DNA of 64,000 nucleotides from Lactiplantibacillus pingfangensis (GTDB lineage: Bacteria; Bacillota; Bacilli; Lactobacillales; Lactobacillaceae), in contig NZ_BJDG01000004.1 in assembly GCF_005404945.1 (NCBI RefSeq), positions 1-64,000 of the forward strand. Direction: 5' to 3'. Below, one piece after another: positions 1 through 64,000 of the stretch. The notes under the pieces are model-generated. The model was not told the DNA's origin. It saw only the letters and a list, made by a program, of their open reading frames with translations, and ran no database searches. Position numbers and translations under genes: made by a program. Within the stretch, counting starts at the first letter, position 1, and each line of letters starts with the position of its first letter.

Positions 1-215
1 TCACCACTTCGTGGGAGCTTCACATTGGCCATACGCCAGCCATAGTTAATGATCTTGGCATGCTTTTTAGGGTTAACAATCCCACATTGTGGGCACGCTT
101 TTGGACGGTAGTCTAAAACGGCATCAACGAGGAGTTGATGTGGTTCTCTGGTAATTCGAAACTTTTTAATATTTTGGTCTTCTATTCCGAGTAAAGTTCT
201 AGTATCATTATCCAT
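1..215 (-). CDS. ISL3-family transposase, N-terminal 71 residues (partial)
   Basis: The frame starts at ATG 215 and stays open to the left edge. The translated N-terminus begins MDNDTRTLLGIEDQNIKKF and contains a zinc-ribbon-like CPQCG followed by basic residues, as in the N-terminal DNA-binding part of ISL3 transposases. The catalytic DDE core is outside the window, so whether the element is active cannot be judged. The family call rests on the N-terminal pattern and the neighbouring terminus. Confidence 0.65.
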   Translation of the reverse strand, partial: MDNDTRTLLGIEDQNIKKFRITREPHQLLVDAVLDYRPKACPQCGIVNPKKHAKIINYGWRMANVKLPRSG

Positions 216-408
216 GGATATAGTCGCTTTCTTTCTTCTTGAAATGTGGTGTGGATAGACAAAGCCTAGTGACTATGTCTATTTTTTTACGCAATTATTA
301 GTTTACCATACATATTTATTTATACTGTACGGCATAAAAAGTGCATAAAAAATCCGTTGCCAGTAACCAAGATTGGTCTTGATTACCAACAACAGATATT
401 ATAGAGCC
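1..408 (-). mobile_element. 5' end of an ISL3-family insertion sequence (partial, runs off left edge)
   Basis: The transposase 5' end and its upstream terminal region are present; the rest lies outside the window. The outer end is placed at about 401-408, where the minus strand reads GGCTCTATAATATC, resembling the GGCTCT-type termini of ISL3 elements. The next bases enter the middle of an open frame that has lost its start, consistent with insertion into a gene. The element boundary is inferred from this junction and was not checked against a reference. Confidence 0.6.
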
Positions 409-521
409 CCTTTGTCCAGTATCAAGGTCAGAACCACGCCTTCGCCCCACTAATTGACCGTTTCTGGCAAGCACGGGATGTCGCACAAATCATGACGGAA
501 CGCTTAGTCAGTTTGATGTGA
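409..521 (+). pseudogene. 3' remnant of a gene truncated by the ISL3 element (alpha/beta-hydrolase-like C-terminus)
   Basis: A frame open from the IS boundary ends at TGA 519-521 and encodes about 36 residues, beginning FVQYQGQNHAFAPL and ending RLVSLM. There is no start codon or ribosome binding site. The QNHAF segment resembles the catalytic-histidine region near the C-terminus of acyl-peptidase or dienelactone-type alpha/beta hydrolases, but with so little sequence the family is only a suggestion. A terminator hairpin follows immediately, supporting this as the true 3' end of a former gene. Confidence 0.5.
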
Positions 522-525
522 GCTA

Positions 526-570
526 AAAAAAATGGTCGACGAGCAATTATTGCTTGTCGGCCATTTTATT
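526..570. terminator. Intrinsic terminator (bidirectional)
   Basis: A 17-bp stem with two G-T wobbles pairs 531-547 with 549-565, preceded by an A-run and followed by a T-rich tail. It lies directly after the truncated hydrolase stop and can also end minus-strand transcripts coming from the phosphatase gene. Confidence 0.75.
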
Positions 571-1021
571 GTTCGAAGAAAAGCTATTCAGAATCGTTGT
601 ATGATGCCTAGTTCGCTGTTGATTAGCTGCGTTCATATAGGCAACAGGTACTTCCAAATCAATGGAAATTCCGCTCCAGCAGGCAGAATCGTTGTGCTAT
701 GTGGGACAATTCCAGCCAAAGGACGATCTGGAGCTTCGATTCTACCTGTCTCCACTAAGCTAAATAAACTGAAGGTTGAGACTGATGGAATCGGTCGTGA
801 TGGTGGCGTTACATCGGCTGTTTTTTTGCCGACGTTACGCCACGGACGGTCCGGGACACTTGCGCTTTTGGCAAGGGTTCCGGGCGAGGTCCAAGACGTT
901 CCTCAGGCTTGGACCGGTCCCACGGCCGCATGTTATCAGTCCCAACCGGAAGTAAAGTCTGTCTGAACTGATAGTTGACACACTACGGCTTACTTTCAAC
1001 CTTCAGTAACTTTTTCACTCG
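571..1021. other. Non-coding, strongly structured stretch (candidate structured RNA)
   Basis: There is no credible gene in these 450 bases. Instead there are several stems. ACTGAAGGTTGA at 768-779 is perfectly complementary to 996-1007 and would close a domain of about 240 nt. Inside it are an approximately 16-bp hairpin around GTGGCGTTACATCGGC and its complement (about 803-843), an approximately 13-bp stem near 850-882, and a perfect GGTCCAAG/CTTGGACC stem near 888-918. Upstream, CAGGCAGAATCG near 680 pairs with CGATTCTACCTG near 735. Strand and identity are unknown; it does not match the RNase P, tmRNA or T-box signatures I know. Confidence 0.45.
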
Positions 1022-1693
1022 CTACTCGGTCAAATAACTCGTTTGATTCCAAGTCACCAGCTGAAAATTAACGTTATCATGAGTTTCGACAATCGTTAAA
1101 CTATCGTTATCCACAATCCCATGACCGACCGTGTTCAAAACCTTCCCGTCCACGACAAATGGTGCCCGTAGCCCAGAAACTGGTACGCCCATCAAGGTTT
1201 TCAGTGTCATTGTCGTCACTAGACCGTGTGACACAATCAACACCGGTTGTGGATTAGCCACACCAGCCTTAGCCACTGCATCATGGACCGCAGCAGTTGT
1301 GCGTGCAACAAATTCGGCATAGGTCTCCCCACCGTTGGCCAGTTCCGGTTGATAGGCCGCGGGATGATGAATCACGTTTTCCAGTTGGTCTTTGGGCGTT
1401 ACGTCCTGCTCCAATTGACCGTCCCAACTCCCAAAGTCTAGCTCACTGAAACGCTGGTCAATCGTGATGGCTGGTTGCCACTGATTTTCCGCCGTGATCA
1501 ACTTGGCCGTATCCAAGGCGCGGCCTTGTGGACTACTATACACATGCGAAAATTGCGTCCGCTGCAAATATTTTCCAGCGGCTTTGGCACCGGTAATTCC
1601 ACTCTCAACTAGTGGTGAATCCGCCGAACCACCTTGGAATCGTTGTTCCACGTTATACTGTGTTCGACCATGCCGCACAAAATAAAGTTGCAT
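1022..1693 (-). CDS. Histidine phosphatase family protein (phosphoglycerate mutase-like)
   Basis: This 223-aa protein begins MQLYFVRHGRT, with the RHG phosphohistidine motif at residues 7-9. A second conserved histidine lies in VSHG, in the C-terminal half. It belongs to the cobC/gpmB-like branch of the histidine phosphatases; the substrate cannot be told from sequence. The ATG at 1693 was chosen because AGGAGG lies 8 bases upstream. A longer frame starting at 1720 would run through that ribosome binding site. Single gene; the GNAT gene upstream has its own terminator. Confidence 0.85.
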   Translation of the reverse strand: MQLYFVRHGRTQYNVEQRFQGGSADSPLVESGITGAKAAGKYLQRTQFSHVYSSPQGRALDTAKLITAENQWQPAITIDQRFSELDFGSWDGQLEQDVTPKDQLENVIHHPAAYQPELANGGETYAEFVARTTAAVHDAVAKAGVANPQPVLIVSHGLVTTMTLKTLMGVPVSGLRAPFVVDGKVLNTVGHGIVDNDSLTIVETHDNVNFQLVTWNQTSYLTE

Positions 1694-1750
1694 CGCTATC
1701 TTCCTCCTAATGACACTCATGGCTTCATTTTACCTATCTTGAGACAATAA

Positions 1751-1777
1751 AAAAAGCCTCAGAGCTTGTCTGGGCTT
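1751..1777 (-). terminator. Intrinsic terminator after the GNAT gene
   Basis: On the minus strand AAGCCCAGA pairs with TCTGAGGCTT around a short loop, followed by seven Ts. It lies just downstream of the acetyltransferase stop codon. Confidence 0.65.
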
Positions 1778-1786
1778 CCCATCTCA

Positions 1787-2350
1787 TTAAATCTTTTTGA
1801 CCATATGCGCATAGGGATACACGCCAATCATCAATTGACCATCTACAGTAAACCCTTGGCGACGGTATAATTTGGCTGCTCGGGGATTACCATCATCCAC
1901 ATTTAAACTGAGCTTAGTCTCACCCAAGTCTGCAACTAGTTTTGGCAATGCCGTCAGTAACTGACTACCGATACCTTGACCTTGTGTCTGCGGATCAACC
2001 GCCAGCATACTCAAATACCATTCGCCAGGACGAGCTTCACCACCGAGTTCTAATGGCCCAGTAAAACCGGGCTGTGCCGCGGAAACTTTCGCTAAGATCT
2101 CATTAACAGCCACTTCATTTTCAGCTGGATGGCCAAATGCCACCCCTAATACGTGGTCGTCGTTCACCGCGACAAACGTTTGTGCCAAACCCGCCAAGTT
2201 TTCAGGCATGGCATACAGCTTGGTTAACATCGCCAGCAAGCCGGCATCACTCACGTTTTTCAACACGGGCATTTCCATATCGCGATAAATCATCGCAATC
2301 AGTGCTGCGATCTGGGCGCTGTCTTGCGGTTGTGCTTTTCTAATTTCCAT
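1787..2350 (-). CDS. GNAT family N-acetyltransferase
   Basis: 187 aa, starting MEIRKAQPQDSAQIAALI. The acetyl-CoA-binding signature QTQGQGIGSQLL (Q-x-x-G-x-G) sits at about two thirds of the length, followed by NVDDGNPRAAKLYRRQGF, the usual last alpha/beta unit of the fold. The acceptor substrate is unknown. Two tandem ATGs occur at 2353 and 2350; the second has the better 6-base spacing from GGGAGG. It is a stand-alone gene. Confidence 0.85.
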   Translation of the reverse strand: MEIRKAQPQDSAQIAALIAMIYRDMEMPVLKNVSDAGLLAMLTKLYAMPENLAGLAQTFVAVNDDHVLGVAFGHPAENEVAVNEILAKVSAAQPGFTGPLELGGEARPGEWYLSMLAVDPQTQGQGIGSQLLTALPKLVADLGETKLSLNVDDGNPRAAKLYRRQGFTVDGQLMIGVYPYAHMVKKI

Positions 2351-2405
2351 CATAGCCTCCCACAACTAAGTTTCACTTCACCCTACCAGATTAACCGGCA
2401 GGACG

Positions 2406-3170
2406 TCAATCTTTCAGCTTAGCCGCGCGTCGGTGTTCCAGCGTCATCACCCAAGTTGTAATCGGTACGGCCAAAATCACACCGATCAAAGAAAACATCA
2501 CCATTAAAACTTCACCCACAAAAATTTTATTGTTGATCACACTCCCGAATGAGTAATGGAGCCCCGAGAACCAGATGAATAACGCCAAAAATCCCCCGAA
2601 GAAGCCAAAGAACAGCGTGTTAAACGTCGTCCCAATGATTTGCTTTCCAATGCTAATCCCATCAATATACAGACGTTTAGTCGCGACATGTGGATGTTGT
2701 TCAATGATCTCGCTCAATCCAGCGGCAATCGCAATGCTAGCCTCAGCAATGGCACCCAATGTGCTTAGAATCGCTTCCGTCACTGCAACACCCACAAACG
2801 AGACGCCAATCGTTAACGACATGCCTTCTAGATCTTCACTATCTTCCAAACTGAAACCTTGTGCCATAATCCAGTGTTCGACTGGAAAAATCAGCAAAAT
2901 CAATGCCACCATAATAATTAAAGACGCAATATACGCGGTTTTCGCCGCTAACTCGTTATCTTCACCAAAGAAAATTGTAAATGCCAGAATCACCGTGCCA
3001 ATCACTAAGGAGACCCCCATCGCTGGAAAGCCCCACGAAATCAGGACGATCGACAAAAACAGTAAGGCAAAATTAAAAATTAGACTTAAAAAGGCTGTTG
3101 CCCCAGTTTTGCCGCCGATAATCGTCATTAATGCAAATAACACTAGTCCTAAAACAGTTATCGTACTCAT
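2406..3170 (-). CDS. YibE/YibF-like membrane protein, second subunit
   Basis: 254 aa, about seven hydrophobic segments, starting MSTITVLGLVLFALMTIIGG. It is paralogous to the preceding gene and carries the conserved amphipathic stretch LGAIAEASIAIAAGLSEI between membrane segments. YibE/F proteins are conserved in Firmicutes as adjacent pairs of unknown function. The start at 3170 overlaps the upstream stop (ATGA), and GGGAGG precedes it, so the two are translationally coupled. A longer in-frame extension upstream overlaps the first gene and was not used. Confidence 0.85.
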   Translation of the reverse strand: MSTITVLGLVLFALMTIIGGKTGATAFLSLIFNFALLFLSIVLISWGFPAMGVSLVIGTVILAFTIFFGEDNELAAKTAYIASLIIMVALILLIFPVEHWIMAQGFSLEDSEDLEGMSLTIGVSFVGVAVTEAILSTLGAIAEASIAIAAGLSEIIEQHPHVATKRLYIDGISIGKQIIGTTFNTLFFGFFGGFLALFIWFSGLHYSFGSVINNKIFVGEVLMVMFSLIGVILAVPITTWVMTLEHRRAAKLKD

Positions 3171-4276
3171 GCGGTCGTCACCTCCCGTGGCATCAGACGA
3201 CTCGCCAGCCAGCTTGCAACCGGAATTGCTAAAACAATCCCAATGCCGGAAATCAAACTTTGAACCATGCCGAGTGACATATTCATCGTAAAGGTATAGC
3301 CCCAATTATTGCCATTTCGTAAATAAAGCAAGGTCATTGAAAAAGTATCCGCCATAAAAATTAAAAATAGCACATTAATTAACGGTCCCATAATTGAATG
3401 GCCGATTTGCAAGCCAGATTTGAAAACTTGGTTCGGGGAAATGTCTGGTCGTTCTTCTTGTAATTGGAATAAGGAGGCGACAATGTCCGTTGATTCATCC
3501 ATCACGGCACCTAGTGATCCCAGAATCGTTTCCACTAAGAACAACGGCTTGGGGACTTGGGTCACGTACTGCATCGCCTCATAGGTCACACCACGCTCGT
3601 GTGTCACACTAAAGACGATTAGACTAATAATAACCGCTAACCCGGTTCCGGCGATGGTGGCGCCAAGTGTGACCAGCATTTTACGCGAAAAGCCGAGTAC
3701 CAACCATAATGTTAGGACGGCAAAGAGGACCGCCAAAATGCCAAATAAAGTATAGAGATGACCACCATTCGTCGCTAAATCAATCTGAATGGCACCGTAA
3801 AATAACACGGCGTTCAAGGTCACGCTGAGTAAGGCCATCAGCCCACTAAACCGCATAATCAGTAGCAGTAAGGCCAACGTCAGCCAGGCAACAAATGCTA
3901 GCGTCGTATCCCGCTTCAAGCCTTGGATCGTAATCGCCGCATCTTTCTCGCTTGGAATACGTAAAAAAACTTGGTTGCCAATCCGGTAATCTTGGTCCAT
4001 GGCTTGCGATTTCGTATACGTATTCTTCAGTCGATAACTGTGTCCCTGATGTCGGTTATTGAGCACTTTCACCGTGACCCACTGTGTATAAGTCGCATCC
4101 TTGTTATTAAATTCATCCGTCGTGGCGGTATGATTAATCTTTTTAATGGCGGTCACCTTAGCCACCGTCTGCTGATAAAGGCCGGCATTGACCCGCGTTA
4201 AGCCGACACCAATTAGACCGACAGTAATGACTAGAAGCGTCAGCCACAAACCCCAATGTTGTTGTATCCGTTGCAT
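3167..4276 (-). CDS. YibE/YibF-like membrane protein, first subunit
   Basis: 369 aa. An N-terminal membrane anchor (WGLWLTLLVITVGLIGVGL) is followed by about 110 probably extracytoplasmic residues and then about six membrane segments. The conserved LGSLGAVMDESTDIVASLFQL stretch marks the YibE/F family, split here across its two ends: LGSLGAVMDE and DIVASLFQL. Function is unknown in the family. Start ATG 4276 is preceded by AAGGGTG at a workable distance; an upstream in-frame GTG at 4297 is possible but has no good ribosome binding site. Confidence 0.8.
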   Translation of the reverse strand: MQRIQQHWGLWLTLLVITVGLIGVGLTRVNAGLYQQTVAKVTAIKKINHTATTDEFNNKDATYTQWVTVKVLNNRHQGHSYRLKNTYTKSQAMDQDYRIGNQVFLRIPSEKDAAITIQGLKRDTTLAFVAWLTLALLLLIMRFSGLMALLSVTLNAVLFYGAIQIDLATNGGHLYTLFGILAVLFAVLTLWLVLGFSRKMLVTLGATIAGTGLAVIISLIVFSVTHERGVTYEAMQYVTQVPKPLFLVETILGSLGAVMDESTDIVASLFQLQEERPDISPNQVFKSGLQIGHSIMGPLINVLFLIFMADTFSMTLLYLRNGNNWGYTFTMNMSLGMVQSLISGIGIVLAIPVASWLASRLMPREVTTA

Positions 4277-4365
4277 CACTTTTTTCACCCTTCTCACTTA
4301 AGCTACTTCCAGCTTAGCACTACCAACGACCCACTGATGCCTTCCTGACCAATCTTTACCAGAAC

Positions 4366-5370
4366 CTAAGCAGTTTCAATCATGACCTTTAGGGCTTGCA
4401 ACCAAGCCACTTCTGTGACATCGCGACTGCGTTTCGCCAACTTCAACCCCCGTTCAACTTGCGTCAATGCTAATGCTGGTTGGTTAGCGACTCGCCAATT
4501 ATAGACCGCCTGTAATTTAAAATTAGCTAGTGGTTCATAACGCTGTAACACCTGCTTAACCCCAGTATCTTGATACCAACCGACAATTTGTGGCTCCGTT
4601 CGATTCGCCAATAAATTCCAATAAATTGTGGCATCGAGGTACTTGGCTAAATCAGCCGGTGGCAACGTATTAAAGCTCGGTTCCAAACGGGCTAAGCCTG
4701 CCAATAAGTCAGGGGTACTCAGACCATGTTGCAACCCCCAGGCGAGCGTCAGGTAAGCTTGGCGAACGACAAAGTAATTCTGATTGCCACCACCACGAGG
4801 CATGACAATCATCGCCGCATCCAAATCAGCTACACTACCGGTTTGGGCCTTCAACGCCGTTGCCACTGCCGTGACGTAGGCCGCCGTCATCGCTGCGTCC
4901 GACTCCCGCGCAGTCTGAAAATCTTTGGCCGCAGTTGGCCGTCCATGTATGTTCATCGGTAACAACTGACCAATTTTTAACGTGTTGGTCCAAATCCAAA
5001 TGATAAATGCCAGTAGCCACAGATTGAAACTTAGCTTAAATTGACCCAATGTGACCAGACTCATGACCACGGTAATCAAACTAAACAGGCCACCACCAAA
5101 GCAATAGACCGCATGATTGAATTTGTGGGCATCCGCCGGTGGCATCGCCACTAAATGCGGATAAGTGCTCATCGGATGGCTGAAGCGCCAATGACCATCA
5201 CGCTTAGTCAATTGATATCGAAATCCAGCCCACTGGACCACCCGGGCGCCGATCAAGCGAAAACTGACCCACTGGCCAAGTTCATAAATTAAGGTTGCGC
5301 CTAATTCGCTCACAATCAGTGCTAACCCTAACCAACCAACTGTGGCAATAAATTGTCCCACTGCCTGCAT
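4366..5370 (-). CDS. Membrane protein resembling a degenerate M50 (site-2 protease) fold, unknown function
   Basis: 334 aa. The N-terminal half has about three to four membrane segments; the C-terminal half (from about residue 160) is soluble, helical and TPR-like. Where an M50 protease would carry HEXXH the first membrane segment ends in YELGQ (residues 29-33). GGGLFSL replaces the usual GP-loop, and QLLPMNIHGRPTAA sits where these proteases have LLPxxxxDG. If related to M50, it has lost its zinc ligands and would be a pseudoprotease. The start has AAGGAGG at good spacing. The relationship is my inference from pattern only. Confidence 0.5.
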   Translation of the reverse strand: MQAVGQFIATVGWLGLALIVSELGATLIYELGQWVSFRLIGARVVQWAGFRYQLTKRDGHWRFSHPMSTYPHLVAMPPADAHKFNHAVYCFGGGLFSLITVVMSLVTLGQFKLSFNLWLLAFIIWIWTNTLKIGQLLPMNIHGRPTAAKDFQTARESDAAMTAAYVTAVATALKAQTGSVADLDAAMIVMPRGGGNQNYFVVRQAYLTLAWGLQHGLSTPDLLAGLARLEPSFNTLPPADLAKYLDATIYWNLLANRTEPQIVGWYQDTGVKQVLQRYEPLANFKLQAVYNWRVANQPALALTQVERGLKLAKRSRDVTEVAWLQALKVMIETA

Positions 5371-5784
5371 ACAACTGCCTCCTTGTCACACTAATGATTA
5401 ATTAAATTATACGTTACTTTTGGACGAGCCGAAACCGTAGATACTCACAGCGTCACCATTTTAAGGTCACAATCGTGGCGATATTGTCACAAGACTTGCA
5501 ACTTAATTTTCCCAAGACATGCTAGTGAGCTTTAGAATCTCCCAATCGTTACGGCCGAAACCAGCCAACCAAGACTATGACGATAAAAAAGCAGCAGCCA
5601 GACTAGCAATTGTTGTGCAACCCAGACAAATACTGATATCACAACTATTCTAGCCTATTGCAATCCGACTAGTTGCGCGAATGCTCCTCTCAATTTGCGG
5701 AATGGTCGCCGAAGCTTGCTTGTATGCAACTAGCAAAGTGACCGATAGTAGCCTTAATTAAGATCTACTTAGGAGGAAGAATCC
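5371..5784. other. Intergenic region between divergent transcription units
   Basis: About 410 bases without a gene, holding the promoters of the M50-like gene (minus) and the ABC operon (plus). An imperfect inverted repeat GTCACAAT...ATTGTCAC is visible near 5465-5490. I see no clear -35/-10 pair for the ABC operon. Its first ribosome binding site, AGGAGG, is at about 5771. Confidence 0.4.
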
Positions 5785-6672
5785 ATGCTCAATGTCCAAA
5801 ACGTCAATACTTATATTGGCCGGAAACGACTGATCAAAGGCGCGACTTTTACAATCCATCAAGGCGACATCGTTGGTTTGATTGGTCCTAACGGTGCTGG
5901 AAAAACAACGCTGATGAAAACAATCCTGGGACTCACCAAATTTGACGGCCAAATTCAATTCAACCAACAACCGGTGACGGAAAACCAACACGATGCGTTA
6001 GCCAACGTTGGGGCCTTGATTGAACACCCTGCAATTTATCCCTTTTTAACAGGCCAACAGAACTTGGCCCTCTACGCACACGATGCGGCTGATCGACAAC
6101 AACTTATTTCTGAATTAGGCATGACCGACTACATTCAGGCTAAATCCAAGGGCTATTCCTTAGGGATGAAACAAAAATTGGGTATTGCCATTGCGCTGCT
6201 AAATCATCCACAACTGGTCATCCTTGATGAACCGATGAATGGTCTTGACGTCACAGCCACAATTGGTGTTCGCCGACTTATTCAGCAATACGCGGCACAG
6301 GGGACTGCCTTCTTAATTTCAAGCCACATTCTGAGTGAACTTCAAAAAGTGATGACCAAAATTGTGCTCATTAATCACGGTGAAATCATTGTCGACCAAC
6401 CTATCGTCGCGTTTGAACAGCTTCATCATCAAGCCGACAAGTTGCTCACAGAAGATTTCTCGTTGACTGCAAAAATTTTAAAAGAACATCACATCCATTA
6501 CGTCCTAGACGGTAATGCCTTTCAAATTAACCACAAAAACAGTTTTGAAATCCAAGATATGCTTAGTTCGCAACAGATTCACATACGAGAACTAACGCCA
6601 GTGGCTCGTAATTTAGAACAACTCGTCGTCAATATTTTGGATCAACAACGGAGTGATCACCATGAAGCATAG
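5785..6672 (+). CDS. ABC transporter ATP-binding protein (BcrA/peptide-resistance type)
   Basis: 295 aa ATPase of the bacitracin/lantibiotic-resistance exporter type. Walker A is GPNGAGKTT (residues 34-42), the signature is YSLGMKQKLGIA, Walker B is LVILDEPMNGLD and the H-loop is in SSH. An extra C-terminal domain of about 85 residues follows. It energises the two six-TM-type permeases encoded next. The start has AGGAGG 8 bases upstream. The ATPase stop overlaps the first permease by 11 bases, so this is an operon with the XRE regulator downstream. The substrate may be an antimicrobial peptide or lipid, which is inference. Confidence 0.85.
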   Translation: MLNVQNVNTYIGRKRLIKGATFTIHQGDIVGLIGPNGAGKTTLMKTILGLTKFDGQIQFNQQPVTENQHDALANVGALIEHPAIYPFLTGQQNLALYAHDAADRQQLISELGMTDYIQAKSKGYSLGMKQKLGIAIALLNHPQLVILDEPMNGLDVTATIGVRRLIQQYAAQGTAFLISSHILSELQKVMTKIVLINHGEIIVDQPIVAFEQLHHQADKLLTEDFSLTAKILKEHHIHYVLDGNAFQINHKNSFEIQDMLSSQQIHIRELTPVARNLEQLVVNILDQQRSDHHEA

Positions 6673-7423
6673 TTTAAGCGCAGAACTATTCAAGTTTACC
6701 CATCAAAAGACCGCTAGTGTCGGAATCCTGACACTACTACTTTTGATGATATATAGTGTTTTAACCACTAACACTACCGCCACACAAGTTGTGTTTGAAT
6801 TCGGTGCTGTCCAGTGGATTCCGATTATTATAATTGCAGTTGCGTCGGCGTTCTTTGACATGGAGTATCGCAACCGAACAATTCTAATTCTCCTTTATAA
6901 AAACACCAACCACTGGCAAATCTATCTGGCAAAACTGTTGATTGTTTGGTTATACAGCGTCATCTTAACCCTCATTGCCACCTTTTTCACGATCGTCCTC
7001 AAGTCCTGGCTGGTGGGCAGCAATCAGTTATCGTGGTCAGCATTGATCATTGATCGCCAGACACAACTCAGTTTGCTCATTGGTAATGTACTGGGCACTC
7101 TAATCTATGCCCTATTCATTGTGACCCTTTCGTTCATGCTGATTATGCTACTGAAACTTAACGCCGCAGTAATCGGTGTGGGCTTGGCACTGGGATTTCT
7201 TGGTGCTGGCTTCTCAATCGCGTTCATGAAATCTTTCATAACTTTAATACCCCTATTTCGCTGGAACCCATTGAACATGATTTTCATTACACAACAACTC
7301 GCAAACCCATCATTTGCAGCAATTTCACATCTTAGCAACGGTGAAATCATTGTCGGTAATTTAATTTACAGCGTAATTTTTACGATCTTGGGATATGACT
7401 TATTCAAGAAACGGTGCTGCTAA
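6662..7423 (+). CDS. ABC-2 type permease subunit
   Basis: 253 aa, about six hydrophobic segments. It starts MKHSLSAELFKFTHQKTAS, typical of the short cytoplasmic lead of BcrB/ABC-2 permeases. ATG 6662 is preferred over an in-frame GTG at 6653 because GGAGTG precedes it at normal spacing. It overlaps the ATPase gene and is 26 bases from the second permease, a related protein, suggesting a heterodimeric channel. Confidence 0.8.
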   Translation: MKHSLSAELFKFTHQKTASVGILTLLLLMIYSVLTTNTTATQVVFEFGAVQWIPIIIIAVASAFFDMEYRNRTILILLYKNTNHWQIYLAKLLIVWLYSVILTLIATFFTIVLKSWLVGSNQLSWSALIIDRQTQLSLLIGNVLGTLIYALFIVTLSFMLIMLLKLNAAVIGVGLALGFLGAGFSIAFMKSFITLIPLFRWNPLNMIFITQQLANPSFAAISHLSNGEIIVGNLIYSVIFTILGYDLFKKRCC

Positions 7424-7448
7424 ATTAATTAAGAAAGGAACAGTTAAA

Positions 7449-8213
7449 ATGGCCTTTAGTCTCTATCAAGAATTTTATAAGCTCAGTCATCGAAAGTTAG
7501 CCTGGTTGGCTCCGCTCGTGCTACTTGTACTCATGATTTCAACCGGTCTGGCAATGGGATATAATGAAAGCAGACTTCTCATGGCAACTTGCTATGATGC
7601 ACCAGACTGGATGATGTTAATTCTAGTTGTGGTGGGAGCAACGACTTTTTCGATGGAGTTTCAAAATAACGCAATTCTCACTTTACTCTATAAGTCGCCA
7701 AATAAGGCCTTGGCTTATTTAGCCAAATATCTCGTGATTCTGGCCTACAATGTCTGGCTGCATCTTATCGCCATACTTTTCACAGTCGGACTTCACGCAC
7801 TTCCCATGAATCAATCCATGGCATGGTCAGTGCGCTACCGCTATCAACAACCGCTGTGGGAAAACATGTTAAAAACCATGACGCTGGATATTCTCACCAC
7901 AACCTTTATTATCAGTCTGATCTTTCTGCTCTCCTGTCTGATTAATAGTAATGCGGTTGTGATCAGCGTTAGCTTATTGATGGTTTTCATGGGCCAGTTT
8001 ATCTCTGCTAACCTGCTGAACGCTGGAAAGTTCACGCAAGTCTTGCGCTGGAATCCGTTTAACATGACGAATCTCACTCGCCAATATTACAACCATGCGA
8101 CTTACTTCGACACGAGTCATCTACTTAATCAGCAATTAATACTGGGAACACTCGGTTACACACTACTCTTTGTAGTGGCTGGCTACCTTATTTTTAGAAA
8201 AAAACGCTTCTAA
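7449..8213 (+). CDS. ABC-2 type permease subunit (paralogue of the preceding)
   Basis: 254 aa with about six membrane segments, starting MAFSLYQEFYKLSHRKLAW. It shares layout and motifs with the preceding permease, for example LFRWNPLNM there and VLRWNPFNM here, so the pair arose by duplication. Start ATG 7449 follows AGAAAGGA; a longer frame from 7395 overlaps the previous gene and lacks a ribosome binding site. It is expected to pair with the upstream permease and ATPase. Confidence 0.8.
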   Translation: MAFSLYQEFYKLSHRKLAWLAPLVLLVLMISTGLAMGYNESRLLMATCYDAPDWMMLILVVVGATTFSMEFQNNAILTLLYKSPNKALAYLAKYLVILAYNVWLHLIAILFTVGLHALPMNQSMAWSVRYRYQQPLWENMLKTMTLDILTTTFIISLIFLLSCLINSNAVVISVSLLMVFMGQFISANLLNAGKFTQVLRWNPFNMTNLTRQYYNHATYFDTSHLLNQQLILGTLGYTLLFVVAGYLIFRKKRF

Positions 8214-8233
8214 CCGATCAGGAGGAATCACAT

Positions 8234-8605
8234 ATGAACAAATTTCCCGAACAATTAAAAAAGCTTCGCAAGGAACAGCACACGACCCAAGATGATTTAG
8301 CCAGCAAGCTATTCGTGACGCGTCAGGCCGTTTCCAAATGGGAATCTGGTGACTCCACTCCCGACTTGAACAACTTGATTAAACTAACGGATATTTTTAA
8401 CGTTAGCCTAGATACTTTGGTCTTTGGCGCTGAAAAAGAAGCTAAGGTTGATACTTCAGAGTTTGTCTTTGATCCTAAACGTAACCGCTATGTTCGCCGC
8501 TTTGGCAAAATGAATTTTTGGGACTTCTTATCCGGTTATTGGTGGGCTGTTTTGGTGGTAATCTTTATGCTTGGCTTCTTTTCTATGTTCTGGGCGGGTC
8601 GGTAG
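8234..8605 (+). CDS. XRE family transcriptional regulator with C-terminal membrane segment
   Basis: 123 aa. The N-terminal HTH_XRE domain (residues 5-60) contains TQDDLASKLFVTRQAVSKW. A linker with FDPKRNRYVRR is followed by one hydrophobic segment (WWAVLVVIFMLGFFSMFW) at the C-terminus. This is a common layout for membrane-tethered regulators encoded with ABC exporters, suggesting it senses cell-envelope conditions and controls the operon; that role is inferred from context. GGAGG lies 8 bases before the ATG and the gene ends at a strong terminator. Confidence 0.85.
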   Translation: MNKFPEQLKKLRKEQHTTQDDLASKLFVTRQAVSKWESGDSTPDLNNLIKLTDIFNVSLDTLVFGAEKEAKVDTSEFVFDPKRNRYVRRFGKMNFWDFLSGYWWAVLVVIFMLGFFSMFWAGR

Positions 8606-8614
8606 TCATTGAAA

Positions 8615-8676
8615 CTAAAACAGTGCACGCTAATGACTAATTATTGAAATTAGTCATTAGCGTGCACTGTTTATTT
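8615..8676. terminator. Very strong bidirectional terminator (perfect 24-bp stem)
   Basis: A perfect 24-bp inverted repeat pairs 8619-8642 with 8648-8671 around a 5-base loop, followed by TTATTTTT. It separates the ABC operon from the minus-strand tRNA and oxidoreductase unit. Confidence 0.9.
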
Positions 8677-8745
8677 TTCACATTGAGCAATTCGTTGGCA
8701 AACAGACCGGGCCAACACAACACGCCTATTCACATATCGAAAAAA

Positions 8746-8817
8746 TGCGCCCCCCGAGAATCGAACTCGGATCGCAAGGACCGAAATCTCGCGTGCTATC
8801 CTTTACACTAAGGGCGC
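8746..8817 (-). tRNA. tRNA-Arg, anticodon TCG by eye
   Basis: A 72-nt cloverleaf can be folded: acceptor GCGCCCT/GGGGCGC, D-stem GTGT/GCAC, T-arm CCGAG-TTCGATT-CTCGG and discriminator A; CCA is not encoded. The anticodon loop TTTCGGT gives anticodon TCG (Arg). The bottom pair of the anticodon stem would be an A-C mismatch (positions 31 and 39), an oddity worth checking. It lies downstream of, and in the same direction as, the oxidoreductase gene. Confidence 0.75.
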
Positions 8818-8840
8818 CCACAGCTCTATGTTAGCACAAA

Positions 8841-9605
8841 TTAGCGGCGGCGGTGTTTGACAACCGTGAAAAAGTGCAAAATTGATGCCAGTAAAACATA
8901 AAATATCAACACGAACACGCCATAGTAGACCCAGAAATTATGTAGTGGTATCACGAGTCCAATTGCCGCTTCAATTCCCATCGTTACTAACGCCATCACG
9001 GCAATCATGCCGAATAATTCAATATAACGTTTCACAGTATTATCATCTCGCTCCTTTTTTAACGCCGCTTTACGACCAACTCGTTCGCCTTCTGCCTGTT
9101 TCGCGGCAGACAATGTTTTCATGCCCCAAGTATGGGTGACGACAATCTCACGCAGCTTAATTAGGCCGCCCATGGTGAGAAACTTATCCATCGTCTTAAA
9201 CGCGGCATCCGTCACACCAGTCAAATAATTTTCGATACCACCGGCATAACAGTCGGTAATTGTCACATAATGTTTGTTTTTAAAGCGATCTGGCACTGCC
9301 TCACCAACCGCATTGTAACGCGCAATTCGACTGCGAAAACAATCCAAAAAGTTTTTCATCACCCCTGATAGACTACCCAAATAGACTGGCGCCGCTAGCA
9401 CCCACACATCCGCAGCTAACAGCTTGGCTTCTAATTTGTCAAGTACCGGGTTAGACTGGTTATCGTGATCCGGCTTAATCTCGTAGTCCGCCAAATTTAT
9501 CCAATCCGTCGTGGCAGTTTGACTGGCGCCCGCTAAGACCGCCTGTAACATTTTGCTAGTCACCCCGTCAGGCTGATGGGCCCCTAAAATTCCTAATACT
9601 TTCAT
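8841..9605 (-). CDS. Flavodoxin-fold NAD(P)H-dependent oxidoreductase with C-terminal membrane anchor
   Basis: 254 aa. Residues 1 to about 170 are a flavodoxin-like/FMN-reductase domain: MKVLGILGAHQPDGVTSKML is the phosphate-binding start, AAPVYLGSLSGVMKNFLD the characteristic flavin loop and DCYAGG a later loop. The C-terminal 60 residues hold two hydrophobic segments (IELFGMIAVMALVTMGIEAA and a FWVYYGVFVLIFYVLL region), so the enzyme is membrane-anchored. It may reduce quinones or flavin-linked substrates at the membrane; this is inference. AAGGAGCGAGCGAG precedes the ATG. Confidence 0.75.
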   Translation of the reverse strand: MKVLGILGAHQPDGVTSKMLQAVLAGASQTATTDWINLADYEIKPDHDNQSNPVLDKLEAKLLAADVWVLAAPVYLGSLSGVMKNFLDCFRSRIARYNAVGEAVPDRFKNKHYVTITDCYAGGIENYLTGVTDAAFKTMDKFLTMGGLIKLREIVVTHTWGMKTLSAAKQAEGERVGRKAALKKERDDNTVKRYIELFGMIAVMALVTMGIEAAIGLVIPLHNFWVYYGVFVLIFYVLLASILHFFTVVKHRRR

Positions 9606-9967
9606 CTCGCTCGCTCCTTACAAACAACTATTTTACCCTATTTTTAAATATACGGATATAAAACAAACATTAATGATTTAAGTGCCTAATAATGAATCCT
9701 TACAATAAAAACAATTGACAACTAATTGAGGACTTGTTTTAATGAAGTATAAGTAACGTTGTATCGTTAGCCCACAGTCCGCTCGACAACTTGCGGACTT
9801 TAACGATTTGAATCAGTTAGTATCTACCGATAATACTAACGCATTCTCATAAATTGTGCTCGATTAACTTTGCGACACAAACGTCACGAATGGCGTAGTT
9901 GTTCGCTTAACCCGTTCCAAAGCCGGTTTCAGTGTCTTTTAAGCCACCGTGGGGGAATCAGGTCTAA
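9606..9967. other. Intergenic region with two hairpins
   Basis: About 360 bases without a gene. A perfect 7-bp hairpin AGTCCGC/GCGGACT lies at about 9777-9800, and a perfect inverted repeat GTTAGTAT (9816-9823)/ATACTAAC (9833-9840) follows. A TTGACA hexamer near 9716 has no convincing -10. It could hold the promoter and operator of the ArsR gene downstream. Confidence 0.35.
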
Positions 9968-10003
9968 GTGAATCAAATAGAATCTGAAAGGACTAGTTCA
10001 GTT

Positions 10004-10330
10004 ATGGCTAATTATGAAAAATCTGAAACAGCATTAGCAGCAAGTGCCCAACTTATTGGGATCTTTGCAGAAAAGGTCCGCCGTCAAATCATCATTGCTC
10101 TGGGGAACAGTGCCGACGGTTTAAATGTGACTGACATTACTGCCCTCGTCAATATTTCACGGCCAGCGGTTTCGCATCATCTTCGCTTGATGCGTGAGGC
10201 TGGTGTGATTGATATGCGCAGTAACGGGGTTGAACATATTTATTACCTGACTTTGACTGACCCGCTTGCCCAGTTAACGGCAACCTTTGCCACCCTGGCA
10301 GCGGATTCCGAGCCAGTTGCTGGTAATTAA
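10004..10330 (+). CDS. ArsR/SmtB family transcriptional regulator
   Basis: 108 aa winged-helix repressor. LNVTDITALVNISRPAVSHHLRLMREAGVI is the helix-turn-helix, split here as LNVTDITALV and SRPAVSHHLRLMREAGVI, followed by the wing (RSNGVEHIYYLTL). No metal-binding CxC motif is visible, so it probably does not sense arsenic or cadmium by the classical site. Start: ATG 10004 has AAAGGA about 11 bases upstream; an in-frame GTG at 9968 is an alternative giving 120 aa. No obvious target gene is adjacent; the unit ends in a terminator. Confidence 0.8.
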   Translation: MANYEKSETALAASAQLIGIFAEKVRRQIIIALGNSADGLNVTDITALVNISRPAVSHHLRLMREAGVIDMRSNGVEHIYYLTLTDPLAQLTATFATLAADSEPVAGN

Positions 10331-10342
10331 CTTGATTGTAAC

Positions 10343-10403
10343 TAAAATAGTCACGGCCGAAAGTCATGAGTTTAATGACCTTTAGCACGTGACTATTTTT
10401 TTG
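10343..10403. terminator. Terminator shared by the arsR-type and RluA-type genes
   Basis: AAAATAGTCACG pairs with CGTGACTATTTTT around an inner AAGTCAT/ATGACCTT hairpin, with A-run and T-run on the two sides. The genes are convergent. Confidence 0.75.
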
Positions 10404-10408
10404 CTTAA

Positions 10409-11308
10409 TTATGCGTTAGTCATAGCCGTTAACGTCTGCACCAACGCTTGTAAATCGGCTGGTAACGGCGCTTCAAATTCACGCCGCTCACCGCTGAATG
10501 GATCTTTAAATGTCAACGTTGACGCATGTAGCGCTTGGCGCTTGATCAACTGCTGATCACCACCATAAAGTTGATCCCCCAATAACGGATGGCCCAAATG
10601 AGTGAGATGTACCCGAATTTGATGGGTCCGGCCAGTGACCAAGCCCAACTTGACCTCGGTGACTTGATCACCAAAGGTTTGCTCAACCCAATACTTAGTG
10701 ATTGCCTTTTGACCAGTGTCCATCACTTCACGCCGGGGGCTTTCCGTCGGTCGACCAATTGGGGCTTTAATCGTGCCTTTGGCGGGCGTCACTTCGCCAC
10801 TGACCCAAGCCAGATAAGTCTTCCGCAAGGTATGTGCGGTTGGTTCAACCGTTAACATGCCTTGAGCGACACGATGCTTCGCAATTAAGACCAAGCCACT
10901 CGTGTCGCGATCTAAACGGGTAATCAAATGGGACTTTAAGTTTTCGGCCCCTTCACGGACCAGATGGCCCTTGACCCGATTGACTAACGTATCGGTTTGA
11001 TTACTGGGGCCAGGGACACTCGTTAAGCCGGCTGGTTTATTCACAACCAACCAATTCGCATCTTCATATAAAACGTCGATCGGTTGATCACTGCTAGCAA
11101 CAGTCTCATCTGCCGCTTCCGCGGGTAAAATAATGCCCGCAGTATCGCCAGTTGCAACTGTAATTTCGCCCGTTCGCGCGTCACCATTGACGACGAACTC
11201 ACCACTACCGTGTTTGATTTCTTTGATTAAGCGCATACTAATCCCGTGCGTCGTTAAAAAACGTTTCATTGAAACTGGTTCCGCTGTATTTTGCCAAGTA
11301 ATTTGCAT
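10409..11308 (-). CDS. RluA family 23S/tRNA pseudouridine synthase
   Basis: 299 aa. An N-terminal S4-like part (residues 1-75) is followed by the catalytic domain with HLITRLDRDTSGLVL, in which the second Asp of RLDRDTSG is the catalytic residue of RluA enzymes. GRTHQIRVHLTHLGHPLLGD is the second conserved block. It converts a specific uridine in RNA to pseudouridine; which one cannot be told. GGAGG is 9 bases before the ATG. Single gene. Confidence 0.9.
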   Translation of the reverse strand: MQITWQNTAEPVSMKRFLTTHGISMRLIKEIKHGSGEFVVNGDARTGEITVATGDTAGIILPAEAADETVASSDQPIDVLYEDANWLVVNKPAGLTSVPGPSNQTDTLVNRVKGHLVREGAENLKSHLITRLDRDTSGLVLIAKHRVAQGMLTVEPTAHTLRKTYLAWVSGEVTPAKGTIKAPIGRPTESPRREVMDTGQKAITKYWVEQTFGDQVTEVKLGLVTGRTHQIRVHLTHLGHPLLGDQLYGGDQQLIKRQALHASTLTFKDPFSGERREFEAPLPADLQALVQTLTAMTNA

Positions 11309-11420
11309 CCAATCACACCTCCGAAGGGTTAAAAATAGTTTAAAATCTAATTTTCAAGTTTGTACAAGCGTGGTATAGTTAGGTTAATTTGAGTGAATCA
11401 TAACTTTGGGGGAATTGACT

Positions 11421-12599
11421 ATGCACTATCACCATCAAAACCGGGTCCGTCGGCTAGCCTTGGCAGCCACAATCACCGTAGGACTAGGCGTTATTGGGGT
11501 CACGATTAATGATCTTTTGCAACCAACTGTCGTGCCAGAAAAAGCAGCACCCACGACCGTCGTCGCCAAAGCAAAACCAGCCACGACTAAAACGGCAGTC
11601 AAACAGCCATTGCCAACGGTAGTTACTAATCAAGCCATTGACCGCTATATGACTAAGCTTAACTTTTCAGGAAGCATCTTAGTCGTCCAAAACAATCAAG
11701 TCATGATCCGTAAAGGCTACGGCTTGCGTGATCGCCAGAAAAATCTGCCAAATGAGGTCACAACACCGTATTACATTGGGTCGGCCCAAAAAGCCATCAT
11801 CGCCACCGCCATCTTGCAACTGCAAGACGCGGGCAAACTAAAAGTTGACGCCCCAATCAGTACCTATCTGCCAAACTTTCCTAATGGTCACACGATTAAA
11901 CTCCGCAATTTATTGACGCATACGTCTGGCATCATTGGTCATGCAGAAACCAACGACGCCATTACGCCAACTGAGCTAGTTAAAGATATTGAAAAACAAG
12001 GGATTCGGGCACAGCCTGGCCAATGGCGCTATTTAGATAGCAATTATACGGTCTTAGCTTATCTCGTCGAAAAAATCAGTGGTCAGCAGCTTTTGCCCTA
12101 CTTGGAAAAACACATTTTTCAGCCAGCTGGCATGGATTCCTCTGGTTCTTACAAAACCTTCAATCAAGTCGCCAATCATTCAATCGGCTATAAAATCAAA
12201 AATGGGCAATACACCACGCCTGAATTACCAGATTTATCCCAATTATTTGGTTGTGGTAATCTCTACATGACAGTCGATGATATGTACCGTTTTGATCGCG
12301 CCTTGATGACCGACAAACTAATTTCCAAAGCCGCTCGCAAAGACATGCTCACGGCCGGCAGTTCTTCGACTTATGGCATGGGTTTCTATGTGAATCCTGC
12401 CAGTTACAGTAATCACGGCATTTTGTCCGGCTGGAACATTATCAATAACTTTAGCCGTAGCGGTAATACCACGATCGTCATCATGTCCAACGTCCAAAAC
12501 GGCGTGAAATCTTATGGTAAAGTTGCCAGTGATATTTATGGCCTTTTGGCGCAATCACCCACGCAACAGCCTAAACCAGCAACGGTCAGTCGGCAGTAG
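11421..12599 (+). CDS. Serine hydrolase, beta-lactamase/class C PBP-like, signal-anchored
   Basis: 392 aa. Basic N-terminus, then one membrane segment (LALAATITVGLGVIGVTI), a Thr/Lys/Ala-rich linker, and an exported beta-lactamase-fold domain. The nucleophile motif SxxK is SAQK (residues 121-124), the second motif is YLDSN, and the third is HGILSG (HxG). Such proteins act as D-alanyl-D-alanine carboxypeptidases or esterases at the cell surface. ATG 11421 follows GGGGGA at good spacing; an earlier TTG at 11406 was rejected. The last 14 bases overlap the convergent recQ gene. Confidence 0.85.
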   Translation: MHYHHQNRVRRLALAATITVGLGVIGVTINDLLQPTVVPEKAAPTTVVAKAKPATTKTAVKQPLPTVVTNQAIDRYMTKLNFSGSILVVQNNQVMIRKGYGLRDRQKNLPNEVTTPYYIGSAQKAIIATAILQLQDAGKLKVDAPISTYLPNFPNGHTIKLRNLLTHTSGIIGHAETNDAITPTELVKDIEKQGIRAQPGQWRYLDSNYTVLAYLVEKISGQQLLPYLEKHIFQPAGMDSSGSYKTFNQVANHSIGYKIKNGQYTTPELPDLSQLFGCGNLYMTVDDMYRFDRALMTDKLISKAARKDMLTAGSSSTYGMGFYVNPASYSNHGILSGWNIINNFSRSGNTTIVIMSNVQNGVKSYGKVASDIYGLLAQSPTQQPKPATVSRQ

Positions 12600-14373
12600 C
12601 CGGCTGATGCACATAGGCGCGAATCGTTGCCATAAAGGTCTCACCATATTTTTCTAGTTTGCTGGCCCCAACCCCTTTGACGTTGAGAAAGGCGTCATCA
12701 TTTTCAGGCAATAAGTCACACATGGAATGTAACGTTTTATCAGAAAAAATCACGAATGGTGGCACGTGCTGCGTCTCAGCCAAGCCATGACGCAATGTCC
12801 GTAATTGTTCAAATAACGCATCATTCACCGGCACAGACTTTTCAACGGTCTGTGCCGTTTTGCGCATCACTTGAGATTCACCCTTCAAGACAGCGACCCC
12901 CGCCTGCGTAACCGTCAGCGTGGGGTATTGACCGCCCATCGTTTGCAAATAACCGGTTGCCGTCAAAAAGTCAATCAATTCAGTCACACTTTTTTGCCGT
13001 TGACCGGCCATGATCCCGTATGTCGGCAGCTCACTCAAATTCAGCTCACGCACGCGTTGGTTGTTAGCTCCACATAGCACTTGGGCTACCACGCCTTTCC
13101 CAAAACGCGAATGTAGCCGAACGACACAGGACAGCACTTTTTGCGTTGCGGTCGTAATATCTTGGGCCGTGCGGTCATCACGACAGTTACTGCAACGACC
13201 ACAGGGTTCGGAATCTTCACCAAAATAATTCAAAATAAACTGCTGCAAACAACCTTGCGTATTCGCATACTGCGTCATTAACTGCAGCTTATGATAAGAT
13301 CGGTGCTTATGTTCATCGTCCATTTCCGATTCATCAATGAAGAAATGTTGAATTTGAATATCCTTGGCACGATAAATCAGGATAGCCTGACTTGGTAACC
13401 CGTCTCGCCCCGCACGACCGGCCTCTTGATAGTAAGCTTCCAGTGTTCCCGGCACTTGCGCATGAATAACGAATCGAACATTACTTTTATCAATGCCCAT
13501 CCCAAACGCATTGGTCGCCACCATGACCTGCACCCGATCGTACAGAAAATCTTCTTGATTCTGCCGCCGGACGTCATCATCCAACCCAGCATGATACATC
13601 GTGGCTTGCACGTGATGCCGTTTGAGTAATGCGACTAACCGAGTAACTTCCTTGCGGGTGCTGGCATAAATAATGCCGGCTTCATTCGCGTTGGCCGATA
13701 AATAATCCAAAATATAACGATCCGTGTCCTGATCTTTGACAACCGACAGGTCCAAATTGTCACGGGCAAAGCCGGTATTAACTTCCTTATCAGGTGAAAT
13801 CTTTAAGCGTTGACAAATATCTTGGGCAACTTGTTCAGTGGCCGTCGCAGTCAACGCCAAGACTTGCGGCTGCGTCGGCAATTGTTCAATGGCTGTGCTC
13901 AACGCCAAATAACTCGGTCGAAAATCATGCCCCCATTGTGAAATACAGTGGGCTTCATCAATCGCCAGCAGTCTGATTGGTAAATTTCCAAGCGATTGAA
14001 TAAATTGTGGCGAATCTAACCGTTCCGGCGCAATGTATAACAACGTATAATCGCCGGCACGAAGTTCTTGTAAACGCAAATTAATTTCACGGTAGGCCAT
14101 CGAACTGTTGATAAACGTCGCGGCAATGCCATTATCGTTTAAGGCATCGACTTGATCCTTCATTAAAGAAATTAAAGGTGATACGACTACAGTTAACCCT
14201 TCAAATAATAAGGCTGGAATTTGATAACAGAGTGACTTACCCCCACCAGTCGGCATGACCGCCAGCGTATTTTGACCCGCTAAGACTTGTTCAATGACCG
14301 CTTTTTGTCCAGGTCGAAATTCATCGTAACCAAACGTTGTTTTTAATACTTGTTGCGCCGCCGCTAAGTCCAT
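12586..14373 (-). CDS. recQ: ATP-dependent DNA helicase RecQ
   Basis: 595 aa, full-length RecQ. Walker A is in MPTGGGKSLCYQ (about residue 40), the DEAH box in LLAIDEAHCISQW (about 135), and motif VI in QEAGRAGRDG. The RQC zinc cysteines lie in the CGRCSNC region and an HRDC domain is at the C-terminus. It unwinds DNA 3'-5' in recombination repair. AAAGGAG precedes the ATG. Whether a second RecQ-like protein exists elsewhere cannot be seen from this window. Confidence 0.9.
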   Translation of the reverse strand: MDLAAAQQVLKTTFGYDEFRPGQKAVIEQVLAGQNTLAVMPTGGGKSLCYQIPALLFEGLTVVVSPLISLMKDQVDALNDNGIAATFINSSMAYREINLRLQELRAGDYTLLYIAPERLDSPQFIQSLGNLPIRLLAIDEAHCISQWGHDFRPSYLALSTAIEQLPTQPQVLALTATATEQVAQDICQRLKISPDKEVNTGFARDNLDLSVVKDQDTDRYILDYLSANANEAGIIYASTRKEVTRLVALLKRHHVQATMYHAGLDDDVRRQNQEDFLYDRVQVMVATNAFGMGIDKSNVRFVIHAQVPGTLEAYYQEAGRAGRDGLPSQAILIYRAKDIQIQHFFIDESEMDDEHKHRSYHKLQLMTQYANTQGCLQQFILNYFGEDSEPCGRCSNCRDDRTAQDITTATQKVLSCVVRLHSRFGKGVVAQVLCGANNQRVRELNLSELPTYGIMAGQRQKSVTELIDFLTATGYLQTMGGQYPTLTVTQAGVAVLKGESQVMRKTAQTVEKSVPVNDALFEQLRTLRHGLAETQHVPPFVIFSDKTLHSMCDLLPENDDAFLNVKGVGASKLEKYGETFMATIRAYVHQPATAD

Positions 14374-14473
14374 CGCCCAATACTCCTTTGATTAATTCAG
14401 TATTTCTATTCTACCGAGAAACCCCTCGAGTTACAACTGAGCGTGTCGCTAAAATGCAGCGATTAATGTGCGT

Positions 14474-15475
14474 TTATTTGACTAATCCCATCGAAATCAG
14501 CCGTTGCCCCGCGGCGACCACTGTTTCGACGGGCTGATGTTGTTGCCAGCCGAGTTGCGTCATCGCTGCCGCAGCAGTGTGATGGTAGCGCCGATTCAAC
14601 ATTGGCACTAAGGTCCGCATGCTTGGCATCACTCTGGCTAATTGGCGAGTCGCCCAATTTGGCAACGGCCGGGCCGCAATCCTTAATTGTGGAAAGGCCT
14701 GTTGGTAAGCTTGCGCAATTGCTAGCATCGTCATCGTCTGATTCGCGGCCAAATAACGTTGCCCAATCGCTTGCTCATTTTCAAATGCTAACCGATGTAA
14801 ACGCGCCAAATCACGGACATCGCTAACTTCCAATGACACTTTGGGGATTGCCGGCAATCCGTTTAATAATTGGAGTAAGATGCCATTTGAACTGAGATTA
14901 GTCGTTAACACTGGACCGAAAATAGCGCCGGGTAAAATCGTCGTCAATTGCAGTTGTTCCTGTTTAGCAATGTCCCAAGCCGCCTGTTCTGCGAGGACTT
15001 TCGAAACTCGATACGGATCTAATTCTGGATTTTTAGGATCTGTCCAGAAACTTTCATCAAATGTCCCAAGTGCAGTGCTGGCCGGTGTTGAAGCTGCCTG
15101 CGAACTAGTCATGACAATCCGTTTAACCCCGGCAGCAGCCGCAGCTGTGAACACATTTTGAACGCCCGCCTTCGCGACACGCACTAATTCTTCGGTCGAT
15201 TCTGTCCCATGCCCTAATGGCGATGCCACATGTATGACACCATCCGCAGCCGTTAATCCCTGTTGCCAGCCAGTCAGCTTGATTAAATCGGCCTCAAAAA
15301 AACTTAGATGTGCTAAATCTTCAGCTGGTACAAGCCGTTGCAACCCTTGTTTGATGGCAGCCGCCTTGTTCAAAGACCGTAAACTTGCCGCAACTTCATA
15401 ATGATGAGTCAAAAATTCCGCAATCACCCAACTTGCGACAAATCCCGAACCACCTGTGACCACAACTTTTTTCAT
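14474..15475 (-). CDS. NAD-dependent epimerase/dehydratase (dihydroflavonol-reductase-like SDR)
   Basis: 333 aa extended short-chain dehydrogenase. The Rossmann motif is VTGGSGFVASWV at the N-terminus and the catalytic YxxxK is in PYRVSKVLAE, with MTSSQAA as the serine region. Such enzymes reduce aldehydes or ketones; no substrate can be named. The gene is divergent from a TetR regulator and the two share an operator (15499-15533), so TetR probably represses it. Confidence 0.85.
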   Translation of the reverse strand: MKKVVVTGGSGFVASWVIAEFLTHHYEVAASLRSLNKAAAIKQGLQRLVPAEDLAHLSFFEADLIKLTGWQQGLTAADGVIHVASPLGHGTESTEELVRVAKAGVQNVFTAAAAAGVKRIVMTSSQAASTPASTALGTFDESFWTDPKNPELDPYRVSKVLAEQAAWDIAKQEQLQLTTILPGAIFGPVLTTNLSSNGILLQLLNGLPAIPKVSLEVSDVRDLARLHRLAFENEQAIGQRYLAANQTMTMLAIAQAYQQAFPQLRIAARPLPNWATRQLARVMPSMRTLVPMLNRRYHHTAAAAMTQLGWQQHQPVETVVAAGQRLISMGLVK

Positions 15476-15498
15476 TTCAATAACCTCATTTCAGTTTT

Positions 15499-15533
15499 AA
15501 ATTAGACAAATAATACATCACATTGTCTAATTT
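15499..15533. promoter_or_regulatory. TetR-type operator between divergent genes
   Basis: A perfect 11-bp inverted repeat pairs AAATTAGACAA (15499-15509) with TTGTCTAATTT (15523-15533), spacer 13. The right arm covers the -35 (TTGTCT) of the tetR promoter. This layout fits autorepression plus control of the reductase gene. Confidence 0.65.
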
Positions 15534-15551
15534 GTAAAATTATTGTATACT
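15523..15551 (+). promoter_or_regulatory. Promoter of the TetR gene
   Basis: -35 TTGTCT (15523-15528), 17-base spacer, -10 TATACT (15546-15551), 19 bases upstream of the start codon. It overlaps the inverted repeat at 15499-15533. Confidence 0.65.
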
Positions 15552-15569
15552 ATTTTTTGAGGTGATCAA

Positions 15570-16202
15570 ATGATCAAACGGCAAGATCTAGTCATTAAAC
15601 TTAACCACTTAATTTTAATTAAAGGCTTTCAAACACAATCCATGAGCACTTTAGCGCAACAAGTTGGCGTCAGTCGGGCTACCTTATACTTAAATTTCAA
15701 AAATAAAGATGACTTGGTTGAAGCAGTCGTCACGCGACACTTAACTTTCATCAAAGACAACCAATTGCCAGCCTTCGAGCCAACCAACTTCTTATCCACT
15801 TGGTTAAAGGCCCTATTATTGCTTGGCTCGACGACTACGACTTTTATGACCGAACTAACTACCAACTATCCAACGTTGGCATCTACCTTAACCACGGCAA
15901 CTGAAGACTACTTGCAGCAGTTATTAGCGTACTTGCAACAAGCGCAGGCCGCCAACTTTCTCGTCACAAATCTCACGCCAGAATTTATGCTATTCCAAGC
16001 GCAAGCCTTAATTGCGCAAATTTTAAGCGAAGTTCGTCAGCACAACTTGCCATTACTGACCGCTGAGACCTATCTCAAGGCCACGTTTACCATGCAACTC
16101 AATGGCTTAGTCCAGCCTGAACAACAAGCTACCCTCGATTCAAGTCAAATTGCTGCGTTCGAACAAACTATTTTGGCAGAATTTCGAGCAACTTACGCTT
16201 GA
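15570..16202 (+). CDS. TetR/AcrR family transcriptional regulator
   Basis: 210 aa. The N-terminal HTH (residues 10-55) reads MSTLAQQVGVSRATLYLNF with the typical LYLNFKNKDDLV helix; the C-terminal ligand domain is divergent, as usual. The start has GAGGTGATCAA before ATG 15570. It is divergent from the reductase gene and probably controls it through the operator between them; the inducer is unknown. A palindromic terminator follows at about 16302. Confidence 0.85.
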   Translation: MIKRQDLVIKLNHLILIKGFQTQSMSTLAQQVGVSRATLYLNFKNKDDLVEAVVTRHLTFIKDNQLPAFEPTNFLSTWLKALLLLGSTTTTFMTELTTNYPTLASTLTTATEDYLQQLLAYLQQAQAANFLVTNLTPEFMLFQAQALIAQILSEVRQHNLPLLTAETYLKATFTMQLNGLVQPEQQATLDSSQIAAFEQTILAEFRATYA

Positions 16203-16547
16203 ATTAAATGAAAATCCATATAGATTCCGGGGAAAGATTTTTAAACAGCCCGGGGAATCGGTTGATTCGAAAAAAGCCATTAAAAAGTGAGCCCATCAAA
16301 AAGCGCCAGTACAATTGTATTGGCGTTATTTTGAGTGGTTCACTATCAAACTTTCGTTGATGGGGCATGGAATTTACTGTGTCGGTGGCGTTAGTGCATG
16401 GGCGTGGCGCTTACAGCGCGGGCGTCTTTCAAGACTTGTTTTTTTAGGCTGGCTCCCACAGCTAATGGCATGACCCGTCACCGAAAGCGGTCAAATTTGA
16501 GTGATATTTTAGAAAGATAAGCGATTCAAGTTCTTATTCGACATTAA
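16203..16547. other. Intergenic, hairpin-rich, no gene seen
   Basis: It contains the TetR terminator: CGCCAGTACAATTGTATTGG continuing to CG at 16304-16325, then TTATTTT. An outer pairing GCCCATCAA (near 16291)/TTGATGGGGC (near 16357) surrounds it. Further hairpins GCGCTTACAGCGC and GTCTTTCAAGAC lie near 16410-16437, followed by a T-run. The stretch AACGCCACC on the minus strand also occurs in the structured region near 805, which may hint at a repeated element. Confidence 0.35.
16302..16332 (+). terminator. Intrinsic terminator after the TetR gene
   Basis: A near-perfect palindrome at 16304-16325 is followed by TTATTTT, 100 bases after the tetR stop. Confidence 0.6.
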
Positions 16548-17126
16548 CTAGGCCGCTTTTTCGGCAACGAGTTGTTGATGAAATTTGACACCAAGGTAAA
16601 TCATCACTGGAATAAACAGCGCGATCCAAACCACACTCATGACTTCGTTGCCTAAGTTAGGCGTGCCATAGCCACAATAGTCAGCAATGCTGGCACCAAC
16701 TGGACGCGTCAAGATGTACGCAAACCAGAAAGTTGCGACTTCAAATTTTTTCGAAAAACCATTTGCACCCATTGAGACGACCATCGTGGCAATCATGGCA
16801 ATGAGATAAATTGCGACCGAGATTGGATAACCAATCCCTAAAGCATCGTGGGTTTCATCTGCAAGTGCGGTCCCAGCAATCGCCAGTGTCGCGACGGTTG
16901 GCCAGTAAAATTGGGGCCGATAACGGTCACTGCGTAATTGCATCGTCAGTAAAATTAAGAAAGCAACCACCGAAACGAGTAAGGTCGCGGGTTTTGAAAT
17001 AATTGAAGACAACGCATCCGATACTGATTCACCCATCCCAGTTGTAATCAACTTTGCTAGCCAGAACACACCAGTCACGGCAGGCACCTTTGAATAATCA
17101 AATTTGTTCGTTGTTGTAATCGTCAT
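16548..17126 (-). CDS. COG4705-type integral membrane protein, unknown function
   Basis: 192 aa with about five or six membrane segments. Two related half-motifs occur, FWLAKLITTGMGESVSD near the N-terminus and FWFAYILTRPVGASIAD near the C-terminus. This internal duplication is characteristic of the COG4705 family, whose function is not established. GAGGTGA precedes the ATG. Upstream on the minus strand a perfect 8-bp hairpin (17142-17149 with 17160-17167) sits just before the ribosome binding site, and an extended -10 (TGCTATACT) lies further out at about 17355-17363, giving a long leader that could be regulatory. Confidence 0.75.
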   Translation of the reverse strand: MTITTTNKFDYSKVPAVTGVFWLAKLITTGMGESVSDALSSIISKPATLLVSVVAFLILLTMQLRSDRYRPQFYWPTVATLAIAGTALADETHDALGIGYPISVAIYLIAMIATMVVSMGANGFSKKFEVATFWFAYILTRPVGASIADYCGYGTPNLGNEVMSVVWIALFIPVMIYLGVKFHQQLVAEKAA

Positions 17127-17417
17127 GATGACTCACCTCGTTTGTAAGATGAGTCTAGCTTACAAAAATCGGCTCACAACAACTAGCAAGGTTCTCTTAG
17201 CCTTAACTGAAGAAACTTAATTTTTAACTTTCAATCAACGGGGCAAGCCGCCAAAACTACCTGAAAATGCTTCAGAAAGCCAACTTCATCTTCTACTAGT
17301 AATACCGTTGCCTGCATCCTTAGTCACCATCCTCAATCTAAACTATTGTCGGTAGTATAGCACTTTAACGCCGGCGTCGGGGACATCTGGTGACACGCTG
17401 AGAACTACTTACTAGCG
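17127..17417. other. Leader and intergenic region of the COG4705 gene
   Basis: No gene seen. It holds the candidate extended -10 (17355-17363, minus) and the TTTGTAAG/CTTACAAA hairpin at 17142-17167 next to the ribosome binding site. Confidence 0.35.
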
Positions 17418-17457
17418 CAAAAAAAGCGCAACTTGGTTTTATCTCCCAAGTTACGCT
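17418..17457 (-). terminator. Intrinsic terminator of the HTH gene
   Basis: On the minus strand GCGTAACTTGG pairs with CCAAGTTGCGC and is followed by seven Ts. Confidence 0.8.
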
Positions 17458-17473
17458 CCCTTTATGTAAAGGC

Positions 17474-17674
17474 CTATTTTGATTGCTTGGGCCGACCGCG
17501 ATGATCAACTAAGCCCTCGTCACCCGTTAGCCGATATTTACGGACCCAAGTATAGACTTGCGGATATGACACATTAAATTTATCAGCCGCTTCCTGATAA
17601 TTATTTTGATGTGCCAAGGTGTATTTTACAATCTCAATTCGTTCTTCATATGTTGCTCGCCGTCCTCGTTCCAT
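17474..17674 (-). CDS. Small HTH protein, transposase OrfA-like (IS3-type DNA-binding part only)
   Basis: 66 aa: MERGRRATYEERIEIVKY, then YQEAADKFNVSYPQVYTWV as the helix-turn-helix, ending RGRPKQSK. This matches the N-terminal DNA-binding domain of IS3/IS150 OrfA proteins, but the usual leucine-zipper tail and OrfB are absent. It is therefore either a truncated remnant or a domesticated regulator. It has its own GGGGG ribosome binding site and terminator, which speaks for expression. ATG 17674 is the start; a longer frame runs through the promoter area. Confidence 0.65.
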   Translation of the reverse strand: MERGRRATYEERIEIVKYTLAHQNNYQEAADKFNVSYPQVYTWVRKYRLTGDEGLVDHRGRPKQSK

Positions 17675-17811
17675 GGTCGGGCCCCCTTTCATTCGCCAAG
17701 GTTTATCATACCAAGTCTTGGCGTTTTTTTGTAGTTTTTTTATCATAAAAAAGGGAATTGCACGCTCATCTGAAAAAAATAACTTGATTAACACCTTTTT
17801 ACTAGCTTTTT

Positions 17812-17831
17812 AGAACATGTGTTCGTATAAT
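17812..17831 (+). promoter_or_regulatory. LexA-type SOS box overlapping a -10 element
   Basis: AGAACATGTGTTCG (17812-17825) matches the Gram-positive LexA pattern GAAC-N4-GTTC, and TATAAT follows directly at 17826-17831. LexA bound here would block the promoter of the two-gene unit downstream. The match is seen in the sequence; SOS control is inferred. Confidence 0.65.
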
Positions 17832-17849
17832 GATTGTGAGGTGAATGAC

Positions 17850-18113
17850 ATGGAAATGAAAACTATTGCAGGCCACTATGATAATCAAGTCAAAATTTTA
17901 AAATTAGATCCCTTTATGCTTTATGTGCGGGTACAGCCCAACGATAACCAAGCAAAACCGATTAACTGTATCATCGTTAAACACGCGTTGACACTCTATT
18001 ACCAACTCCGGCCCAATGCCAAATTAGCCCTGTACGGTCATTACAACCAGCGCCATCAATTTGTCATTACCAAATTCATGGTTGGTCAGTCAGTACAAAC
18101 TTTGGCCAGTTAA
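17850..18113 (+). CDS. Small protein of unknown function in an SOS-type unit
   Basis: 87 aa, MEMKTIAGHYDNQVKILKLD at the N-terminus, rich in beta-strand residues, with LALYGHYNQRHQFVITKF near the C-terminus. I do not recognise the family; the pattern could fit a small OB-fold. ATG 17850 follows GAGGTGAATGAC. It lies behind the LexA-type box and 46 bases upstream of the exonuclease gene, so a role in DNA repair or damage response is plausible by context only. Confidence 0.65.
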   Translation: MEMKTIAGHYDNQVKILKLDPFMLYVRVQPNDNQAKPINCIIVKHALTLYYQLRPNAKLALYGHYNQRHQFVITKFMVGQSVQTLAS

Positions 18114-18159
18114 AACTGGGTGATCACTAGCGAAAGAATAATTTAGGAGGAACTTTATC

Positions 18160-19362
18160 ATGGTAGAACCATTAGTCATGTTAGTCCGTAATCAAAAAAA
18201 CGTGGCAACTTATTTATACATACTGGGCTATCCGGCCTTACAATTAAATGACGATTGCTCGTTGACCCCGGCGCAAAAACAAGCAGTCGCAGGCAAAGTC
18301 ACCCAGATCACCCTCAATTCGACCAAGAAGCTTTATGCCATCCACTTTGACATCGGTGAAACCTTACAGATCAGTCATAAAAACATTCTCAAAGTTGCCA
18401 CTAATCCGAATGCCTTGGCTGCGCCAGAATTATTAGCCCAATTTGGTTATCAACTAGACCTGCCGACAACCACGACGCATTTTCAAGCTAATTTTCAACA
18501 AGTATTTCCAGCAATTAAACAGCTCAAGACGATTCCTCAACACTATATCGTCATTGATTGCGAGTTTGGTCCCTTTTTCAAACGTCAATTTCACGCAGGG
18601 TGCTATCATTGGACACCGACCACGATTAACGGCGCCGAAAGTACCATTTTTCAATTGGCCGCGCTCAGTTATCAGGATAATCAGCAGACGAGTGTGTATT
18701 ACGACCGGTTGCTAGATTTTCCAGCCTTTCTACCAGAGAAAAAGCTCGCCGCACTTGCTGCCAGTGGGCAACCTCTGAGCGAATTCGAACAAGCTGCAGC
18801 GCCTGAGCAAGTCCTCAAAGACTTTATTGACCATGTCCTCGCAGCGGCCTTACCACTTGTATTCTGGGATCAGTCACAAGACTTAAAGGCCTTACATTGG
18901 CTCGGCGCACAATATTTTCAAAAACTGTCCGCCACCCAGCAAGCCATTCTCAGTCAACCATTACAAGTTTTCGACGGGGAGAAATACACTAATACGGTTA
19001 TCAATCGGAGCAATCAAAAGCCACTAGCTACCAACCACAATTTGCCATTAAATGGGGTTGCCGGTTTACTGAACATTTTCAACCCTCACCAACATAATGC
19101 CTTGTGGGATGCCCAAACAACACATTACGTGGTCAATCAAATGGCCCGTATCCAAGCCGCCACCCCACAAATTCTCACCCAACCGTTACCAACCCAGCCG
19201 GCCGTTCAGAAAGCTGAAACGTCCTTGCAACCAACGAAATATCAACTCGTTCATCAATTACGGGCAACCGGCAAAACTTATCGCGAGATCGCGGTAAGTG
19301 CTGGCATTAGTATCAGCGGCGTTAACTACATTCTCAAGAAAGCGAAACCGGTACAAGTCTGA
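18160..19362 (+). CDS. DEDD-type 3'-5' exonuclease-like protein with C-terminal helix-turn-helix
   Basis: 400 aa. After about 125 N-terminal residues of unknown fold, an exonuclease domain starts with HYIVIDCEFG (Exo I, D and E), continues with FWDQSQDLKALHWL (Exo II region) and ends with HNALWDAQTT (Exo III, with the H and D of the DEDDh type). The last 40 residues hold YREIAVSAGISISGVNYIL, a helix-turn-helix. It probably degrades or edits DNA or RNA, with the HTH directing it to DNA. AGGAGG precedes the ATG. Co-transcription with the small gene behind a LexA-type box suggests SOS induction. The whole architecture is one I do not know by name. Confidence 0.7.
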   Translation: MVEPLVMLVRNQKNVATYLYILGYPALQLNDDCSLTPAQKQAVAGKVTQITLNSTKKLYAIHFDIGETLQISHKNILKVATNPNALAAPELLAQFGYQLDLPTTTTHFQANFQQVFPAIKQLKTIPQHYIVIDCEFGPFFKRQFHAGCYHWTPTTINGAESTIFQLAALSYQDNQQTSVYYDRLLDFPAFLPEKKLAALAASGQPLSEFEQAAAPEQVLKDFIDHVLAAALPLVFWDQSQDLKALHWLGAQYFQKLSATQQAILSQPLQVFDGEKYTNTVINRSNQKPLATNHNLPLNGVAGLLNIFNPHQHNALWDAQTTHYVVNQMARIQAATPQILTQPLPTQPAVQKAETSLQPTKYQLVHQLRATGKTYREIAVSAGISISGVNYILKKAKPVQV

Positions 19363-19431
19363 TCACCCCTGCTAATCCCGCCTTGGAAAGCGTATAATGA
19401 AACTAATAACTTCAAAGGAGTGTCGCTTAAA

Positions 19432-20838
19432 ATGACAAAAAGAATTCAAGGTTCTTGTACTACAATTCTCGTTGGTAAAAAGGCCTCAATTGATGGCTCA
19501 ACGATTATTTCTCGGAATGATGATGGGCATGAAGCCCTAGATCCAGAACGCTTGGTTGTGGTTAATCCTGCTGACCAACCACAACACTATCAATCCGTAA
19601 TTAGTAAAGTTAAGGTGGAATTACCTGATAACCCGTTACGTTATACGTCAATTCCAAACTCAATTTTAACTAACGGAACTTGGCCTGCAGCCGGGATCAA
19701 TAGTGAAAATATCGCCATGTCGGCAACGGAAACCATTACGACTAATTCCCGCATTCAGGGCGTTGATCCTTTAGTTGACACCGGGATTGGTGAAGAAGAC
19801 TTGGTCACCTTAGTCTTGCCATACATTCACTCAGCTAAAGAAGGCGTGACGCGTTTAGGCGCCCTCTTAAAAGACTATGGGACGTATGAACCAAACGGGA
19901 TTGCTTTCTCAGACAACAATGAAATTTGGTGGTTAGAAACCATTGGTGGTCATCATTGGGCCGCTAAACGCATTCCGGATGATGCTTACGTCGTTGCCCC
20001 TAACCGGATGAACATCGACGACTTCGACTTTGCCGCTGATGATACGATGGCGTCTGACGATCTGGAAGCCTTGATTGCTGACAATAATTTGAATCCTGAT
20101 TTCGATCAAGTTAACTTACGTCACATTTTTGGCAGCGCCACAATCAAAGATACCGTTTATAACAATCCCCGCGCTTGGTTCGGTCAAAAATACTTTACAC
20201 CAGACGTTGATCAAGATCCGATGGGCCAAGATTTACCATTCATCTGTCATGCTAATCGTAAAATCTCGATTGAAGATGTGAAGTTTGTCTTGAGCTCTCA
20301 CTATGAAAACACCAAGTATGACGTTTATGGGAGTGGCTCCGAAGCCGATAAAACCTTGTTCCGGCCAATCGGGATCAACCGAAATCACGATGTGCACATT
20401 TTGCAAATTCGTAATAACGTCCCAGCCGAAATTGCCGGGATTCACTGGTTAGCATTCGGTGCCAACACGTTCAATACTGTCGTGCCATTTTACGCCAATG
20501 TTTCTGACACGCCTGCCAGCTACAAAGACGCCAATGGGACTTTCAACTTAAATAACATGTATTGGTTGAGCTGCACGACGGCGTTACTCGGCGATACCGA
20601 CTATGACTTCTATGTCGACATGCGGAACAGTTTCGAACTCGGTGCCATGAGTGCCTATCGTCAAATCGAAAACCAAACTGATGCTGATTTAAGCAATCAA
20701 ACTGACGTCAACACCTACTTGGAAGCCGCCAACCAAAAATTAGCAGACGAATCCATGCAACGCCAAACTAAGCTGCTCGGTGACATGGTGATTGCTGGCT
20801 CTGAACAAATGAAACTTCGTTATAATTTAAATGATTAA
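19432..20838 (+). CDS. pepD: C69 family dipeptidase (PepD type)
   Basis: 468 aa Ntn-hydrolase. The N-terminus [19 protein letters not shown] carries the Cys (residue 9) that becomes the nucleophile in C69 peptidases; [12 protein letters not shown] is the following conserved block, and [18 protein letters not shown] and YVVAPNRMN are later signatures. It hydrolyses dipeptides in the cytoplasm as part of lactobacillar peptide use. ATG 19432 follows AAAGGAG; an in-frame GTG 12 bases upstream overlaps that site. Paralogues are common in lactobacilli, so the exact pepD copy is not assigned. Confidence 0.85.
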
Positions 20839-20883
20839 TTAGAGTCTTGTTCATCAAGGTCTACTTAAATTTTAATTTTAGGG

Positions 20884-20911
20884 TTTACTTTTTAAGAATG
20901 AGTGCTAATAT
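20884..20911 (+). promoter_or_regulatory. Promoter of the T-box/asnA unit
   Basis: -35 TTTACT (20884-20889), 16-base spacer and -10 TAATAT (20906-20911), preceded by TG as in extended -10 promoters. Transcription would start at about 20918, just before the T-box. Confidence 0.55.
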
Positions 20912-20917
20912 AAATGT

Positions 20918-21210
20918 CACAAGATAAAAAACGTAGGAAAGAGGAGTACGTTCAATCAACCTGCCAGTGAATCGGGATTTAGTGGAAACCTGATCAGACC
21001 TTGATTGTTCCGAAAAACACTTTCTTAGTTGCTAACTGAAATAACTTTGTTAAAGTAGGATTAGTCGTCGACCGGTACGTTATCATCGGTGGTGTATGTT
21101 TGTACACTATTTAAAAGCTGGTTTATTTTAGATAAACAACTTGGGTGGTACCGCGAAAAAAGTCTTTCGTCCCTTGATTATGTCAAGAGACGGAAGACTT
21201 TTTTCGTTTT
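20918..21210 (+). promoter_or_regulatory. T-box riboswitch controlling asnA (asparagine-type expected)
   Basis: A roughly 290-nt leader contains the conserved T-box sequence GGGTGGTACCGCG at 21143-21155. It is followed by a strong terminator pairing AAAAAAGTCTTTCGTCCC (from about 21156) with its complement up to the T-run near 21204. Uncharged tRNA binding to the T-box would favour the antiterminator. The amino acid is inferred from the downstream gene; I did not resolve the specifier codon by eye. Confidence 0.9.
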
Positions 21211-21242
21211 ATCTTAGTCAAAACCCAAAGGAGCACACTATT

Positions 21243-22250
21243 ATGCATTTAATTATTCCCAAGTCATATGATCCAAAGTTAACCGTTAAAGAAACGCAAC
21301 AAGCCATTCGTTATATTCGTGAAACCTTCCAAACTGAATTCGGCAAGGAACTTAACTTATCACGACTATCTGCGCCAATGTTTGTCACCCAATCATCCGG
21401 TTTAAACGATAACTTAAACGGTGTCGAAACCCCCGTTTCCTTTACCATGCAAGACTTACCTGATGAACAGATTCAAATCGTGCATTCTTTAGCAAAATGG
21501 AAGCGTGTTGCGCTAAAACGTTATGGTTTTGAGATGCATACCGGCCTGTACACGAACATGAACGCCATTCGTAAAGACGAAGATTTAGACAACCTGCATT
21601 CCGCTTATGTCGATCAGTGGGATTGGGAAAAAGTGATCAGCAAAGACGAACGTAGCATTGATACCCTCAAAGCAACCGTTAAAACCATTTTTAAAGTGAT
21701 CAAGCATATGGAACATGAAGTTTGGTACAAGTTCCCGAAAGCCGTTCATCATTTACCAGATGAAATTCACTTTATTACGACGCAAGAATTGGAAGATCTT
21801 TATCCAGATAAGACCCCTAAAGAACGCGAAGATGCGATTACTAAAAAGTATGGTGCCGTCTTCTTAATGCAAATCGGTGGCGCCCTTCATAGTGGCAAGC
21901 GTCATGATGGTCGCGCCCCTGACTACGATGACTGGCAATTAAACGGTGATATTTTGTTCTGGTATGAACCACTACAACTCGCCCTTGAAATTTCCAGCAT
22001 GGGAATTCGGGTGGATGCCGACTCATTAGCTAAGCAATTGAAATTAGCCGATGCCGAAGATCGCCTCCAATACCCTTATCATCAGGCCATTTTGCATGAT
22101 GAGCTCCCCTTCACGATCGGTGGTGGGATTGGACAATCACGACTCTGCATGCTGTTACTCGGCAAGGCACATGTTGGCGAAGTCCAAGCCGCACTTTGGC
22201 CACAAGCCATGATTGATCAATGTGAAGCACACCAGATTCACTTACTTTAA
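21243..22250 (+). CDS. asnA: Aspartate-ammonia ligase (asparagine synthetase A)
   Basis: 335 aa, the usual AsnA length. [38 protein letters not shown] and the C-terminal [17 protein letters not shown] are hallmark blocks of this class-II-synthetase-like enzyme. It makes asparagine from aspartate, ammonia and ATP. AAAGGAG precedes ATG 21243. It is controlled by the T-box leader and ends in its own terminator. Confidence 0.95.
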
Positions 22251-22258
22251 ACCTTAAG

Positions 22259-22297
22259 GAGGCACTCTCAAAATTAATTTTTGAGGGTGCCTTTTTA
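22259..22297 (+). terminator. Intrinsic terminator of asnA
   Basis: AGGCACTCTCAAAA pairs with TTTTGAGGGTGCCT, followed by a T-run. Confidence 0.85.
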
Positions 22298-22348
22298 GAT
22301 CAATCAGGTATCTGCGATAAATGAAATTTCTAATCGTTAGTATAACAT

Positions 22349-22377
22349 TTGACATATTTATCAACAATATATATTAT
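22349..22377 (+). promoter_or_regulatory. Promoter of the LPQTG surface protein gene
   Basis: A near-consensus promoter: -35 TTGACA (22349-22354), 17-base spacer, -10 TATTAT (22372-22377). Confidence 0.75.
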
Positions 22378-22390
22378 AAAATCAATAACT

Positions 22391-22410
22391 AATGTGAGCG
22401 AGTTCACATT
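22391..22410. promoter_or_regulatory. Crp/Fnr-type operator candidate
   Basis: AATGTGA-GCGAGT-TCACATT contains TGTGA-N6-TCACA, the exact pattern bound by Crp-like and ArcR-like regulators. It lies about 15 bases downstream of the -10, where bound protein would repress. The regulator is not identified. Confidence 0.5.
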
Positions 22411-22449
22411 GGTTTATCTTTAAACTAAATCGAAAGGCGGTGCACCATT

Positions 22450-22476
22450 ATGGAATTTTCAAGTCCAGACAGCTAA
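22450..22476 (+). CDS. Possible 8-codon leader peptide
   Basis: AAAGGCGGTG is followed by ATG and the codons for MEFSSPDS, then TAA, 38 bases before the surface-protein start. The ribosome binding site is good, but so short a frame can occur by chance. Confidence 0.25.
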   Translation: MEFSSPDS

Positions 22477-22514
22477 CCATCACCCCCCGTTTTTAATAAG
22501 TGAGGAGTAATTAT

Positions 22515-24416
22515 ATGAAAATCAGAAAAGGCATTTGGCATTGGCCTAAAGTCAAAAAAGGATTAGCGACAACCCTGATGACAATTACCGCTTTCGGCTA
22601 TTTGAGTCTGTCGACGCAAGGCACTATCATTGCCCAAACTTCGACAGGAACCGATGAGCAAGCTAGTACTGTCATCGCCCCAGCCAATGATTCAATGACA
22701 ACTGAATCGCTGGCAGCCCCTGAGAATGAGACAACTACTGACACGACTACTGATACCGAAACACCTTCTGATGCTGAATCAGTCACACCAACAGCCGAAG
22801 CGGAACCATCTCCAACTGATAACCAGGAGATTCCATCCGGCGGTTCGGTCTATGACGACCATCCCGATTTAAATAACATTCTGGGGATTGCCTCACAATT
22901 TCACATTTTTGCGCGTGAGGCCTCGTTGCACACGCATACAGCCGGCAATTTGGCGGTTGCGCTGTTACACGATAATGCCAACTTCGGCACGACCAATGTA
23001 CTAGAATTACTCGATCGTGATATCACCTATATTCAAAAAATTGACAAATTGTCGAGCAGTTCCTTCGTGTCCGCGGGAAATATCCGTGATAACAAAGTGA
23101 TTTTCGGTGAAGGAATTTCGATTGATATTAGCAATCGGGAGCGGCCACTGGTTAATGGCGTGCATTTGGGTAACCTAGACGCTGATGAAGTTTATCAAGA
23201 TCGCGATGGGCAGGTTTATATTGATTTTGATAGCGAATTCGCTAAGTTAGCCCAAACTAATTTGGCGCTCAGTCAACAAACGCCACAGAAGCATTATACT
23301 GCCGCTGACTTTCCTGAAATGAACACTCGTGAAATCGACATTCGGCAGTTTACACCTGACGAAAACGGTCAGATTGTCATTAGTCTCGCCGCAGAAGTCT
23401 TAAGTATTGTTCAACCCTTGCGCATTCGTGGTCTATCAACCGAAGCCACTGGTAATACCATTGTGATTAATGTCGATACCGAAGGCCAAGCTAATTACAA
23501 TAGCAACAGTCCCATTATCGTTTTCTACGGAGACGACAAGGAGCCCCGTAGTAACAAAGATGCCGACGATTACGGCGATAATCACTTGCTTTGGAACTTT
23601 CACAATCAGCAACAACCACTAACTGGTACCCTTCAATTTAATGGTTGCTTCCAAGGAAGTGTGCTGGCACCAAGTGCTAATTTGATTGCTACCCAAAATA
23701 TGGATGGCAATTTGATTGCTAATCGAGTTCAGATCAATGCCGAATCTCATCGTTGGGACCTGCAAGATTCTAGTGCACCAGAAGAAGAGGATGAGGAGAA
23801 GGAAAAACCAGGTACCGACGAAGAGGAGGAAGACGAGGAAAAGCCCGGAACTGATGAGGAAGAAGATTTAGAAGAGCCTGACAAGCCAGATCCTGATGAA
23901 GAAGAAGATCCGGAAGAACCCGAAAAGCCAGATCCCGGTGAGGAAGAAGATCTGGAGGAACCTGACAAGCCAGATCCTGGTGAAGAAGAGGATCTGGATG
24001 AACCTGAAAAACCAGATCCCGGTGAAGAAGACCCTGAACCCGAAACGCCGGCAGTGCCCGATCCTAGTCCAGAAGTTGAAGAATTGACCACGACCGACAC
24101 CGAGTCACCGTCACAACTCGGATCTGACTTAGACGCGGCATTAGCCTTACCAGCCTCGCAACGACCGGCAGCGGTCAAACTCGTTTTGCGCCGAATTGAT
24201 ACGGCAATTACAGCCGCCCATCAAGCTAACAACAATGTTCGTGCCACCCGTCTTGAGACGCTTCGAACCCGCGGCTTAGCAGCCCTAAGCACAAGCCGCT
24301 TACCACAAACTGGTGAAATTCAGTCACCCGTTATCGCGACAGTTGGCGCTAGTTTGATGATTATCATGATTGTCATCGGTTGGACCATTACTAAGAAACG
24401 ACGGCGAAATCGTTAA
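22515..24416 (+). CDS. LPxTG-anchored surface protein with choice-of-anchor A domain
   Basis: 633 aa. A signal peptide (basic start MKIRKGIWHWPKVKKGL, then a hydrophobic stretch) is followed by a Thr/Glu-rich region. A domain of about 300 residues resembles the choice-of-anchor A family (LNNILGIASQFHIFAREA; later FNGCFQGSVLAPSANLIA). A repetitive acidic spacer of PDPGEEEDLEEP-type units lies at about 23780-24040. The C-terminus has LPQTG (about 24300-24314), a hydrophobic segment and KKRRRNR. Sortase A would link it to peptidoglycan; a role in adhesion is likely but unproven. ATG 22515 follows GAGGAG. Confidence 0.85.
   Translation: MKIRKGIWHWPKVKKGLATTLMTITAFGYLSLSTQGTIIAQTSTGTDEQASTVIAPANDSMTTESLAAPENETTTDTTTDTETPSDAESVTPTAEAEPSPTDNQEIPSGGSVYDDHPDLNNILGIASQFHIFAREASLHTHTAGNLAVALLHDNANFGTTNVLELLDRDITYIQKIDKLSSSSFVSAGNIRDNKVIFGEGISIDISNRERPLVNGVHLGNLDADEVYQDRDGQVYIDFDSEFAKLAQTNLALSQQTPQKHYTAADFPEMNTREIDIRQFTPDENGQIVISLAAEVLSIVQPLRIRGLSTEATGNTIVINVDTEGQANYNSNSPIIVFYGDDKEPRSNKDADDYGDNHLLWNFHNQQQPLTGTLQFNGCFQGSVLAPSANLIATQNMDGNLIANRVQINAESHRWDLQDSSAPEEEDEEKEKPGTDEEEEDEEKPGTDEEEDLEEPDKPDPDEEEDPEEPEKPDPGEEEDLEEPDKPDPGEEEDLDEPEKPDPGEEDPEPETPAVPDPSPEVEELTTTDTESPSQLGSDLDAALALPASQRPAAVKLVLRRIDTAITAAHQANNNVRATRLETLRTRGLAALSTSRLPQTGEIQSPVIATVGASLMIIMIVIGWTITKKRRRNR
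23780..24040 (+). repeat. In-frame acidic Pro/Asp/Glu repeats in the surface protein
   Basis: About five tandem units of 18-20 codons of the type KPDPGEEEDLEEPD, differing by a few codons. They form a stiff, negatively charged wall-spanning spacer. Such repeats often vary in number between strains. Confidence 0.75.
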
Positions 24417-24431
24417 TCTCGCACCACATCA

Positions 24432-24476
24432 AAATAGTCGGCTAGCAACGGAACGCGCTGCTAGCCGACTATTTGA
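24432..24476. terminator. Bidirectional terminator (perfect 16-bp stem)
   Basis: AAATAGTCGGCTAGCA (24432-24447) pairs perfectly with 24459-24474. It lies between the convergent surface-protein gene and the small basic gene. The T-tail is weak on the plus side. Confidence 0.75.
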
Positions 24477-24479
24477 GTG

Positions 24480-24599
24480 TTAGTTTATTTTCCGCAAGTT
24501 ACGTCGATAATCGTGTAAAATTTTCAGAGCGCGCTTGCGCGACTTTAAATTAGAACTACGTAATCGCCGGCGAGCACTTGCAAGATCTTGTTTTTCCAT
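24480..24599 (-). CDS. Small basic protein of 39 aa (putative metal homeostasis protein type)
   Basis: MEKQDLASARRRLRSSNL at the N-terminus, then LKSRKRALKILHDYRRN. It is very basic and helical. It resembles the 30-40-residue lactobacillar proteins annotated as putative metal homeostasis proteins, a resemblance from memory. ATG 24599 follows GAGG at 8-9 bases. A longer frame would cross a perfect palindrome that overlaps the probable promoter, so the short start is favoured. Confidence 0.55.
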   Translation of the reverse strand: MEKQDLASARRRLRSSNLKSRKRALKILHDYRRNLRKIN

Positions 24600-24614
24600 C
24601 TTAAACGCCTCACT

Positions 24615-24643
24615 TTTTAAATAGTAACCATTACTATTTAAAA
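24615..24643. promoter_or_regulatory. Perfect 13-bp inverted repeat upstream of the small basic gene
   Basis: TTTTAAATAGTAA (24615-24627) and TTACTATTTAAAA (24631-24643) form a perfect palindrome with a 3-base centre. On the minus strand it includes TACTAT, a possible -10. It is probably an operator, or a structured leader, just ahead of the ribosome binding site. Confidence 0.5.
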
Positions 24644-24729
24644 GTAACATATCATCGTCATCCCAGCAACTAATCCGTCGCAATCACGAGTGATTACATG
24701 TCGAAAGGTTCCCATTCTGAGCCAACTTA

Positions 24730-26133
24730 TTACTTATCCGACCAGTTAACCGACCATAATGCCGGCGCACCACTTGCCAAAATCACCATCAACGGCATCG
24801 CAAAATACCGATAGCGCGTCTGAATTTCAATTCCGAGATGAATTAAAATATACCCAATTAGCAAGATCATAATCAAATTAGCCGCGCCACGAGGCCGTTT
24901 TAACAGTGTCAAACTGACTAATGCGGTTAGAATCACATACATCGCCCGTTGGCTGATACAGAGCGCATCAACAATCATGGCGGGAATTCGCGTCTGTTTC
25001 GTTCCCCATGAAGTCATGGTATCAATGTCAGCCCACATAATGGCAAACTTTTTCGCCATTAATCCCGGTAATTTTTCAGGTTGTGCCAGCCGTTGTTTTA
25101 ACAGTTTCTGGGATAATTTAGTCCGCTCGGCAGCCGTCTTCCCCGCTGCCACGACGGCATAATCAGCTTCATTCCATTTGCCATCCGTCTTTGAATTCAA
25201 CCCAACCGCTAGCTTCCAGGCCGTGTTGGTCGTCACAATCGACTGTGGCGTTAATTTGGCCGCTTGTACCACCATATTACTTCCCACGGTGGCGACGCCG
25301 AAGGTTAATAATAGACTGATTAATCCCAGTAAATAACGATACTTATGTCGATGGGTTGGTAACGCAATCAAGACGGCATAGAGTGTCACCGCTAACAAAA
25401 TAATTGTTGCCAGTGGCCGAATGAAGTTACCGAGAAACATTAACAAGCCAATCGCGAGACCAGTTCGCCACGTTAATGGCCGGGCGATTAGTAGCCAAAT
25501 CGCCGCCATAAAAAACATCACGGCTAAAATATCATTAGTTAAGACCGAAGTTGCCACGACATTAGGAACATACACCGTCATCATGAGTAGCGCTAAAATT
25601 TGGGCGCGTTCGCCGTATAATTGCCGACTGATTTTGCCTACAAAATAAATCGTAATGACACTAAACAAACTATTTAATAATTGTAATAACAACAACGAGT
25701 TGCCAAATAGCTTGATGACACTGCCTTGATAGAGCACAAATCCGAGCATATAGGGATAATTAGCGAGATAACGGTTGCTCGTCGCAAAATTGGCCACGCC
25801 CTGCGCAAACGCGATACTAGCTTGATGTAATGATAAATAGTCTTGCACCGGGGGCGTTCTAACCACTAAAACCCAGCCAACTCGAAGCACTAAGGCCAAT
25901 CCCAATACCCAAGGCTCCCAGTGACCGGTCAGATGTGGCCATAACAATCTTAATAGCCAAATACCAGCAATCGTTATCAAAATAAAACCAAAACTCAAGC
26001 CGACCACTCGTAAGGGCGTTAATGGCCATGGCCAATAATGCTGATCATAATAAACTAAATTACAAAAATTAATTAACAAAAATAGGCTGGCAGCAAAATA
26101 CCAGACAATCCTTTTCGAAAGCCGTGTTAACAC
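24730..26133 (-). CDS. GT39/ArnT-like integral membrane glycosyltransferase
   Basis: 467 aa with about 11 membrane segments. The first long extracytoplasmic loop follows VVRTPPVQDYLSLHQASIAF and is typical of PMT/ArnT-fold enzymes that use polyprenyl-phosphate sugars. It probably glycosylates a wall polymer or protein; this is inference. The GTG at 26133 follows GGAGTGATTCA. A TATAAT at 26172-26167 (minus) lies upstream, inside the longer frame that could start at 26181, so the GTG is the likely start. Confidence 0.7.
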   Translation of the reverse strand: MLTRLSKRIVWYFAASLFLLINFCNLVYYDQHYWPWPLTPLRVVGLSFGFILITIAGIWLLRLLWPHLTGHWEPWVLGLALVLRVGWVLVVRTPPVQDYLSLHQASIAFAQGVANFATSNRYLANYPYMLGFVLYQGSVIKLFGNSLLLLQLLNSLFSVITIYFVGKISRQLYGERAQILALLMMTVYVPNVVATSVLTNDILAVMFFMAAIWLLIARPLTWRTGLAIGLLMFLGNFIRPLATIILLAVTLYAVLIALPTHRHKYRYLLGLISLLLTFGVATVGSNMVVQAAKLTPQSIVTTNTAWKLAVGLNSKTDGKWNEADYAVVAAGKTAAERTKLSQKLLKQRLAQPEKLPGLMAKKFAIMWADIDTMTSWGTKQTRIPAMIVDALCISQRAMYVILTALVSLTLLKRPRGAANLIMILLIGYILIHLGIEIQTRYRYFAMPLMVILASGAPALWSVNWSDK

Positions 26134-26166
26134 TGAATCACTCCAAATTAATTTGTCATAATAAGC

Positions 26167-26172
26167 ATTATA
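26167..26172 (-). promoter_or_regulatory. -10 element of the GT39-like gene
   Basis: TATAAT preceded by TG-T (GTGTATAATG) on the minus strand, 34 bases upstream of the chosen GTG start. No clear -35 was identified. Confidence 0.45.
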
Positions 26173-26210
26173 CACTTGCATTCAAAACCGAATCGCACGT
26201 TCGGAACTTG

Positions 26211-26603
26211 TCATGATAGCGGATGTCGCCGAAAAAAGCGAAAATACCAGCGCTGATAACCATTGATAACTAATAAAATGCCAATCAGTCCCCACGCCCA
26301 CCAGCCCAGAGCACCGGCATCCAGCTGTTCCGCAGTCCAATAATAATTAGTGCCAACCATCAAAATCACATACCCACCAACACCATTCACCAAATTGGCA
26401 AGTCGCAGTTCTGAATGTTGTTGCTGTAATCGCACGCTCAAAGGTAATTTTAACCATAATCGGTTCACTTGTGGGGCGTCAATGAGTCGACCGCCCAATT
26501 GACGGATCAACCATAGCACCACCGCGACGAATGAGATAAATGACCGGATGCTTAGCCCCACCAGCACCAAATAGCCTAACGCATTGATTAATTCCCAATC
26601 CAT
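26211..26603 (-). CDS. Integral membrane protein of unknown function
   Basis: 130 aa with about four hydrophobic segments (INALGYLVLVGLSIRSF; FVAVVLWLIRQLG; VNGVGGYVILMVG; WGLIGILLVINGY). No family recognised. Start uncertain: GAGG is about 12 bases before ATG 26603 and about 9 before the adjacent GTG 26606. It lies 77 bases upstream of the GT39-like gene in the same direction. Confidence 0.6.
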   Translation of the reverse strand: MDWELINALGYLVLVGLSIRSFISFVAVVLWLIRQLGGRLIDAPQVNRLWLKLPLSVRLQQQHSELRLANLVNGVGGYVILMVGTNYYWTAEQLDAGALGWWAWGLIGILLVINGYQRWYFRFFRRHPLS

Positions 26604-26753
26604 CACTGTCACCGTCCTCACGCAAACTTGTTAGCGTTTTCATATTTCGCTTTAAGTATATGAAACTGGCTTGAAAGTTGCCATTAAAGCGCGCTACAAA
26701 TATATTTATACGACATACAAAAAGCCACCCATAATCAGGTGACTAAATTTTGC

Positions 26754-27248
26754 TTAAATTAAGGTCGAAAGTGGCACAAGTTGCTCATCAAAATAGACCT
26801 GGCCATCAAAAATCAAGGTTGGCAAGCTGGTAATCCCATTATCAGCCACTTCACGGTCGATGGTTGCTTTCACGACAGCCGCGTTTGCAGCGGTTTTAAC
26901 GCCATATGTCTTTTCCAAGTATGCTGGCACCGACTCATTTGGTAAGTCACGCAACACTGCTTGTGCCTGGAAAACGGCCTCAATATAAGTCAGCGCTTGC
27001 TCTGGGTGTTGATAATCAATGTAACCATTAGCAAGATTACCATTGCGAAGCGGTTCCTTGATTTTGTTCCAAAATTTCAGATGTACATAGAGTTCACCTG
27101 CATCGACTGCTTTAAATAATGCCTCAACATTGGGCAACCACCACGCTTGCGTGTCTTTACAACCGAGATTGAGAATCGCGGTTAAGGTATGCGGCGCCGT
27201 TGGTTGTCCTAAATTAATGGTTGTTTCGTCTGAAAAATCAAAATTCAT
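26754..27248 (-). CDS. Thioredoxin-fold protein (DsbA/FrnE-like), single cysteine
   Basis: 164 aa. MNFDFSDETTINLG begins it; AILNLGCKDTQAWW sits where DsbA-like proteins have CxxC, but only the first Cys is present (C-K-D-T). GITSLPTLIFDG carries the cis-proline loop. It is predicted cytoplasmic, as no signal peptide is visible. With a single Cys it may act as a monothiol chaperone or sensor rather than a disulfide oxidase. ATG 27248 has AGGG 9 bases upstream; ATG 27254 is only 3 bases away. Confidence 0.7.
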   Translation of the reverse strand: MNFDFSDETTINLGQPTAPHTLTAILNLGCKDTQAWWLPNVEALFKAVDAGELYVHLKFWNKIKEPLRNGNLANGYIDYQHPEQALTYIEAVFQAQAVLRDLPNESVPAYLEKTYGVKTAANAAVVKATIDREVADNGITSLPTLIFDGQVYFDEQLVPLSTLI

Positions 27249-27337
27249 TGTCATTTTCCCTGCTTTCTTACAGCTATCCTAAAGTTACCTAGATGTTATC
27301 ACAATTCTGCCAACAGCCGCGTTCAAAATTTGTGTCT

Positions 27338-27376
27338 CACTAAAAAAGTTGCCTCAATTTAATGAGACAACTTTTA
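27338..27376 (-). terminator. Intrinsic terminator of pepN
   Basis: On the minus strand AAAAGTTGTCTCA pairs with TGAGGCAACTTTT, with one mismatch, followed by a T-run. Confidence 0.7.
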
Positions 27377-27385
27377 AGTCAATCG

Positions 27386-29920
27386 CTATTTAACTGCTTT
27401 AGCCACCGCGGCATTCACAGCAACTTGTTCGGCTTCAATCAAGCTAACCCGACTTTCAATCACTTTCGTATCCATCGTGATTTCACGCGTTAATCCTGGT
27501 GTGTTCAATTTAGGTTCAAAGAATGCTTTGAATTCGGCCAAACGTTGGGCAGTCCGGAAAACACCGGCCGTCACGGTAATATAAGTCGTGAATTCCATAT
27601 CGCCACCGACTGTCTTTTCAAGCCAAGCCCAATCATTTCGAATCCAATCCCAAGCAGCTTGTTCACCGGCCGGATTGCTCAAGACACCGCGATACCAAGC
27701 CCGTAAATCTTGTGGCTTAACGGTATCAGCATCTTCAAACGCCGTGATCAACTCAGCAATCAGCTTGGTATCCGTCGTGCTAGTTAAAGCCGTGCAAATA
27801 TCAGCTTTATAGCTGGCATCTGAGGTTTGTCGATAAGCCTTTAATAACGTTTCGAATAAAGCGGTATTACCAAAATGTTGGACTTCATTCCGCAAAATTA
27901 AAATTCGAACATCGGCTGGCAAGCTTACCCATTGACCAGCTTGACCTTCAAATAATTCATGTGCCGCTAAAATCGTCCCAGCATTTTCAGCGTATAAGGC
28001 CGCATTTAAAACCACTGGTCGTGACAATTGGTCATCAATCGCATCGTCCACATTGGCAGTCCAGCCTAAACGTTTCACTTCAGCCTGACTTAATTGATCA
28101 TACAAAGCTTTCAATTGGCGTTCTGCTTCTGAATCAGGATCAACGAAGCGTTTCAAATCACCGGCAACCCGATATAACGCGACATTGACGACAGTTGAAC
28201 CACTATTCGCAAACCGCGCTAACAACGGTACCACAGCTGCGTATGAAATTTGACGACCTTCAGCTAAGAGCCGCAAATCTTGTAACGTTTGTAATTGTGA
28301 AATCGCATCTAAATTCTCGGTATCGGCCAAAATATCGTCAAGTAACGTTTGATCGTATTTAACGATAAAATGCGAATTATTGCCAACATTTAAGCGGAAC
28401 GGTTTGCCCGCAGCTTGCCGTAATTCGGCATAATCACCAAGCGTCACCCGTTCATCGGCCAAAATTTGTGGGGCCGCATCATAATTACTGTTCAATGGAA
28501 TCTGCCATTGACGGTTAGCGTCATGACCATCGCCAATGAAGAACTGGCGTTGCGCTAAGGTCAGTTGACCATCCACAACCGCTGCCGTCACCACTGGATA
28601 GCCGGGTTGTTCGAGCCACAACTTCATCAGGGTACCTAAATCAATCCCAGAAGCATCGCCCAGTGCTTGCCACAAATCGGCGCCCGCCGCGTTACCATAT
28701 TGATGGGCCTCAAAATACTGCTTCAAACCCTTGCGTAGCGCGTCGTCACCAATTAGTGCCCGTACCATCACTAGCATCCGCGCACCCTTCGCGTAAACAA
28801 TGGCACTGTCAAACAAGGAATCAATTTCCGCTGGGTCTTCGACTTGAACGTGGACAGATTGAACACCATCAGTCGCATCACGTTGCAATGCAGCCGGCGC
28901 TTCGGACGTTTGGAACGTTTCCCAAATGTGCCAATCAGGTTCAATCGCATCAATGGCCACGTATTCCATCATGTTGGCAAAACTTTCATTTAGCCAGAGA
29001 TCGTCCCACCACTTCATGGTGACTAAATCACCAAACCATTGATGCGCCAATTCATGGGCAATCACGGTCGCAACGCGTTGCTTCATCTCTAAAGCAGTAT
29101 TGTCAGGATCAAGGAGCAAGTATGCTTCCCGATAAGTGACTAAGCCCCAGTTTTCCATTGCACCGGCAGAAAAGTCTGGCAAGGCCAACTGCCATGAATG
29201 TGGTAATGGATACGGCTTTTGATAAAAATCTTCATAAAATTCAATCGAACGTTTGGCAATATCTAAGGCAAAGTCCAGTTCGTTAGCTTGATGTGCCTTC
29301 GTCCCGAAAACGCCGACTTTAACCCCGCTCTTAGTCGTGGTGAGCTTACTTTGCAATTCACCAAAAGCAAAGGCAATCAAGTAAGTCGACATTTTAACCG
29401 TCGTGTCAAAGTAGTGCACACCAGCTTCAACTTTAAGCTCTGGCATGTTACTAATTGTCGTTTCGCCAGCATGTTCATCGTACTTGATGGCTAAGTCAAA
29501 CGTGGCTTTTGCCGCTGGTTCATCAACACATGGGAAGGCTTGACGGGCCGCGGTCGTTTCAAACTGAGTCCCGATAATTTGTTTCTTTTCACCATTAATT
29601 TCGTAATAAGAAGGATAAATTCCCATCATTGAATCGGTTAACGCTGCGGTGTAATCAATGACTAAGGTCACATCACCAGTTTTGGCTAAATCAATATCAA
29701 TGGCTTCTTGGGCCGGATTATCTTTAAAGCTTACCGCTTGACCATCAGCTTTGACCGCTGAAACGGTTAACCCTTTTTGATTAATACTAATGGTTTTAAC
29801 TTTAGCATCACCAGTAATCGTCGTTTGACCAGTGATTAACTTCTGTGCACGGTTAATATCCAAATAGATATTGTAGTGCTTTGGTTGGAATTTATTTAAA
29901 AGACGCGTTGAGTCACTCAT
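27386..29920 (-). CDS. pepN: Aminopeptidase N (M1 family lysyl aminopeptidase)
   Basis: 844 aa, the usual size of lactobacillar PepN. The substrate-binding GAMEN is at residues 253-257, the zinc motif HELAH at 289-293 and the third zinc ligand in NES at Glu 312. It removes N-terminal residues from peptides in the cytoplasm, a key step of milk-protein or plant-peptide use. It is a monocistronic gene with its own terminator. Confidence 0.95.
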   Translation of the reverse strand: MSDSTRLLNKFQPKHYNIYLDINRAQKLITGQTTITGDAKVKTISINQKGLTVSAVKADGQAVSFKDNPAQEAIDIDLAKTGDVTLVIDYTAALTDSMMGIYPSYYEINGEKKQIIGTQFETTAARQAFPCVDEPAAKATFDLAIKYDEHAGETTISNMPELKVEAGVHYFDTTVKMSTYLIAFAFGELQSKLTTTKSGVKVGVFGTKAHQANELDFALDIAKRSIEFYEDFYQKPYPLPHSWQLALPDFSAGAMENWGLVTYREAYLLLDPDNTALEMKQRVATVIAHELAHQWFGDLVTMKWWDDLWLNESFANMMEYVAIDAIEPDWHIWETFQTSEAPAALQRDATDGVQSVHVQVEDPAEIDSLFDSAIVYAKGARMLVMVRALIGDDALRKGLKQYFEAHQYGNAAGADLWQALGDASGIDLGTLMKLWLEQPGYPVVTAAVVDGQLTLAQRQFFIGDGHDANRQWQIPLNSNYDAAPQILADERVTLGDYAELRQAAGKPFRLNVGNNSHFIVKYDQTLLDDILADTENLDAISQLQTLQDLRLLAEGRQISYAAVVPLLARFANSGSTVVNVALYRVAGDLKRFVDPDSEAERQLKALYDQLSQAEVKRLGWTANVDDAIDDQLSRPVVLNAALYAENAGTILAAHELFEGQAGQWVSLPADVRILILRNEVQHFGNTALFETLLKAYRQTSDASYKADICTALTSTTDTKLIAELITAFEDADTVKPQDLRAWYRGVLSNPAGEQAAWDWIRNDWAWLEKTVGGDMEFTTYITVTAGVFRTAQRLAEFKAFFEPKLNTPGLTREITMDTKVIESRVSLIEAEQVAVNAAVAKAVK

Positions 29921-30013
29921 GAGTTTCCCCCTACATTATTAGATTAGTTTCATTATACGACACTTTATCACGGGATGCGCTTGGGTTGACTAACCAAACT
30001 CACTTTAACAAAA

Positions 30014-30045
30014 ATAACCCGAATTTTGATAAATTCGAGTTACTT
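30014..30045 (-). terminator. Intrinsic terminator of the first DUF4767 lipoprotein gene
   Basis: AACTCGAATTT pairs with AAATTCGGGTT on the minus strand around a 4-base loop, followed by ATTTTTG. Confidence 0.75.
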
Positions 30046-30051
30046 AATCAA

Positions 30052-31089
30052 TTATTCTGTATCTTCATCTTGGGTTTTAGTTTCGTCACCGTATTTTAAC
30101 CCATCCAGTTGAGTTGCGATTGTGCGACTATTATACCCGTTACCATAAAACCAGACGCCGGCACCACCAGCAATCATCATAACCGGAATTTGTCGACCAT
30201 CATAATACTTATAACGCAAGTATTCGAAAGTCCCGTCGCCGGCAGTTTGATTGATTCCTCTAATATTCAGCATCTTGGGCGTCATGTTGTCGACAACAGT
30301 TAGCTTTATCTCACTTTCCTTAAGTGCGGGCATCGTTTCAATCGCATAATCATCTTTATAGTACCATGTCCCGTTGTACCCAGCTGGCATCCGTTGTGGT
30401 GAGGCGTTAACCGCCGATTCAACATCTGCATTCAAGCTCGCATCCGTTTTAATTGCTGGCTTGACGCCAGTGACAATTTTAGCAAATCCCGCTTGAAGTT
30501 CAGCGTTTTGCGTATCTTGAATATAGAAGGTATCGCCATTCGTCGTTTCCGACATAAAGACGACCGGTCGCTGATTATGCAAGCAAAATAAGTAAGACGT
30601 TGGGTAACCATTACCATTCTTATTGCCAGTCGCAACTGCGACAATCTGGAACGCTTTGCCATTTTCGCCGTTCGTTGACCACGACAAGTCAACCGGTTGA
30701 TTGCCCCAGCTCACCCGATTGTTCATCTCACCGCTAGTAATGGCTTTAGGAAAAATATAGCCGAGATGATTAGGTTGCTTACCATCATAAGTTCCCTCAT
30801 AAGTTTGCCCCATCTTCGTTTGCCATGACTGCATGAAAATTGATAATTGCTTTTCTTTACTAGCATTCCATAATGTTGTCGCGGTCTTTTTCAATTTAGT
30901 CGCCGATTGGACGGTGACCTTACTTGTCGATTTTGCCTGACTAGTCGCTGATGACGTCGATTTCGCCGACTTTTTCACCACGCTAGTTGACTCACTCGTT
31001 TTACTGCTGCTAGTTTGTTTAGTCAGCTTACCTGAACATCCCGTTAATAAAAGTGCCCCGACTAGTGCCGCCGGCCATAATTTTTTCAT
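30052..31089 (-). CDS. DUF4767 lipoprotein, long form
   Basis: 345 aa. The signal peptide MKKLWPAALVGALLLTGCSG ends in the lipobox LTGC, so the mature protein is lipid-anchored at Cys 18. A Ser/Thr/Lys-rich linker precedes the DUF4767 domain (LWNASKEKQLSIFMQSWQ to about residue 220), and about 120 further C-terminal residues are missing in the neighbouring paralogue. Function unknown. Translation start is unusual: GGGGGG lies 35 bases upstream, separated from the ATG by a perfect hairpin at 31099-31123. Confidence 0.8.
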   Translation of the reverse strand: MKKLWPAALVGALLLTGCSGKLTKQTSSSKTSESTSVVKKSAKSTSSATSQAKSTSKVTVQSATKLKKTATTLWNASKEKQLSIFMQSWQTKMGQTYEGTYDGKQPNHLGYIFPKAITSGEMNNRVSWGNQPVDLSWSTNGENGKAFQIVAVATGNKNGNGYPTSYLFCLHNQRPVVFMSETTNGDTFYIQDTQNAELQAGFAKIVTGVKPAIKTDASLNADVESAVNASPQRMPAGYNGTWYYKDDYAIETMPALKESEIKLTVVDNMTPKMLNIRGINQTAGDGTFEYLRYKYYDGRQIPVMMIAGGAGVWFYGNGYNSRTIATQLDGLKYGDETKTQDEDTE

Positions 31090-31098
31090 ATTGATTGC

Positions 31099-31130
31099 GA
31101 ATGCTCGCCCACTTTGAGCATTCTCCCCCC
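31099..31130 (-). promoter_or_regulatory. Ribosome binding site separated from the start codon by a hairpin (copy 1)
   Basis: On the minus strand GGGGGG (31130-31125) is followed by the perfect stem GAATGCTC/GAGCATTC (31123-31099), and the ATG comes 9-10 bases after the stem. With the stem folded, the spacing becomes normal. The arrangement recurs at the paralogous gene. Confidence 0.6.
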
Positions 31131-31220
31131 TACTTCATTTAATTGACTTGTATTCAGTTTAACCTTTGTGCTATTTTTTGCAATCGTTATCAGTTGCGTG
31201 GCACAAGCGTTTTGACAAAA

Positions 31221-31262
31221 AAATACCGTTATGTTGTTGTCATCACACATAACGGTATTCTG
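31221..31262 (-). terminator. Intrinsic terminator of the second DUF4767 lipoprotein gene
   Basis: AATACCGTTATGT (31222-31234) pairs perfectly with 31247-31259. On the minus strand a seven-T run follows. Confidence 0.85.
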
Positions 31263-31299
31263 ATCAGTTTTAAAAGATAATTAGCACCAGTTTTAATTT

Positions 31300-32040
31300 C
31301 TAATTTTGACCATTCACAATGTTTGCAAAACCGGCTTGCAATTCGGCATTCTGAGTACTTTGAATGTAGAAGATATTGCCGTTAGTCGTTTGTGACATGT
31401 AAACCACTGGCTGTTGATTGTGTAAACAGAATAGATAAGTGGTTGGGAAACCTAATTTGGTTTTATTGCCAGTTGCGACAGCAACAACCTGATAAGCCTG
31501 ACCATTTTCACCATTAGTTGACCAGGTTAAGTTAACTGGTTGATTACCCAAGCTGACCCGGCCGGCCATCTCACCACTCGTGATTGCATATGGGAAAACA
31601 AACCCGAGATGATTAGGATTAGCGCCATCATAAGTGCCCTGATAAGTTTGACCCATGGCAGTTTGCCACTGTTTCATAAATGCGGATAATTGCTGCGTCT
31701 TAGTCGCGTTCCACAAAGTTGTGGTTGCTTGGCGCGCACGCGTTGTCGACTGACTGGCCTGAGTGGCAGCTTGTGACGACGCCTGAGAACTCGCTGGTGC
31801 TTGACTGACTGCCTTTGACTGACTTGTCACTGAGTCCACCTGACGACTTGATTCAACGGCGTTGGCTGATTTGGTAGCGGCCGCAGCCTTAGTCAATTTT
31901 TTCACACTAGTTGACTTAGTGACCTTTTTAGCACTTCTGACTGATTCACTTGATTTGCTAGAAGCTTGCTGCTGCTTGTTTCCAGAACATCCGGTTAACA
32001 ATAATGCCCCAACTAATGCAACTGCCCATAATTTTTTCAT
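31300..32040 (-). CDS. DUF4767 lipoprotein, short form (paralogue)
   Basis: 246 aa. MKKLWAVALVGALLLTGCSG shows the same signal peptide and lipobox as its neighbour. A longer Ser/Ala/Gln-rich linker is followed by one DUF4767 domain (LWNATKTQQLSAFMKQW onward) that ends at IVNGQN. It lacks the 120-residue C-terminal part of the long form, a clear case of tandem duplication with divergence. Function unknown. It also has the hairpin-separated ribosome binding site. Confidence 0.8.
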   Translation of the reverse strand: MKKLWAVALVGALLLTGCSGNKQQQASSKSSESVRSAKKVTKSTSVKKLTKAAAATKSANAVESSRQVDSVTSQSKAVSQAPASSQASSQAATQASQSTTRARQATTTLWNATKTQQLSAFMKQWQTAMGQTYQGTYDGANPNHLGFVFPYAITSGEMAGRVSLGNQPVNLTWSTNGENGQAYQVVAVATGNKTKLGFPTTYLFCLHNQQPVVYMSQTTNGNIFYIQSTQNAELQAGFANIVNGQN

Positions 32041-32047
32041 AATCTAC

Positions 32048-32079
32048 GAATGCTCACAATTCTGAGTATTCTTCCCCCC
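32048..32079 (-). promoter_or_regulatory. Ribosome binding site separated from the start codon by a hairpin (copy 2)
   Basis: GGGGGG (32079-32074, minus) is followed by the stem GAATACTC/GAGCATTC (32071-32048), with one mismatch, then 7 bases to the ATG. Layout and stem sequence match copy 1, although the loops differ. Confidence 0.6.
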
Positions 32080-32198
32080 TACTCATTTTAATTGTCCCTA
32101 ACTTAATTTTAGCCCTTATATTGGCGATTGCAACCGTTATCAGTAGCGGTATGACACTATTTTTTGAACTTTACCTTTTTTTAATTATCATGGAAATA

Positions 32199-32230
32199 AA
32201 AAGGCCCTGACAGTTTTGCCAGAGCCAATT
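32199..32230 (-). terminator. Intrinsic terminator of the MFS gene
   Basis: GGCTCTGGCA pairs with TGTCAGGGCC on the minus strand (one mismatch), followed by TTTTTATTT. Confidence 0.75.
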
Positions 32231-32260
32231 TTAGTCACCCGTTTAATGAAATTTTCTGCT

Positions 32261-33466
32261 TTAATCTTCGCAATCCTCAGGCAGCTCATTTTCAACTGGT
32301 CGTGCTAACCAGATCAAACCGGCCAACAGAATCAAACTGACGGCCACCATCAACGCCCCAAAGACCGGCGTCCAGGCTAAACCAAATTGGGTCGTGACTT
32401 GACCGCCAATTCCTGATCCCAAAGCAATTCCAACGTTGAAAGCGGAAATGTTCAAAGCCGACGCCATCGTAATATCTTGTGGCGTGTGAATTTCCGCCAA
32501 TTGCACAATGTAGAGTTGTAAGCCTGGCACGTTCATGAAAGCAAAGATTCCCATCACTAGAACGGTCAGTAGTCCCAACCAATGACTGTGCGCGGTGACT
32601 GCCAAGACTAATAATGTCACCAATAACCCAACAAACATTTTGAACAGTGCGACTAACGGCCGTTGATTGGCCCAACGACCACCCAATGTATTGCCTAACG
32701 CAACCATCAAGCCATAGACGACGAGAATCACGACCACCGCACTGGCCGACCAACCCATTGATTGTTCCAATAAAGGTGATAAATACGTGTAGGCCACGAA
32801 TGTCCCACCATAACCTAGTGCAGTGACTAACAAAGCGAGTAACAATTGTGGATTAGTTAGCACGCGAATAATCCCACGGGCAGTCGCTTTGGTCGGTAAT
32901 GGCAAGTTTCGTGGAATCAACCAGTAGTCCGCCAATAAGCCTAAGACACCAATGCCACTAATAAAGATGAACGACCAACGCCAACCACCGAGTTGACCAA
33001 TCATCGTTCCCAATGGCACCCCAGTTACTGTTGCGACGGTTAAGCCGGTAAACATGACCGCAATCGCAGACGCGCGTTTTTCAGGTGCGACGACATCGGC
33101 CGCAATCACCGACGCCACCGTCATGAAAATACCGTGCGCTAACGCCGCTATAATCCGCCCTAGCAATAGCACATTAAATGTCGGTGCCACTGCCGCCAAT
33201 AAGTTGCCCACAATAAATAATCCCATGATGAGCATCATCAAGCGGTGACGATTTAAACGACCAGTTAATAAGGTCATCACCGGGGCACCGACCATAATAC
33301 CCAATGCATAGACCGAAACCGTTAACCCGGCTTGGGCCAAATCAATGTGAAAACTGCTAACGAGCATCGGCATCAAGCCGACACTAATAAATTCCGTGGA
33401 CCCAATCGCAAACGCACTAATCGCGAGTGCTAAAAGTGTCCAGGTTGGATTTACTTTTTGACTCAT
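32261..33466 (-). CDS. MFS transporter, DHA1 drug/arabinose efflux type
   Basis: 401 aa, 12 membrane segments. MSQKVNPTWTLLALAISAFA is followed by the DHA1 signature region (TEFISVGLMPML) and GRLNRHR in the loop between segments 2 and 3. It probably exports sugars or small toxic molecules. ATG 33466 has AGGAGG at good spacing; the longer frame to 33634 would run through the promoter and the divergent regulator's operator. It is divergent from an HxlR regulator that likely controls it. Confidence 0.85.
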   Translation of the reverse strand: MSQKVNPTWTLLALAISAFAIGSTEFISVGLMPMLVSSFHIDLAQAGLTVSVYALGIMVGAPVMTLLTGRLNRHRLMMLIMGLFIVGNLLAAVAPTFNVLLLGRIIAALAHGIFMTVASVIAADVVAPEKRASAIAVMFTGLTVATVTGVPLGTMIGQLGGWRWSFIFISGIGVLGLLADYWLIPRNLPLPTKATARGIIRVLTNPQLLLALLVTALGYGGTFVAYTYLSPLLEQSMGWSASAVVVILVVYGLMVALGNTLGGRWANQRPLVALFKMFVGLLVTLLVLAVTAHSHWLGLLTVLVMGIFAFMNVPGLQLYIVQLAEIHTPQDITMASALNISAFNVGIALGSGIGGQVTTQFGLAWTPVFGALMVAVSLILLAGLIWLARPVENELPEDCED

Positions 33467-33482
33467 TTTAAAATTCCTCCTG

Positions 33483-33557
33483 TACTTGCTAACGTGATAA
33501 ATATTGATTATACTAGCAAGTAACTTAAGAACAAGTACCGACTTTAAAGTGGTATAC
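33483..33557. promoter_or_regulatory. Operator region between MFS and HxlR genes
   Basis: A perfect 9-bp inverted repeat TACTTGCTA (33483-33491)/TAGCAAGTA (33514-33522) flanks the MFS -10 (TATAAT at 33512-33507, minus; -35 TTGTTC at 33534-33529, spacer 16). A second palindrome ACTTTAAAGT (33541-33550) sits inside GTACC...GGTATAC. These are good candidates for HxlR sites. Confidence 0.5.
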
Positions 33558-33594
33558 CCACTAAAAAGTAAGTATGAATTAGGAGTGAAATTAC

Positions 33595-33957
33595 ATGCCT
33601 GAAAAAACTTATCAGATTGGCGTTGAAGCAACAATGGAAGTTATCGGTGGTAAATGGAAGTCCATTATTCTTTGCCATTTACGCTTAAAACCAATGCGGA
33701 CTAGCGAGCTGGAGCGTGCCATTCCACAAATTTCTCAGAAAATGTTAGTACAGCAATTACGGGAGTTAGAAGCCGCTAATATTGTGCAACGCCACGTTTA
33801 TCAAGAAGTGCCGCCACGGGTTGACTATCGGTTAACGGACTACGGACACAGTTTGTCGGGGGTACTGCATCAGCTCTGCGTTTGGGGCGAAGAGAATATT
33901 GATCTGCGGCGCGAACAGGGCGAAGCGATTACGTTGCTGCATCGGGATGATTTGTAA
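33595..33957 (+). CDS. HxlR family transcriptional regulator
   Basis: 120 aa winged-helix protein: GGKWKSIILCHLRLKPMR is the signature start of the family and ISQKMLVQQLRELEAANIV the recognition region. Some HxlR proteins sense electrophiles through a conserved Cys near the N-terminus; here a Cys follows in IILCHL and another in QLCVWG. It is divergent from the MFS exporter, its probable target. AGGAG precedes the ATG. Confidence 0.85.
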   Translation: MPEKTYQIGVEATMEVIGGKWKSIILCHLRLKPMRTSELERAIPQISQKMLVQQLRELEAANIVQRHVYQEVPPRVDYRLTDYGHSLSGVLHQLCVWGEENIDLRREQGEAITLLHRDDL

Positions 33958-33960
33958 TCA

Positions 33961-34009
33961 AAAACGCTTAAACAAGTGCCTTTAAAATCACTTGTTTAAG
34001 CGTTTTTTG
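33961..34009. terminator. Bidirectional terminator between hxlR-type and GH1 genes
   Basis: AAAACGCTTAAACAAGTG pairs perfectly with CACTTGTTTAAGCGTTTT, with A and T runs on the two flanks. Confidence 0.9.
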
Positions 34010-34014
34010 GAACT

Positions 34015-36772
<2,758 letters not shown>

Positions 36773-36849
36773 ATCATCAACTCCCAGTTACTAATAACTT
36801 CAATATAATTTTTTGAGATAGGCCAAATTCCAATAAAAATCCCCCTAAC

Positions 36850-36898
36850 AAAAACTAGACATTCTCACCAAACAGTCAATCGTATGGTGTGTCTAATC
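36850..36898 (-). terminator. Antitermination-controlled terminator between bglG and EIIBC
   Basis: On the minus strand TAGACA...CACCA pairs with TGGTG...TGTCTA, followed by GTTTTTG. It overlaps functionally with the RAT-like sequence just upstream. Confidence 0.7.
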
Positions 36899-36905
36899 TT
36901 TGCTA

Positions 36906-36935
36906 GAGGGTGATGCCCGCATAGGTTACAAATCC
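36906..36935 (-). promoter_or_regulatory. RAT-like antiterminator site 2 (overlaps bglG stop)
   Basis: The minus strand GGATTTGTAACCTATGCGGG followed by CATCACCCTC resembles the ribonucleic antiterminator recognised by BglG/LicT proteins. It includes the bglG stop codon. Folding it would prevent the terminator at 36850-36898. Confidence 0.6.
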
Positions 36936-37756
36936 TCGCGTGAGCAAAGTCTATTCACATGTAACATTAAATATAATTTTTCTTCATCGGATAATTGCAT
37001 GTTCGCTTCGTCATTCAAAAACAATGAAATCTTTTGAACACATTTATCAGTATCAGGAAACTGTTTAACCATCTCCTGGTACATTACGTTATTTTCCGTT
37101 TTAATTCCTTGCCCACGACTTTGACGCTTCAGTAAATATTGCAAATGTGTGGCGAACCTAGAGTAATTAAAACTATGTTTATCAATATATAGATTAAAAT
37201 AACCAGAAATAATTTCAGTAATTCGATTAATTAATGTATTATTATCTTGATTTTCAAGTTGTTTCACAGTCACTGTTTCAGCATTGATAAAGTGTAGCGC
37301 CAGATTGGTGGCCTCCTCTTCTGGCAAACGAACCTTTAAATCCTGATTCACAATTTTTAATGCTCGCAATCCCAAGTTGTATTCATCGGTATACAGATTC
37401 TGAACGTCATACTGCAATGGCGCTGTAATCACGATACCTTTCTTTCGACGCTCAATCGCAAAATTAACATGATCCGCTAGTGTAAAAACCAGATTTGAAC
37501 TAACCGGTTCCGTAATCTGTAGTCGTACCATATCAACAATCTTAATAGCAACATTCAACACAGTTTCCGGAATTTGACTCGCAAGATCGATGTACATTGA
37601 ATCAACATCATAAAATGTCCGCTCAACCTGCTTCATATCTGAAATTTCATACGGCATCTCAGGAAAACCAACACCTCGGCCAATTGCAATCAACTCGTGG
37701 TTATCAGCATCAAGGCAAACTGCAGTGTTGTTATTAATCTTTTTGATAGCCTTCAT
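36926..37756 (-). CDS. BglG/LicT family transcriptional antiterminator
   Basis: 276 aa. The N-terminal CAT RNA-binding domain (MKAIKKINNNTAVCLDADN; residues 1-55) is followed by PRD1 (His in LADHVNF and LALHFINAE) and PRD2 (His in FATHLQYL and LMLHVNRL), the sites phosphorylated by PTS components. It binds RAT hairpins so that transcription passes the two terminators when beta-glucosides are present. GGAGGGG precedes the ATG. Second gene of the operon. Confidence 0.9.
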   Translation of the reverse strand: MKAIKKINNNTAVCLDADNHELIAIGRGVGFPEMPYEISDMKQVERTFYDVDSMYIDLASQIPETVLNVAIKIVDMVRLQITEPVSSNLVFTLADHVNFAIERRKKGIVITAPLQYDVQNLYTDEYNLGLRALKIVNQDLKVRLPEEEATNLALHFINAETVTVKQLENQDNNTLINRITEIISGYFNLYIDKHSFNYSRFATHLQYLLKRQSRGQGIKTENNVMYQEMVKQFPDTDKCVQKISLFLNDEANMQLSDEEKLYLMLHVNRLCSREDL

Positions 37757-37776
37757 GGTAACCCCTCCACCTTTAA

Positions 37777-38259
37777 CTATTTGGTTACGGTTACGACGCT
37801 GGTCTTTCCAGCAGTTACCTCCGTAATTTCACTGACGTCTACTTCAAAATCTGAACTATTTGTCACTAACAACATTGTGATCAACGGATAACCTTTTTGT
37901 TCAATCAGCTCACGATCAAATTTGATGATAGGCGTTCCCGCTTCAACTTTAGTCCCGGCTTGAGTCATTGCCTCAAATCCTTCACCTTTTAGATTAACTG
38001 TATCAAGGCCAATATGAACCAAGATTTCAGCACCATTAGCTGTCTTCATGCCAAATGCATGCTTTGAATCAGGCAAAAGCGTTATTTTACCGACACAAGG
38101 TGCGACTACCATATCACTGGTTGGATTTACCGCAATTCCTTTTCCCATCATGCCACTCGCAAAAACTTTATCTGGTACCGCAGTCAGTGCAACGAACGTA
38201 CCACTTACTGGCGCAAAAAGTTCAATCTTTTTTTCTCGTTTAAAAATATTCAACATCAT
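37777..38259 (-). CDS. PTS glucose-type EIIA component
   Basis: 160 aa EIIA(Glc)-type domain: FAPVSGTFVALTAVPDKVFA is the start, ILVHIGLDTVNLKGEGF carries the phosphorylated His. It donates phosphate to the EIIB domain of the PTS protein encoded downstream. First gene of the operon, behind a cre site, RAT and terminator. GGGATGATCC precedes two adjacent ATGs; the first is used. Confidence 0.9.
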   Translation of the reverse strand: MMLNIFKREKKIELFAPVSGTFVALTAVPDKVFASGMMGKGIAVNPTSDMVVAPCVGKITLLPDSKHAFGMKTANGAEILVHIGLDTVNLKGEGFEAMTQAGTKVEAGTPIIKFDRELIEQKGYPLITMLLVTNSSDFEVDVSEITEVTAGKTSVVTVTK

Positions 38260-38273
38260 GGATCATCCCTTCA

Positions 38274-38337
38274 AAAAAAAATTCCCGAAAGTGTTACACC
38301 AAATCCAAAGAACGCTACTGCATTGCTGCAACACTTT
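38274..38337 (-). terminator. Antitermination-controlled terminator ahead of the operon
   Basis: AAAGTGTT (38330-38337 complement) pairs with AACACTTT (38288-38295 complement) on the minus strand, followed after a few bases by a nine-T run. Confidence 0.65.
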
Positions 38338-38345
38338 CTTTAGAA

Positions 38346-38372
38346 GGTGACACCTCCGAGGAGTAATGATCC
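38346..38372 (-). promoter_or_regulatory. RAT antiterminator site 1
   Basis: The minus strand GGATCATTACTCCTCGGAGG followed by TGTCACC fits the RAT pattern GGAT-N-GTTACT...GGCA-ACC closely in its conserved ends. It lies just before the leader terminator. Confidence 0.65.
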
Positions 38373-38392
38373 TTCAACAAGGACAATCGTAC

Positions 38393-38406
38393 TGCAAACG
38401 TTTACA
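38393..38406. promoter_or_regulatory. cre site (CcpA operator)
   Basis: TGCAAACGTTTACA (minus strand TGTAAACGTTTGCA) matches the catabolite-responsive element consensus at every conserved position. It lies upstream of the EIIA gene, predicting glucose repression by CcpA. Confidence 0.75.
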
Positions 38407-38452
38407 AATTGCAACCCACACTGCTATTTTTATAGCATCAGCATACTGCTTA

Positions 38453-39550
38453 CTAATTCTGTGGCTGCTGTTGTGTCACACAATGAAGCATGCCCCCGTA
38501 TTGATATAATTCGGTCACATCAATTCCTACCATTTTTCGGGTTGGATAAAGCCGCCCTAAAAGTTTCATGGCAACCTGATCATTTTTATCATGATAAGTT
38601 GGAACTAGCACAACGTCATTACCAACATAATAATTAAGATAATTGCCTTTATAATCTAAGCCACGCACGTTTTTAGCAGTCATCGGTAACGTCACGACTT
38701 GATACGGCTTACCTTGGGCATTCGTAGCGGTGTGTAACGCCTGATAATCTTTCATTTTAATGCCATCATATAACTCAGCGAAGTCGGCCTTGGACACCGT
38801 TAAGATAGTCCGATCATCGAGAAACCTAGCCATACCATCAATATGGGCATCCGTAATATCCTCACCAGTAACTCCGGTAAGCCAAATGAAATGTGTCACG
38901 CCAAAATATTTTGTCAGGTTCGCTTCCGCCGTGCTTTGGCTCATCTCGGGATTGCGATTATCATTCAATACTGAACTTTTACATAACATCGCGGTCCCGT
39001 GACCATCAAGTTCCACCGCACCCCCTTCTAGGACAAATTTTGAAATCGGTATGATCGGGAGCTTTTTACTTTTAGCAACAGCTTCTGGGAGTTGGTTGTC
39101 ATGCTGATAAGCCGTCTTTTTACCCCAACCATTAAAGCCAAAGTCGGCGATTGCAAGCTTACCGGCAGCATTCCGTATAAATATTGGTCCGGTATCACGC
39201 GACCAAACATCATCACTTTTGGCAATCGTGAAATCTACACGGCGCATCTCAATATGTTGTCTCGTTAATAATTTCGAAATTCTTCGTTGTTCCTTCTCGT
39301 TATATGCCACAATATGCACTTTTTCGCCTGGTGCCAAGGCTTTGACCATCGCAATCCAAATCGGTTCGATTTCATTTCGATAGCCACGGCCATAGGTGTA
39401 TCGGTGCGGCCAAGTCAACCAAGTTCCTTCATGTTGGGCCGTTTCTGGTGGAAAATAATTAGTTGTCATTGTTGCGTCCTTTCGATTGATCTGACAGCCA
39501 CTTAACAACAGTAAAACTAAGCATAAGACGATTCTTAACGGTTTCATCAT
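38453..39550 (-). CDS. Lipoprotein of the agmatine/peptidylarginine deiminase family
   Basis: 365 aa. The N-terminus MMKPLRIVLCLVLLLLSGC is a lipoprotein signal with lipobox LLSGC. The rest is a full guanidino-modifying alpha/beta-propeller: VWSRDTGPIF (catalytic Asp region), FVLEGGAVELDG, ITDAHIDGMARF (catalytic His) and GGMLHCVTQ (nucleophile Cys). The family hydrolyses agmatine to N-carbamoylputrescine or peptidyl-arginine to citrulline and is normally cytoplasmic in bacteria, so an exported lipid-anchored form is unusual. AAAGGA precedes the ATG. No carbamoyl-putrescine genes adjoin it. Confidence 0.8.
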   Translation of the reverse strand: MMKPLRIVLCLVLLLLSGCQINRKDATMTTNYFPPETAQHEGTWLTWPHRYTYGRGYRNEIEPIWIAMVKALAPGEKVHIVAYNEKEQRRISKLLTRQHIEMRRVDFTIAKSDDVWSRDTGPIFIRNAAGKLAIADFGFNGWGKKTAYQHDNQLPEAVAKSKKLPIIPISKFVLEGGAVELDGHGTAMLCKSSVLNDNRNPEMSQSTAEANLTKYFGVTHFIWLTGVTGEDITDAHIDGMARFLDDRTILTVSKADFAELYDGIKMKDYQALHTATNAQGKPYQVVTLPMTAKNVRGLDYKGNYLNYYVGNDVVLVPTYHDKNDQVAMKLLGRLYPTRKMVGIDVTELYQYGGMLHCVTQQQPQN

Positions 39551-39570
39551 CGTATTCCTTTCTGGTTCAA

Positions 39571-39612
39571 AAAAAGAATACCCCTTGACACTGTGTTAAG
39601 GTCAAGGGGTTA
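39571..39612 (-). terminator. Intrinsic terminator overlapping the MerR gene stop
   Basis: ACCCCTTGAC (39580-39589 and its complement 39601-39610) forms a perfect 10-bp stem, with a T-run on the minus strand. Confidence 0.8.
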
Positions 39613-40408
39613 CTTTGATGGAAATTTCCGTAATGTAATCGTTGGGAGTCGTCGTGTAAGTTTGATCTAAGAAATAACGTTCAATAAAGGGCCAGACTGG
39701 CACTTGTTGTCGCTGCTCGGCCTCACGCAATAAGCAATCATATGCTGCGCCGATGCTGTCATAATCACCATAATGCATCGTTGAAAGATAACTGCCACTT
39801 GGCAATACTCGTGGCGTTAATTTTGTCGCCAGGTCGTTCGACTGAACTGGGACAGCCGCTTGATACAATGCCGTTTCAGCACCACTGAGTAACATCGGTA
39901 ATCCCATCGGCTTAATGTCCGCATTGTCGATCCTGCGATAAAGCTGATCAAACGCGGCATCAATTTTGCTTTCGTCCGCTAATGGCTCGCTACAGACCAA
40001 CTGACGTTCCGGCTGTTGGGTTGTGGCAACCACGTACTCGTTTGGAAAATGATCATCATCGGATCCTAACAACTTTAAAATTAGCTCATCAGCCTTATCT
40101 TGGGCAATATCTTGTTGCGCTAATTGCAGCTGCTTTGCCTTCGCCATAGCCTTAATTTTCGCATCACTGGCATCGAGCAACGTTTTTATTTCCGCTAATG
40201 TAAAGCCGCAAGCCTGGTACCTTTTAATTAGTGCCACCGTTGGGATTTGGTCAGAAGCGTAGTAACGATAGCCATTCGCCAATACTATTTTCGGTTTAAA
40301 GAGCGCAATTTTGTCATAGTGTCGCAGCATCCGGGCACTGATATGATTAATGGTCGCAAATTCGCCGATTGGATAGTTTTTATCGCTATGATTATTATTT
40401 TCAGTCAA
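39602..40408 (-). CDS. MerR family regulator with GyrI-like ligand domain
   Basis: 268 aa. The MerR HTH (YPIGEFATINHISARMLRHY, residues about 12-80) is followed by a coiled helix and a C-terminal GyrI/BltR-type small-molecule domain (from about residue 125). Such proteins activate drug-efflux genes on ligand binding. Start: a TTG codon at 40408 with AAGGAGGGTG at good spacing; no ATG is suitably placed. It is upstream of, and same-strand as, the deiminase lipoprotein gene, but a terminator separates them. Confidence 0.8.
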   Translation of the reverse strand: MTENNNHSDKNYPIGEFATINHISARMLRHYDKIALFKPKIVLANGYRYYASDQIPTVALIKRYQACGFTLAEIKTLLDASDAKIKAMAKAKQLQLAQQDIAQDKADELILKLLGSDDDHFPNEYVVATTQQPERQLVCSEPLADESKIDAAFDQLYRRIDNADIKPMGLPMLLSGAETALYQAAVPVQSNDLATKLTPRVLPSGSYLSTMHYGDYDSIGAAYDCLLREAEQRQQVPVWPFIERYFLDQTYTTTPNDYITEISIKVTP

Positions 40409-40608
40409 TATATGTACACCCTCCTTTGTGAAAATTAAATACAAGATTCTAAAGTTTCAACAATTTTATTCTACTCGTGTCCGGATTTCCCCACAATGCC
40501 GCAACTGACTTTTCTAAATTAAGATTAATCATCCCGCTTGACTGCCATCAAGTTATTTAACCGGCTGCCATCTTATACTTGACTCATCAAATACAAGAGG
40601 TGGTTCAT

Positions 40609-40893
40609 ATGACAACTGTTAAAGCTTATCTAGCAACCCATTACGACAAATTAGATTTTTATACTCACGCTATCACGAATGCCCATGGTCAAAATCATCC
40701 AGAAGTATTTACGGTCCGTGACCAGTACGTTCAGCTGCGAGCTGATGCCAGTGCAGGACACCGATTAGATCATAATTTTGCAAAATTACGTCAAACAACC
40801 CATGATTATGCGATTCCCGATGACGTTTGCCCAGTATTTGAAGCCACCTATCACATGTTGGCTCAGGCCGATAAGCTGAATGCATCCGCCTAA
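40609..40893 (+). CDS. Small His-rich helical protein (RIC/ScdA-like iron-sulfur cluster repair type)
   Basis: 94 aa, MTTVKAYLATHYDKLDFYTH at the start, then AHGQNHPEVFTVRDQYVQLR. The AHG-x-x-HPE pattern and scattered histidines resemble short lactobacillar proteins annotated as RIC di-iron repair proteins, but the classical full-length ScdA domain is not present. The call is tentative. AGAGGTGG precedes ATG 40609; a terminator follows. Confidence 0.55.
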   Translation: MTTVKAYLATHYDKLDFYTHAITNAHGQNHPEVFTVRDQYVQLRADASAGHRLDHNFAKLRQTTHDYAIPDDVCPVFEATYHMLAQADKLNASA

Positions 40894-40898
40894 ACTTA

Positions 40899-40946
40899 CT
40901 AAAAGCGTCACTCACGAAAAAAAGTGAGTGACGCTTTTAGAATTTT
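40899..40946. terminator. Bidirectional terminator (perfect 17-bp stem)
   Basis: CTAAAAGCGTCACTCAC pairs perfectly with GTGAGTGACGCTTTTAG around GAAAAAAA. It serves the RIC-like gene and the convergent nadC gene. Confidence 0.85.
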
Positions 40947-41016
40947 CAAACTATAGCCGGCATCATTTATCCTGACCATCGAATCAGTATTCGATTATCA
41001 CATGAAAAACCGATTA

Positions 41017-41850
41017 TTAAGCTTCAATTTCCAGTGCCAAATCTAATGCCCTCACACTGTGTGTTAAATACCCCAGCGAAATGTAATCAACACCAGTATG
41101 TGCATACTGTGCCAACGTTGCCGGCGTAATGCCACCCGAAACCTCGACTTTGATTGGTGTCGGAATCAATTGTCGCCACGCCTGAACAGTCGTTGGGGTT
41201 TGATTATCAATCAGAATCATATCCACCTGGCTAGCCACCGCAGCTTGTAATTGTGATTCTGTCTCCACTTCGACTTCAATGAACTTCGTCGGCCCAATTT
41301 GCCGACGTAATTGTCGAATGGTGGTTGGTAAATCTCTAATCAACGCCCAGTGGTTGTCCTTAATCATCACGGCGTCATCCAGACCAAAGCGATGATTCTG
41401 GCCACCACCAATAACCACAGCGGCTTTGTCAAATTGTCGTAAACCTGGCAATGTTTTGCGGGTATCCAGTACTGCAATACTAGGGTCATTCAACGTTTCA
41501 ATCGCCGCATGCGTAGCCGTGGCAATTCCACCCATCCGTTGCATCAAATTAAGCAGCACTCGTTCACCCGCTAATAGGTCGACGACTGGTGCCGTGACGC
41601 GACCGATGACCGTTCCAGCCTGCACCCAAGCACCATCCGCGATAACTTGTTCATAATGGCTATCATTGCTTACCGTCTGCAAGACGACTGCCGGCAATAC
41701 TTGTCCAGCAATTATCCCAGCTTCACGTGCGACAATCTCACCGGTGACTCGCCGGTTTGGCAAAGTTAATGTGCTGATATCACCGCGTCCGAGATCTTCC
41801 ACTAGAAAACTAGTAATTGCTGGTTGAATTTGTCTAGGCCTTAGCTTCAC
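41017..41850 (-). CDS. nadC: Nicotinate-nucleotide pyrophosphorylase (quinolinate phosphoribosyltransferase)
   Basis: 277 aa. EDLGRGDIS near the N-terminus, DTRKTLPGLR, GGGQNHRFGLDDAVMIKDNH and EVEVETESQ are the NadC signatures. It converts quinolinate and PRPP to nicotinate mononucleotide in NAD synthesis. The GTG at 41850 has GAAGG 8 bases upstream and overlaps the MFS gene by 17 bases, so the two are translationally coupled; an ATG at 41883 is an alternative. No nadA or nadB lies in this window. Confidence 0.85.
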   Translation of the reverse strand: MKLRPRQIQPAITSFLVEDLGRGDISTLTLPNRRVTGEIVAREAGIIAGQVLPAVVLQTVSNDSHYEQVIADGAWVQAGTVIGRVTAPVVDLLAGERVLLNLMQRMGGIATATHAAIETLNDPSIAVLDTRKTLPGLRQFDKAAVVIGGGQNHRFGLDDAVMIKDNHWALIRDLPTTIRQLRRQIGPTKFIEVEVETESQLQAAVASQVDMILIDNQTPTTVQAWRQLIPTPIKVEVSGGITPATLAQYAHTGVDYISLGYLTHSVRALDLALEIEA

Positions 41851-43033
41851 CAGAAACGCCTTCTTTCCGCTGAGCATCGACATCCTGAATCCCCCAAGTT
41901 AGGATCGCAATTCCTAATAACAGTAGGACAACAAAGCTGCCAAAAATACCAGTTAACGGCGTCTTCATTTGTAATAAAACTCCGACTGCATACGGTCCAA
42001 TCATCGCGCCGACGCGACCAATCGACTGCGCCGCCCCCATTCCCGTGCCACGAATGGCTTGTGGAAATTGACTAGGTGTCAAGGCAATCAAAGTTCCCCA
42101 TGCCCCTAAATCAAAGAATGATAACCAAGCGCCACTCATTAAGACGGCAAAGTTGCTGCTGGCTAAGCTAAATGCCAAAGCGCTCACAATCGTCCCGCTC
42201 AAATAAATCGTTAATACTGACTTACGACTGATTTTACCCATGAGATAAGCTGCTAAGTAATAACCTGGTAATTGAGCCAAACTCATCAACAAGGTATAAC
42301 TAAAACTGTGGACAATTGAGAAGCCACGCATGACTAAGAGACTCGGTAACCATAAAAACATCCCGTAATACGTTAACATGACAATGAACCAAAGTGTTCC
42401 CAACAATAACGTCTTCTTTCGAAAGACTGGCGTTCGCCATAATGTCTTATATGACGGCCGCGTTTGTGGTTCGATCGGCGTATCTGGCAAATGACGCCGT
42501 AACAATAGCGTGTATAAAATCGTCAACGCCGTGATTAAAACGGTTAACCGCCAACCAATCACTGGCATGACCCAGAATGCAAGCAATGAGGCCACAATCC
42601 AACCAATTGCCCAAAAACTGTCCGCGAGTACTAACATCTTCGACCGTTTCGTACCCTGATAACTATCTGCAACTAAAGTAGCTGCAACTGGCAATTCACC
42701 ACCAAGACCAATCCCAGTTAAGAACCGGACCGCGATAAACGCCGCAATGTTTGGCGTTACGGTTAATAACAAATTACCAATTGAGAATAAGGCTAATGTT
42801 AAAATCAAAACATTTTTTCGCCCAATCCGGTCAGCCAAAGCGCCACAAATCAGCGCACCCACGACCATCCCCAATGAGGTCGTTGCACCAACTAATCCTA
42901 ATTGTGCCGGAGCTAAATGCCACTCCGTCTTAATTAGTGGCATGATAAAAGACAACATCGCGACATCCATCGCGTCAAACAACCAGGCTGTGCCAATGAT
43001 GGCTAACAACCGGTATTCCTTCAATAATTGCAT
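41834..43033 (-). CDS. MFS transporter (NiaP/AAHS-like), probable pyridine carboxylate uptake
   Basis: 399 aa, 12 membrane segments, MQLLKEYRLLAIIGTAWLFDA at the start split at residue 20 of that run. GALADRIGRKNVLI is the MFS loop motif and GIGLGGELPVAATLVAD is typical of the aromatic-acid/NiaP branch. Coupling to nadC suggests it imports quinolinate or nicotinate; this is inference. GGGGGATTCTT precedes the ATG and a perfect 10-bp inverted repeat lies upstream. Confidence 0.75.
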   Translation of the reverse strand: MQLLKEYRLLAIIGTAWLFDAMDVAMLSFIMPLIKTEWHLAPAQLGLVGATTSLGMVVGALICGALADRIGRKNVLILTLALFSIGNLLLTVTPNIAAFIAVRFLTGIGLGGELPVAATLVADSYQGTKRSKMLVLADSFWAIGWIVASLLAFWVMPVIGWRLTVLITALTILYTLLLRRHLPDTPIEPQTRPSYKTLWRTPVFRKKTLLLGTLWFIVMLTYYGMFLWLPSLLVMRGFSIVHSFSYTLLMSLAQLPGYYLAAYLMGKISRKSVLTIYLSGTIVSALAFSLASSNFAVLMSGAWLSFFDLGAWGTLIALTPSQFPQAIRGTGMGAAQSIGRVGAMIGPYAVGVLLQMKTPLTGIFGSFVVLLLLGIAILTWGIQDVDAQRKEGVSGEAKA

Positions 43034-43588
43034 AAGAATCCCCCAAATTGCAATAAAAGTAGTTTTTACTTTTATTAGTTTAAAAGATAAAGGTCGAGAT
43101 GACTTTTATCTTCTTGTGTTATAAGGTACTCATTTTTGGGGGGAATGTCAATATGGAATGTTGTATTATTTAGTAAAGTTCATTATCCCGGGAAAAGAAT
43201 ATTGATACCGGTATTCTCAATTCAACATCTAATCCCACCTCATATAAACTAAAAAACATCCATCAATTGAAAAACAAGACAATCTATTGACTTTTTCTAA
43301 ACACAATACTCTAATTTTTGTTACAAGCAACGATTATAATTCACTAGTCCTGACACCCTTGAGCAACTGTACTTTTTTAAAGGACCTTCCGAATAATTCA
43401 GGCATCATTTATCAAAATACTGTTCATGCCGTCACGTTTCAACCTGATAAAAATCTTTGCCACATATGCCAATACATCTTTAAGATAACAACTATTAACG
43501 CAAAAATATGAGCCTCCCAAGATGGAAGAATCCATTCAGAAAGTTCACCTCAAGAAACTATATGTTTTTCTATCTCCATATCCACAAA
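43034..43588. other. Intergenic region at the left edge of the defence island
   Basis: No convincing gene in about 550 bases. It has the operator-like repeat (43052-43076), a 10-bp palindrome ATACCGGTAT near 43209, and a promoter-like TTGACT-N17-TCTAAT near 43287. The short frame following that promoter lacks a ribosome binding site. Confidence 0.4.
43052..43076. promoter_or_regulatory. Operator candidate of the MFS-nadC operon
   Basis: AATAAAAGTA (43052-43061) and TACTTTTATT (43067-43076) form a perfect 10-bp inverted repeat with a 5-base spacer, 19 bases upstream of the MFS start. It could bind a NAD-related repressor. Confidence 0.5.
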
Positions 43589-44479
43589 TCAAAAAATACG
43601 GTGTGCATGTAAGAAATGATATGGTGGATTACTTTGGCTTTCGTAAACATACAAGTGCTCGATTGGGTTTCTTCCCGCATCAGTAAATAATTCACGAAAT
43701 ATTTCACTTATTTGTTTTGGATTGGTATTCAAAAGTAAGTATAGTGATTTGACGCCTTCAGTTTCTGCACGCCGTACTCGTTTAACAATTACGGATACTA
43801 AGTCAGAATTATATCTCCTAACTCGATCTACCTGACCATCTTTCATAGTCTGAAAAACCTCATATCTATGATCAATAACAAAACATGGCAAACTTTTGAG
43901 ATCAGCCGGATAAGTATCTGAAACTACTAGCGAGAGTACAGATGTATCTAATTCTGAGTGACTTGGATTGCTTACAGTAATTGTGACCTCAACATTTGAT
44001 TCGGCAGGCATTACTTCTGGAATTTCAAGTGTCATTTCTCTCCAACCAAAGGTTGACTGATAGTATAAATACTCACAAAATTGCCAAGTTGGAATACTTG
44101 TCGCGCTTCCTGAATGTTGCCGATTAATAAAAGATGCCCACTTAATCATCCAAGAAGGTACAAGAAAATAATGATTAGCTGGAAGAATCTGCTTTTGTCC
44201 TAAAATTTTGTGAATAACAACTAGATACAGTACAAAATAGCACAACAAAATGAATGGAAAATATGCTAACGGGATCTGTCCAATTAGGGACTTCCACTTA
44301 TCACTAATCATCGGAATAAGTTCTCCAATAGCAAATACTATTTTTCTAGGGATACTAATTGTTGTCACATCTGCCAAGATAACTAGCACCGTGATAGGTC
44401 CTATAATTCGTGTAATCAAAAATCTATATTTACGTATTACTCGATTGTCATGATTTTTCAGGATGTTCACCATTGCCAT
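43589..44479 (-). CDS. CBASS candidate effector: two-TM protein with unrecognised soluble domain
   Basis: 296 aa. Two hydrophobic segments (IIGPITVLVILADVTTISI near residues 22-45 and YFPFILLCYFVLYLVV near 72-90) are followed by about 200 soluble, beta-rich residues with no motif I can place. Membrane effectors with two or four TM segments are common in CBASS, where the soluble part binds the cyclic nucleotide and the TM part breaks the membrane. Cap15 is the nearest concept, but it is smaller. GGAAAG precedes ATG 44479, which overlaps the E2 gene by 32 bases. Role inferred from position. Confidence 0.6.
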   Translation of the reverse strand: MAMVNILKNHDNRVIRKYRFLITRIIGPITVLVILADVTTISIPRKIVFAIGELIPMISDKWKSLIGQIPLAYFPFILLCYFVLYLVVIHKILGQKQILPANHYFLVPSWMIKWASFINRQHSGSATSIPTWQFCEYLYYQSTFGWREMTLEIPEVMPAESNVEVTITVSNPSHSELDTSVLSLVVSDTYPADLKSLPCFVIDHRYEVFQTMKDGQVDRVRRYNSDLVSVIVKRVRRAETEGVKSLYLLLNTNPKQISEIFRELFTDAGRNPIEHLYVYESQSNPPYHFLHAHRIF

Positions 44480-44867
44480 ACCACTTTCCAGTAATTAAAT
44501 AAAGTTCATAAAAATAAAGCCACTCCTGTATCCAAGGAATTATGGTTTCCCGGAGATTGTCTCCGAATTTGAATTCTCGCTTTTCTTTTTTATTTCTAAA
44601 CAAGCATAATGATACCGTCCCACTATTCGCATCAGATTGACTGACAAAAATATGAGGGATTCGGTTCAAATCTTGTTCAGGAACGTTGAGGCCGTGTAAT
44701 AAAATTATAATTCTGTTTCTTTTTAAACAAAACTCTATCTTATATTCGCTACTATGCTCATTTGCTCTAAGCAAGCCGTAAACATGAAAACAACCATTTT
44801 GTTTCATTGAATTATATTTATTTGGAAACAGAATTGACAGTTCATAATAATACCTAAACCAAGTCAT
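44448..44867 (-). CDS. CBASS E2-like (ubiquitin-conjugating-type) protein
   Basis: 139 aa from ATG 44867. The C-terminal PWIQEWLYFYE and TGKWYGNGEHP are hallmarks of the prokaryotic E2 family found in short type II CBASS operons. GTVSLCLF places the likely catalytic Cys at residue 88. In studied systems an E2 without E1 attaches to the CD-NTase and primes it. There is no separate E1 (Cap2 fusion) or JAB protease (Cap3) here. The gene overlaps the effector gene and follows the CD-NTase stop by 10 bases; GGGGGG lies about 15 bases upstream, a long spacing. Confidence 0.75.
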   Translation of the reverse strand: MTWFRYYYELSILFPNKYNSMKQNGCFHVYGLLRANEHSSEYKIEFCLKRNRIIILLHGLNVPEQDLNRIPHIFVSQSDANSGTVSLCLFRNKKEKREFKFGDNLRETIIPWIQEWLYFYELYLITGKWYGNGEHPEKS

Positions 44868-44877
44868 ATTGGATTTT

Positions 44878-45978
44878 TTAATCCCCCCAGAACGTATGTG
44901 GCCGAACTTTCTTGTCACTGATTTCCCCCCCGAAAACTCCTTCAGAGCTCAGTGGAACTTGTCCCTGAAGTTGCATAACCGATCGTTTTTTACCCAGATA
45001 TTCAAATACCTCCTGAACACGTGTCTTCCCATAAATGTCAGCTAAGGTAGACTTCCACGGAATCATTTCAGTTTGATTAGTAGTACCAAGATTTGACTCT
45101 ACCACTTGTAGCCATTCAAAAAAAGCATCTTTCCTTTCAGGATGTAATCTCCACTTATCAGTAAAATCTTCATCCTTGTTTGTAGGATTCAGGATATGTG
45201 GAAATCCTTGCGAATCATATTTAATCTGATTTCTCAAGCCATTTGTCACAGCCACAAGCGCTTCAGAAAGATCATCTTGACCAGTATAGGCTTCTGCTGC
45301 CAAGATAGTGATGATCATTGAAATCGGCTTACTCTTATCGTCGCGCTTTTCAAACATCTTATTTCGATGATATTTGAGTAGCTGAACAACCTCTTGAAGG
45401 ATTGTATACTCATGATATTCTTCTGGCGTTTCAACTTCGTCACTAAAACGATTACTCACAATATCCGAATATTGGTAAACATCCTGTCCCTTTTGTGCAA
45501 ACCACTTTTTAAATTTGAACGGACTACTTTGTCGAAACCCATAGTTCTGGATACTAAGGCGATTTGTTATTAAAACATCTGAATACTGGCTATCAGTTGC
45601 TGGAACCACGTCTACATGTGAATTGAAATACTTAATCGTCCAAGCACGATTTTTCTCTGGCTGCAATTTTGACGCATACGCATCGCTGGTTTTAAGAATA
45701 TTCCCAATTAAATGTTTTATTTTCTTTGGCGATGATTCACCATGAACAATGGCAACCAAATCAATATCAAAATCATCATCGGAGCCGTTAATTGGTTTGA
45801 TAGCAGTCCCAAGATTGTACGATCCTTGTGGTTTGATATCCACAGCATTCGACACCCTATTGTCACTTGAAATCAAGTTTCCTAACGCAGTATATTCACG
45901 TACGACCGTTTCTTTCGCCGTATCAGACAATACAATTTTTTGGCAAATCTGCTCTAAAATATAAGAAGTATCTTTCAT
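44878..45978 (-). CDS. CD-NTase (cGAS/DncV-like nucleotidyltransferase), CBASS
   Basis: 366 aa. QGSYNLGTAIKP carries the GS motif (52-53), DDDFDIDLV the two metal-binding Asp (71, 73), and HVDVVPA the third (123). A helical C-terminal half follows. The extreme C-terminus is PHTFWGD, which in E2-type CBASS would be the conjugation site region. On phage infection it would make a cyclic oligonucleotide to activate the effector; the nucleotide product cannot be told. GGAGG precedes ATG 45978. First gene of the operon. Confidence 0.85.
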   Translation of the reverse strand: MKDTSYILEQICQKIVLSDTAKETVVREYTALGNLISSDNRVSNAVDIKPQGSYNLGTAIKPINGSDDDFDIDLVAIVHGESSPKKIKHLIGNILKTSDAYASKLQPEKNRAWTIKYFNSHVDVVPATDSQYSDVLITNRLSIQNYGFRQSSPFKFKKWFAQKGQDVYQYSDIVSNRFSDEVETPEEYHEYTILQEVVQLLKYHRNKMFEKRDDKSKPISMIITILAAEAYTGQDDLSEALVAVTNGLRNQIKYDSQGFPHILNPTNKDEDFTDKWRLHPERKDAFFEWLQVVESNLGTTNQTEMIPWKSTLADIYGKTRVQEVFEYLGKKRSVMQLQGQVPLSSEGVFGGEISDKKVRPHTFWGD

Positions 45979-46009
45979 CTCTGTTCCTCCATGCTATTAT
46001 TCAAAAGCA

Positions 46010-46039
46010 AGTATACCACATGGAGTGCTTAAAGAACAA
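46010..46039 (-). promoter_or_regulatory. CBASS operon promoter
   Basis: -35 TTGTTC (46039-46034), 18-base spacer, -10 TATACT (46015-46010) on the minus strand, 32 bases upstream of the CD-NTase start. The -35 lies inside one arm of the large palindrome. Confidence 0.55.
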
Positions 46040-46082
46040 AAGTTCCCACTATATTTGGTGGGAACTTTTGTTCTTTTTTTTA
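46031..46082 (+). terminator. Perfect 19-bp palindrome with T-run (terminator-like, overlaps CBASS -35)
   Basis: 46031-46049 pairs perfectly with 46058-46076 around an 8-base loop, followed on the plus strand by a run of Ts to 46081. No plus-strand gene precedes it. It may block read-through into the CBASS operon antisense, or act as an operator for the CBASS promoter. Confidence 0.6.
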
Positions 46083-46264
46083 AAATCAAACTTGTTCGGT
46101 TCTTGATACTCTTATTCGCATCAAGAACCTCAATTATACATAGAACTATACCGTTCTCTCTAAAGTATTGGCTTCATTGATAATGCCCTCACAATGATAC
46201 TGATAAAACAACCGATTACAGCAATGCTTTACTTACGATAACGATACTGTCAATAAACATAAGC

Positions 46265-46527
46265 ACTGCTGATGATAAGCAAAAAAAGTTATCCAATGAA
46301 CAGTCCGGTGTTACCATGTTACAACAGAGTTGGACTGACACTCAAAATACGATTAAAGCAGACCAAGCGAAACTTGTGCAGTCTCAACAACTGCCGACTA
46401 ATCTGCAAGATGTACTAAAGTTCTTGCACCTCAAAAAACAACTACAATTGCCCCTGACAAAGTTAATACTATTTCTAATCGTGAATATGGTAGGAGCTTC
46501 AACGATTATCAATAGAAATCATCCTTA
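46265..46527 (+). pseudogene. Decayed gene fragment, frameshifted
   Basis: One frame reads SNEQSGVTMLQQSWTDTQNT and on through QQLPTNLQDVLK. The sense then moves to another frame: VLAPQKTTTIAPDKVNTISN then REYGRSFNDYQ and a stop. The continuous protein-like character across a frameshift suggests a dead gene, of an exported or lipoprotein type. No family assigned. Confidence 0.35.
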
Positions 46528-46809
46528 ATCTCAACTCAGATAGTAGGTAGCATGAACCTGTTAGAGCTAGCACCTCATACGTTACAGCACGACTAATTAC
46601 GCAAAAAATACAACAGTAAGGCTACGAGTGGTAAAATTGATATTGTAATCAAGGGAACACATATCACACTGAAAGCAACACTGTCCACAACATGTCAATT
46701 AACACAGCAAATGCTACATTGACAAATCGGTACTCTGAGCTTTTTCTCGAAAACTGTGCAATTAAATCTTTGCACATCAGCTATAAATGTTCTCTGATAA
46801 TTCAAAATA

Positions 46810-46845
46810 GACACAAAGCCAAGTTTAGACTTCGTGTCCGTTTTT
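46810..46845 (-). terminator. Probable terminator of ndpA
   Basis: On the minus strand GACACGAAG pairs with CTTTGTGTC (one G-T wobble), followed by TATTTTG, 45 bases after the ndpA stop. Confidence 0.5.
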
Positions 46846-46889
46846 AGCCTTCCACTTTTCAAGATACAATTCATTCTGTGAAACTTCTG

Positions 46890-47879
46890 TTAAAAATTAC
46901 TCTTCAAACTCCCAACATTCTTAATCACAACCGAAGTACTGCCATCTGGATTCGTCTCAAATTCAATGGCATCCCGATTTTTCAACAAGCTAATCGGCAC
47001 ATTGATTTCAATACCGTTATCCAGCTTAATCTTTTGACGCTCGTACTTCTTTTCAAAATAGTTAGCGTTTGGCACGGCAACCACTGATTCAATGGCCTTC
47101 TTGGCTAATTCATCTTTAAATTCTGCCTTGGCTTCTTCTTTCTTATCAAACACCATGTTCGCAATATAGTCATTATCAATAACGCCATCCGTCTCAAGGC
47201 TATCATGTATCGCCTGCTGCGTTTTCGATGTGACCGCGAAGTCGTCTTCATCATCATACTTCTCAGAAATTTTCTGAATCGACTTCTTGATTTGTTTCAC
47301 GTCATTTGAAACTTTGACCGGTACCGCCGCAACTTGTAGAAAATTCTTGGACATCAGCCATTTCCCACTAGCACCGGTATATGATTGTTCACGTAACTGA
47401 ACTTTATCGGCATCAATCAGGATCATGTTTTTGACTCCCTGCCCAGGCGACGGCAAAATGCTGTTATTTTGAACGATATTATTAACCAGCACGTCTTCGT
47501 CATACTCCACGTTATGGATGTAGCGTTGCGTGTAATCTAACTTAGCAATACCAATCACTTGGCTTAAGTCATCTAGTTCGACATTAAAGAATAATAGATC
47601 GCCACCAGGAATCTTTTCGTTAACCTTGATACTGTCAAAATAATCCAATGCAAACTTTTCCGTCAGCTGTTGAAAATCACCGCGACTATTCCAGAACTGT
47701 TCAAGCATGGAAATCCGAGATAACTCTAGCTCAACATATTCACTTTTTTCAAATTTATCAATGGCCTTTTCAACGTACTTGGTAATTCCCAAGTTGTCCT
47801 TAGCAATCTCTTTTTGAGACAGAACAACATTACCGGAGTCCTTATCTAGGATATGGTCAATTACATTTAAAATTCTCAT
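46890..47879 (-). CDS. Nucleoid-associated protein, NdpA/YejK (NA37) family
   Basis: 329 aa. NIVQNNSILPSPGQGVKNM in the middle and VVAVPNANYFEKKYERQKI near the C-terminus are family signatures. These proteins bind the nucleoid in Gram-negatives; in Firmicutes they are frequently found in mobile or defence islands, with unknown function. AAAGGAACCC precedes the ATG. It lies downstream of the methyltransferase pair, now separated from it by the group II intron. Confidence 0.75.
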   Translation of the reverse strand: MRILNVIDHILDKDSGNVVLSQKEIAKDNLGITKYVEKAIDKFEKSEYVELELSRISMLEQFWNSRGDFQQLTEKFALDYFDSIKVNEKIPGGDLLFFNVELDDLSQVIGIAKLDYTQRYIHNVEYDEDVLVNNIVQNNSILPSPGQGVKNMILIDADKVQLREQSYTGASGKWLMSKNFLQVAAVPVKVSNDVKQIKKSIQKISEKYDDEDDFAVTSKTQQAIHDSLETDGVIDNDYIANMVFDKKEEAKAEFKDELAKKAIESVVAVPNANYFEKKYERQKIKLDNGIEINVPISLLKNRDAIEFETNPDGSTSVVIKNVGSLKSNF

Positions 47880-47900
47880 TTGGGTTCCTTTCTTTATTAG

Positions 47901-48020
47901 CTAGCATATACACGTACCAGGATTATTATGTTCAATTAACATCTTGGTCATGTCAATATAATCTGTGGAATCAAACATACCATTATGACAACATGCTTTC
48001 AATCCACCTTCTTCGTGAAC
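47901..48020 (-). other. Short Cys-rich frame, small gene or remnant
   Basis: A 39-codon frame between the intron 3' end and ndpA reads VHEEGGLKACCHNGMFDSTD, then YIDMTKMLIEHNNPGTCIC and TAG. Possible starts are the TTG at 48002 or the internal ATG. The protein-like composition with C-C-H and C-x-C is striking, but there is no good ribosome binding site. It may be the tail of a lost gene. Confidence 0.3.
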
Positions 48021-48110
48021 CTACATTGATTCATCATCACATCTTAAATTTCACACATCAATCAGAATCGAGTAGGAGGTAATTGATTATTTCAATTACC
48101 GACCTCTCAC

Positions 48111-48143
48111 ACCACCGTACGTACGGATCCGTATACGGCGGTT
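48111..48143 (-). ncRNA. Group II intron domain V
   Basis: The 33-nt hairpin ACCGCCGTATACGGATCC followed by GTACGTACGGTGGT is the catalytic domain V of the intron ribozyme on the minus strand. Confidence 0.75.
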
Positions 48144-48150
48144 CAATAAC

Positions 48151-49515
48151 TTAAGTATTCTGAATAAGCTGGAGCGTTTTGGACAGATTCATCAGTCCAA
48201 GGCGTTCTAGCTTTTCATTTGTATAGGTATAACACATCGTTTTACTATGAGCAGTTCGCCAGTATCCCTTGCGGGTATTGGCATTGGTTTTGGCTTGTTC
48301 TGGGGTCATTTCCAGCTTTATTAGTTGCCGATACCGAGTTCTCAACTTCTTCCAGCGTTTCCAAATCAATTGTCTAATTCGACTTCTTAGCCATTGGTCT
48401 AATTGCTGGACAAACTTTTTCATCTTTCCGATACCGTAATATTGTAGCCACCCTTGCATTTTCTGACTGATTTCCTTCATTAGCTGTTGCCAACTGATGC
48501 CACGGCTTCGACCTGTCATTTGTTTAAGGGACTGTTTAACACGTTTCTTGGCTACTTGATGTGGCCTTGGATATGCGCCGTTGCGGTCTACTCCAAGTGT
48601 AAATCCTAGAAATTTTAGTTTCAGCGGCGAGCCGACCGTTGTTTCCTTTTGGTTGACTGTCACTTTTAGCTTATTCTCTAGGAACTTCGTCACATTTTGA
48701 AGAACCCGCTCGCCAGCCCGTTTGCTTTTGACGTAAATATTACAATCATCGGCATAGCGCACAAATGAATGGCCACGACTGGTCAACAATTTATCCAATT
48801 CATTTAGATAAATATTGGCCAGTAGCGGAGAAAGGTTACCACCTTGCGGGGTACCTTTCGTAGTTTTTTTAAACAGTCCACCATTTAGGACACCACTCGT
48901 CAAAAACTGACGGATTAGATGTAATAGCCACGGATCTTGGACTTGCTGTTCAATGAAGTTCATCAGTAGGTCATGGTTGACCATACCAAAGTAGGCCTTC
49001 AAGTCTAGGTCTACCACATAATGGTACCCTTGATTATAAAGACTCGTGACCTTTTTGATGGCGTCGTGTGCCCCTCGATTTGGTCGAAAGCCATAGCTAT
49101 TATCAGAAAATACACGCTCATAGATTGGTGATAATACTTGAACCACCGCCTGTTGTCGGTCTACTACTGTTGGCACACCTAGCTTTCTGGTCGAACCATC
49201 TGGCTTAGGAATTTCAACACGCTTGACCGGTTTCGGACGGTAAGTTCCGTTTCTTAAACTCGTTAAGAGTTTATCTCGGTTCTCATAGAGGTATTCAGAC
49301 AACTGTTCAACGGTCATACCATCAATTCCAGCTGCTCCTTTATTACTTTTAGCTCGCTTAAAAGCGAGGTTCAAGTTACCTCGTGCAAGAACCAAGTCTA
49401 CAAATTGAATACCATTCTGCACCGTACTTTCACCGCCAACAATGCTATGCGCCTCAAGATAGGATTTGCCTTCCAGACGATCGTCAGCTTGTTCTGTTTT
49501 CTGCAATCTTTGCAT
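48151..49515 (-). CDS. ltrA: Group II intron reverse transcriptase/maturase
   Basis: 454 aa. NKGAAGIDGMTVEQL and PKPDGSTRKLGVPTVVDR are RT blocks 0-2, SYGFRPNRGAHDAI block 3, GTPQGGNLSPLLANIYL block 4 and YADD in FVRYADDCNIY the catalytic site. A maturase X domain follows (LMKEISQKMQGWLQYYG). No HNH endonuclease is present, as expected for bacterial class C. The ATG at 49515 follows GGAGGTG; a GTG three codons upstream overlaps it. It splices and mobilises the intron. Confidence 0.9.
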   Translation of the reverse strand: MQRLQKTEQADDRLEGKSYLEAHSIVGGESTVQNGIQFVDLVLARGNLNLAFKRAKSNKGAAGIDGMTVEQLSEYLYENRDKLLTSLRNGTYRPKPVKRVEIPKPDGSTRKLGVPTVVDRQQAVVQVLSPIYERVFSDNSYGFRPNRGAHDAIKKVTSLYNQGYHYVVDLDLKAYFGMVNHDLLMNFIEQQVQDPWLLHLIRQFLTSGVLNGGLFKKTTKGTPQGGNLSPLLANIYLNELDKLLTSRGHSFVRYADDCNIYVKSKRAGERVLQNVTKFLENKLKVTVNQKETTVGSPLKLKFLGFTLGVDRNGAYPRPHQVAKKRVKQSLKQMTGRSRGISWQQLMKEISQKMQGWLQYYGIGKMKKFVQQLDQWLRSRIRQLIWKRWKKLRTRYRQLIKLEMTPEQAKTNANTRKGYWRTAHSKTMCYTYTNEKLERLGLMNLSKTLQLIQNT

Positions 49516-49954
49516 TGTCGACACCTCCAGTATCAGTGAAAATTATTATTGTTCGGTCCTTCGTTCGCCGTTTGGCGGACTACTATGACTCGGCTGACTC
49601 CTGAAATACTCAATTAACCATTACTGGCTAGGTTGTTCCTGTACACCATATCGGCGTTCTAGTCGGAAACTTGTAAATCAGGCCTCCCCGGGTAAGAATG
49701 ATAGCTTTCGTACCATGCAACTGTTGGCTTTACTCTAATCATCTTCGAGTAGTATTGGACTTCGATTTGTTTAGCAACCTTATCCAGATGGTTCTAGCCT
49801 TATAGCCACTTCTTGTTCATCAGTTCGGTACTTTGCTTTAGGCTTCCTTCAGATTCCGTCTCACGGCGGACACCCTTGCCCTCAACTCGTGGTTCCGACT
49901 ACTACGGCCCACAGCGGACTTACACCGCCTAGTTATCACCCATGCCGGGCGCAC

Positions 49955-49990
49955 TAAAGAAAAGCGCCGGTTTCGAAAACCGGCGCTCAT
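49955..49990 (-). terminator. Intrinsic terminator that served as the intron insertion site
   Basis: AGCGCCGGTTT (49963-49973) pairs perfectly with AAACCGGCGCT (49977-49987). On the minus strand the tail TTTTCTTTA ends exactly at the intron 5' boundary. It terminates the methyltransferase operon. Confidence 0.85.
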
Positions 49991-50155
49991 AACTATGAAA
50001 TTCCAGTGATACCAATTTTTTTGTAAAATAAAAGGACACATCCTCAAATGCACCACCAGTACCAACCAAAGTAAAGGCAAGTGAGAATTATGCCCCAAGA
50101 ACATTCGGGTCTATAATTTTTGGTATTGAAAGATAATTCCGAATTATTTACCCGA

Positions 50156-50872
50156 TTAATCCGTGACTTCCTCCATCTCTTCCTTGTAAATATCGACCAA
50201 TTTGCACGCCTTGAACCGTTTCTTTGGTTCTTCATCAACCTCATCATCAAATCCAAACAGATCCAACTGTTCCACCTTTCGGCTTGGTACCGATTCATCT
50301 AATGGCCCTTTATCATTTATAATAGCGTCCAATGTGTATTCTATTCGCTGCACCTTTTGTACGCCATTCCTAACCGGTAACAATTTCCATTCGCTAAAAA
50401 TTATCGATCTGCCATCTTTGGTAGCCTTTTTTAATGCATCCCCTTGCCGCATGTTTGCCTCAATGATTGTCATGGCACTACTAGTCACCTTGGGATTTTT
50501 CTTGCCACTCCATTTCTGAATAGCTTGAAAGTAATGATGACTAAAAATATTGTACATACGCATCACTAGAACTTTGACATTATCCTCTAAAAGCTCAATA
50601 CCATACAGCGATGAAAGAACAATTTCCGCATTTGCTTCATATGACTTTAGGTCTGTGCTAAGCTTATTTGCCAAGATCAACTTTCTTCTCAACAACTCAG
50701 TTAAAAACGCCCCTTCTCCAGCAGCCGGTTCCATGAATGTGGTAGATAAGGAATTCAAGGATTCGACTAGCTCCGGCTGATTGAGCATTTGATTTACAAT
50801 TCGTTTAGGGGTGAAAACCTCACCATGCTCCTTGACTCGTTTATTTGATTTTATGAGGTTTTCGTCAGCCAT
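50156..50872 (-). CDS. N-6 adenine methyltransferase-like protein, SAM-motif only
   Basis: 238 aa. HGEVFTPKRIVNQML and FMEPAAGEGAFLTELL (SAM-binding motif I) are clear; YGIELLEDNVKVLVMRM follows. The catalytic NPPY/DPPY motif is absent; IIFSEWKLLPVRNG stands where related restriction subunits have a similar block. By itself it may not be a full enzyme. It starts at the stop of the large helicase-methyltransferase (TAATG overlap, AGAGGAG upstream), so the two are made together and probably act in one complex. Confidence 0.7.
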   Translation of the reverse strand: MADENLIKSNKRVKEHGEVFTPKRIVNQMLNQPELVESLNSLSTTFMEPAAGEGAFLTELLRRKLILANKLSTDLKSYEANAEIVLSSLYGIELLEDNVKVLVMRMYNIFSHHYFQAIQKWSGKKNPKVTSSAMTIIEANMRQGDALKKATKDGRSIIFSEWKLLPVRNGVQKVQRIEYTLDAIINDKGPLDESVPSRKVEQLDLFGFDDEVDEEPKKRFKACKLVDIYKEEMEEVTD

Positions 50873-53800
50873 TAGTTCATCTCCTCTACATGGGTATTAA
50901 TAAACTGGACCTCATCGTCACTTAATTCATACTTTGCAAACAATTGATTGTCTATATCACTAATAGGAGCTTTCCAGTCAATATCAGAGTTCTGCGCAAA
51001 ATTCTGTACAGGTATTTCACGATACGTTGATATTGGTCCGTTTTGCGTAACCTTCCATATTCCCAACATGGTCCTTGCAAATTTTGTTTTCAGATATTTT
51101 TCAGCTGATTCTGCTTCAAGCCTAGTATCGAATGCTCCAATGCTAATAAACGTTTCAGTATGTCCAACGCCAGGTTCGGCAATATACATATCACTTAAGG
51201 GCTCCCCAAATTCACCACTACCAATAGCACTTGCCAGAAAGACATTGTACTTATCTAACCCCAGACGGTCAGTTACATAATCCCGCCGAATCCATTCTTC
51301 TATTCTATCGTCTTTTGGCTTGCCAAGTATGCGAATATACTGATTTCCGTCATCAGGCTTGTTCTCATAAAATACTTCAGGAAGCAATTTCATTATATTT
51401 GATGACATATCATATTTATGACCACTACTTAATCGTTCAACAGCATCCGGAAAGTCTTGATGCAGCTTATCAGTTAATCTGTAAATAGTTCGAGAAAAGC
51501 CAATACTATTCAAAGTATCACTTCGTTTAGATCGAACCTTATCCAAAATGGGACGTAACTCGTCAAACTGCGTAAATGTGCCAATTTTACCAAATTTTTT
51601 TGTGGTATCGCGTAAAGTAATTGCAACTCCACCTTTTATGCTAGTTTTCGGGAAAATATTTCCACTATGTTTTTCGAACATAACCACTCGTAAATGTGGA
51701 TCGTTTAACATCTTCTCATTCCAGATTGAAGACGTATCCCCAGCCTTAAATAGAAATCGAGCAGGCGTAATCATTACTGACTTTTCTGAAAGTTGATATG
51801 ACAATTCCATGAAATACTGATAAATTGATTTTTTACTTTTGCTATCACCACGTTCTGTTTCCTGGTATGGTGGGTTACCAATAACCACATCAAATTTCAT
51901 TTGATTAGTAATCCTTTCTTTGAATGCATCAAGCACGTGCTGAACGGTTTCATCATTTGAATTTTTGGCCTTCTCAACAACGCCATCAACATATACAACA
52001 TTTGTGCCGAATTCGTGGTATCCGCACAAAGTACGGTTTGTAATGCGCTTGGCCATTGGAGTTTTAGCAATGGCGAAGATGTTTTTAGCCAAGATATTTC
52101 GCCATATTTCGTCCTCATCTTTGGCAGTAAATCTGCCACCAGTACGTTCGTTCAGCCGTGCCTGTTCTTGATAGTACAACGAGGTAGCTACATATAGCGG
52201 ATAAAGCCCAGTCTTAGAATTGATTTCAAGTATTCGAGTATCTCGTTTAAAAATATCTTTCGTCATTTCAGTATCAACCCAGTGCGTAGCATCGACGCCG
52301 TCTATTGAGGTGTAATTATACGTTGGGTCAAAATAGGAATACCCTCCAATAGTCTTGCCTAATTGCATGTTCACAACACGCCATGGAGTAAGCACAGTTT
52401 CTTTATCTGGGTTCTTAAAGGTTCCGAATAGTTCACCAATATCTGCAGTGCGCTTCAACGGCTCCAGGCGATCCATTCGCTTAACTCGCTGTCGAATAAT
52501 TCGACCGGCCTCAATGAAAATATTCGCATCATAATACTTGGAAAACTTCTTGAACTTTGCCTTGTCCACACCCTTTGGCATGAATTCCGCCCATGATTCA
52601 GCATCAACTTTGTCGACAAAAGTTTGGATATCAATATTCTTTTCGATTGGAATATCCATTCCATAAATCATCATCGGGATACGAATAGAAATGGACCGTA
52701 AGATTGAAATCATTGTCTTACGTTGCTTCTTGAGAGCACGTTCCTTTTCCAGAAGTTCTTGTTCCTTAGGAGTTAAATCCTTTTTATTCTTTTTCTTTGT
52801 CTTTTCGGCTTTGTTATACTCTTCATCGGTAAGTCCCTGATGATTAACGTTAATTGTGTTGGGCTTCTTTTGGGCCTTGGTAGTCCCAATTTCTGCCTTA
52901 AGATCGTTAAAGTCCTTAAGGTCGGCCTCATCCATTTTCAACAATTCATCATTGTACAGCGAATCATCATCGAACCCGGTACGAACCGCCCTTTCAGCAT
53001 ACACTTTCTTCAGCTGGGTCATCAAACTATCAACATTATACAGCGCCATTCCCTGATCCTGTTCACCAATAATTGGAAGGAAGTTAAGCAGCTCTCCCAT
53101 TTTCTCCTTTTGGTCGTCGGTTTGCAGTTTACCCGCACCAGTATTCAATTGAGACGACGCAGCCATAACATTCAAAGCACGATCAGGGGCAAAATCAAAG
53201 ATATAGCAATCCGTCTTCATCCCCAATTCCTTATCTGCATATGGCGTCTGAGCCCGGAATGCAGCCTGTAGGTATTGCATCGCACTGTTGGTATTGGACA
53301 GAAACATAACGCCAGTCCATTGGGGAATATTAACCCCGGTTGTCAATTTACGCACAGTCAAGGTAATGGTCTTGGTTTGCGCTGGGTGCTTAGTGATAGC
53401 GGCACGAACGCGTTCCAAGTCTCCCTCACTAGCACCGTCTTCTTTGCCATCATCAACCACGTTAACGATGGTGTAGCCCATACCAAATACGGGGTGCTTT
53501 TCCATCAGTGTCTTTAGTGCCTTAGCTGAATCAACAGATGGCAACAACCACAATGTGTGTCGCAATTCATTTCTAAATTGCTCAGTTGAGTACGGGAAGT
53601 TAGTGTCTTTAGATGGTGACGTAATGTTGTTCAAAAACTGGTTGACTTTTGTTTCGTATACGAAGCGGCCTTTATCATCCACCTTGAAAAATTCGTGGAA
53701 ATTGAACGCCTTTTGGTCAAAATCAAGGAACCGATTATCTTCAAACTTATCCTTCATTTCAAACGTGAACATGGAGACCTTCGGCAATACAGCATAAGGA

Positions 53801-55272
53801 TTTACTTCATCGGGATTCTCAACGTTCCAACGTGCTTTGGCTTGTTGTTCCATCGTGTAGTCCCAAGTAAAAACTTGATCAGGTTCGTACTCGTCAATCA
53901 AGTTGAACGGAGTTCCCGAAAGTTCGAGGACACGAGTTGTATCCTTCACCACGCCCTTAATCACGGACTGCGCTAAACCTGTCTGCGTTCCTTCGTGGGC
54001 TTCATCAATAATAACTAGATTCCAATTCAATTTGGCAATGAGCTCATTTTTGTCTCCGGCCTTGCCCCCGGCCCATTCGGAACCACGCAGATCCTGCATG
54101 CTAGCAAAGTAAAGGAACTTGCCACCATCATCAACTAATTGTTCCAAAGAAGCGTCATGCTTTTGTTTCGAACCATAGCGGTATCCAGGCATACTTAACT
54201 TATCGAAATCTTCAAACCAGCTATCACGAACAACGGGGCGGTGTGTCATGATAAGCACACGTTCGTATTGCTGGTTCTTGATTAGCTGCAAGGCGCTAAG
54301 GGTCTTACCAAAACGCATTTTGGCATTCCAAAGCATCTTCTTGTCGTCATTCTTTTTCGTCTTGAAGACCCTTTCAGTCTTGTCGATAGCGATTTGTTGT
54401 TCAGGACGTAGTTTAATCTTTGATTCGACAACAGTTGGTGCGTTTATAAACGATTTTCCCGCCCGAACCGCCGCAATGGCATTCTTAACGGTATCAACAT
54501 CCGTAACATACCATTCACGAGCAGCTCCTTCGACCAACTTAGAATCCTTCTTGATGTTTGAGTTATCAAGAACATCATGGACTGCGTGGTCGTCAAACCA
54601 TTCACCATGCCCATTGACTTCCCGATAAGCTGCCTCGGTCCATTCAATATTTGGTTTAACGCCCATCGTTCCAGCGTACGACTTGATACGCTTTAACGCT
54701 GCAGTATGTAGAAATTGGCTGTTTGGCGTAGTGTCAACAATTTCACCATGATACGTGGCTTTGCCAATTTTTTGCCGTCCGGCATACTGTGGCCACTGTT
54801 CAAGATCATCCGCCGTAAATGAGTATACCAATGTCTTAGCTGATGTAGTGTATAAGACAGGTTCCTTGAAGCTGGAAACGCCTTGTCGGAAACCACAGTA
54901 AGAGTACACAAACCAATACATTAGTTTGTGCAAATTAAACAGTGCTTCATATGCGTCATCTTTGGACACTTGAGCCTTCGCGTCATGTAAAACCTTGTTA
55001 CCCTTGCGCCGAATACCATCCAATATGTCCATTACGTCCTGCGCAACATAACCATTTTGCCGAATTAAGGAGAGCGCCTCGAAAAAGCTCCCTGAAAAAT
55101 CATGATTACGTTTCTTTAGAACGTAGCGGGCCACACCCTCGGGTACGTTACGCACAATTCCTGGTACCTGCTGATACTTTTGATTCGCGTACATAAGTTC
55201 AGCTGTTTCAAGTGGTCCAACAAATTGTTCAGCATCCTCAATTTCTTTTAAAAATTCAAAATTACTACTCAT
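50872..55272 (-). CDS. Helicase-methyltransferase fusion, restriction/defence type
   Basis: 1466 aa. N-terminal DUF4145-like helical region (ILDGIRRKGNKVLHDA, about 84-99); a possible GIY-YIG-like nuclease stretch (KIGKATYHG about 168-176, EWFDDHAVHDVL and REWYVTDVDTVKNAI up to 267), which is uncertain; SF2 helicase with AKMRFGKT (317-324), DEAH (423-426), ELSGTPFN and YLQAAFRAQTP; then an N6-adenine methyltransferase with TPWRVVNMQL (962-971), ILEINSKTGLYPL (1014-1026) and NPPYQ (1133-1137). The C-terminal 300 residues are probably target recognition. The layout recalls single-chain type I-like restriction enzymes. GGGGGAG precedes the ATG. Confidence 0.75.
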   Translation of the reverse strand: MSSNFEFLKEIEDAEQFVGPLETAELMYANQKYQQVPGIVRNVPEGVARYVLKKRNHDFSGSFFEALSLIRQNGYVAQDVMDILDGIRRKGNKVLHDAKAQVSKDDAYEALFNLHKLMYWFVYSYCGFRQGVSSFKEPVLYTTSAKTLVYSFTADDLEQWPQYAGRQKIGKATYHGEIVDTTPNSQFLHTAALKRIKSYAGTMGVKPNIEWTEAAYREVNGHGEWFDDHAVHDVLDNSNIKKDSKLVEGAAREWYVTDVDTVKNAIAAVRAGKSFINAPTVVESKIKLRPEQQIAIDKTERVFKTKKNDDKKMLWNAKMRFGKTLSALQLIKNQQYERVLIMTHRPVVRDSWFEDFDKLSMPGYRYGSKQKHDASLEQLVDDGGKFLYFASMQDLRGSEWAGGKAGDKNELIAKLNWNLVIIDEAHEGTQTGLAQSVIKGVVKDTTRVLELSGTPFNLIDEYEPDQVFTWDYTMEQQAKARWNVENPDEVNPYAVLPKVSMFTFEMKDKFEDNRFLDFDQKAFNFHEFFKVDDKGRFVYETKVNQFLNNITSPSKDTNFPYSTEQFRNELRHTLWLLPSVDSAKALKTLMEKHPVFGMGYTIVNVVDDGKEDGASEGDLERVRAAITKHPAQTKTITLTVRKLTTGVNIPQWTGVMFLSNTNSAMQYLQAAFRAQTPYADKELGMKTDCYIFDFAPDRALNVMAASSQLNTGAGKLQTDDQKEKMGELLNFLPIIGEQDQGMALYNVDSLMTQLKKVYAERAVRTGFDDDSLYNDELLKMDEADLKDFNDLKAEIGTTKAQKKPNTINVNHQGLTDEEYNKAEKTKKKNKKDLTPKEQELLEKERALKKQRKTMISILRSISIRIPMMIYGMDIPIEKNIDIQTFVDKVDAESWAEFMPKGVDKAKFKKFSKYYDANIFIEAGRIIRQRVKRMDRLEPLKRTADIGELFGTFKNPDKETVLTPWRVVNMQLGKTIGGYSYFDPTYNYTSIDGVDATHWVDTEMTKDIFKRDTRILEINSKTGLYPLYVATSLYYQEQARLNERTGGRFTAKDEDEIWRNILAKNIFAIAKTPMAKRITNRTLCGYHEFGTNVVYVDGVVEKAKNSNDETVQHVLDAFKERITNQMKFDVVIGNPPYQETERGDSKSKKSIYQYFMELSYQLSEKSVMITPARFLFKAGDTSSIWNEKMLNDPHLRVVMFEKHSGNIFPKTSIKGGVAITLRDTTKKFGKIGTFTQFDELRPILDKVRSKRSDTLNSIGFSRTIYRLTDKLHQDFPDAVERLSSGHKYDMSSNIMKLLPEVFYENKPDDGNQYIRILGKPKDDRIEEWIRRDYVTDRLGLDKYNVFLASAIGSGEFGEPLSDMYIAEPGVGHTETFISIGAFDTRLEAESAEKYLKTKFARTMLGIWKVTQNGPISTYREIPVQNFAQNSDIDWKAPISDIDNQLFAKYELSDDEVQFINTHVEEMN

Positions 55273-55716
55273 GGAAACTCCCCCATTTACGAATCAGTTC
55301 GTGTAAATACTAACGTCAATTGTACACTACAAACCATAATTGCATACATAACGATTTGTCAGATTTAAGTGCAACATTTTTCCTTGGTATACTTCACCAG
55401 GAACCTTCCAGCCCATGACCTTGCAAGCAGGAATTCGAAAAGGTCAGCAAAATATTTTAAAACAAAGCGTACTATCAGCACTTCTGTTTCTTCATCCTCT
55501 GTTGCAATTCGTGACCGGTATACGCATTGGTGAAGCCAATGTCGGCCGCTACACAATCCTACTAGACGCAAAATCCCCGCCAGCTCAGTCCTCATTCGGC
55601 CCAAACTTGGCGGGGATTCTGGCGGAAAATGTAATCATTTCCCCGCCAATCGTATCCTTTGTATCTTCCGAAAATGCCGTTAAATCAACATTCCGGCTTC
55701 AATTTAAATATACCTG
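55273..55716. other. Right boundary of the defence island
   Basis: Between the helicase-methyltransferase gene and guaA. It holds the IS30-type transposase relic (55327-55437) and a GC-rich hairpin pair: CCCCGCCAGC...CTTGGCGGGG near 55571-55617, plus a further CCCCGCC at 55641. No intact gene. Confidence 0.5.
55327..55437 (-). pseudogene. IS30-family transposase C-terminal relic
   Basis: The frame reads RIPACKVMGWKVPGEVYQ then GKMLHLNLTN to TAG. It matches the end of IS30 transposases (pattern RPRKxLGWKTPxEVFxxxxLHL). Upstream the match continues only in other frames, so this is a decayed fragment. It marks an old insertion at the island edge. Confidence 0.5.
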
Positions 55717-57273
55717 TTATTCCCACTCAATAGTCGAAGGTGGCTTACTCGTAACATCATACACGATGCGGTTAACATGATCGACTTCATTGACGATCCG
55801 CACCGAAATCTTCTGTAAGACGTCCCAAGGAATCCGCGCAAAGTCGGCGGTCATGCCGTCAATTGACGTCACGGCCCGGATACCAACGGTGTAGTCGTAA
55901 GTCCGACCATCACCCATGACACCGACGGACTTGATGCCTGGTAATACGGTGAAGTATTGCCAGATTTCGCGGTCTAAACCGGCCTTCTTGATTTCATCAC
56001 GTAAGATGTAATCACTATCACGCACGATTGCCAACTTATCTTCGGTAATCTCACCAATCACCCGAATCCCAAGACCGGGACCTGGGAATGGTTGGCGCCA
56101 GACAAGCGCTGACGGCATGCCAAGCTTTTCGCCTAATTCACGGGCTTCGTCTTTAAATAAAGTCCGTAATGGTTCAATCAACTTGAATTGCATGTCATCT
56201 GGCAAGCCGCCGACGTTATGATGTGATTTAATCGTTTGCGCCGTGGAAGTCCCACTTTCGATGACGTCGGTGTACAACGTCCCTTGCGCTAAGAATTCCA
56301 TCCCATTTAACTTCGTGGCTTCTTCATCGAAGACTTGGATGAATTCATTACCAATAATCTTCCGTTTACGTTCGGGATCACTGACACCCGCTAATTTACT
56401 CATAAACCGGTCTTTAGCATCAACTTTAATGATGTTCAAACCGAATTTACCTTCCAAACTAGCCATGACTTGATCTGCTTCGCCTTTACGCAACAGACCG
56501 TGGTCCACGAAAATGCTCGTTAATTGTGTGCCAATCGCCTTGTGCAACAAGACACCAACAACGCTGGAGTCGACCCCACCGGACAAGCCGAGTAGAACCT
56601 TTTTATCGCCAACTTCGGCCCGAATCTTTTCGATTTGCATGTCGATAAAATCGTCCATGGACCAGTTAGCTTCCGCTTGGCAGACGTTAAACGCAAAGTT
56701 CTTCAGGATGTTTTCGCCGTAGTCCGTATTCCGAACTTCAGCGTGCAATTGAATCCCATAAAACTTTTTGTCAACGTTTTGAATCGCTGCGATTGGGCAG
56801 TTCTTCGAAGTTGCCACCACGTCAAAGCCCTCAGGTGCTTGGGTAACCAAGTCACCATGGCTCATCCAAACTGACTGTTCCTTAGGCGTCCCATCAAACA
56901 AGGTTGACGCGTCACTAGTGATCTGAATATTAGCTTTACCGTATTCACGGTTATCAGCTGATTCAACCTTACCGCCCGGAAGCATGTAAGTCATCAACTG
57001 CATCCCGTAACAGATCCCCAAGATAGGTAAGCCTAAATTGAAAATCTCGGGATCAACCCGAAAGGCGCCATCATCGTAAACACTATTGGGGCCACCGGAG
57101 AAAATAATTCCCTTAGGGTGGCGGGCTTTGATTTCTTCAGCGGAAATCGTATTTGGAAGTAATTCCGAATAAATACCGAAATCACGAATGCGCCGGGTAA
57201 TCAATTGGTTATATTGACTCCCAAAATCCAACACAAGAATTGAGTCGAAAGACGCGGTGTCCGTTTTTGCCAA
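55717..57273 (-). CDS. guaA: GMP synthase (glutamine-hydrolysing)
   Basis: 518 aa. The class I glutamine amidotransferase domain comes first ([27 protein letters not shown] with the nucleophile Cys; [11 protein letters not shown] with His/Glu), then the PP-loop ATP domain ([13 protein letters not shown]) and the C-terminal dimerisation domain ending with STIEWE. It makes GMP from XMP. The start is a TTG at 57273, with AAAGGAG 8 bases upstream; the longer GTG start overlaps that site. HAEV instead of HPEV is a small variation. Confidence 0.95.
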
Positions 57274-57366
57274 GTTGTTCACTCCTTTGGATTAATTAAT
57301 GTTCAATAGGTCTATCATACTGATTTCTAAACGTTCGGTCAATGACTATGAGAAATTTCTTAGGCG

Positions 57367-58290
57367 CTAATACTTACGAAAATACACGGCGTCAATCAGA
57401 TGATGCGCGACTTTGTGCAAAATCAAATCCGCACGATTACGTGTTGGCAAGATATAATCATTCAAGTTTTTCAGATCAACATCTTCCCAAACGCGCTTGG
57501 CCATTGCAATCGCATCCGCATGATCCCCAATCGCCCAAGGATAAAAATAGTTCTGCGGGTCTTGAAAGGCCGTCTTCATCAACGCTTCAAAGCGATCCAG
57601 ATACCAAGTTTCAATCAAGTCAGCTTCCGCATCAACATACACCGAAAAGTCAGTAAAGTCACTAATATAGATCCGTTGATTCGTCGGCAATTGCAGCACG
57701 TTAATCCCTTCGATAATCAAAATATCGGGATGGGTGATCACATTATAACGATTTGGCACAATATCGTAAGTCTGATGCGAGTACACCGGTGATTTTGCAA
57801 TCGGTTTGCCACTTTTGACATCATTCAAAAATTGAATCAAGCGCGGCATATCGTAACTTTCCGGAAAACCTTTCCGTTCCATTAATTGGCGTTGCTTGAG
57901 TTCGGCATTCGAATATAAGAACCCATCCGTCGTAATGAGTTGCGTTCGACGGTCTGGATATAAATATTTAAATAGAATTTCTAGTAAACGGGCCGTGGTC
58001 GTTTTGCCAACTGCCACGCTCCCGGAAACGCCGATAATAAACGGCGATTGCTTATTGTTGCGTTGTAAGAAGACCGATTCTGTTTCCCGCCACGACAAGT
58101 AGTGCTCGAACTTGGCTTGGAGTAAATGCGCCACCGGTAAATAAATCTCGCGAACATCATCAATACTGATCTGATCATTGAACGCCTTAATTTCATGTAG
58201 ATTTTCAGCGGTCAACGGCACGTGTCCGCCCCGATAGAATCGTTTCCATTGCTCCCGTGAGAAGCGATAATAGTTCAGTTGCTCTTCCAT
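57367..58290 (-). CDS. coaA: Pantothenate kinase (type I)
   Basis: 307 aa. GVSGSVAVGKTTTARLL is the P-loop (about residue 90-100), LITTDGFLYSNAEL the following conserved block, and YDMPRLIQFLNDVKSG the substrate region. It phosphorylates pantothenate, the first step to coenzyme A. It lies upstream of guaA in the same direction, with a gap of 93 bases. Confidence 0.95.
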   Translation of the reverse strand: MEEQLNYYRFSREQWKRFYRGGHVPLTAENLHEIKAFNDQISIDDVREIYLPVAHLLQAKFEHYLSWRETESVFLQRNNKQSPFIIGVSGSVAVGKTTTARLLEILFKYLYPDRRTQLITTDGFLYSNAELKQRQLMERKGFPESYDMPRLIQFLNDVKSGKPIAKSPVYSHQTYDIVPNRYNVITHPDILIIEGINVLQLPTNQRIYISDFTDFSVYVDAEADLIETWYLDRFEALMKTAFQDPQNYFYPWAIGDHADAIAMAKRVWEDVDLKNLNDYILPTRNRADLILHKVAHHLIDAVYFRKY

Positions 58291-58349
58291 AATTTATCTG
58301 CCACCATCATTAAATTAATGGGCTAATTATAGCATAAAAGGCACTGATT

Positions 58350-58841
58350 TTAATCCTCAGTCGTCACTGTTAAATCCCGATGCAACCACGCCATCACACT
58401 GCGCGCAATCGGCTGGGCAATAAAGGCTTCCACAATTAAGGCAATCGTATAATTCCGCGGCCATTTACTGGCAAAGTGTACGATTGGCTCAAGCGTCACT
58501 TGCCCGGTACCAATCCATGTCCCCAAAATCGTTAAGACGAGTGACATTAAAAAGACATTACATATCGCCGTAACGAGCATTGCTGACCGAAAACTAGGTT
58601 GTTCACCTAAGAAATATCCCGCTAGTTTTGCGGCGGGCTGTTGCGTGAGCACGACCAAAATCACCACGCTGACCCACAACAACGGTAATTGGCGCAAGAC
58701 CATCAGCCAATGACTGAGTGAAAAACCAACTTCCAACCCAGTAATCACCGGGGCAATTAAATTAACTGAAATAATCGATACGACCGCCATAAAAATCAGC
58801 GTTTCTTTCAAGTTCTGTGGTAACCGTTTAGCAAAATCCAT
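58350..58841 (-). CDS. DUF2798 family membrane protein
   Basis: 163 aa with four hydrophobic segments in two similar halves (ETLIFMAVVSIISVNLIAPV, and RSAMLVTAICNVFLMSLVL). WPRNYTIALIVEAFIAQPIA is the family signature. Function unknown. ATG 58841 follows AGAGGTTATTTG. Same direction as coaA. Confidence 0.75.
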   Translation of the reverse strand: MDFAKRLPQNLKETLIFMAVVSIISVNLIAPVITGLEVGFSLSHWLMVLRQLPLLWVSVVILVVLTQQPAAKLAGYFLGEQPSFRSAMLVTAICNVFLMSLVLTILGTWIGTGQVTLEPIVHFASKWPRNYTIALIVEAFIAQPIARSVMAWLHRDLTVTTED

Positions 58842-58869
58842 CAAATAACCTCTTCCTTTTTACGGCGAA

Positions 58870-58921
58870 AAAAAATCAGCACGACAGCTGAGTTAACAGT
58901 TGTCGCGCTGATCAATTATAC
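58870..58921 (-). terminator. Intrinsic terminator of helD
   Basis: ATCAGCGCGACAACTG pairs with CAGCTGTCGTGCTGAT on the minus strand, followed by eight Ts. Confidence 0.85.
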
Positions 58922-58982
58922 GCACGATTTATTAATGTAATTACTAGCCTAACATAATTTTCCAGAAAATGTCAGGACTTTT

Positions 58983-61289
58983 TTAAACAGTTGTTTCATT
59001 AATTGTATACAATTCTGGTTTAACCCGCGAGAATAATGGTGACAACTCACCAATCGCAATCACGGTCAATTCATGCATTGCCCGTGAGCAAATTGTATAG
59101 AGCAGCTGACGTTCATCTTCACGCTGATAGTTAACAGTATTCGCATTCCACACGATCACCGCATCGAATTCCAACCCCTTAGCTAGGAACGACGGCACCA
59201 CAATAATTCCTGGTGCTAGCCGCTGATTTTCGGTCCGAATCAAGGTGACGTGTTCGCCGCGAGCTTGCAACGCTTCGGTTAAGCGTTCACTTTCGCCCAA
59301 CGTCTTACCAATAATGGCAGTCGTATCACGATCTGAATCATTGGCAGCCAATTGCTGGACCACTTGATCAACCGCTTGATCAAAATCGGTCGTAACCGCG
59401 ATGTTTGGTAAATCACCTTGGCGATCAAACGCCGTGACGGCTTCACCATTGACGAGAATTTCTTTGGTGAAATCGGTAATCTGTTGCGTCGACCGATAAG
59501 ACTTCGTCAATTGAACCACTCGCGTCTTTTCTGGATCAAATAACGTTTCCAGCTCACCGATTAAGGTATGACTATTTTCTTTAGTGAAAATGGCCTGGTT
59601 CAAGTCTCCGAGCATGGTAAAGCGCGCATTTGGGAAACTGAATTTCAAGAAAGCTAACTGGAACGCATTGTAATCTTGAATTTCATCTAAAAAGACAAAG
59701 CGAATCTCACGCTGGCCTTTTTTACCGGTCATCAAATCATGCAAATACATGTAAGCTGAAACAGTGGTGAGCGAAATGTGCCGTTCTTTAATGGCCGCGA
59801 GCTTCGCTTCCACCGCGGCATCCCAATCGGCTTGCGTAATATCATACTTCGCCAAATTCAAGATGGCGGGCACTTCCCGTAAAAAGTGCGCGTATTGCAT
59901 GTTGATGCTCAAGAAACGGTTGCGACCGATTTGCGTCCGCGCGGTACCTAACCGTTGCATGACAATCTTGCGTGCCAAGAACTTGAATTCTTCATCACCA
60001 TTCTTGAATTCACGCGGTTGATTGTCATAGAGGTCGTTCAATTCTTCTTTGGATAAATCTTGAACGGCTTCTTCAACCCACTTCGTCCGCATTTCAGCCG
60101 CAACTTTACGATTCAAAATTTTGACTAATTCTTCCTTAGTCGCGGACAGCCGGTTGCCTAAGTGATAATTTTCATTAAATGAATAGTAGATTTCTTTAAT
60201 TTTGTCCCGTGGAATGAGCACTTCATCATTCAACATGATATTGCGAAAACGCATGTCTTCCGATTCCAGATGACGACCATACGCCGTAACCGCGTTGAAG
60301 AAGGCTAAACTACCTTCCAATTTAGTAATCTTGGCCATCGCAGGGGTGTTTTCTGTTTCAAACCGCTGTTGGAGCGTTTCCACTTGCATCCGTGGCAACC
60401 GATAAGACGCATATTGGTAATAGGTCATCTGGACCATATTTTGCTCACCCAATTCAGGCAGCACTTGGTTAATATAATCGTTGAACAATTGGTTTGGTGA
60501 AAACAAGATGACTTGTCCCGCCGTTAAATTGCCCCGATAACGGTATAGAAGATACGCCACCCGTTGCAAGACCGACGATGTTTTCCCAGATCCCGCAGCC
60601 CCTTGAACGAATAAGAGGTCCGAGCTAGTATCACGAATAATCGTGTTTTGTTCCTTTTGGATCGTCGTGACGATGCTCTTCATCTTCACATCGGACTTTT
60701 CATCCAACACTTCAAGGAGCATCGAATCGCCCACGGCTTCATCCGTGTCATACACCGTCACAATTTTGCCGTCTTCAATCATTAATTGCCGTTTAAGTTG
60801 GACATCCACCGACTGCAAGCCATCCGGCGTTTGATAAGTGACATTGCCGAGACCGCCGTCGTAGTAAATACTCGAAATTGGGGCCCGCCAATCATAAATC
60901 AAAAAGTGATCTGGACTATCAGAAAATGAGCTGAGGCCAATATAAATGGTCTCAGTGGCCGGTTCACCCGCTTCATGAAAATCAAGGCGCGCAAAATAAG
61001 CATTCTTTTCCAACTTTTTTAAGGTTGACAGTTGTTTCGTCGCATGTTGCCAACTGTTCTGCCGCTCGTCCAACATTTGTTGCTGTTGCCGGACGGACAA
61101 ACCCGTTTCCATCATGCCTTCATAACTATCCGTCTTAATATTGACATCATTATAAAAGTTCTGTTTAATATCGGCTTGATCATTTTCGGACCGTTCAATC
61201 GTTTCACTCTGTTTCGTTTGCTCGACCCGAATCTTATCAACCACATAATCAAGATGTTCTTGTTCTGAAGCTTTTATCGACTTAGCCAT
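58983..61289 (-). CDS. helD: HelD-type helicase (RNA polymerase recycling ATPase)
   Basis: 768 aa UvrD/Rep-fold protein. A long N-terminal helical arm (residues 1-110, rich in E/K/Q) is followed by GAAGSGKTSSVLQRVAYLLY (Walker A), RFVFLDEIQDYN (Walker B), LTKSYRSTQQI (motif IV) and FLAKGLEFDAVIVWNA (motif V). In Bacillus HelD releases RNA polymerase from stalled complexes. Single gene with its own strong terminator. Confidence 0.85.
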   Translation of the reverse strand: MAKSIKASEQEHLDYVVDKIRVEQTKQSETIERSENDQADIKQNFYNDVNIKTDSYEGMMETGLSVRQQQQMLDERQNSWQHATKQLSTLKKLEKNAYFARLDFHEAGEPATETIYIGLSSFSDSPDHFLIYDWRAPISSIYYDGGLGNVTYQTPDGLQSVDVQLKRQLMIEDGKIVTVYDTDEAVGDSMLLEVLDEKSDVKMKSIVTTIQKEQNTIIRDTSSDLLFVQGAAGSGKTSSVLQRVAYLLYRYRGNLTAGQVILFSPNQLFNDYINQVLPELGEQNMVQMTYYQYASYRLPRMQVETLQQRFETENTPAMAKITKLEGSLAFFNAVTAYGRHLESEDMRFRNIMLNDEVLIPRDKIKEIYYSFNENYHLGNRLSATKEELVKILNRKVAAEMRTKWVEEAVQDLSKEELNDLYDNQPREFKNGDEEFKFLARKIVMQRLGTARTQIGRNRFLSINMQYAHFLREVPAILNLAKYDITQADWDAAVEAKLAAIKERHISLTTVSAYMYLHDLMTGKKGQREIRFVFLDEIQDYNAFQLAFLKFSFPNARFTMLGDLNQAIFTKENSHTLIGELETLFDPEKTRVVQLTKSYRSTQQITDFTKEILVNGEAVTAFDRQGDLPNIAVTTDFDQAVDQVVQQLAANDSDRDTTAIIGKTLGESERLTEALQARGEHVTLIRTENQRLAPGIIVVPSFLAKGLEFDAVIVWNANTVNYQREDERQLLYTICSRAMHELTVIAIGELSPLFSRVKPELYTINETTV

Positions 61290-61517
61290 CAGCGGCCTCC
61301 ATTCCTAAAACTCGATAAACAATCTTATCACTATCCAAGGCCTGACTCAATCAATAACACGTTAAGCCGGACAATTTCAACGGTTTAATTAAGGAAGTAT
61401 GAACATTCTATTATCAAAGTTATGATTCGTTTAAATCGATGAAAATGTTATCGCTTACACTAGTATTTGCGCATGAATCCGACTAAACTAGATTTAACTT
61501 TATTGGAGGTGGCGCCG

Positions 61518-62153
61518 TTGGCCAATTTAATCGAAATTCTAACCCATCTGGAGGACTTCATTGTCCCCATTTTGACCACTCTGGGCAATTGGAGTTACAT
61601 TACCCTCTTTGCCGTCATCTTCCTCGAAACGGGCATGGTGATTTTTCCATTTCTCCCCGGCGAATCGTTAATTTTTCTCGCCAGCACCATGGCCGCGACC
61701 CACACGAGCTTAAATATTCAAGTGCTCGTCCCAGTTTTCTTCGCTGCCGCAGTCATTGGCGATACGGTTAACTTCGAAATCGGCCGTCATTTAATTCAGC
61801 TTCCTTGGCTGCAACGCCATTTACCACCAGACAAACAAGCCAAAGCACAACACTTCTTCGCCAAGTATGGCTCAAAAGCGGTGATGTTTGGCCGTTTCGT
61901 CCCATTAATTCGAACCTTTGTCCCGTTGAGTGCGGGCGCGTCTAAGATGCCGCAGAAATCCTTTGCCTTGTGGAATTTACTCGGCGTCGGAATTTGGGTC
62001 ACCGTTGGTTGCTCATTAGGTTACTTCTTCGGTTCAATCAGCTTCGTGCAAGATCATTTGTCCCTCTTTTTCTTAGGTATCATGGCGTTTGCACTGATTC
62101 CAGCGGTTATGATTACACTCGTCAAGACAGTACGCCGACATCCGGTCGCTTAA
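61518..62153 (+). CDS. DedA family membrane protein
   Basis: 211 aa. FLETGMVIFPFLPGESLIFL is the DedA motif, RFVPLIRTFVPLSAGASKM the second, with about five membrane segments. DedA proteins move lipid carriers such as undecaprenyl phosphate or act in membrane homeostasis. The TTG at 61518 follows GGAGGTGGCGCCG; the longer frame upstream has no ribosome binding site. Confidence 0.85.
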   Translation: MANLIEILTHLEDFIVPILTTLGNWSYITLFAVIFLETGMVIFPFLPGESLIFLASTMAATHTSLNIQVLVPVFFAAAVIGDTVNFEIGRHLIQLPWLQRHLPPDKQAKAQHFFAKYGSKAVMFGRFVPLIRTFVPLSAGASKMPQKSFALWNLLGVGIWVTVGCSLGYFFGSISFVQDHLSLFFLGIMAFALIPAVMITLVKTVRRHPVA

Positions 62154-62171
62154 AACTAAATTTGATTAATT

Positions 62172-62203
62172 TGATAACTGTCAGTTGGCAGTTATTTTTT
62201 TGC
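62172..62203 (+). terminator. Intrinsic terminator of the DedA gene
   Basis: ATAACTGTC pairs with GGCAGTTAT around a short loop (one wobble), followed by seven Ts. Confidence 0.75.
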
Positions 62204-62237
62204 GCAACTTTAGACAGTCACGATGCTCTGACCAGAG

Positions 62238-62468
62238 CTACTTCGAGGTCAATACTTCCTCAATGTCGGCTTCAGGACTATGTTTATATAAACACGCCCG
62301 ACCGTTAAATTGACCCATAATGTCATACGAATGACATTTCCCTAACATTTCAAGCGACCCACCAAAATCGGCAACCTTAATCTCACCAACCTGGCAATTG
62401 CCCTGGGGACTGAAACGGACTTGATCACCAATACGATACTTCATTGGTCCTAAGTTAGTCGAGGTCAT
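62238..62468 (-). CDS. Small conserved protein of unknown function
   Basis: 76 aa, MTSTNLGPMKYRIGDQVRF at the start, beta-rich, ending EADIEEVLTSK. KYRIGDQVRFSPQGN suggests an SH3-like or KOW-like small barrel; no family recognised. AGGAGGAAC precedes the ATG. It is 20 bases downstream of a metallophosphoesterase gene and so part of that operon. Confidence 0.7.
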   Translation of the reverse strand: MTSTNLGPMKYRIGDQVRFSPQGNCQVGEIKVADFGGSLEMLGKCHSYDIMGQFNGRACLYKHSPEADIEEVLTSK

Positions 62469-62488
62469 GATTAGTTCCTCCTCAAAAT

Positions 62489-63031
62489 TTATCGTGGATG
62501 CTTAGTACTATTAACAATGGCCATGACTTCATCAATACTGATTGGCTGATAATTAATCACATCAACACCGACATTTAAAGCGTTATTCCCTAGCACGTGC
62601 TCAAAGTACTCAGTCCGCGTGTTGTGAACATGCCCATATAGTTGAATTGCATCATGATAATAGCCGTCCCATTCTAAAATTGGATAGTGAAATAACACAA
62701 ATTTTCGTTTGGCATATTTAAATGAATAGTAATCTTTCACCCATTCAAACAGCGAAACATTAAAATCTTGGTCTTTCAAATACTTTTCATGATTCCCTCT
62801 GATTAAATACTTTTTTCCTCGTAATTGTTTTAAAATTGTCTCTGCTTGTTTACCGGTACCATGGTAAACAAAGTCACCTAAAATATAAATTTCGTCTTTA
62901 GGTGACCTTACGACCGTATTCCAATTTCGTATCAGCTGTTCATTCATGTCATCAACATCTCGAAACGGACGCTGACAAAAATTAATAACCGCTGCATGGT
63001 AAAAGTGGGTATCAGCAATGAAATATTTCAA
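62489..63031 (-). CDS. Metallophosphoesterase
   Basis: 180 aa. MKYFIADTHFYHAAVINF (D-x-H), LGDFVYHG (GD), RGNHEKYL (GNHE) and YGHVHN (GHxH) are the metal-binding motifs of calcineurin-like phosphoesterases. It is short and single-domain, so probably a nucleotide or cyclic-nucleotide phosphodiesterase. It starts with TTG at 63031, with GAGGATGAAATT upstream. It follows the larger phosphoesterase by 17 bases. Confidence 0.85.
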   Translation of the reverse strand: MKYFIADTHFYHAAVINFCQRPFRDVDDMNEQLIRNWNTVVRSPKDEIYILGDFVYHGTGKQAETILKQLRGKKYLIRGNHEKYLKDQDFNVSLFEWVKDYYSFKYAKRKFVLFHYPILEWDGYYHDAIQLYGHVHNTRTEYFEHVLGNNALNVGVDVINYQPISIDEVMAIVNSTKHPR

Positions 63032-63048
63032 AATTTCATCCTCACATT

Positions 63049-64000
63049 CTAAAAGTTACCGTTTAACACCTGCTGACGACTCCCATCACGCCACTCGATA
63101 TGCAATTCAAATTCATGGTTTTCCGAATTCAAGATCAAATAGCGAAACGTCGAATCATCGCTGTCAGTTAGATTGAAACTGCGATTATTTCCGACCATCA
63201 CATCACGATCAAACTGATTACGGTGGCCATGAATGGCGGTAATGCCCTGAAACTTAGTCGAATTGGCCCATACTTTATCAATGTCACGTGAATATACTGA
63301 GTCTTTACCACTACTTAAGCCGTGAACAAATGCATCTGATGGCGCAAGTGCAACACTATCTGTTAGTTTCGCGGGATGCAGCCATCTAGCCACTTGTTCA
63401 GGTTCAAGGCCAGCATGACTAAGCAACAGTTTTTTCCTACCAAACTCAAGTGCTAAATAAGTTCCCATTTCACTAATGAATTGCTTAATCTCTGACTTAG
63501 TCACCCCTGCCATCTCTAACTGCGGGAGAGTCATTCTGGCAAAGTCACTTACTTCTGGGTGACTGATTCGCTGCTGCTGATACCAAGCAATTAACCGGTG
63601 TTCATGATTCCCTAAAAGCTGCAAACAATTATTACTAGCCAATAAAGTTCGGATAACCCCGGCAGAGTCTGTGCCACGATCAATAGCATCACCTAAAAAC
63701 GCAAACGTTGTCTCTGGTGTAGAAAATTCAGCCATAGTCGACCTTAATTTTTTCGAATCACCATGAACGTCACTGAATATTACTAATCGTTTAACTTCAG
63801 GACGAATCTTGGTGAATACTATTGGTCGTTCTAATTCATTTAACAATTCAGCGGGGCTGATGACTCGTCCTAAGCTAGGCCAATTAACCGACATATACCG
63901 TGCGATATACTTGGCGTCCCGTCCTTTAGGATCATCATAGTTTTTCCAAAATGACGCTTGGCACGGTACAGCCATTGCATCCACAATGACAACCTCATAA
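63049..64000 (-). CDS. Metallophosphoesterase domain protein, N-terminus beyond window (probably kinase-phosphatase)
   Basis: The frame is open at the right edge (YEVVIVDAMAVPCQASFWKN is in frame before any start). Visible motifs: FSDVHGD, LGDAIDRG, GNHEHRL and HGHRNQ form the phosphoesterase site. The about 65 residues before it (FWKNYDDPKGRDAKYIARYM) look like the end of another domain. A polynucleotide-kinase-phosphatase-type layout, with an upstream P-loop kinase, is plausible but lies outside the window. Together with the next two genes it forms a three-gene operon. Confidence 0.7.
   Translation of the reverse strand, partial: YEVVIVDAMAVPCQASFWKNYDDPKGRDAKYIARYMSVNWPSLGRVISPAELLNELERPIVFTKIRPEVKRLVIFSDVHGDSKKLRSTMAEFSTPETTFAFLGDAIDRGTDSAGVIRTLLASNNCLQLLGNHEHRLIAWYQQQRISHPEVSDFARMTLPQLEMAGVTKSEIKQFISEMGTYLALEFGRKKLLLSHAGLEPEQVARWLHPAKLTDSVALAPSDAFVHGLSSGKDSVYSRDIDKVWANSTKFQGITAIHGHRNQFDRDVMVGNNRSFNLTDSDDSTFRYLILNSENHEFELHIEWRDGSRQQVLNGNF

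What the first reader, a model, noticed from the sequence alone, without database searches (positions are those of the whole stretch)
50156..55272. Split methyltransferase system: motif-I-only protein plus giant helicase-methyltransferase
The large protein has SF2 helicase motifs, an unusual SAM motif (EINSKTGLYPL) and NPPYQ; its 1-base-overlapping partner has a canonical SAM motif (EPAAGEGAF) but no NPPY. Two half-canonical methyltransferases in one operon suggest a heteromeric enzyme not covered by the usual type I/II/III description.
Basis: partly seen in the sequence, partly recalled or inferred. Interest (0 to 1): 0.65.

Follow-up and report, generated by a model that had tools for sequence, protein, structure and literature searches.

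The report
Split adenine methyltransferase in restriction system
A bacterial defence enzyme that marks and cuts DNA appears to keep its cofactor-binding half in a separate small protein, a layout that recurs across many bacteria and their viruses and suggests how one recognition part could serve both marking and cutting.

Summary
Gene 50872-55272(-) encodes 1466 aa: an HsdR-like N-terminus, a GIY-YIG-like nuclease domain, an SF2 helicase, and an m6A methyltransferase with NPPYQ and motif I 'EINSKTG'. Gene 50156-50872(-) encodes 238 aa with motifs X, I, II and III but no motif IV.

The pair is one form of a widespread system. In 94 of 101 relatives the catalytic half (CM) has such a small partner (S). 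S keeps the SAM residues: GxG 75/75, motif II acid 76/76. The N-half in front of CM has Lys/Arg for the first Gly in 85/85 and an acid at motif II in 0/85. Phages encode S plus CM with no other N-half (once, one S with four CM genes); natural S-CM fusions occur in both orders.

Best reading: a split, heteromeric gamma-class m6A methyltransferase inside an ATP-dependent restriction system; S binds SAM, CM reads DNA and catalyses. Further inference: the Lys half is a SAM-dead stand-in used for restriction; it is found with the helicase. Nothing was tested at the bench. AlphaFold folds either N-half with CM, so the pairing in vivo is open. A passing remark on 'split DNA methyltransferases' exists (PMC4335053); REBASE could not be searched.

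The parts
50872..55272 (-). large protein, 1466 aa: HsdR-like N-terminus, GIY-YIG-like nuclease, SF2 helicase, K-T-G methyltransferase N-half, catalytic half with target-recognition region
   Evidence: ORF; Pfam, PADLOC, NCBIfam; full-length homologues
54853..55272 (-). HsdR-like N-terminal region, residues 1-140
   Evidence: NCBIfam PRK11448 residues 1-140, E 4e-12; DUF4145 below cut-off
54463..54840 (-). GIY-YIG (T5orf172-like) nuclease domain, residues about 145-270; conserved Y150, K168, G170, R195, D228, H232, E253
   Evidence: alignment of 92 relatives; relatives reach Pfam T5orf172 above its cut-off; no Pfam hit for the window protein itself
52933..54420 (-). SF2 helicase core, residues about 285-780 (AKMRFGKT, DEAH, SGT)
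   Evidence: Pfam ResIII; motif positions
51895..52521 (-). second methyltransferase N-half (K-[ST]-G half), residues about 918-1126: motif X VLTPWRVV, motif I EINSKTG, motif II without acid (FAIAKT)
   Evidence: conservation over 85 sequences; predicted fold
52195..52227 (-). motif I variant EINSKTGLYPL, residues 1016-1026; Lys1020 replaces the first Gly
   Evidence: K 84/85, R 1/85
50875..51894 (-). catalytic half CM (motif IV onward) with target-recognition region, residues 1127-1466
   Evidence: same boundaries as free 339-351 aa proteins in relatives; PADLOC MTase_II from residue 1124
51862..51879 (-). motif IV GNPPYQ, residues 1132-1137
50156..50872 (-). small protein S, 238 aa: motifs X, I, II, III; no motif IV
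   Evidence: alignment A2
50705..50731 (-). canonical SAM motif I EPAAGEGAF, residues 48-56
50249..50272 (-). EQLDLFGF in the acidic tail of S, a candidate beta-clamp-binding motif
   Evidence: QxxLF in 23 of 29 related S tails against 0.3 expected in shuffles
49962..49988 (-). intrinsic terminator closing the two-gene operon
   Evidence: 12-pair stem; one consensus match, not tested

Best explanation
The locus is an ATP-dependent restriction-modification system whose N6-adenine methyltransferase is split between two proteins. The small protein S is the SAM-binding half (motifs X, I, II, III). The C-terminal 340 residues of the large protein (CM) are the catalytic half (motif IV onward) with the target-recognition region. 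S supplies the SAM pocket in trans. The N-half that precedes CM in the large protein is a fixed variant: Lys replaces the first Gly of motif I and the motif II acid is gone, so it probably does not hold SAM in the usual way. The N-terminal GIY-YIG-like domain and the SF2 helicase would translocate on and cut unmodified DNA. Shown here: the parts, their conservation, the co-occurrence, the natural fusions and fissions, and the predicted folds. Inferred: that S and CM form the active site, that the K-T-G half is SAM-dead, and all activities.
For: Phage contigs carry S and CM with no other N-half: L234, L217, L242, and L238 with four CM genes and one S. Named phages: P-SSM2 PSSM2_036/037 adjacent and overlapping; PTm1 gp277 (CM) and gp279 (300-aa-type N-half). 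Fusions: M3-CM in seven Lactobacillales loci and others elsewhere, S-CM in L192 and L210, CM-S in Aeh1 and phiAS5; PHROG 11371 independently holds a CM-S chain that matches both L234 proteins. Free CM proteins start at motif IV. 94 of 101 CM loci have an S or M3 partner; most of the other seven are at contig ends. S: GxG 75/75, motif II acid 76/76, motif III D/N 76/76. Lys half: K/R 85/85, motif II acid 0/85; CamA uses acids of motifs I, II and III to bind SAH (PMC8187626). S and methyltransferase genes overlap or lie within 60 bp in 66 of 76 loci; distance correlation r 0.70, permutation maximum 0.20. The S-CM fusion L210 folds as a complete gamma methyltransferase (pLDDT 92.2, pTM 0.89; CamA Z 23.9, rmsd 4.9 over 420). 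Nuclease residues conserved.
Against: The large protein's own Lys half plus CM also folds as a complete gamma methyltransferase (pLDDT 93.6, pTM 0.89; CamA Z 18.6, rmsd 4.9 over 410), so S is not needed for a complete fold. M.TaqI works with motif I AxAxG (PMC8187626), so a changed motif I does not prove loss of SAM binding. Some phage CM proteins keep a GGG motif I of their own (L221). No complex, cofactor or DNA was modelled. Phage loci are more distant and partly metagenomic; loci are not phylogenetically independent.
Confidence: 0.6

Rival explanations
1. The large protein is a complete, self-sufficient type ISP-like enzyme that uses a variant SAM pocket (K-T-G). S is an accessory or allosteric SAM sensor, or a structural subunit, not the SAM donor for catalysis.
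For: Complete predicted fold of the Lys half plus CM, including matches to LlaGI and LlaBIII (Z 16.3 and 16.1). The Lys is invariant, which suggests function rather than decay.
Against: The motif II acid is lost in 85 of 85; in phages S is the only N-half present with CM; natural S-CM and M3-CM fusions exist.
Confidence: 0.22
2. Two alternative complexes share one CM: S with CM is the modification form, and the SAM-dead Lys half, tied to the helicase and nuclease, holds CM for the restriction form. An extension of the best explanation.
For: Lys half and helicase occur together in 131 of 174 loci; 24 have neither, 7 have only the Lys half (all at contig ends), 12 only a helicase; Fisher p 1e-14, and two of the 12 have K-T-G or K-A-G missed by the pattern. 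In split systems the Lys half is the helicase C-terminus and CM is free or fused to the S-like half.
Against: Loci are not independent, so the p-value overstates. Actinobacterial L092, L093 and L166 have S-T-A-G with a helicase, and phage L227 has a T5orf172 helicase with no Lys half. In the commonest form the Lys half is fused to CM, not to the helicase. No structure of either complex.
Confidence: 0.35
3. The methyltransferase parts are inactive relics, as proposed for B. subtilis dnmA-yeeB-yeeC as a restriction system, kept on mobile elements without function.
For: That related-looking cluster showed no phage defence in B. subtilis (PMC9973331).
Against: Both window genes are intact with catalytic residues conserved, across many phyla.
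Confidence: 0.08

Closest known systems
Type ISP enzymes LlaGI and LlaBIII
   Same: one long chain with nuclease, SF2 helicase, gamma m6A methyltransferase and recognition region; fold match of the methyltransferase part (Z 16.3 and 16.1)
   Different: separate small SAM-motif protein; GIY-YIG-like instead of the Mrr-like nuclease (nuclease family of LlaGI from my own knowledge)
DnmA-YeeB-YeeC of Bacillus subtilis (PMC9973331)
   Same: gamma m6A methyltransferase, SF2 helicase and T5orf172 domain in one cluster
   Different: as described there DnmA is a single methyltransferase protein with helicase and T5orf172 in two others; no small partner reported
Split C5 methyltransferases M.AquI and M.EcoHK31I (PMC3404938)
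   Same: one methyltransferase made of two polypeptides, both needed
   Different: cytosine-C5 enzymes cut near motifs IX/X, not between motifs III and IV; no second N-half, no helicase
CamA and M.TaqI (gamma m6A methyltransferases)
   Same: fold and motif order of the predicted models
   Different: single chain, no helicase, nuclease or partner
'Split DNA methyltransferases' mentioned in PMC4335053
   Same: 2 or 3 subunits said to be needed for full activity
   Different: only a passing personal communication; sequences and layout not given, so identity with this system cannot be judged

Membership tests
Gamma-class N6-adenine DNA methyltransferase | motif order X, I, II, III, IV to VIII, then recognition region, with D/N-P-P-Y/F | tested here: met
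   order in the large chain and in the S-CM fusion L210; NPPYQ; best fold matches CamA, M.BseCI, M.TaqI
Gamma-class N6-adenine DNA methyltransferase | complete SAM pocket on the same chain as motif IV | tested here: not met
   Lys half lacks the first Gly in 85/85 and the motif II acid in 85/85; both are on S. SAM binding itself not measured
Gamma-class N6-adenine DNA methyltransferase | transfers methyl to adenine N6 | not testable with these tools
   needs methylome sequencing
Type ISP restriction-modification | nuclease, translocase, methyltransferase and recognition in a single polypeptide | tested here: inconclusive
   all four regions are on the large chain, but a conserved second protein accompanies it; whether it is needed is unknown
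Type IIG (PADLOC REase_MTase_IIG) | sequence match to the model | tested here: met
   PDLC03626 E 7e-42
Type IIG (PADLOC REase_MTase_IIG) | endonuclease and methyltransferase in one chain without ATP-dependent translocase | tested here: not met
   SF2 helicase with Walker A-like and DEAH motifs
GIY-YIG (T5orf172) nuclease | Pfam T5orf172 above cut-off | tested here: inconclusive
   met by relatives, not by the window protein; catalytic-type residues aligned and conserved
DnmA-YeeB-YeeC-type cluster | MmeI-like methyltransferase, SF2 helicase and T5orf172 gene set | not tested
   same domain set from the paper's description; the B. subtilis proteins were not aligned here
Type I restriction-modification | separate HsdR, HsdM, HsdS genes | tested here: not met
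   no HsdS or HsdM gene in the operon; only the first 140 residues resemble HsdR

The most novel reading that the evidence does not exclude
One catalytic and target-recognition half is shared by two interchangeable N-halves: a SAM-competent small subunit that makes the modification enzyme, and a SAM-dead Lys-type half tied to the helicase and nuclease that makes the restriction enzyme. Marking and cutting would then read the same site by construction, and phages would have kept only the marking pair.
Probability: 0.35. Interest if true: 0.85.

Novelty: new variant of a known kind. Interest (0 to 1): 0.62.

Why it matters
If true, a very common class of bacterial genes now listed separately as 'N-6 DNA methylase' or 'restriction endonuclease subunit M' and 'Eco57I methylase' is one heteromeric enzyme, and phage 'hypothetical proteins' in P-SSM2, Aeh1 and related phages gain a testable function. 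It would be a natural m6A methyltransferase cut between the SAM-binding and the catalytic half, and a possible simple answer to how restriction and modification keep the same specificity. It also warns that methylome studies which clone only the NPPY gene could miss the activity.

Tried and rejected
Solved-structure sequence search: nothing for the large protein, only a chance hit (E 0.7) for the small one. Profile comparison of S with the window-type Lys half alone failed (probability 0.8%), while S with the other Lys halves gave 96%; homology of the window-type half rests on position, motif X, the predicted fold and the other Lys halves. The S-versus-M3 comparison shared members and is not used; blastp E-values near 1e-12 in the same call are. 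A fused model of the large C-terminus plus S through the stop codon of L089 was prepared and dropped, because MAFFT placed the S rows on the homologous Lys half. The beta-clamp motif as a universal feature was rejected: QxxLF is common in Firmicute-type S and M3 tails but occurs in only 19 of 88 others. E. coli relatives: none found at DNA level. Type I, simple type IIG and BREX were considered and set aside as above. Paper searches for a description of this system found none; two methylome papers read for 'split' enzymes did not describe it.

Full report
What is there. The large gene (50872-55272, minus) and the small gene (50156-50872, minus) are intact and overlap by one base in TAATG. The large protein has, from its N-terminus, an HsdR-like stretch (1-140; PRK11448 E 4e-12), a GIY-YIG-like domain (about 145-270), an SF2 helicase (ResIII 285-456) and an Eco57I-type methylase with NPPYQ. 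The GIY-YIG-like domain is not found by Pfam in the window protein itself. It aligns with 91 relatives, some of which pass the Pfam T5orf172 cut-off, and it keeps Y150, K168, G170, R195, D228, H232 and E253. The small protein has motifs X, I, II and III and then stops short of motif IV.

The architecture varies in an informative way. Call the small N-half S, its 300-aa relative M3, and the part from motif IV onward CM. In this order of bacteria CM is fused behind the helicase (window type), stands alone as a 339-351 aa protein that begins MKFDVV(I/V)GNPPYQ, or is fused behind M3 in 636-667 aa chains. In each case the helicase or CM chain also carries an N-half with its own motif X and a motif I of the form K-[ST]-G; in the window this is VLTPWRVV and EINSKTG. 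So the system has two N-halves and one catalytic half. A scan of bacterial genomes with CM found the same logic across phyla, most often as S (about 220 aa), a 500-550 aa methyltransferase with the K-S-G half, and a T5orf172-helicase of about 850 aa. Of 101 CM loci, 94 have S or M3 beside or fused to CM; of the other seven, most end at a contig edge and one (L160) has S in a longer ORF.

The two N-halves differ in the residues that hold SAM. In S the GxG is kept in 75 of 75, the motif II acid in 76 of 76 and motif III D/N in 76 of 76. In the other half the first Gly is K or R in 85 of 85 and the motif II position is never acidic (0 of 85). In CamA the acids of motifs I, II and III bind the cofactor (PMC8187626). 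M.TaqI shows that motif I can vary, so this argues for, but does not prove, loss of SAM binding.

Phages show the minimal pair. Contigs L234, L217 and L242 have S and a CM that starts at motif IV, with no other N-half seen nearby; L238 has four such CM genes and one S. Among named phages, P-SSM2 and Tenacibaculum phage PTm1 have the two proteins apart, and Aeromonas phages Aeh1 and phiAS5 have CM and S in one chain in the reverse order. PHROG family 11371, built by others and of unknown function, contains that CM-S chain, and both L234 proteins and the window's small protein match their respective parts of it. L192 and L210 are S-CM fusions without the K-S-G half. Together these make it likely that S and CM can form one methyltransferase.

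Structure predictions do not decide between the N-halves. Window residues 918-1466 (K-T-G half plus CM) fold with pLDDT 93.6 and pTM 0.89; the best solved match is CamA, Z 18.6, rmsd 4.9 over 410. The L210 S-CM fusion folds with pLDDT 92.2 and pTM 0.89 and matches CamA with Z 23.9, rmsd 4.9 over 420. Both are complete gamma methyltransferases with a recognition region. The higher Z for L210 is between different proteins and is only suggestive.

Why keep a SAM-dead half? Over 174 loci the K-S-G half and the helicase are both present in 131 and both absent in 24; 7 have only the K half, all at contig ends, and 12 only a helicase (Fisher p 1e-14). Of the 12, L085 and L098 have K-T-G and K-A-G missed by the pattern, L092, L093 and L166 have S-T-A-G, L091 is truncated, and the others are phage loci, most with weak helicase matches. 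The loci are related, so the p-value overstates. The pattern suggests that the K half belongs to restriction: it may hold CM, and so the recognition region, on the helicase without methylating, while S with CM makes the mark. This is inference.

Context. S and methyltransferase genes overlap or lie within 60 bp in 66 of 76 loci and their distance matrices correlate (r 0.70; permutation maximum 0.20), as expected for genes inherited together. Full-length homologues are on many lactic-acid-bacterial and enterococcal plasmids; three other genomes of the window's genus lack the large gene. Many Firmicute-type S and M3 tails carry QxxLF (23 of 29 and 20 of 28, against 0.3 and 0.2 in shuffles). That resembles the bacterial sliding-clamp motif (my own knowledge), but it is not general in the family.

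Novelty. PADLOC lists the parts under type II and IIG models. Natural split C5 methyltransferases are known (PMC3404938), a methyltransferase-helicase-T5orf172 cluster is known (PMC9973331), and 'split DNA methyltransferases' of 2 or 3 subunits are mentioned as a personal communication (PMC4335053). The paper library gave no account of this system or of the double N-half; REBASE was not available. I rate it a new variant of a known kind.

Noticed in passing
window 43589-45978 (-): Three-gene CBASS-like operon next door: CD-NTase cyclase (44878-45978), E2-like protein (44448-44918) and 2TM effector (43589-44479).
   Followed up: partly
window about 48067-49954 (-): Group II intron with reverse transcriptase (48151-49524) inserted directly after the terminator of the methyltransferase operon, as group IIC introns do.
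   Followed up: partly
window 46890-47879 (-): NA37 nucleoid-associated-like protein between the intron and the CBASS genes; no link to either system tested.
   Followed up: no
L238:6377-11151: Phage contig with four NPPY proteins (269-295 aa, one with NIPF) and a single motif-I protein: possibly one SAM subunit shared by four specificities.
   Followed up: partly
L247:1484-3417 (Klebsiella phage KpV477) and L251:1467-3432 (Shigella phage PSD9): T4-like phages with a GIY-YIG-like plus NPPY/NPPF protein next to an S protein.
   Followed up: no
L248:3170-4417 and L249:3185-4438: Aeh1 and phiAS5: CM-S chain in beta-class-like motif order, annotated hypothetical or 'similar to type III restriction'.
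   Followed up: partly
L113:6889-8565 and about 50 similar methyltransferases: The common 520-aa form has a CxxCGAS...HAYxFIH stretch, likely a zinc site, between the K-S-G motif and motif IV.
   Followed up: no
L060:4029-4943 and relatives: The 300-aa M3 form has motif I EITCGEAPYM, with the second Gly changed to Ala, and a long N-terminal extension.
   Followed up: no
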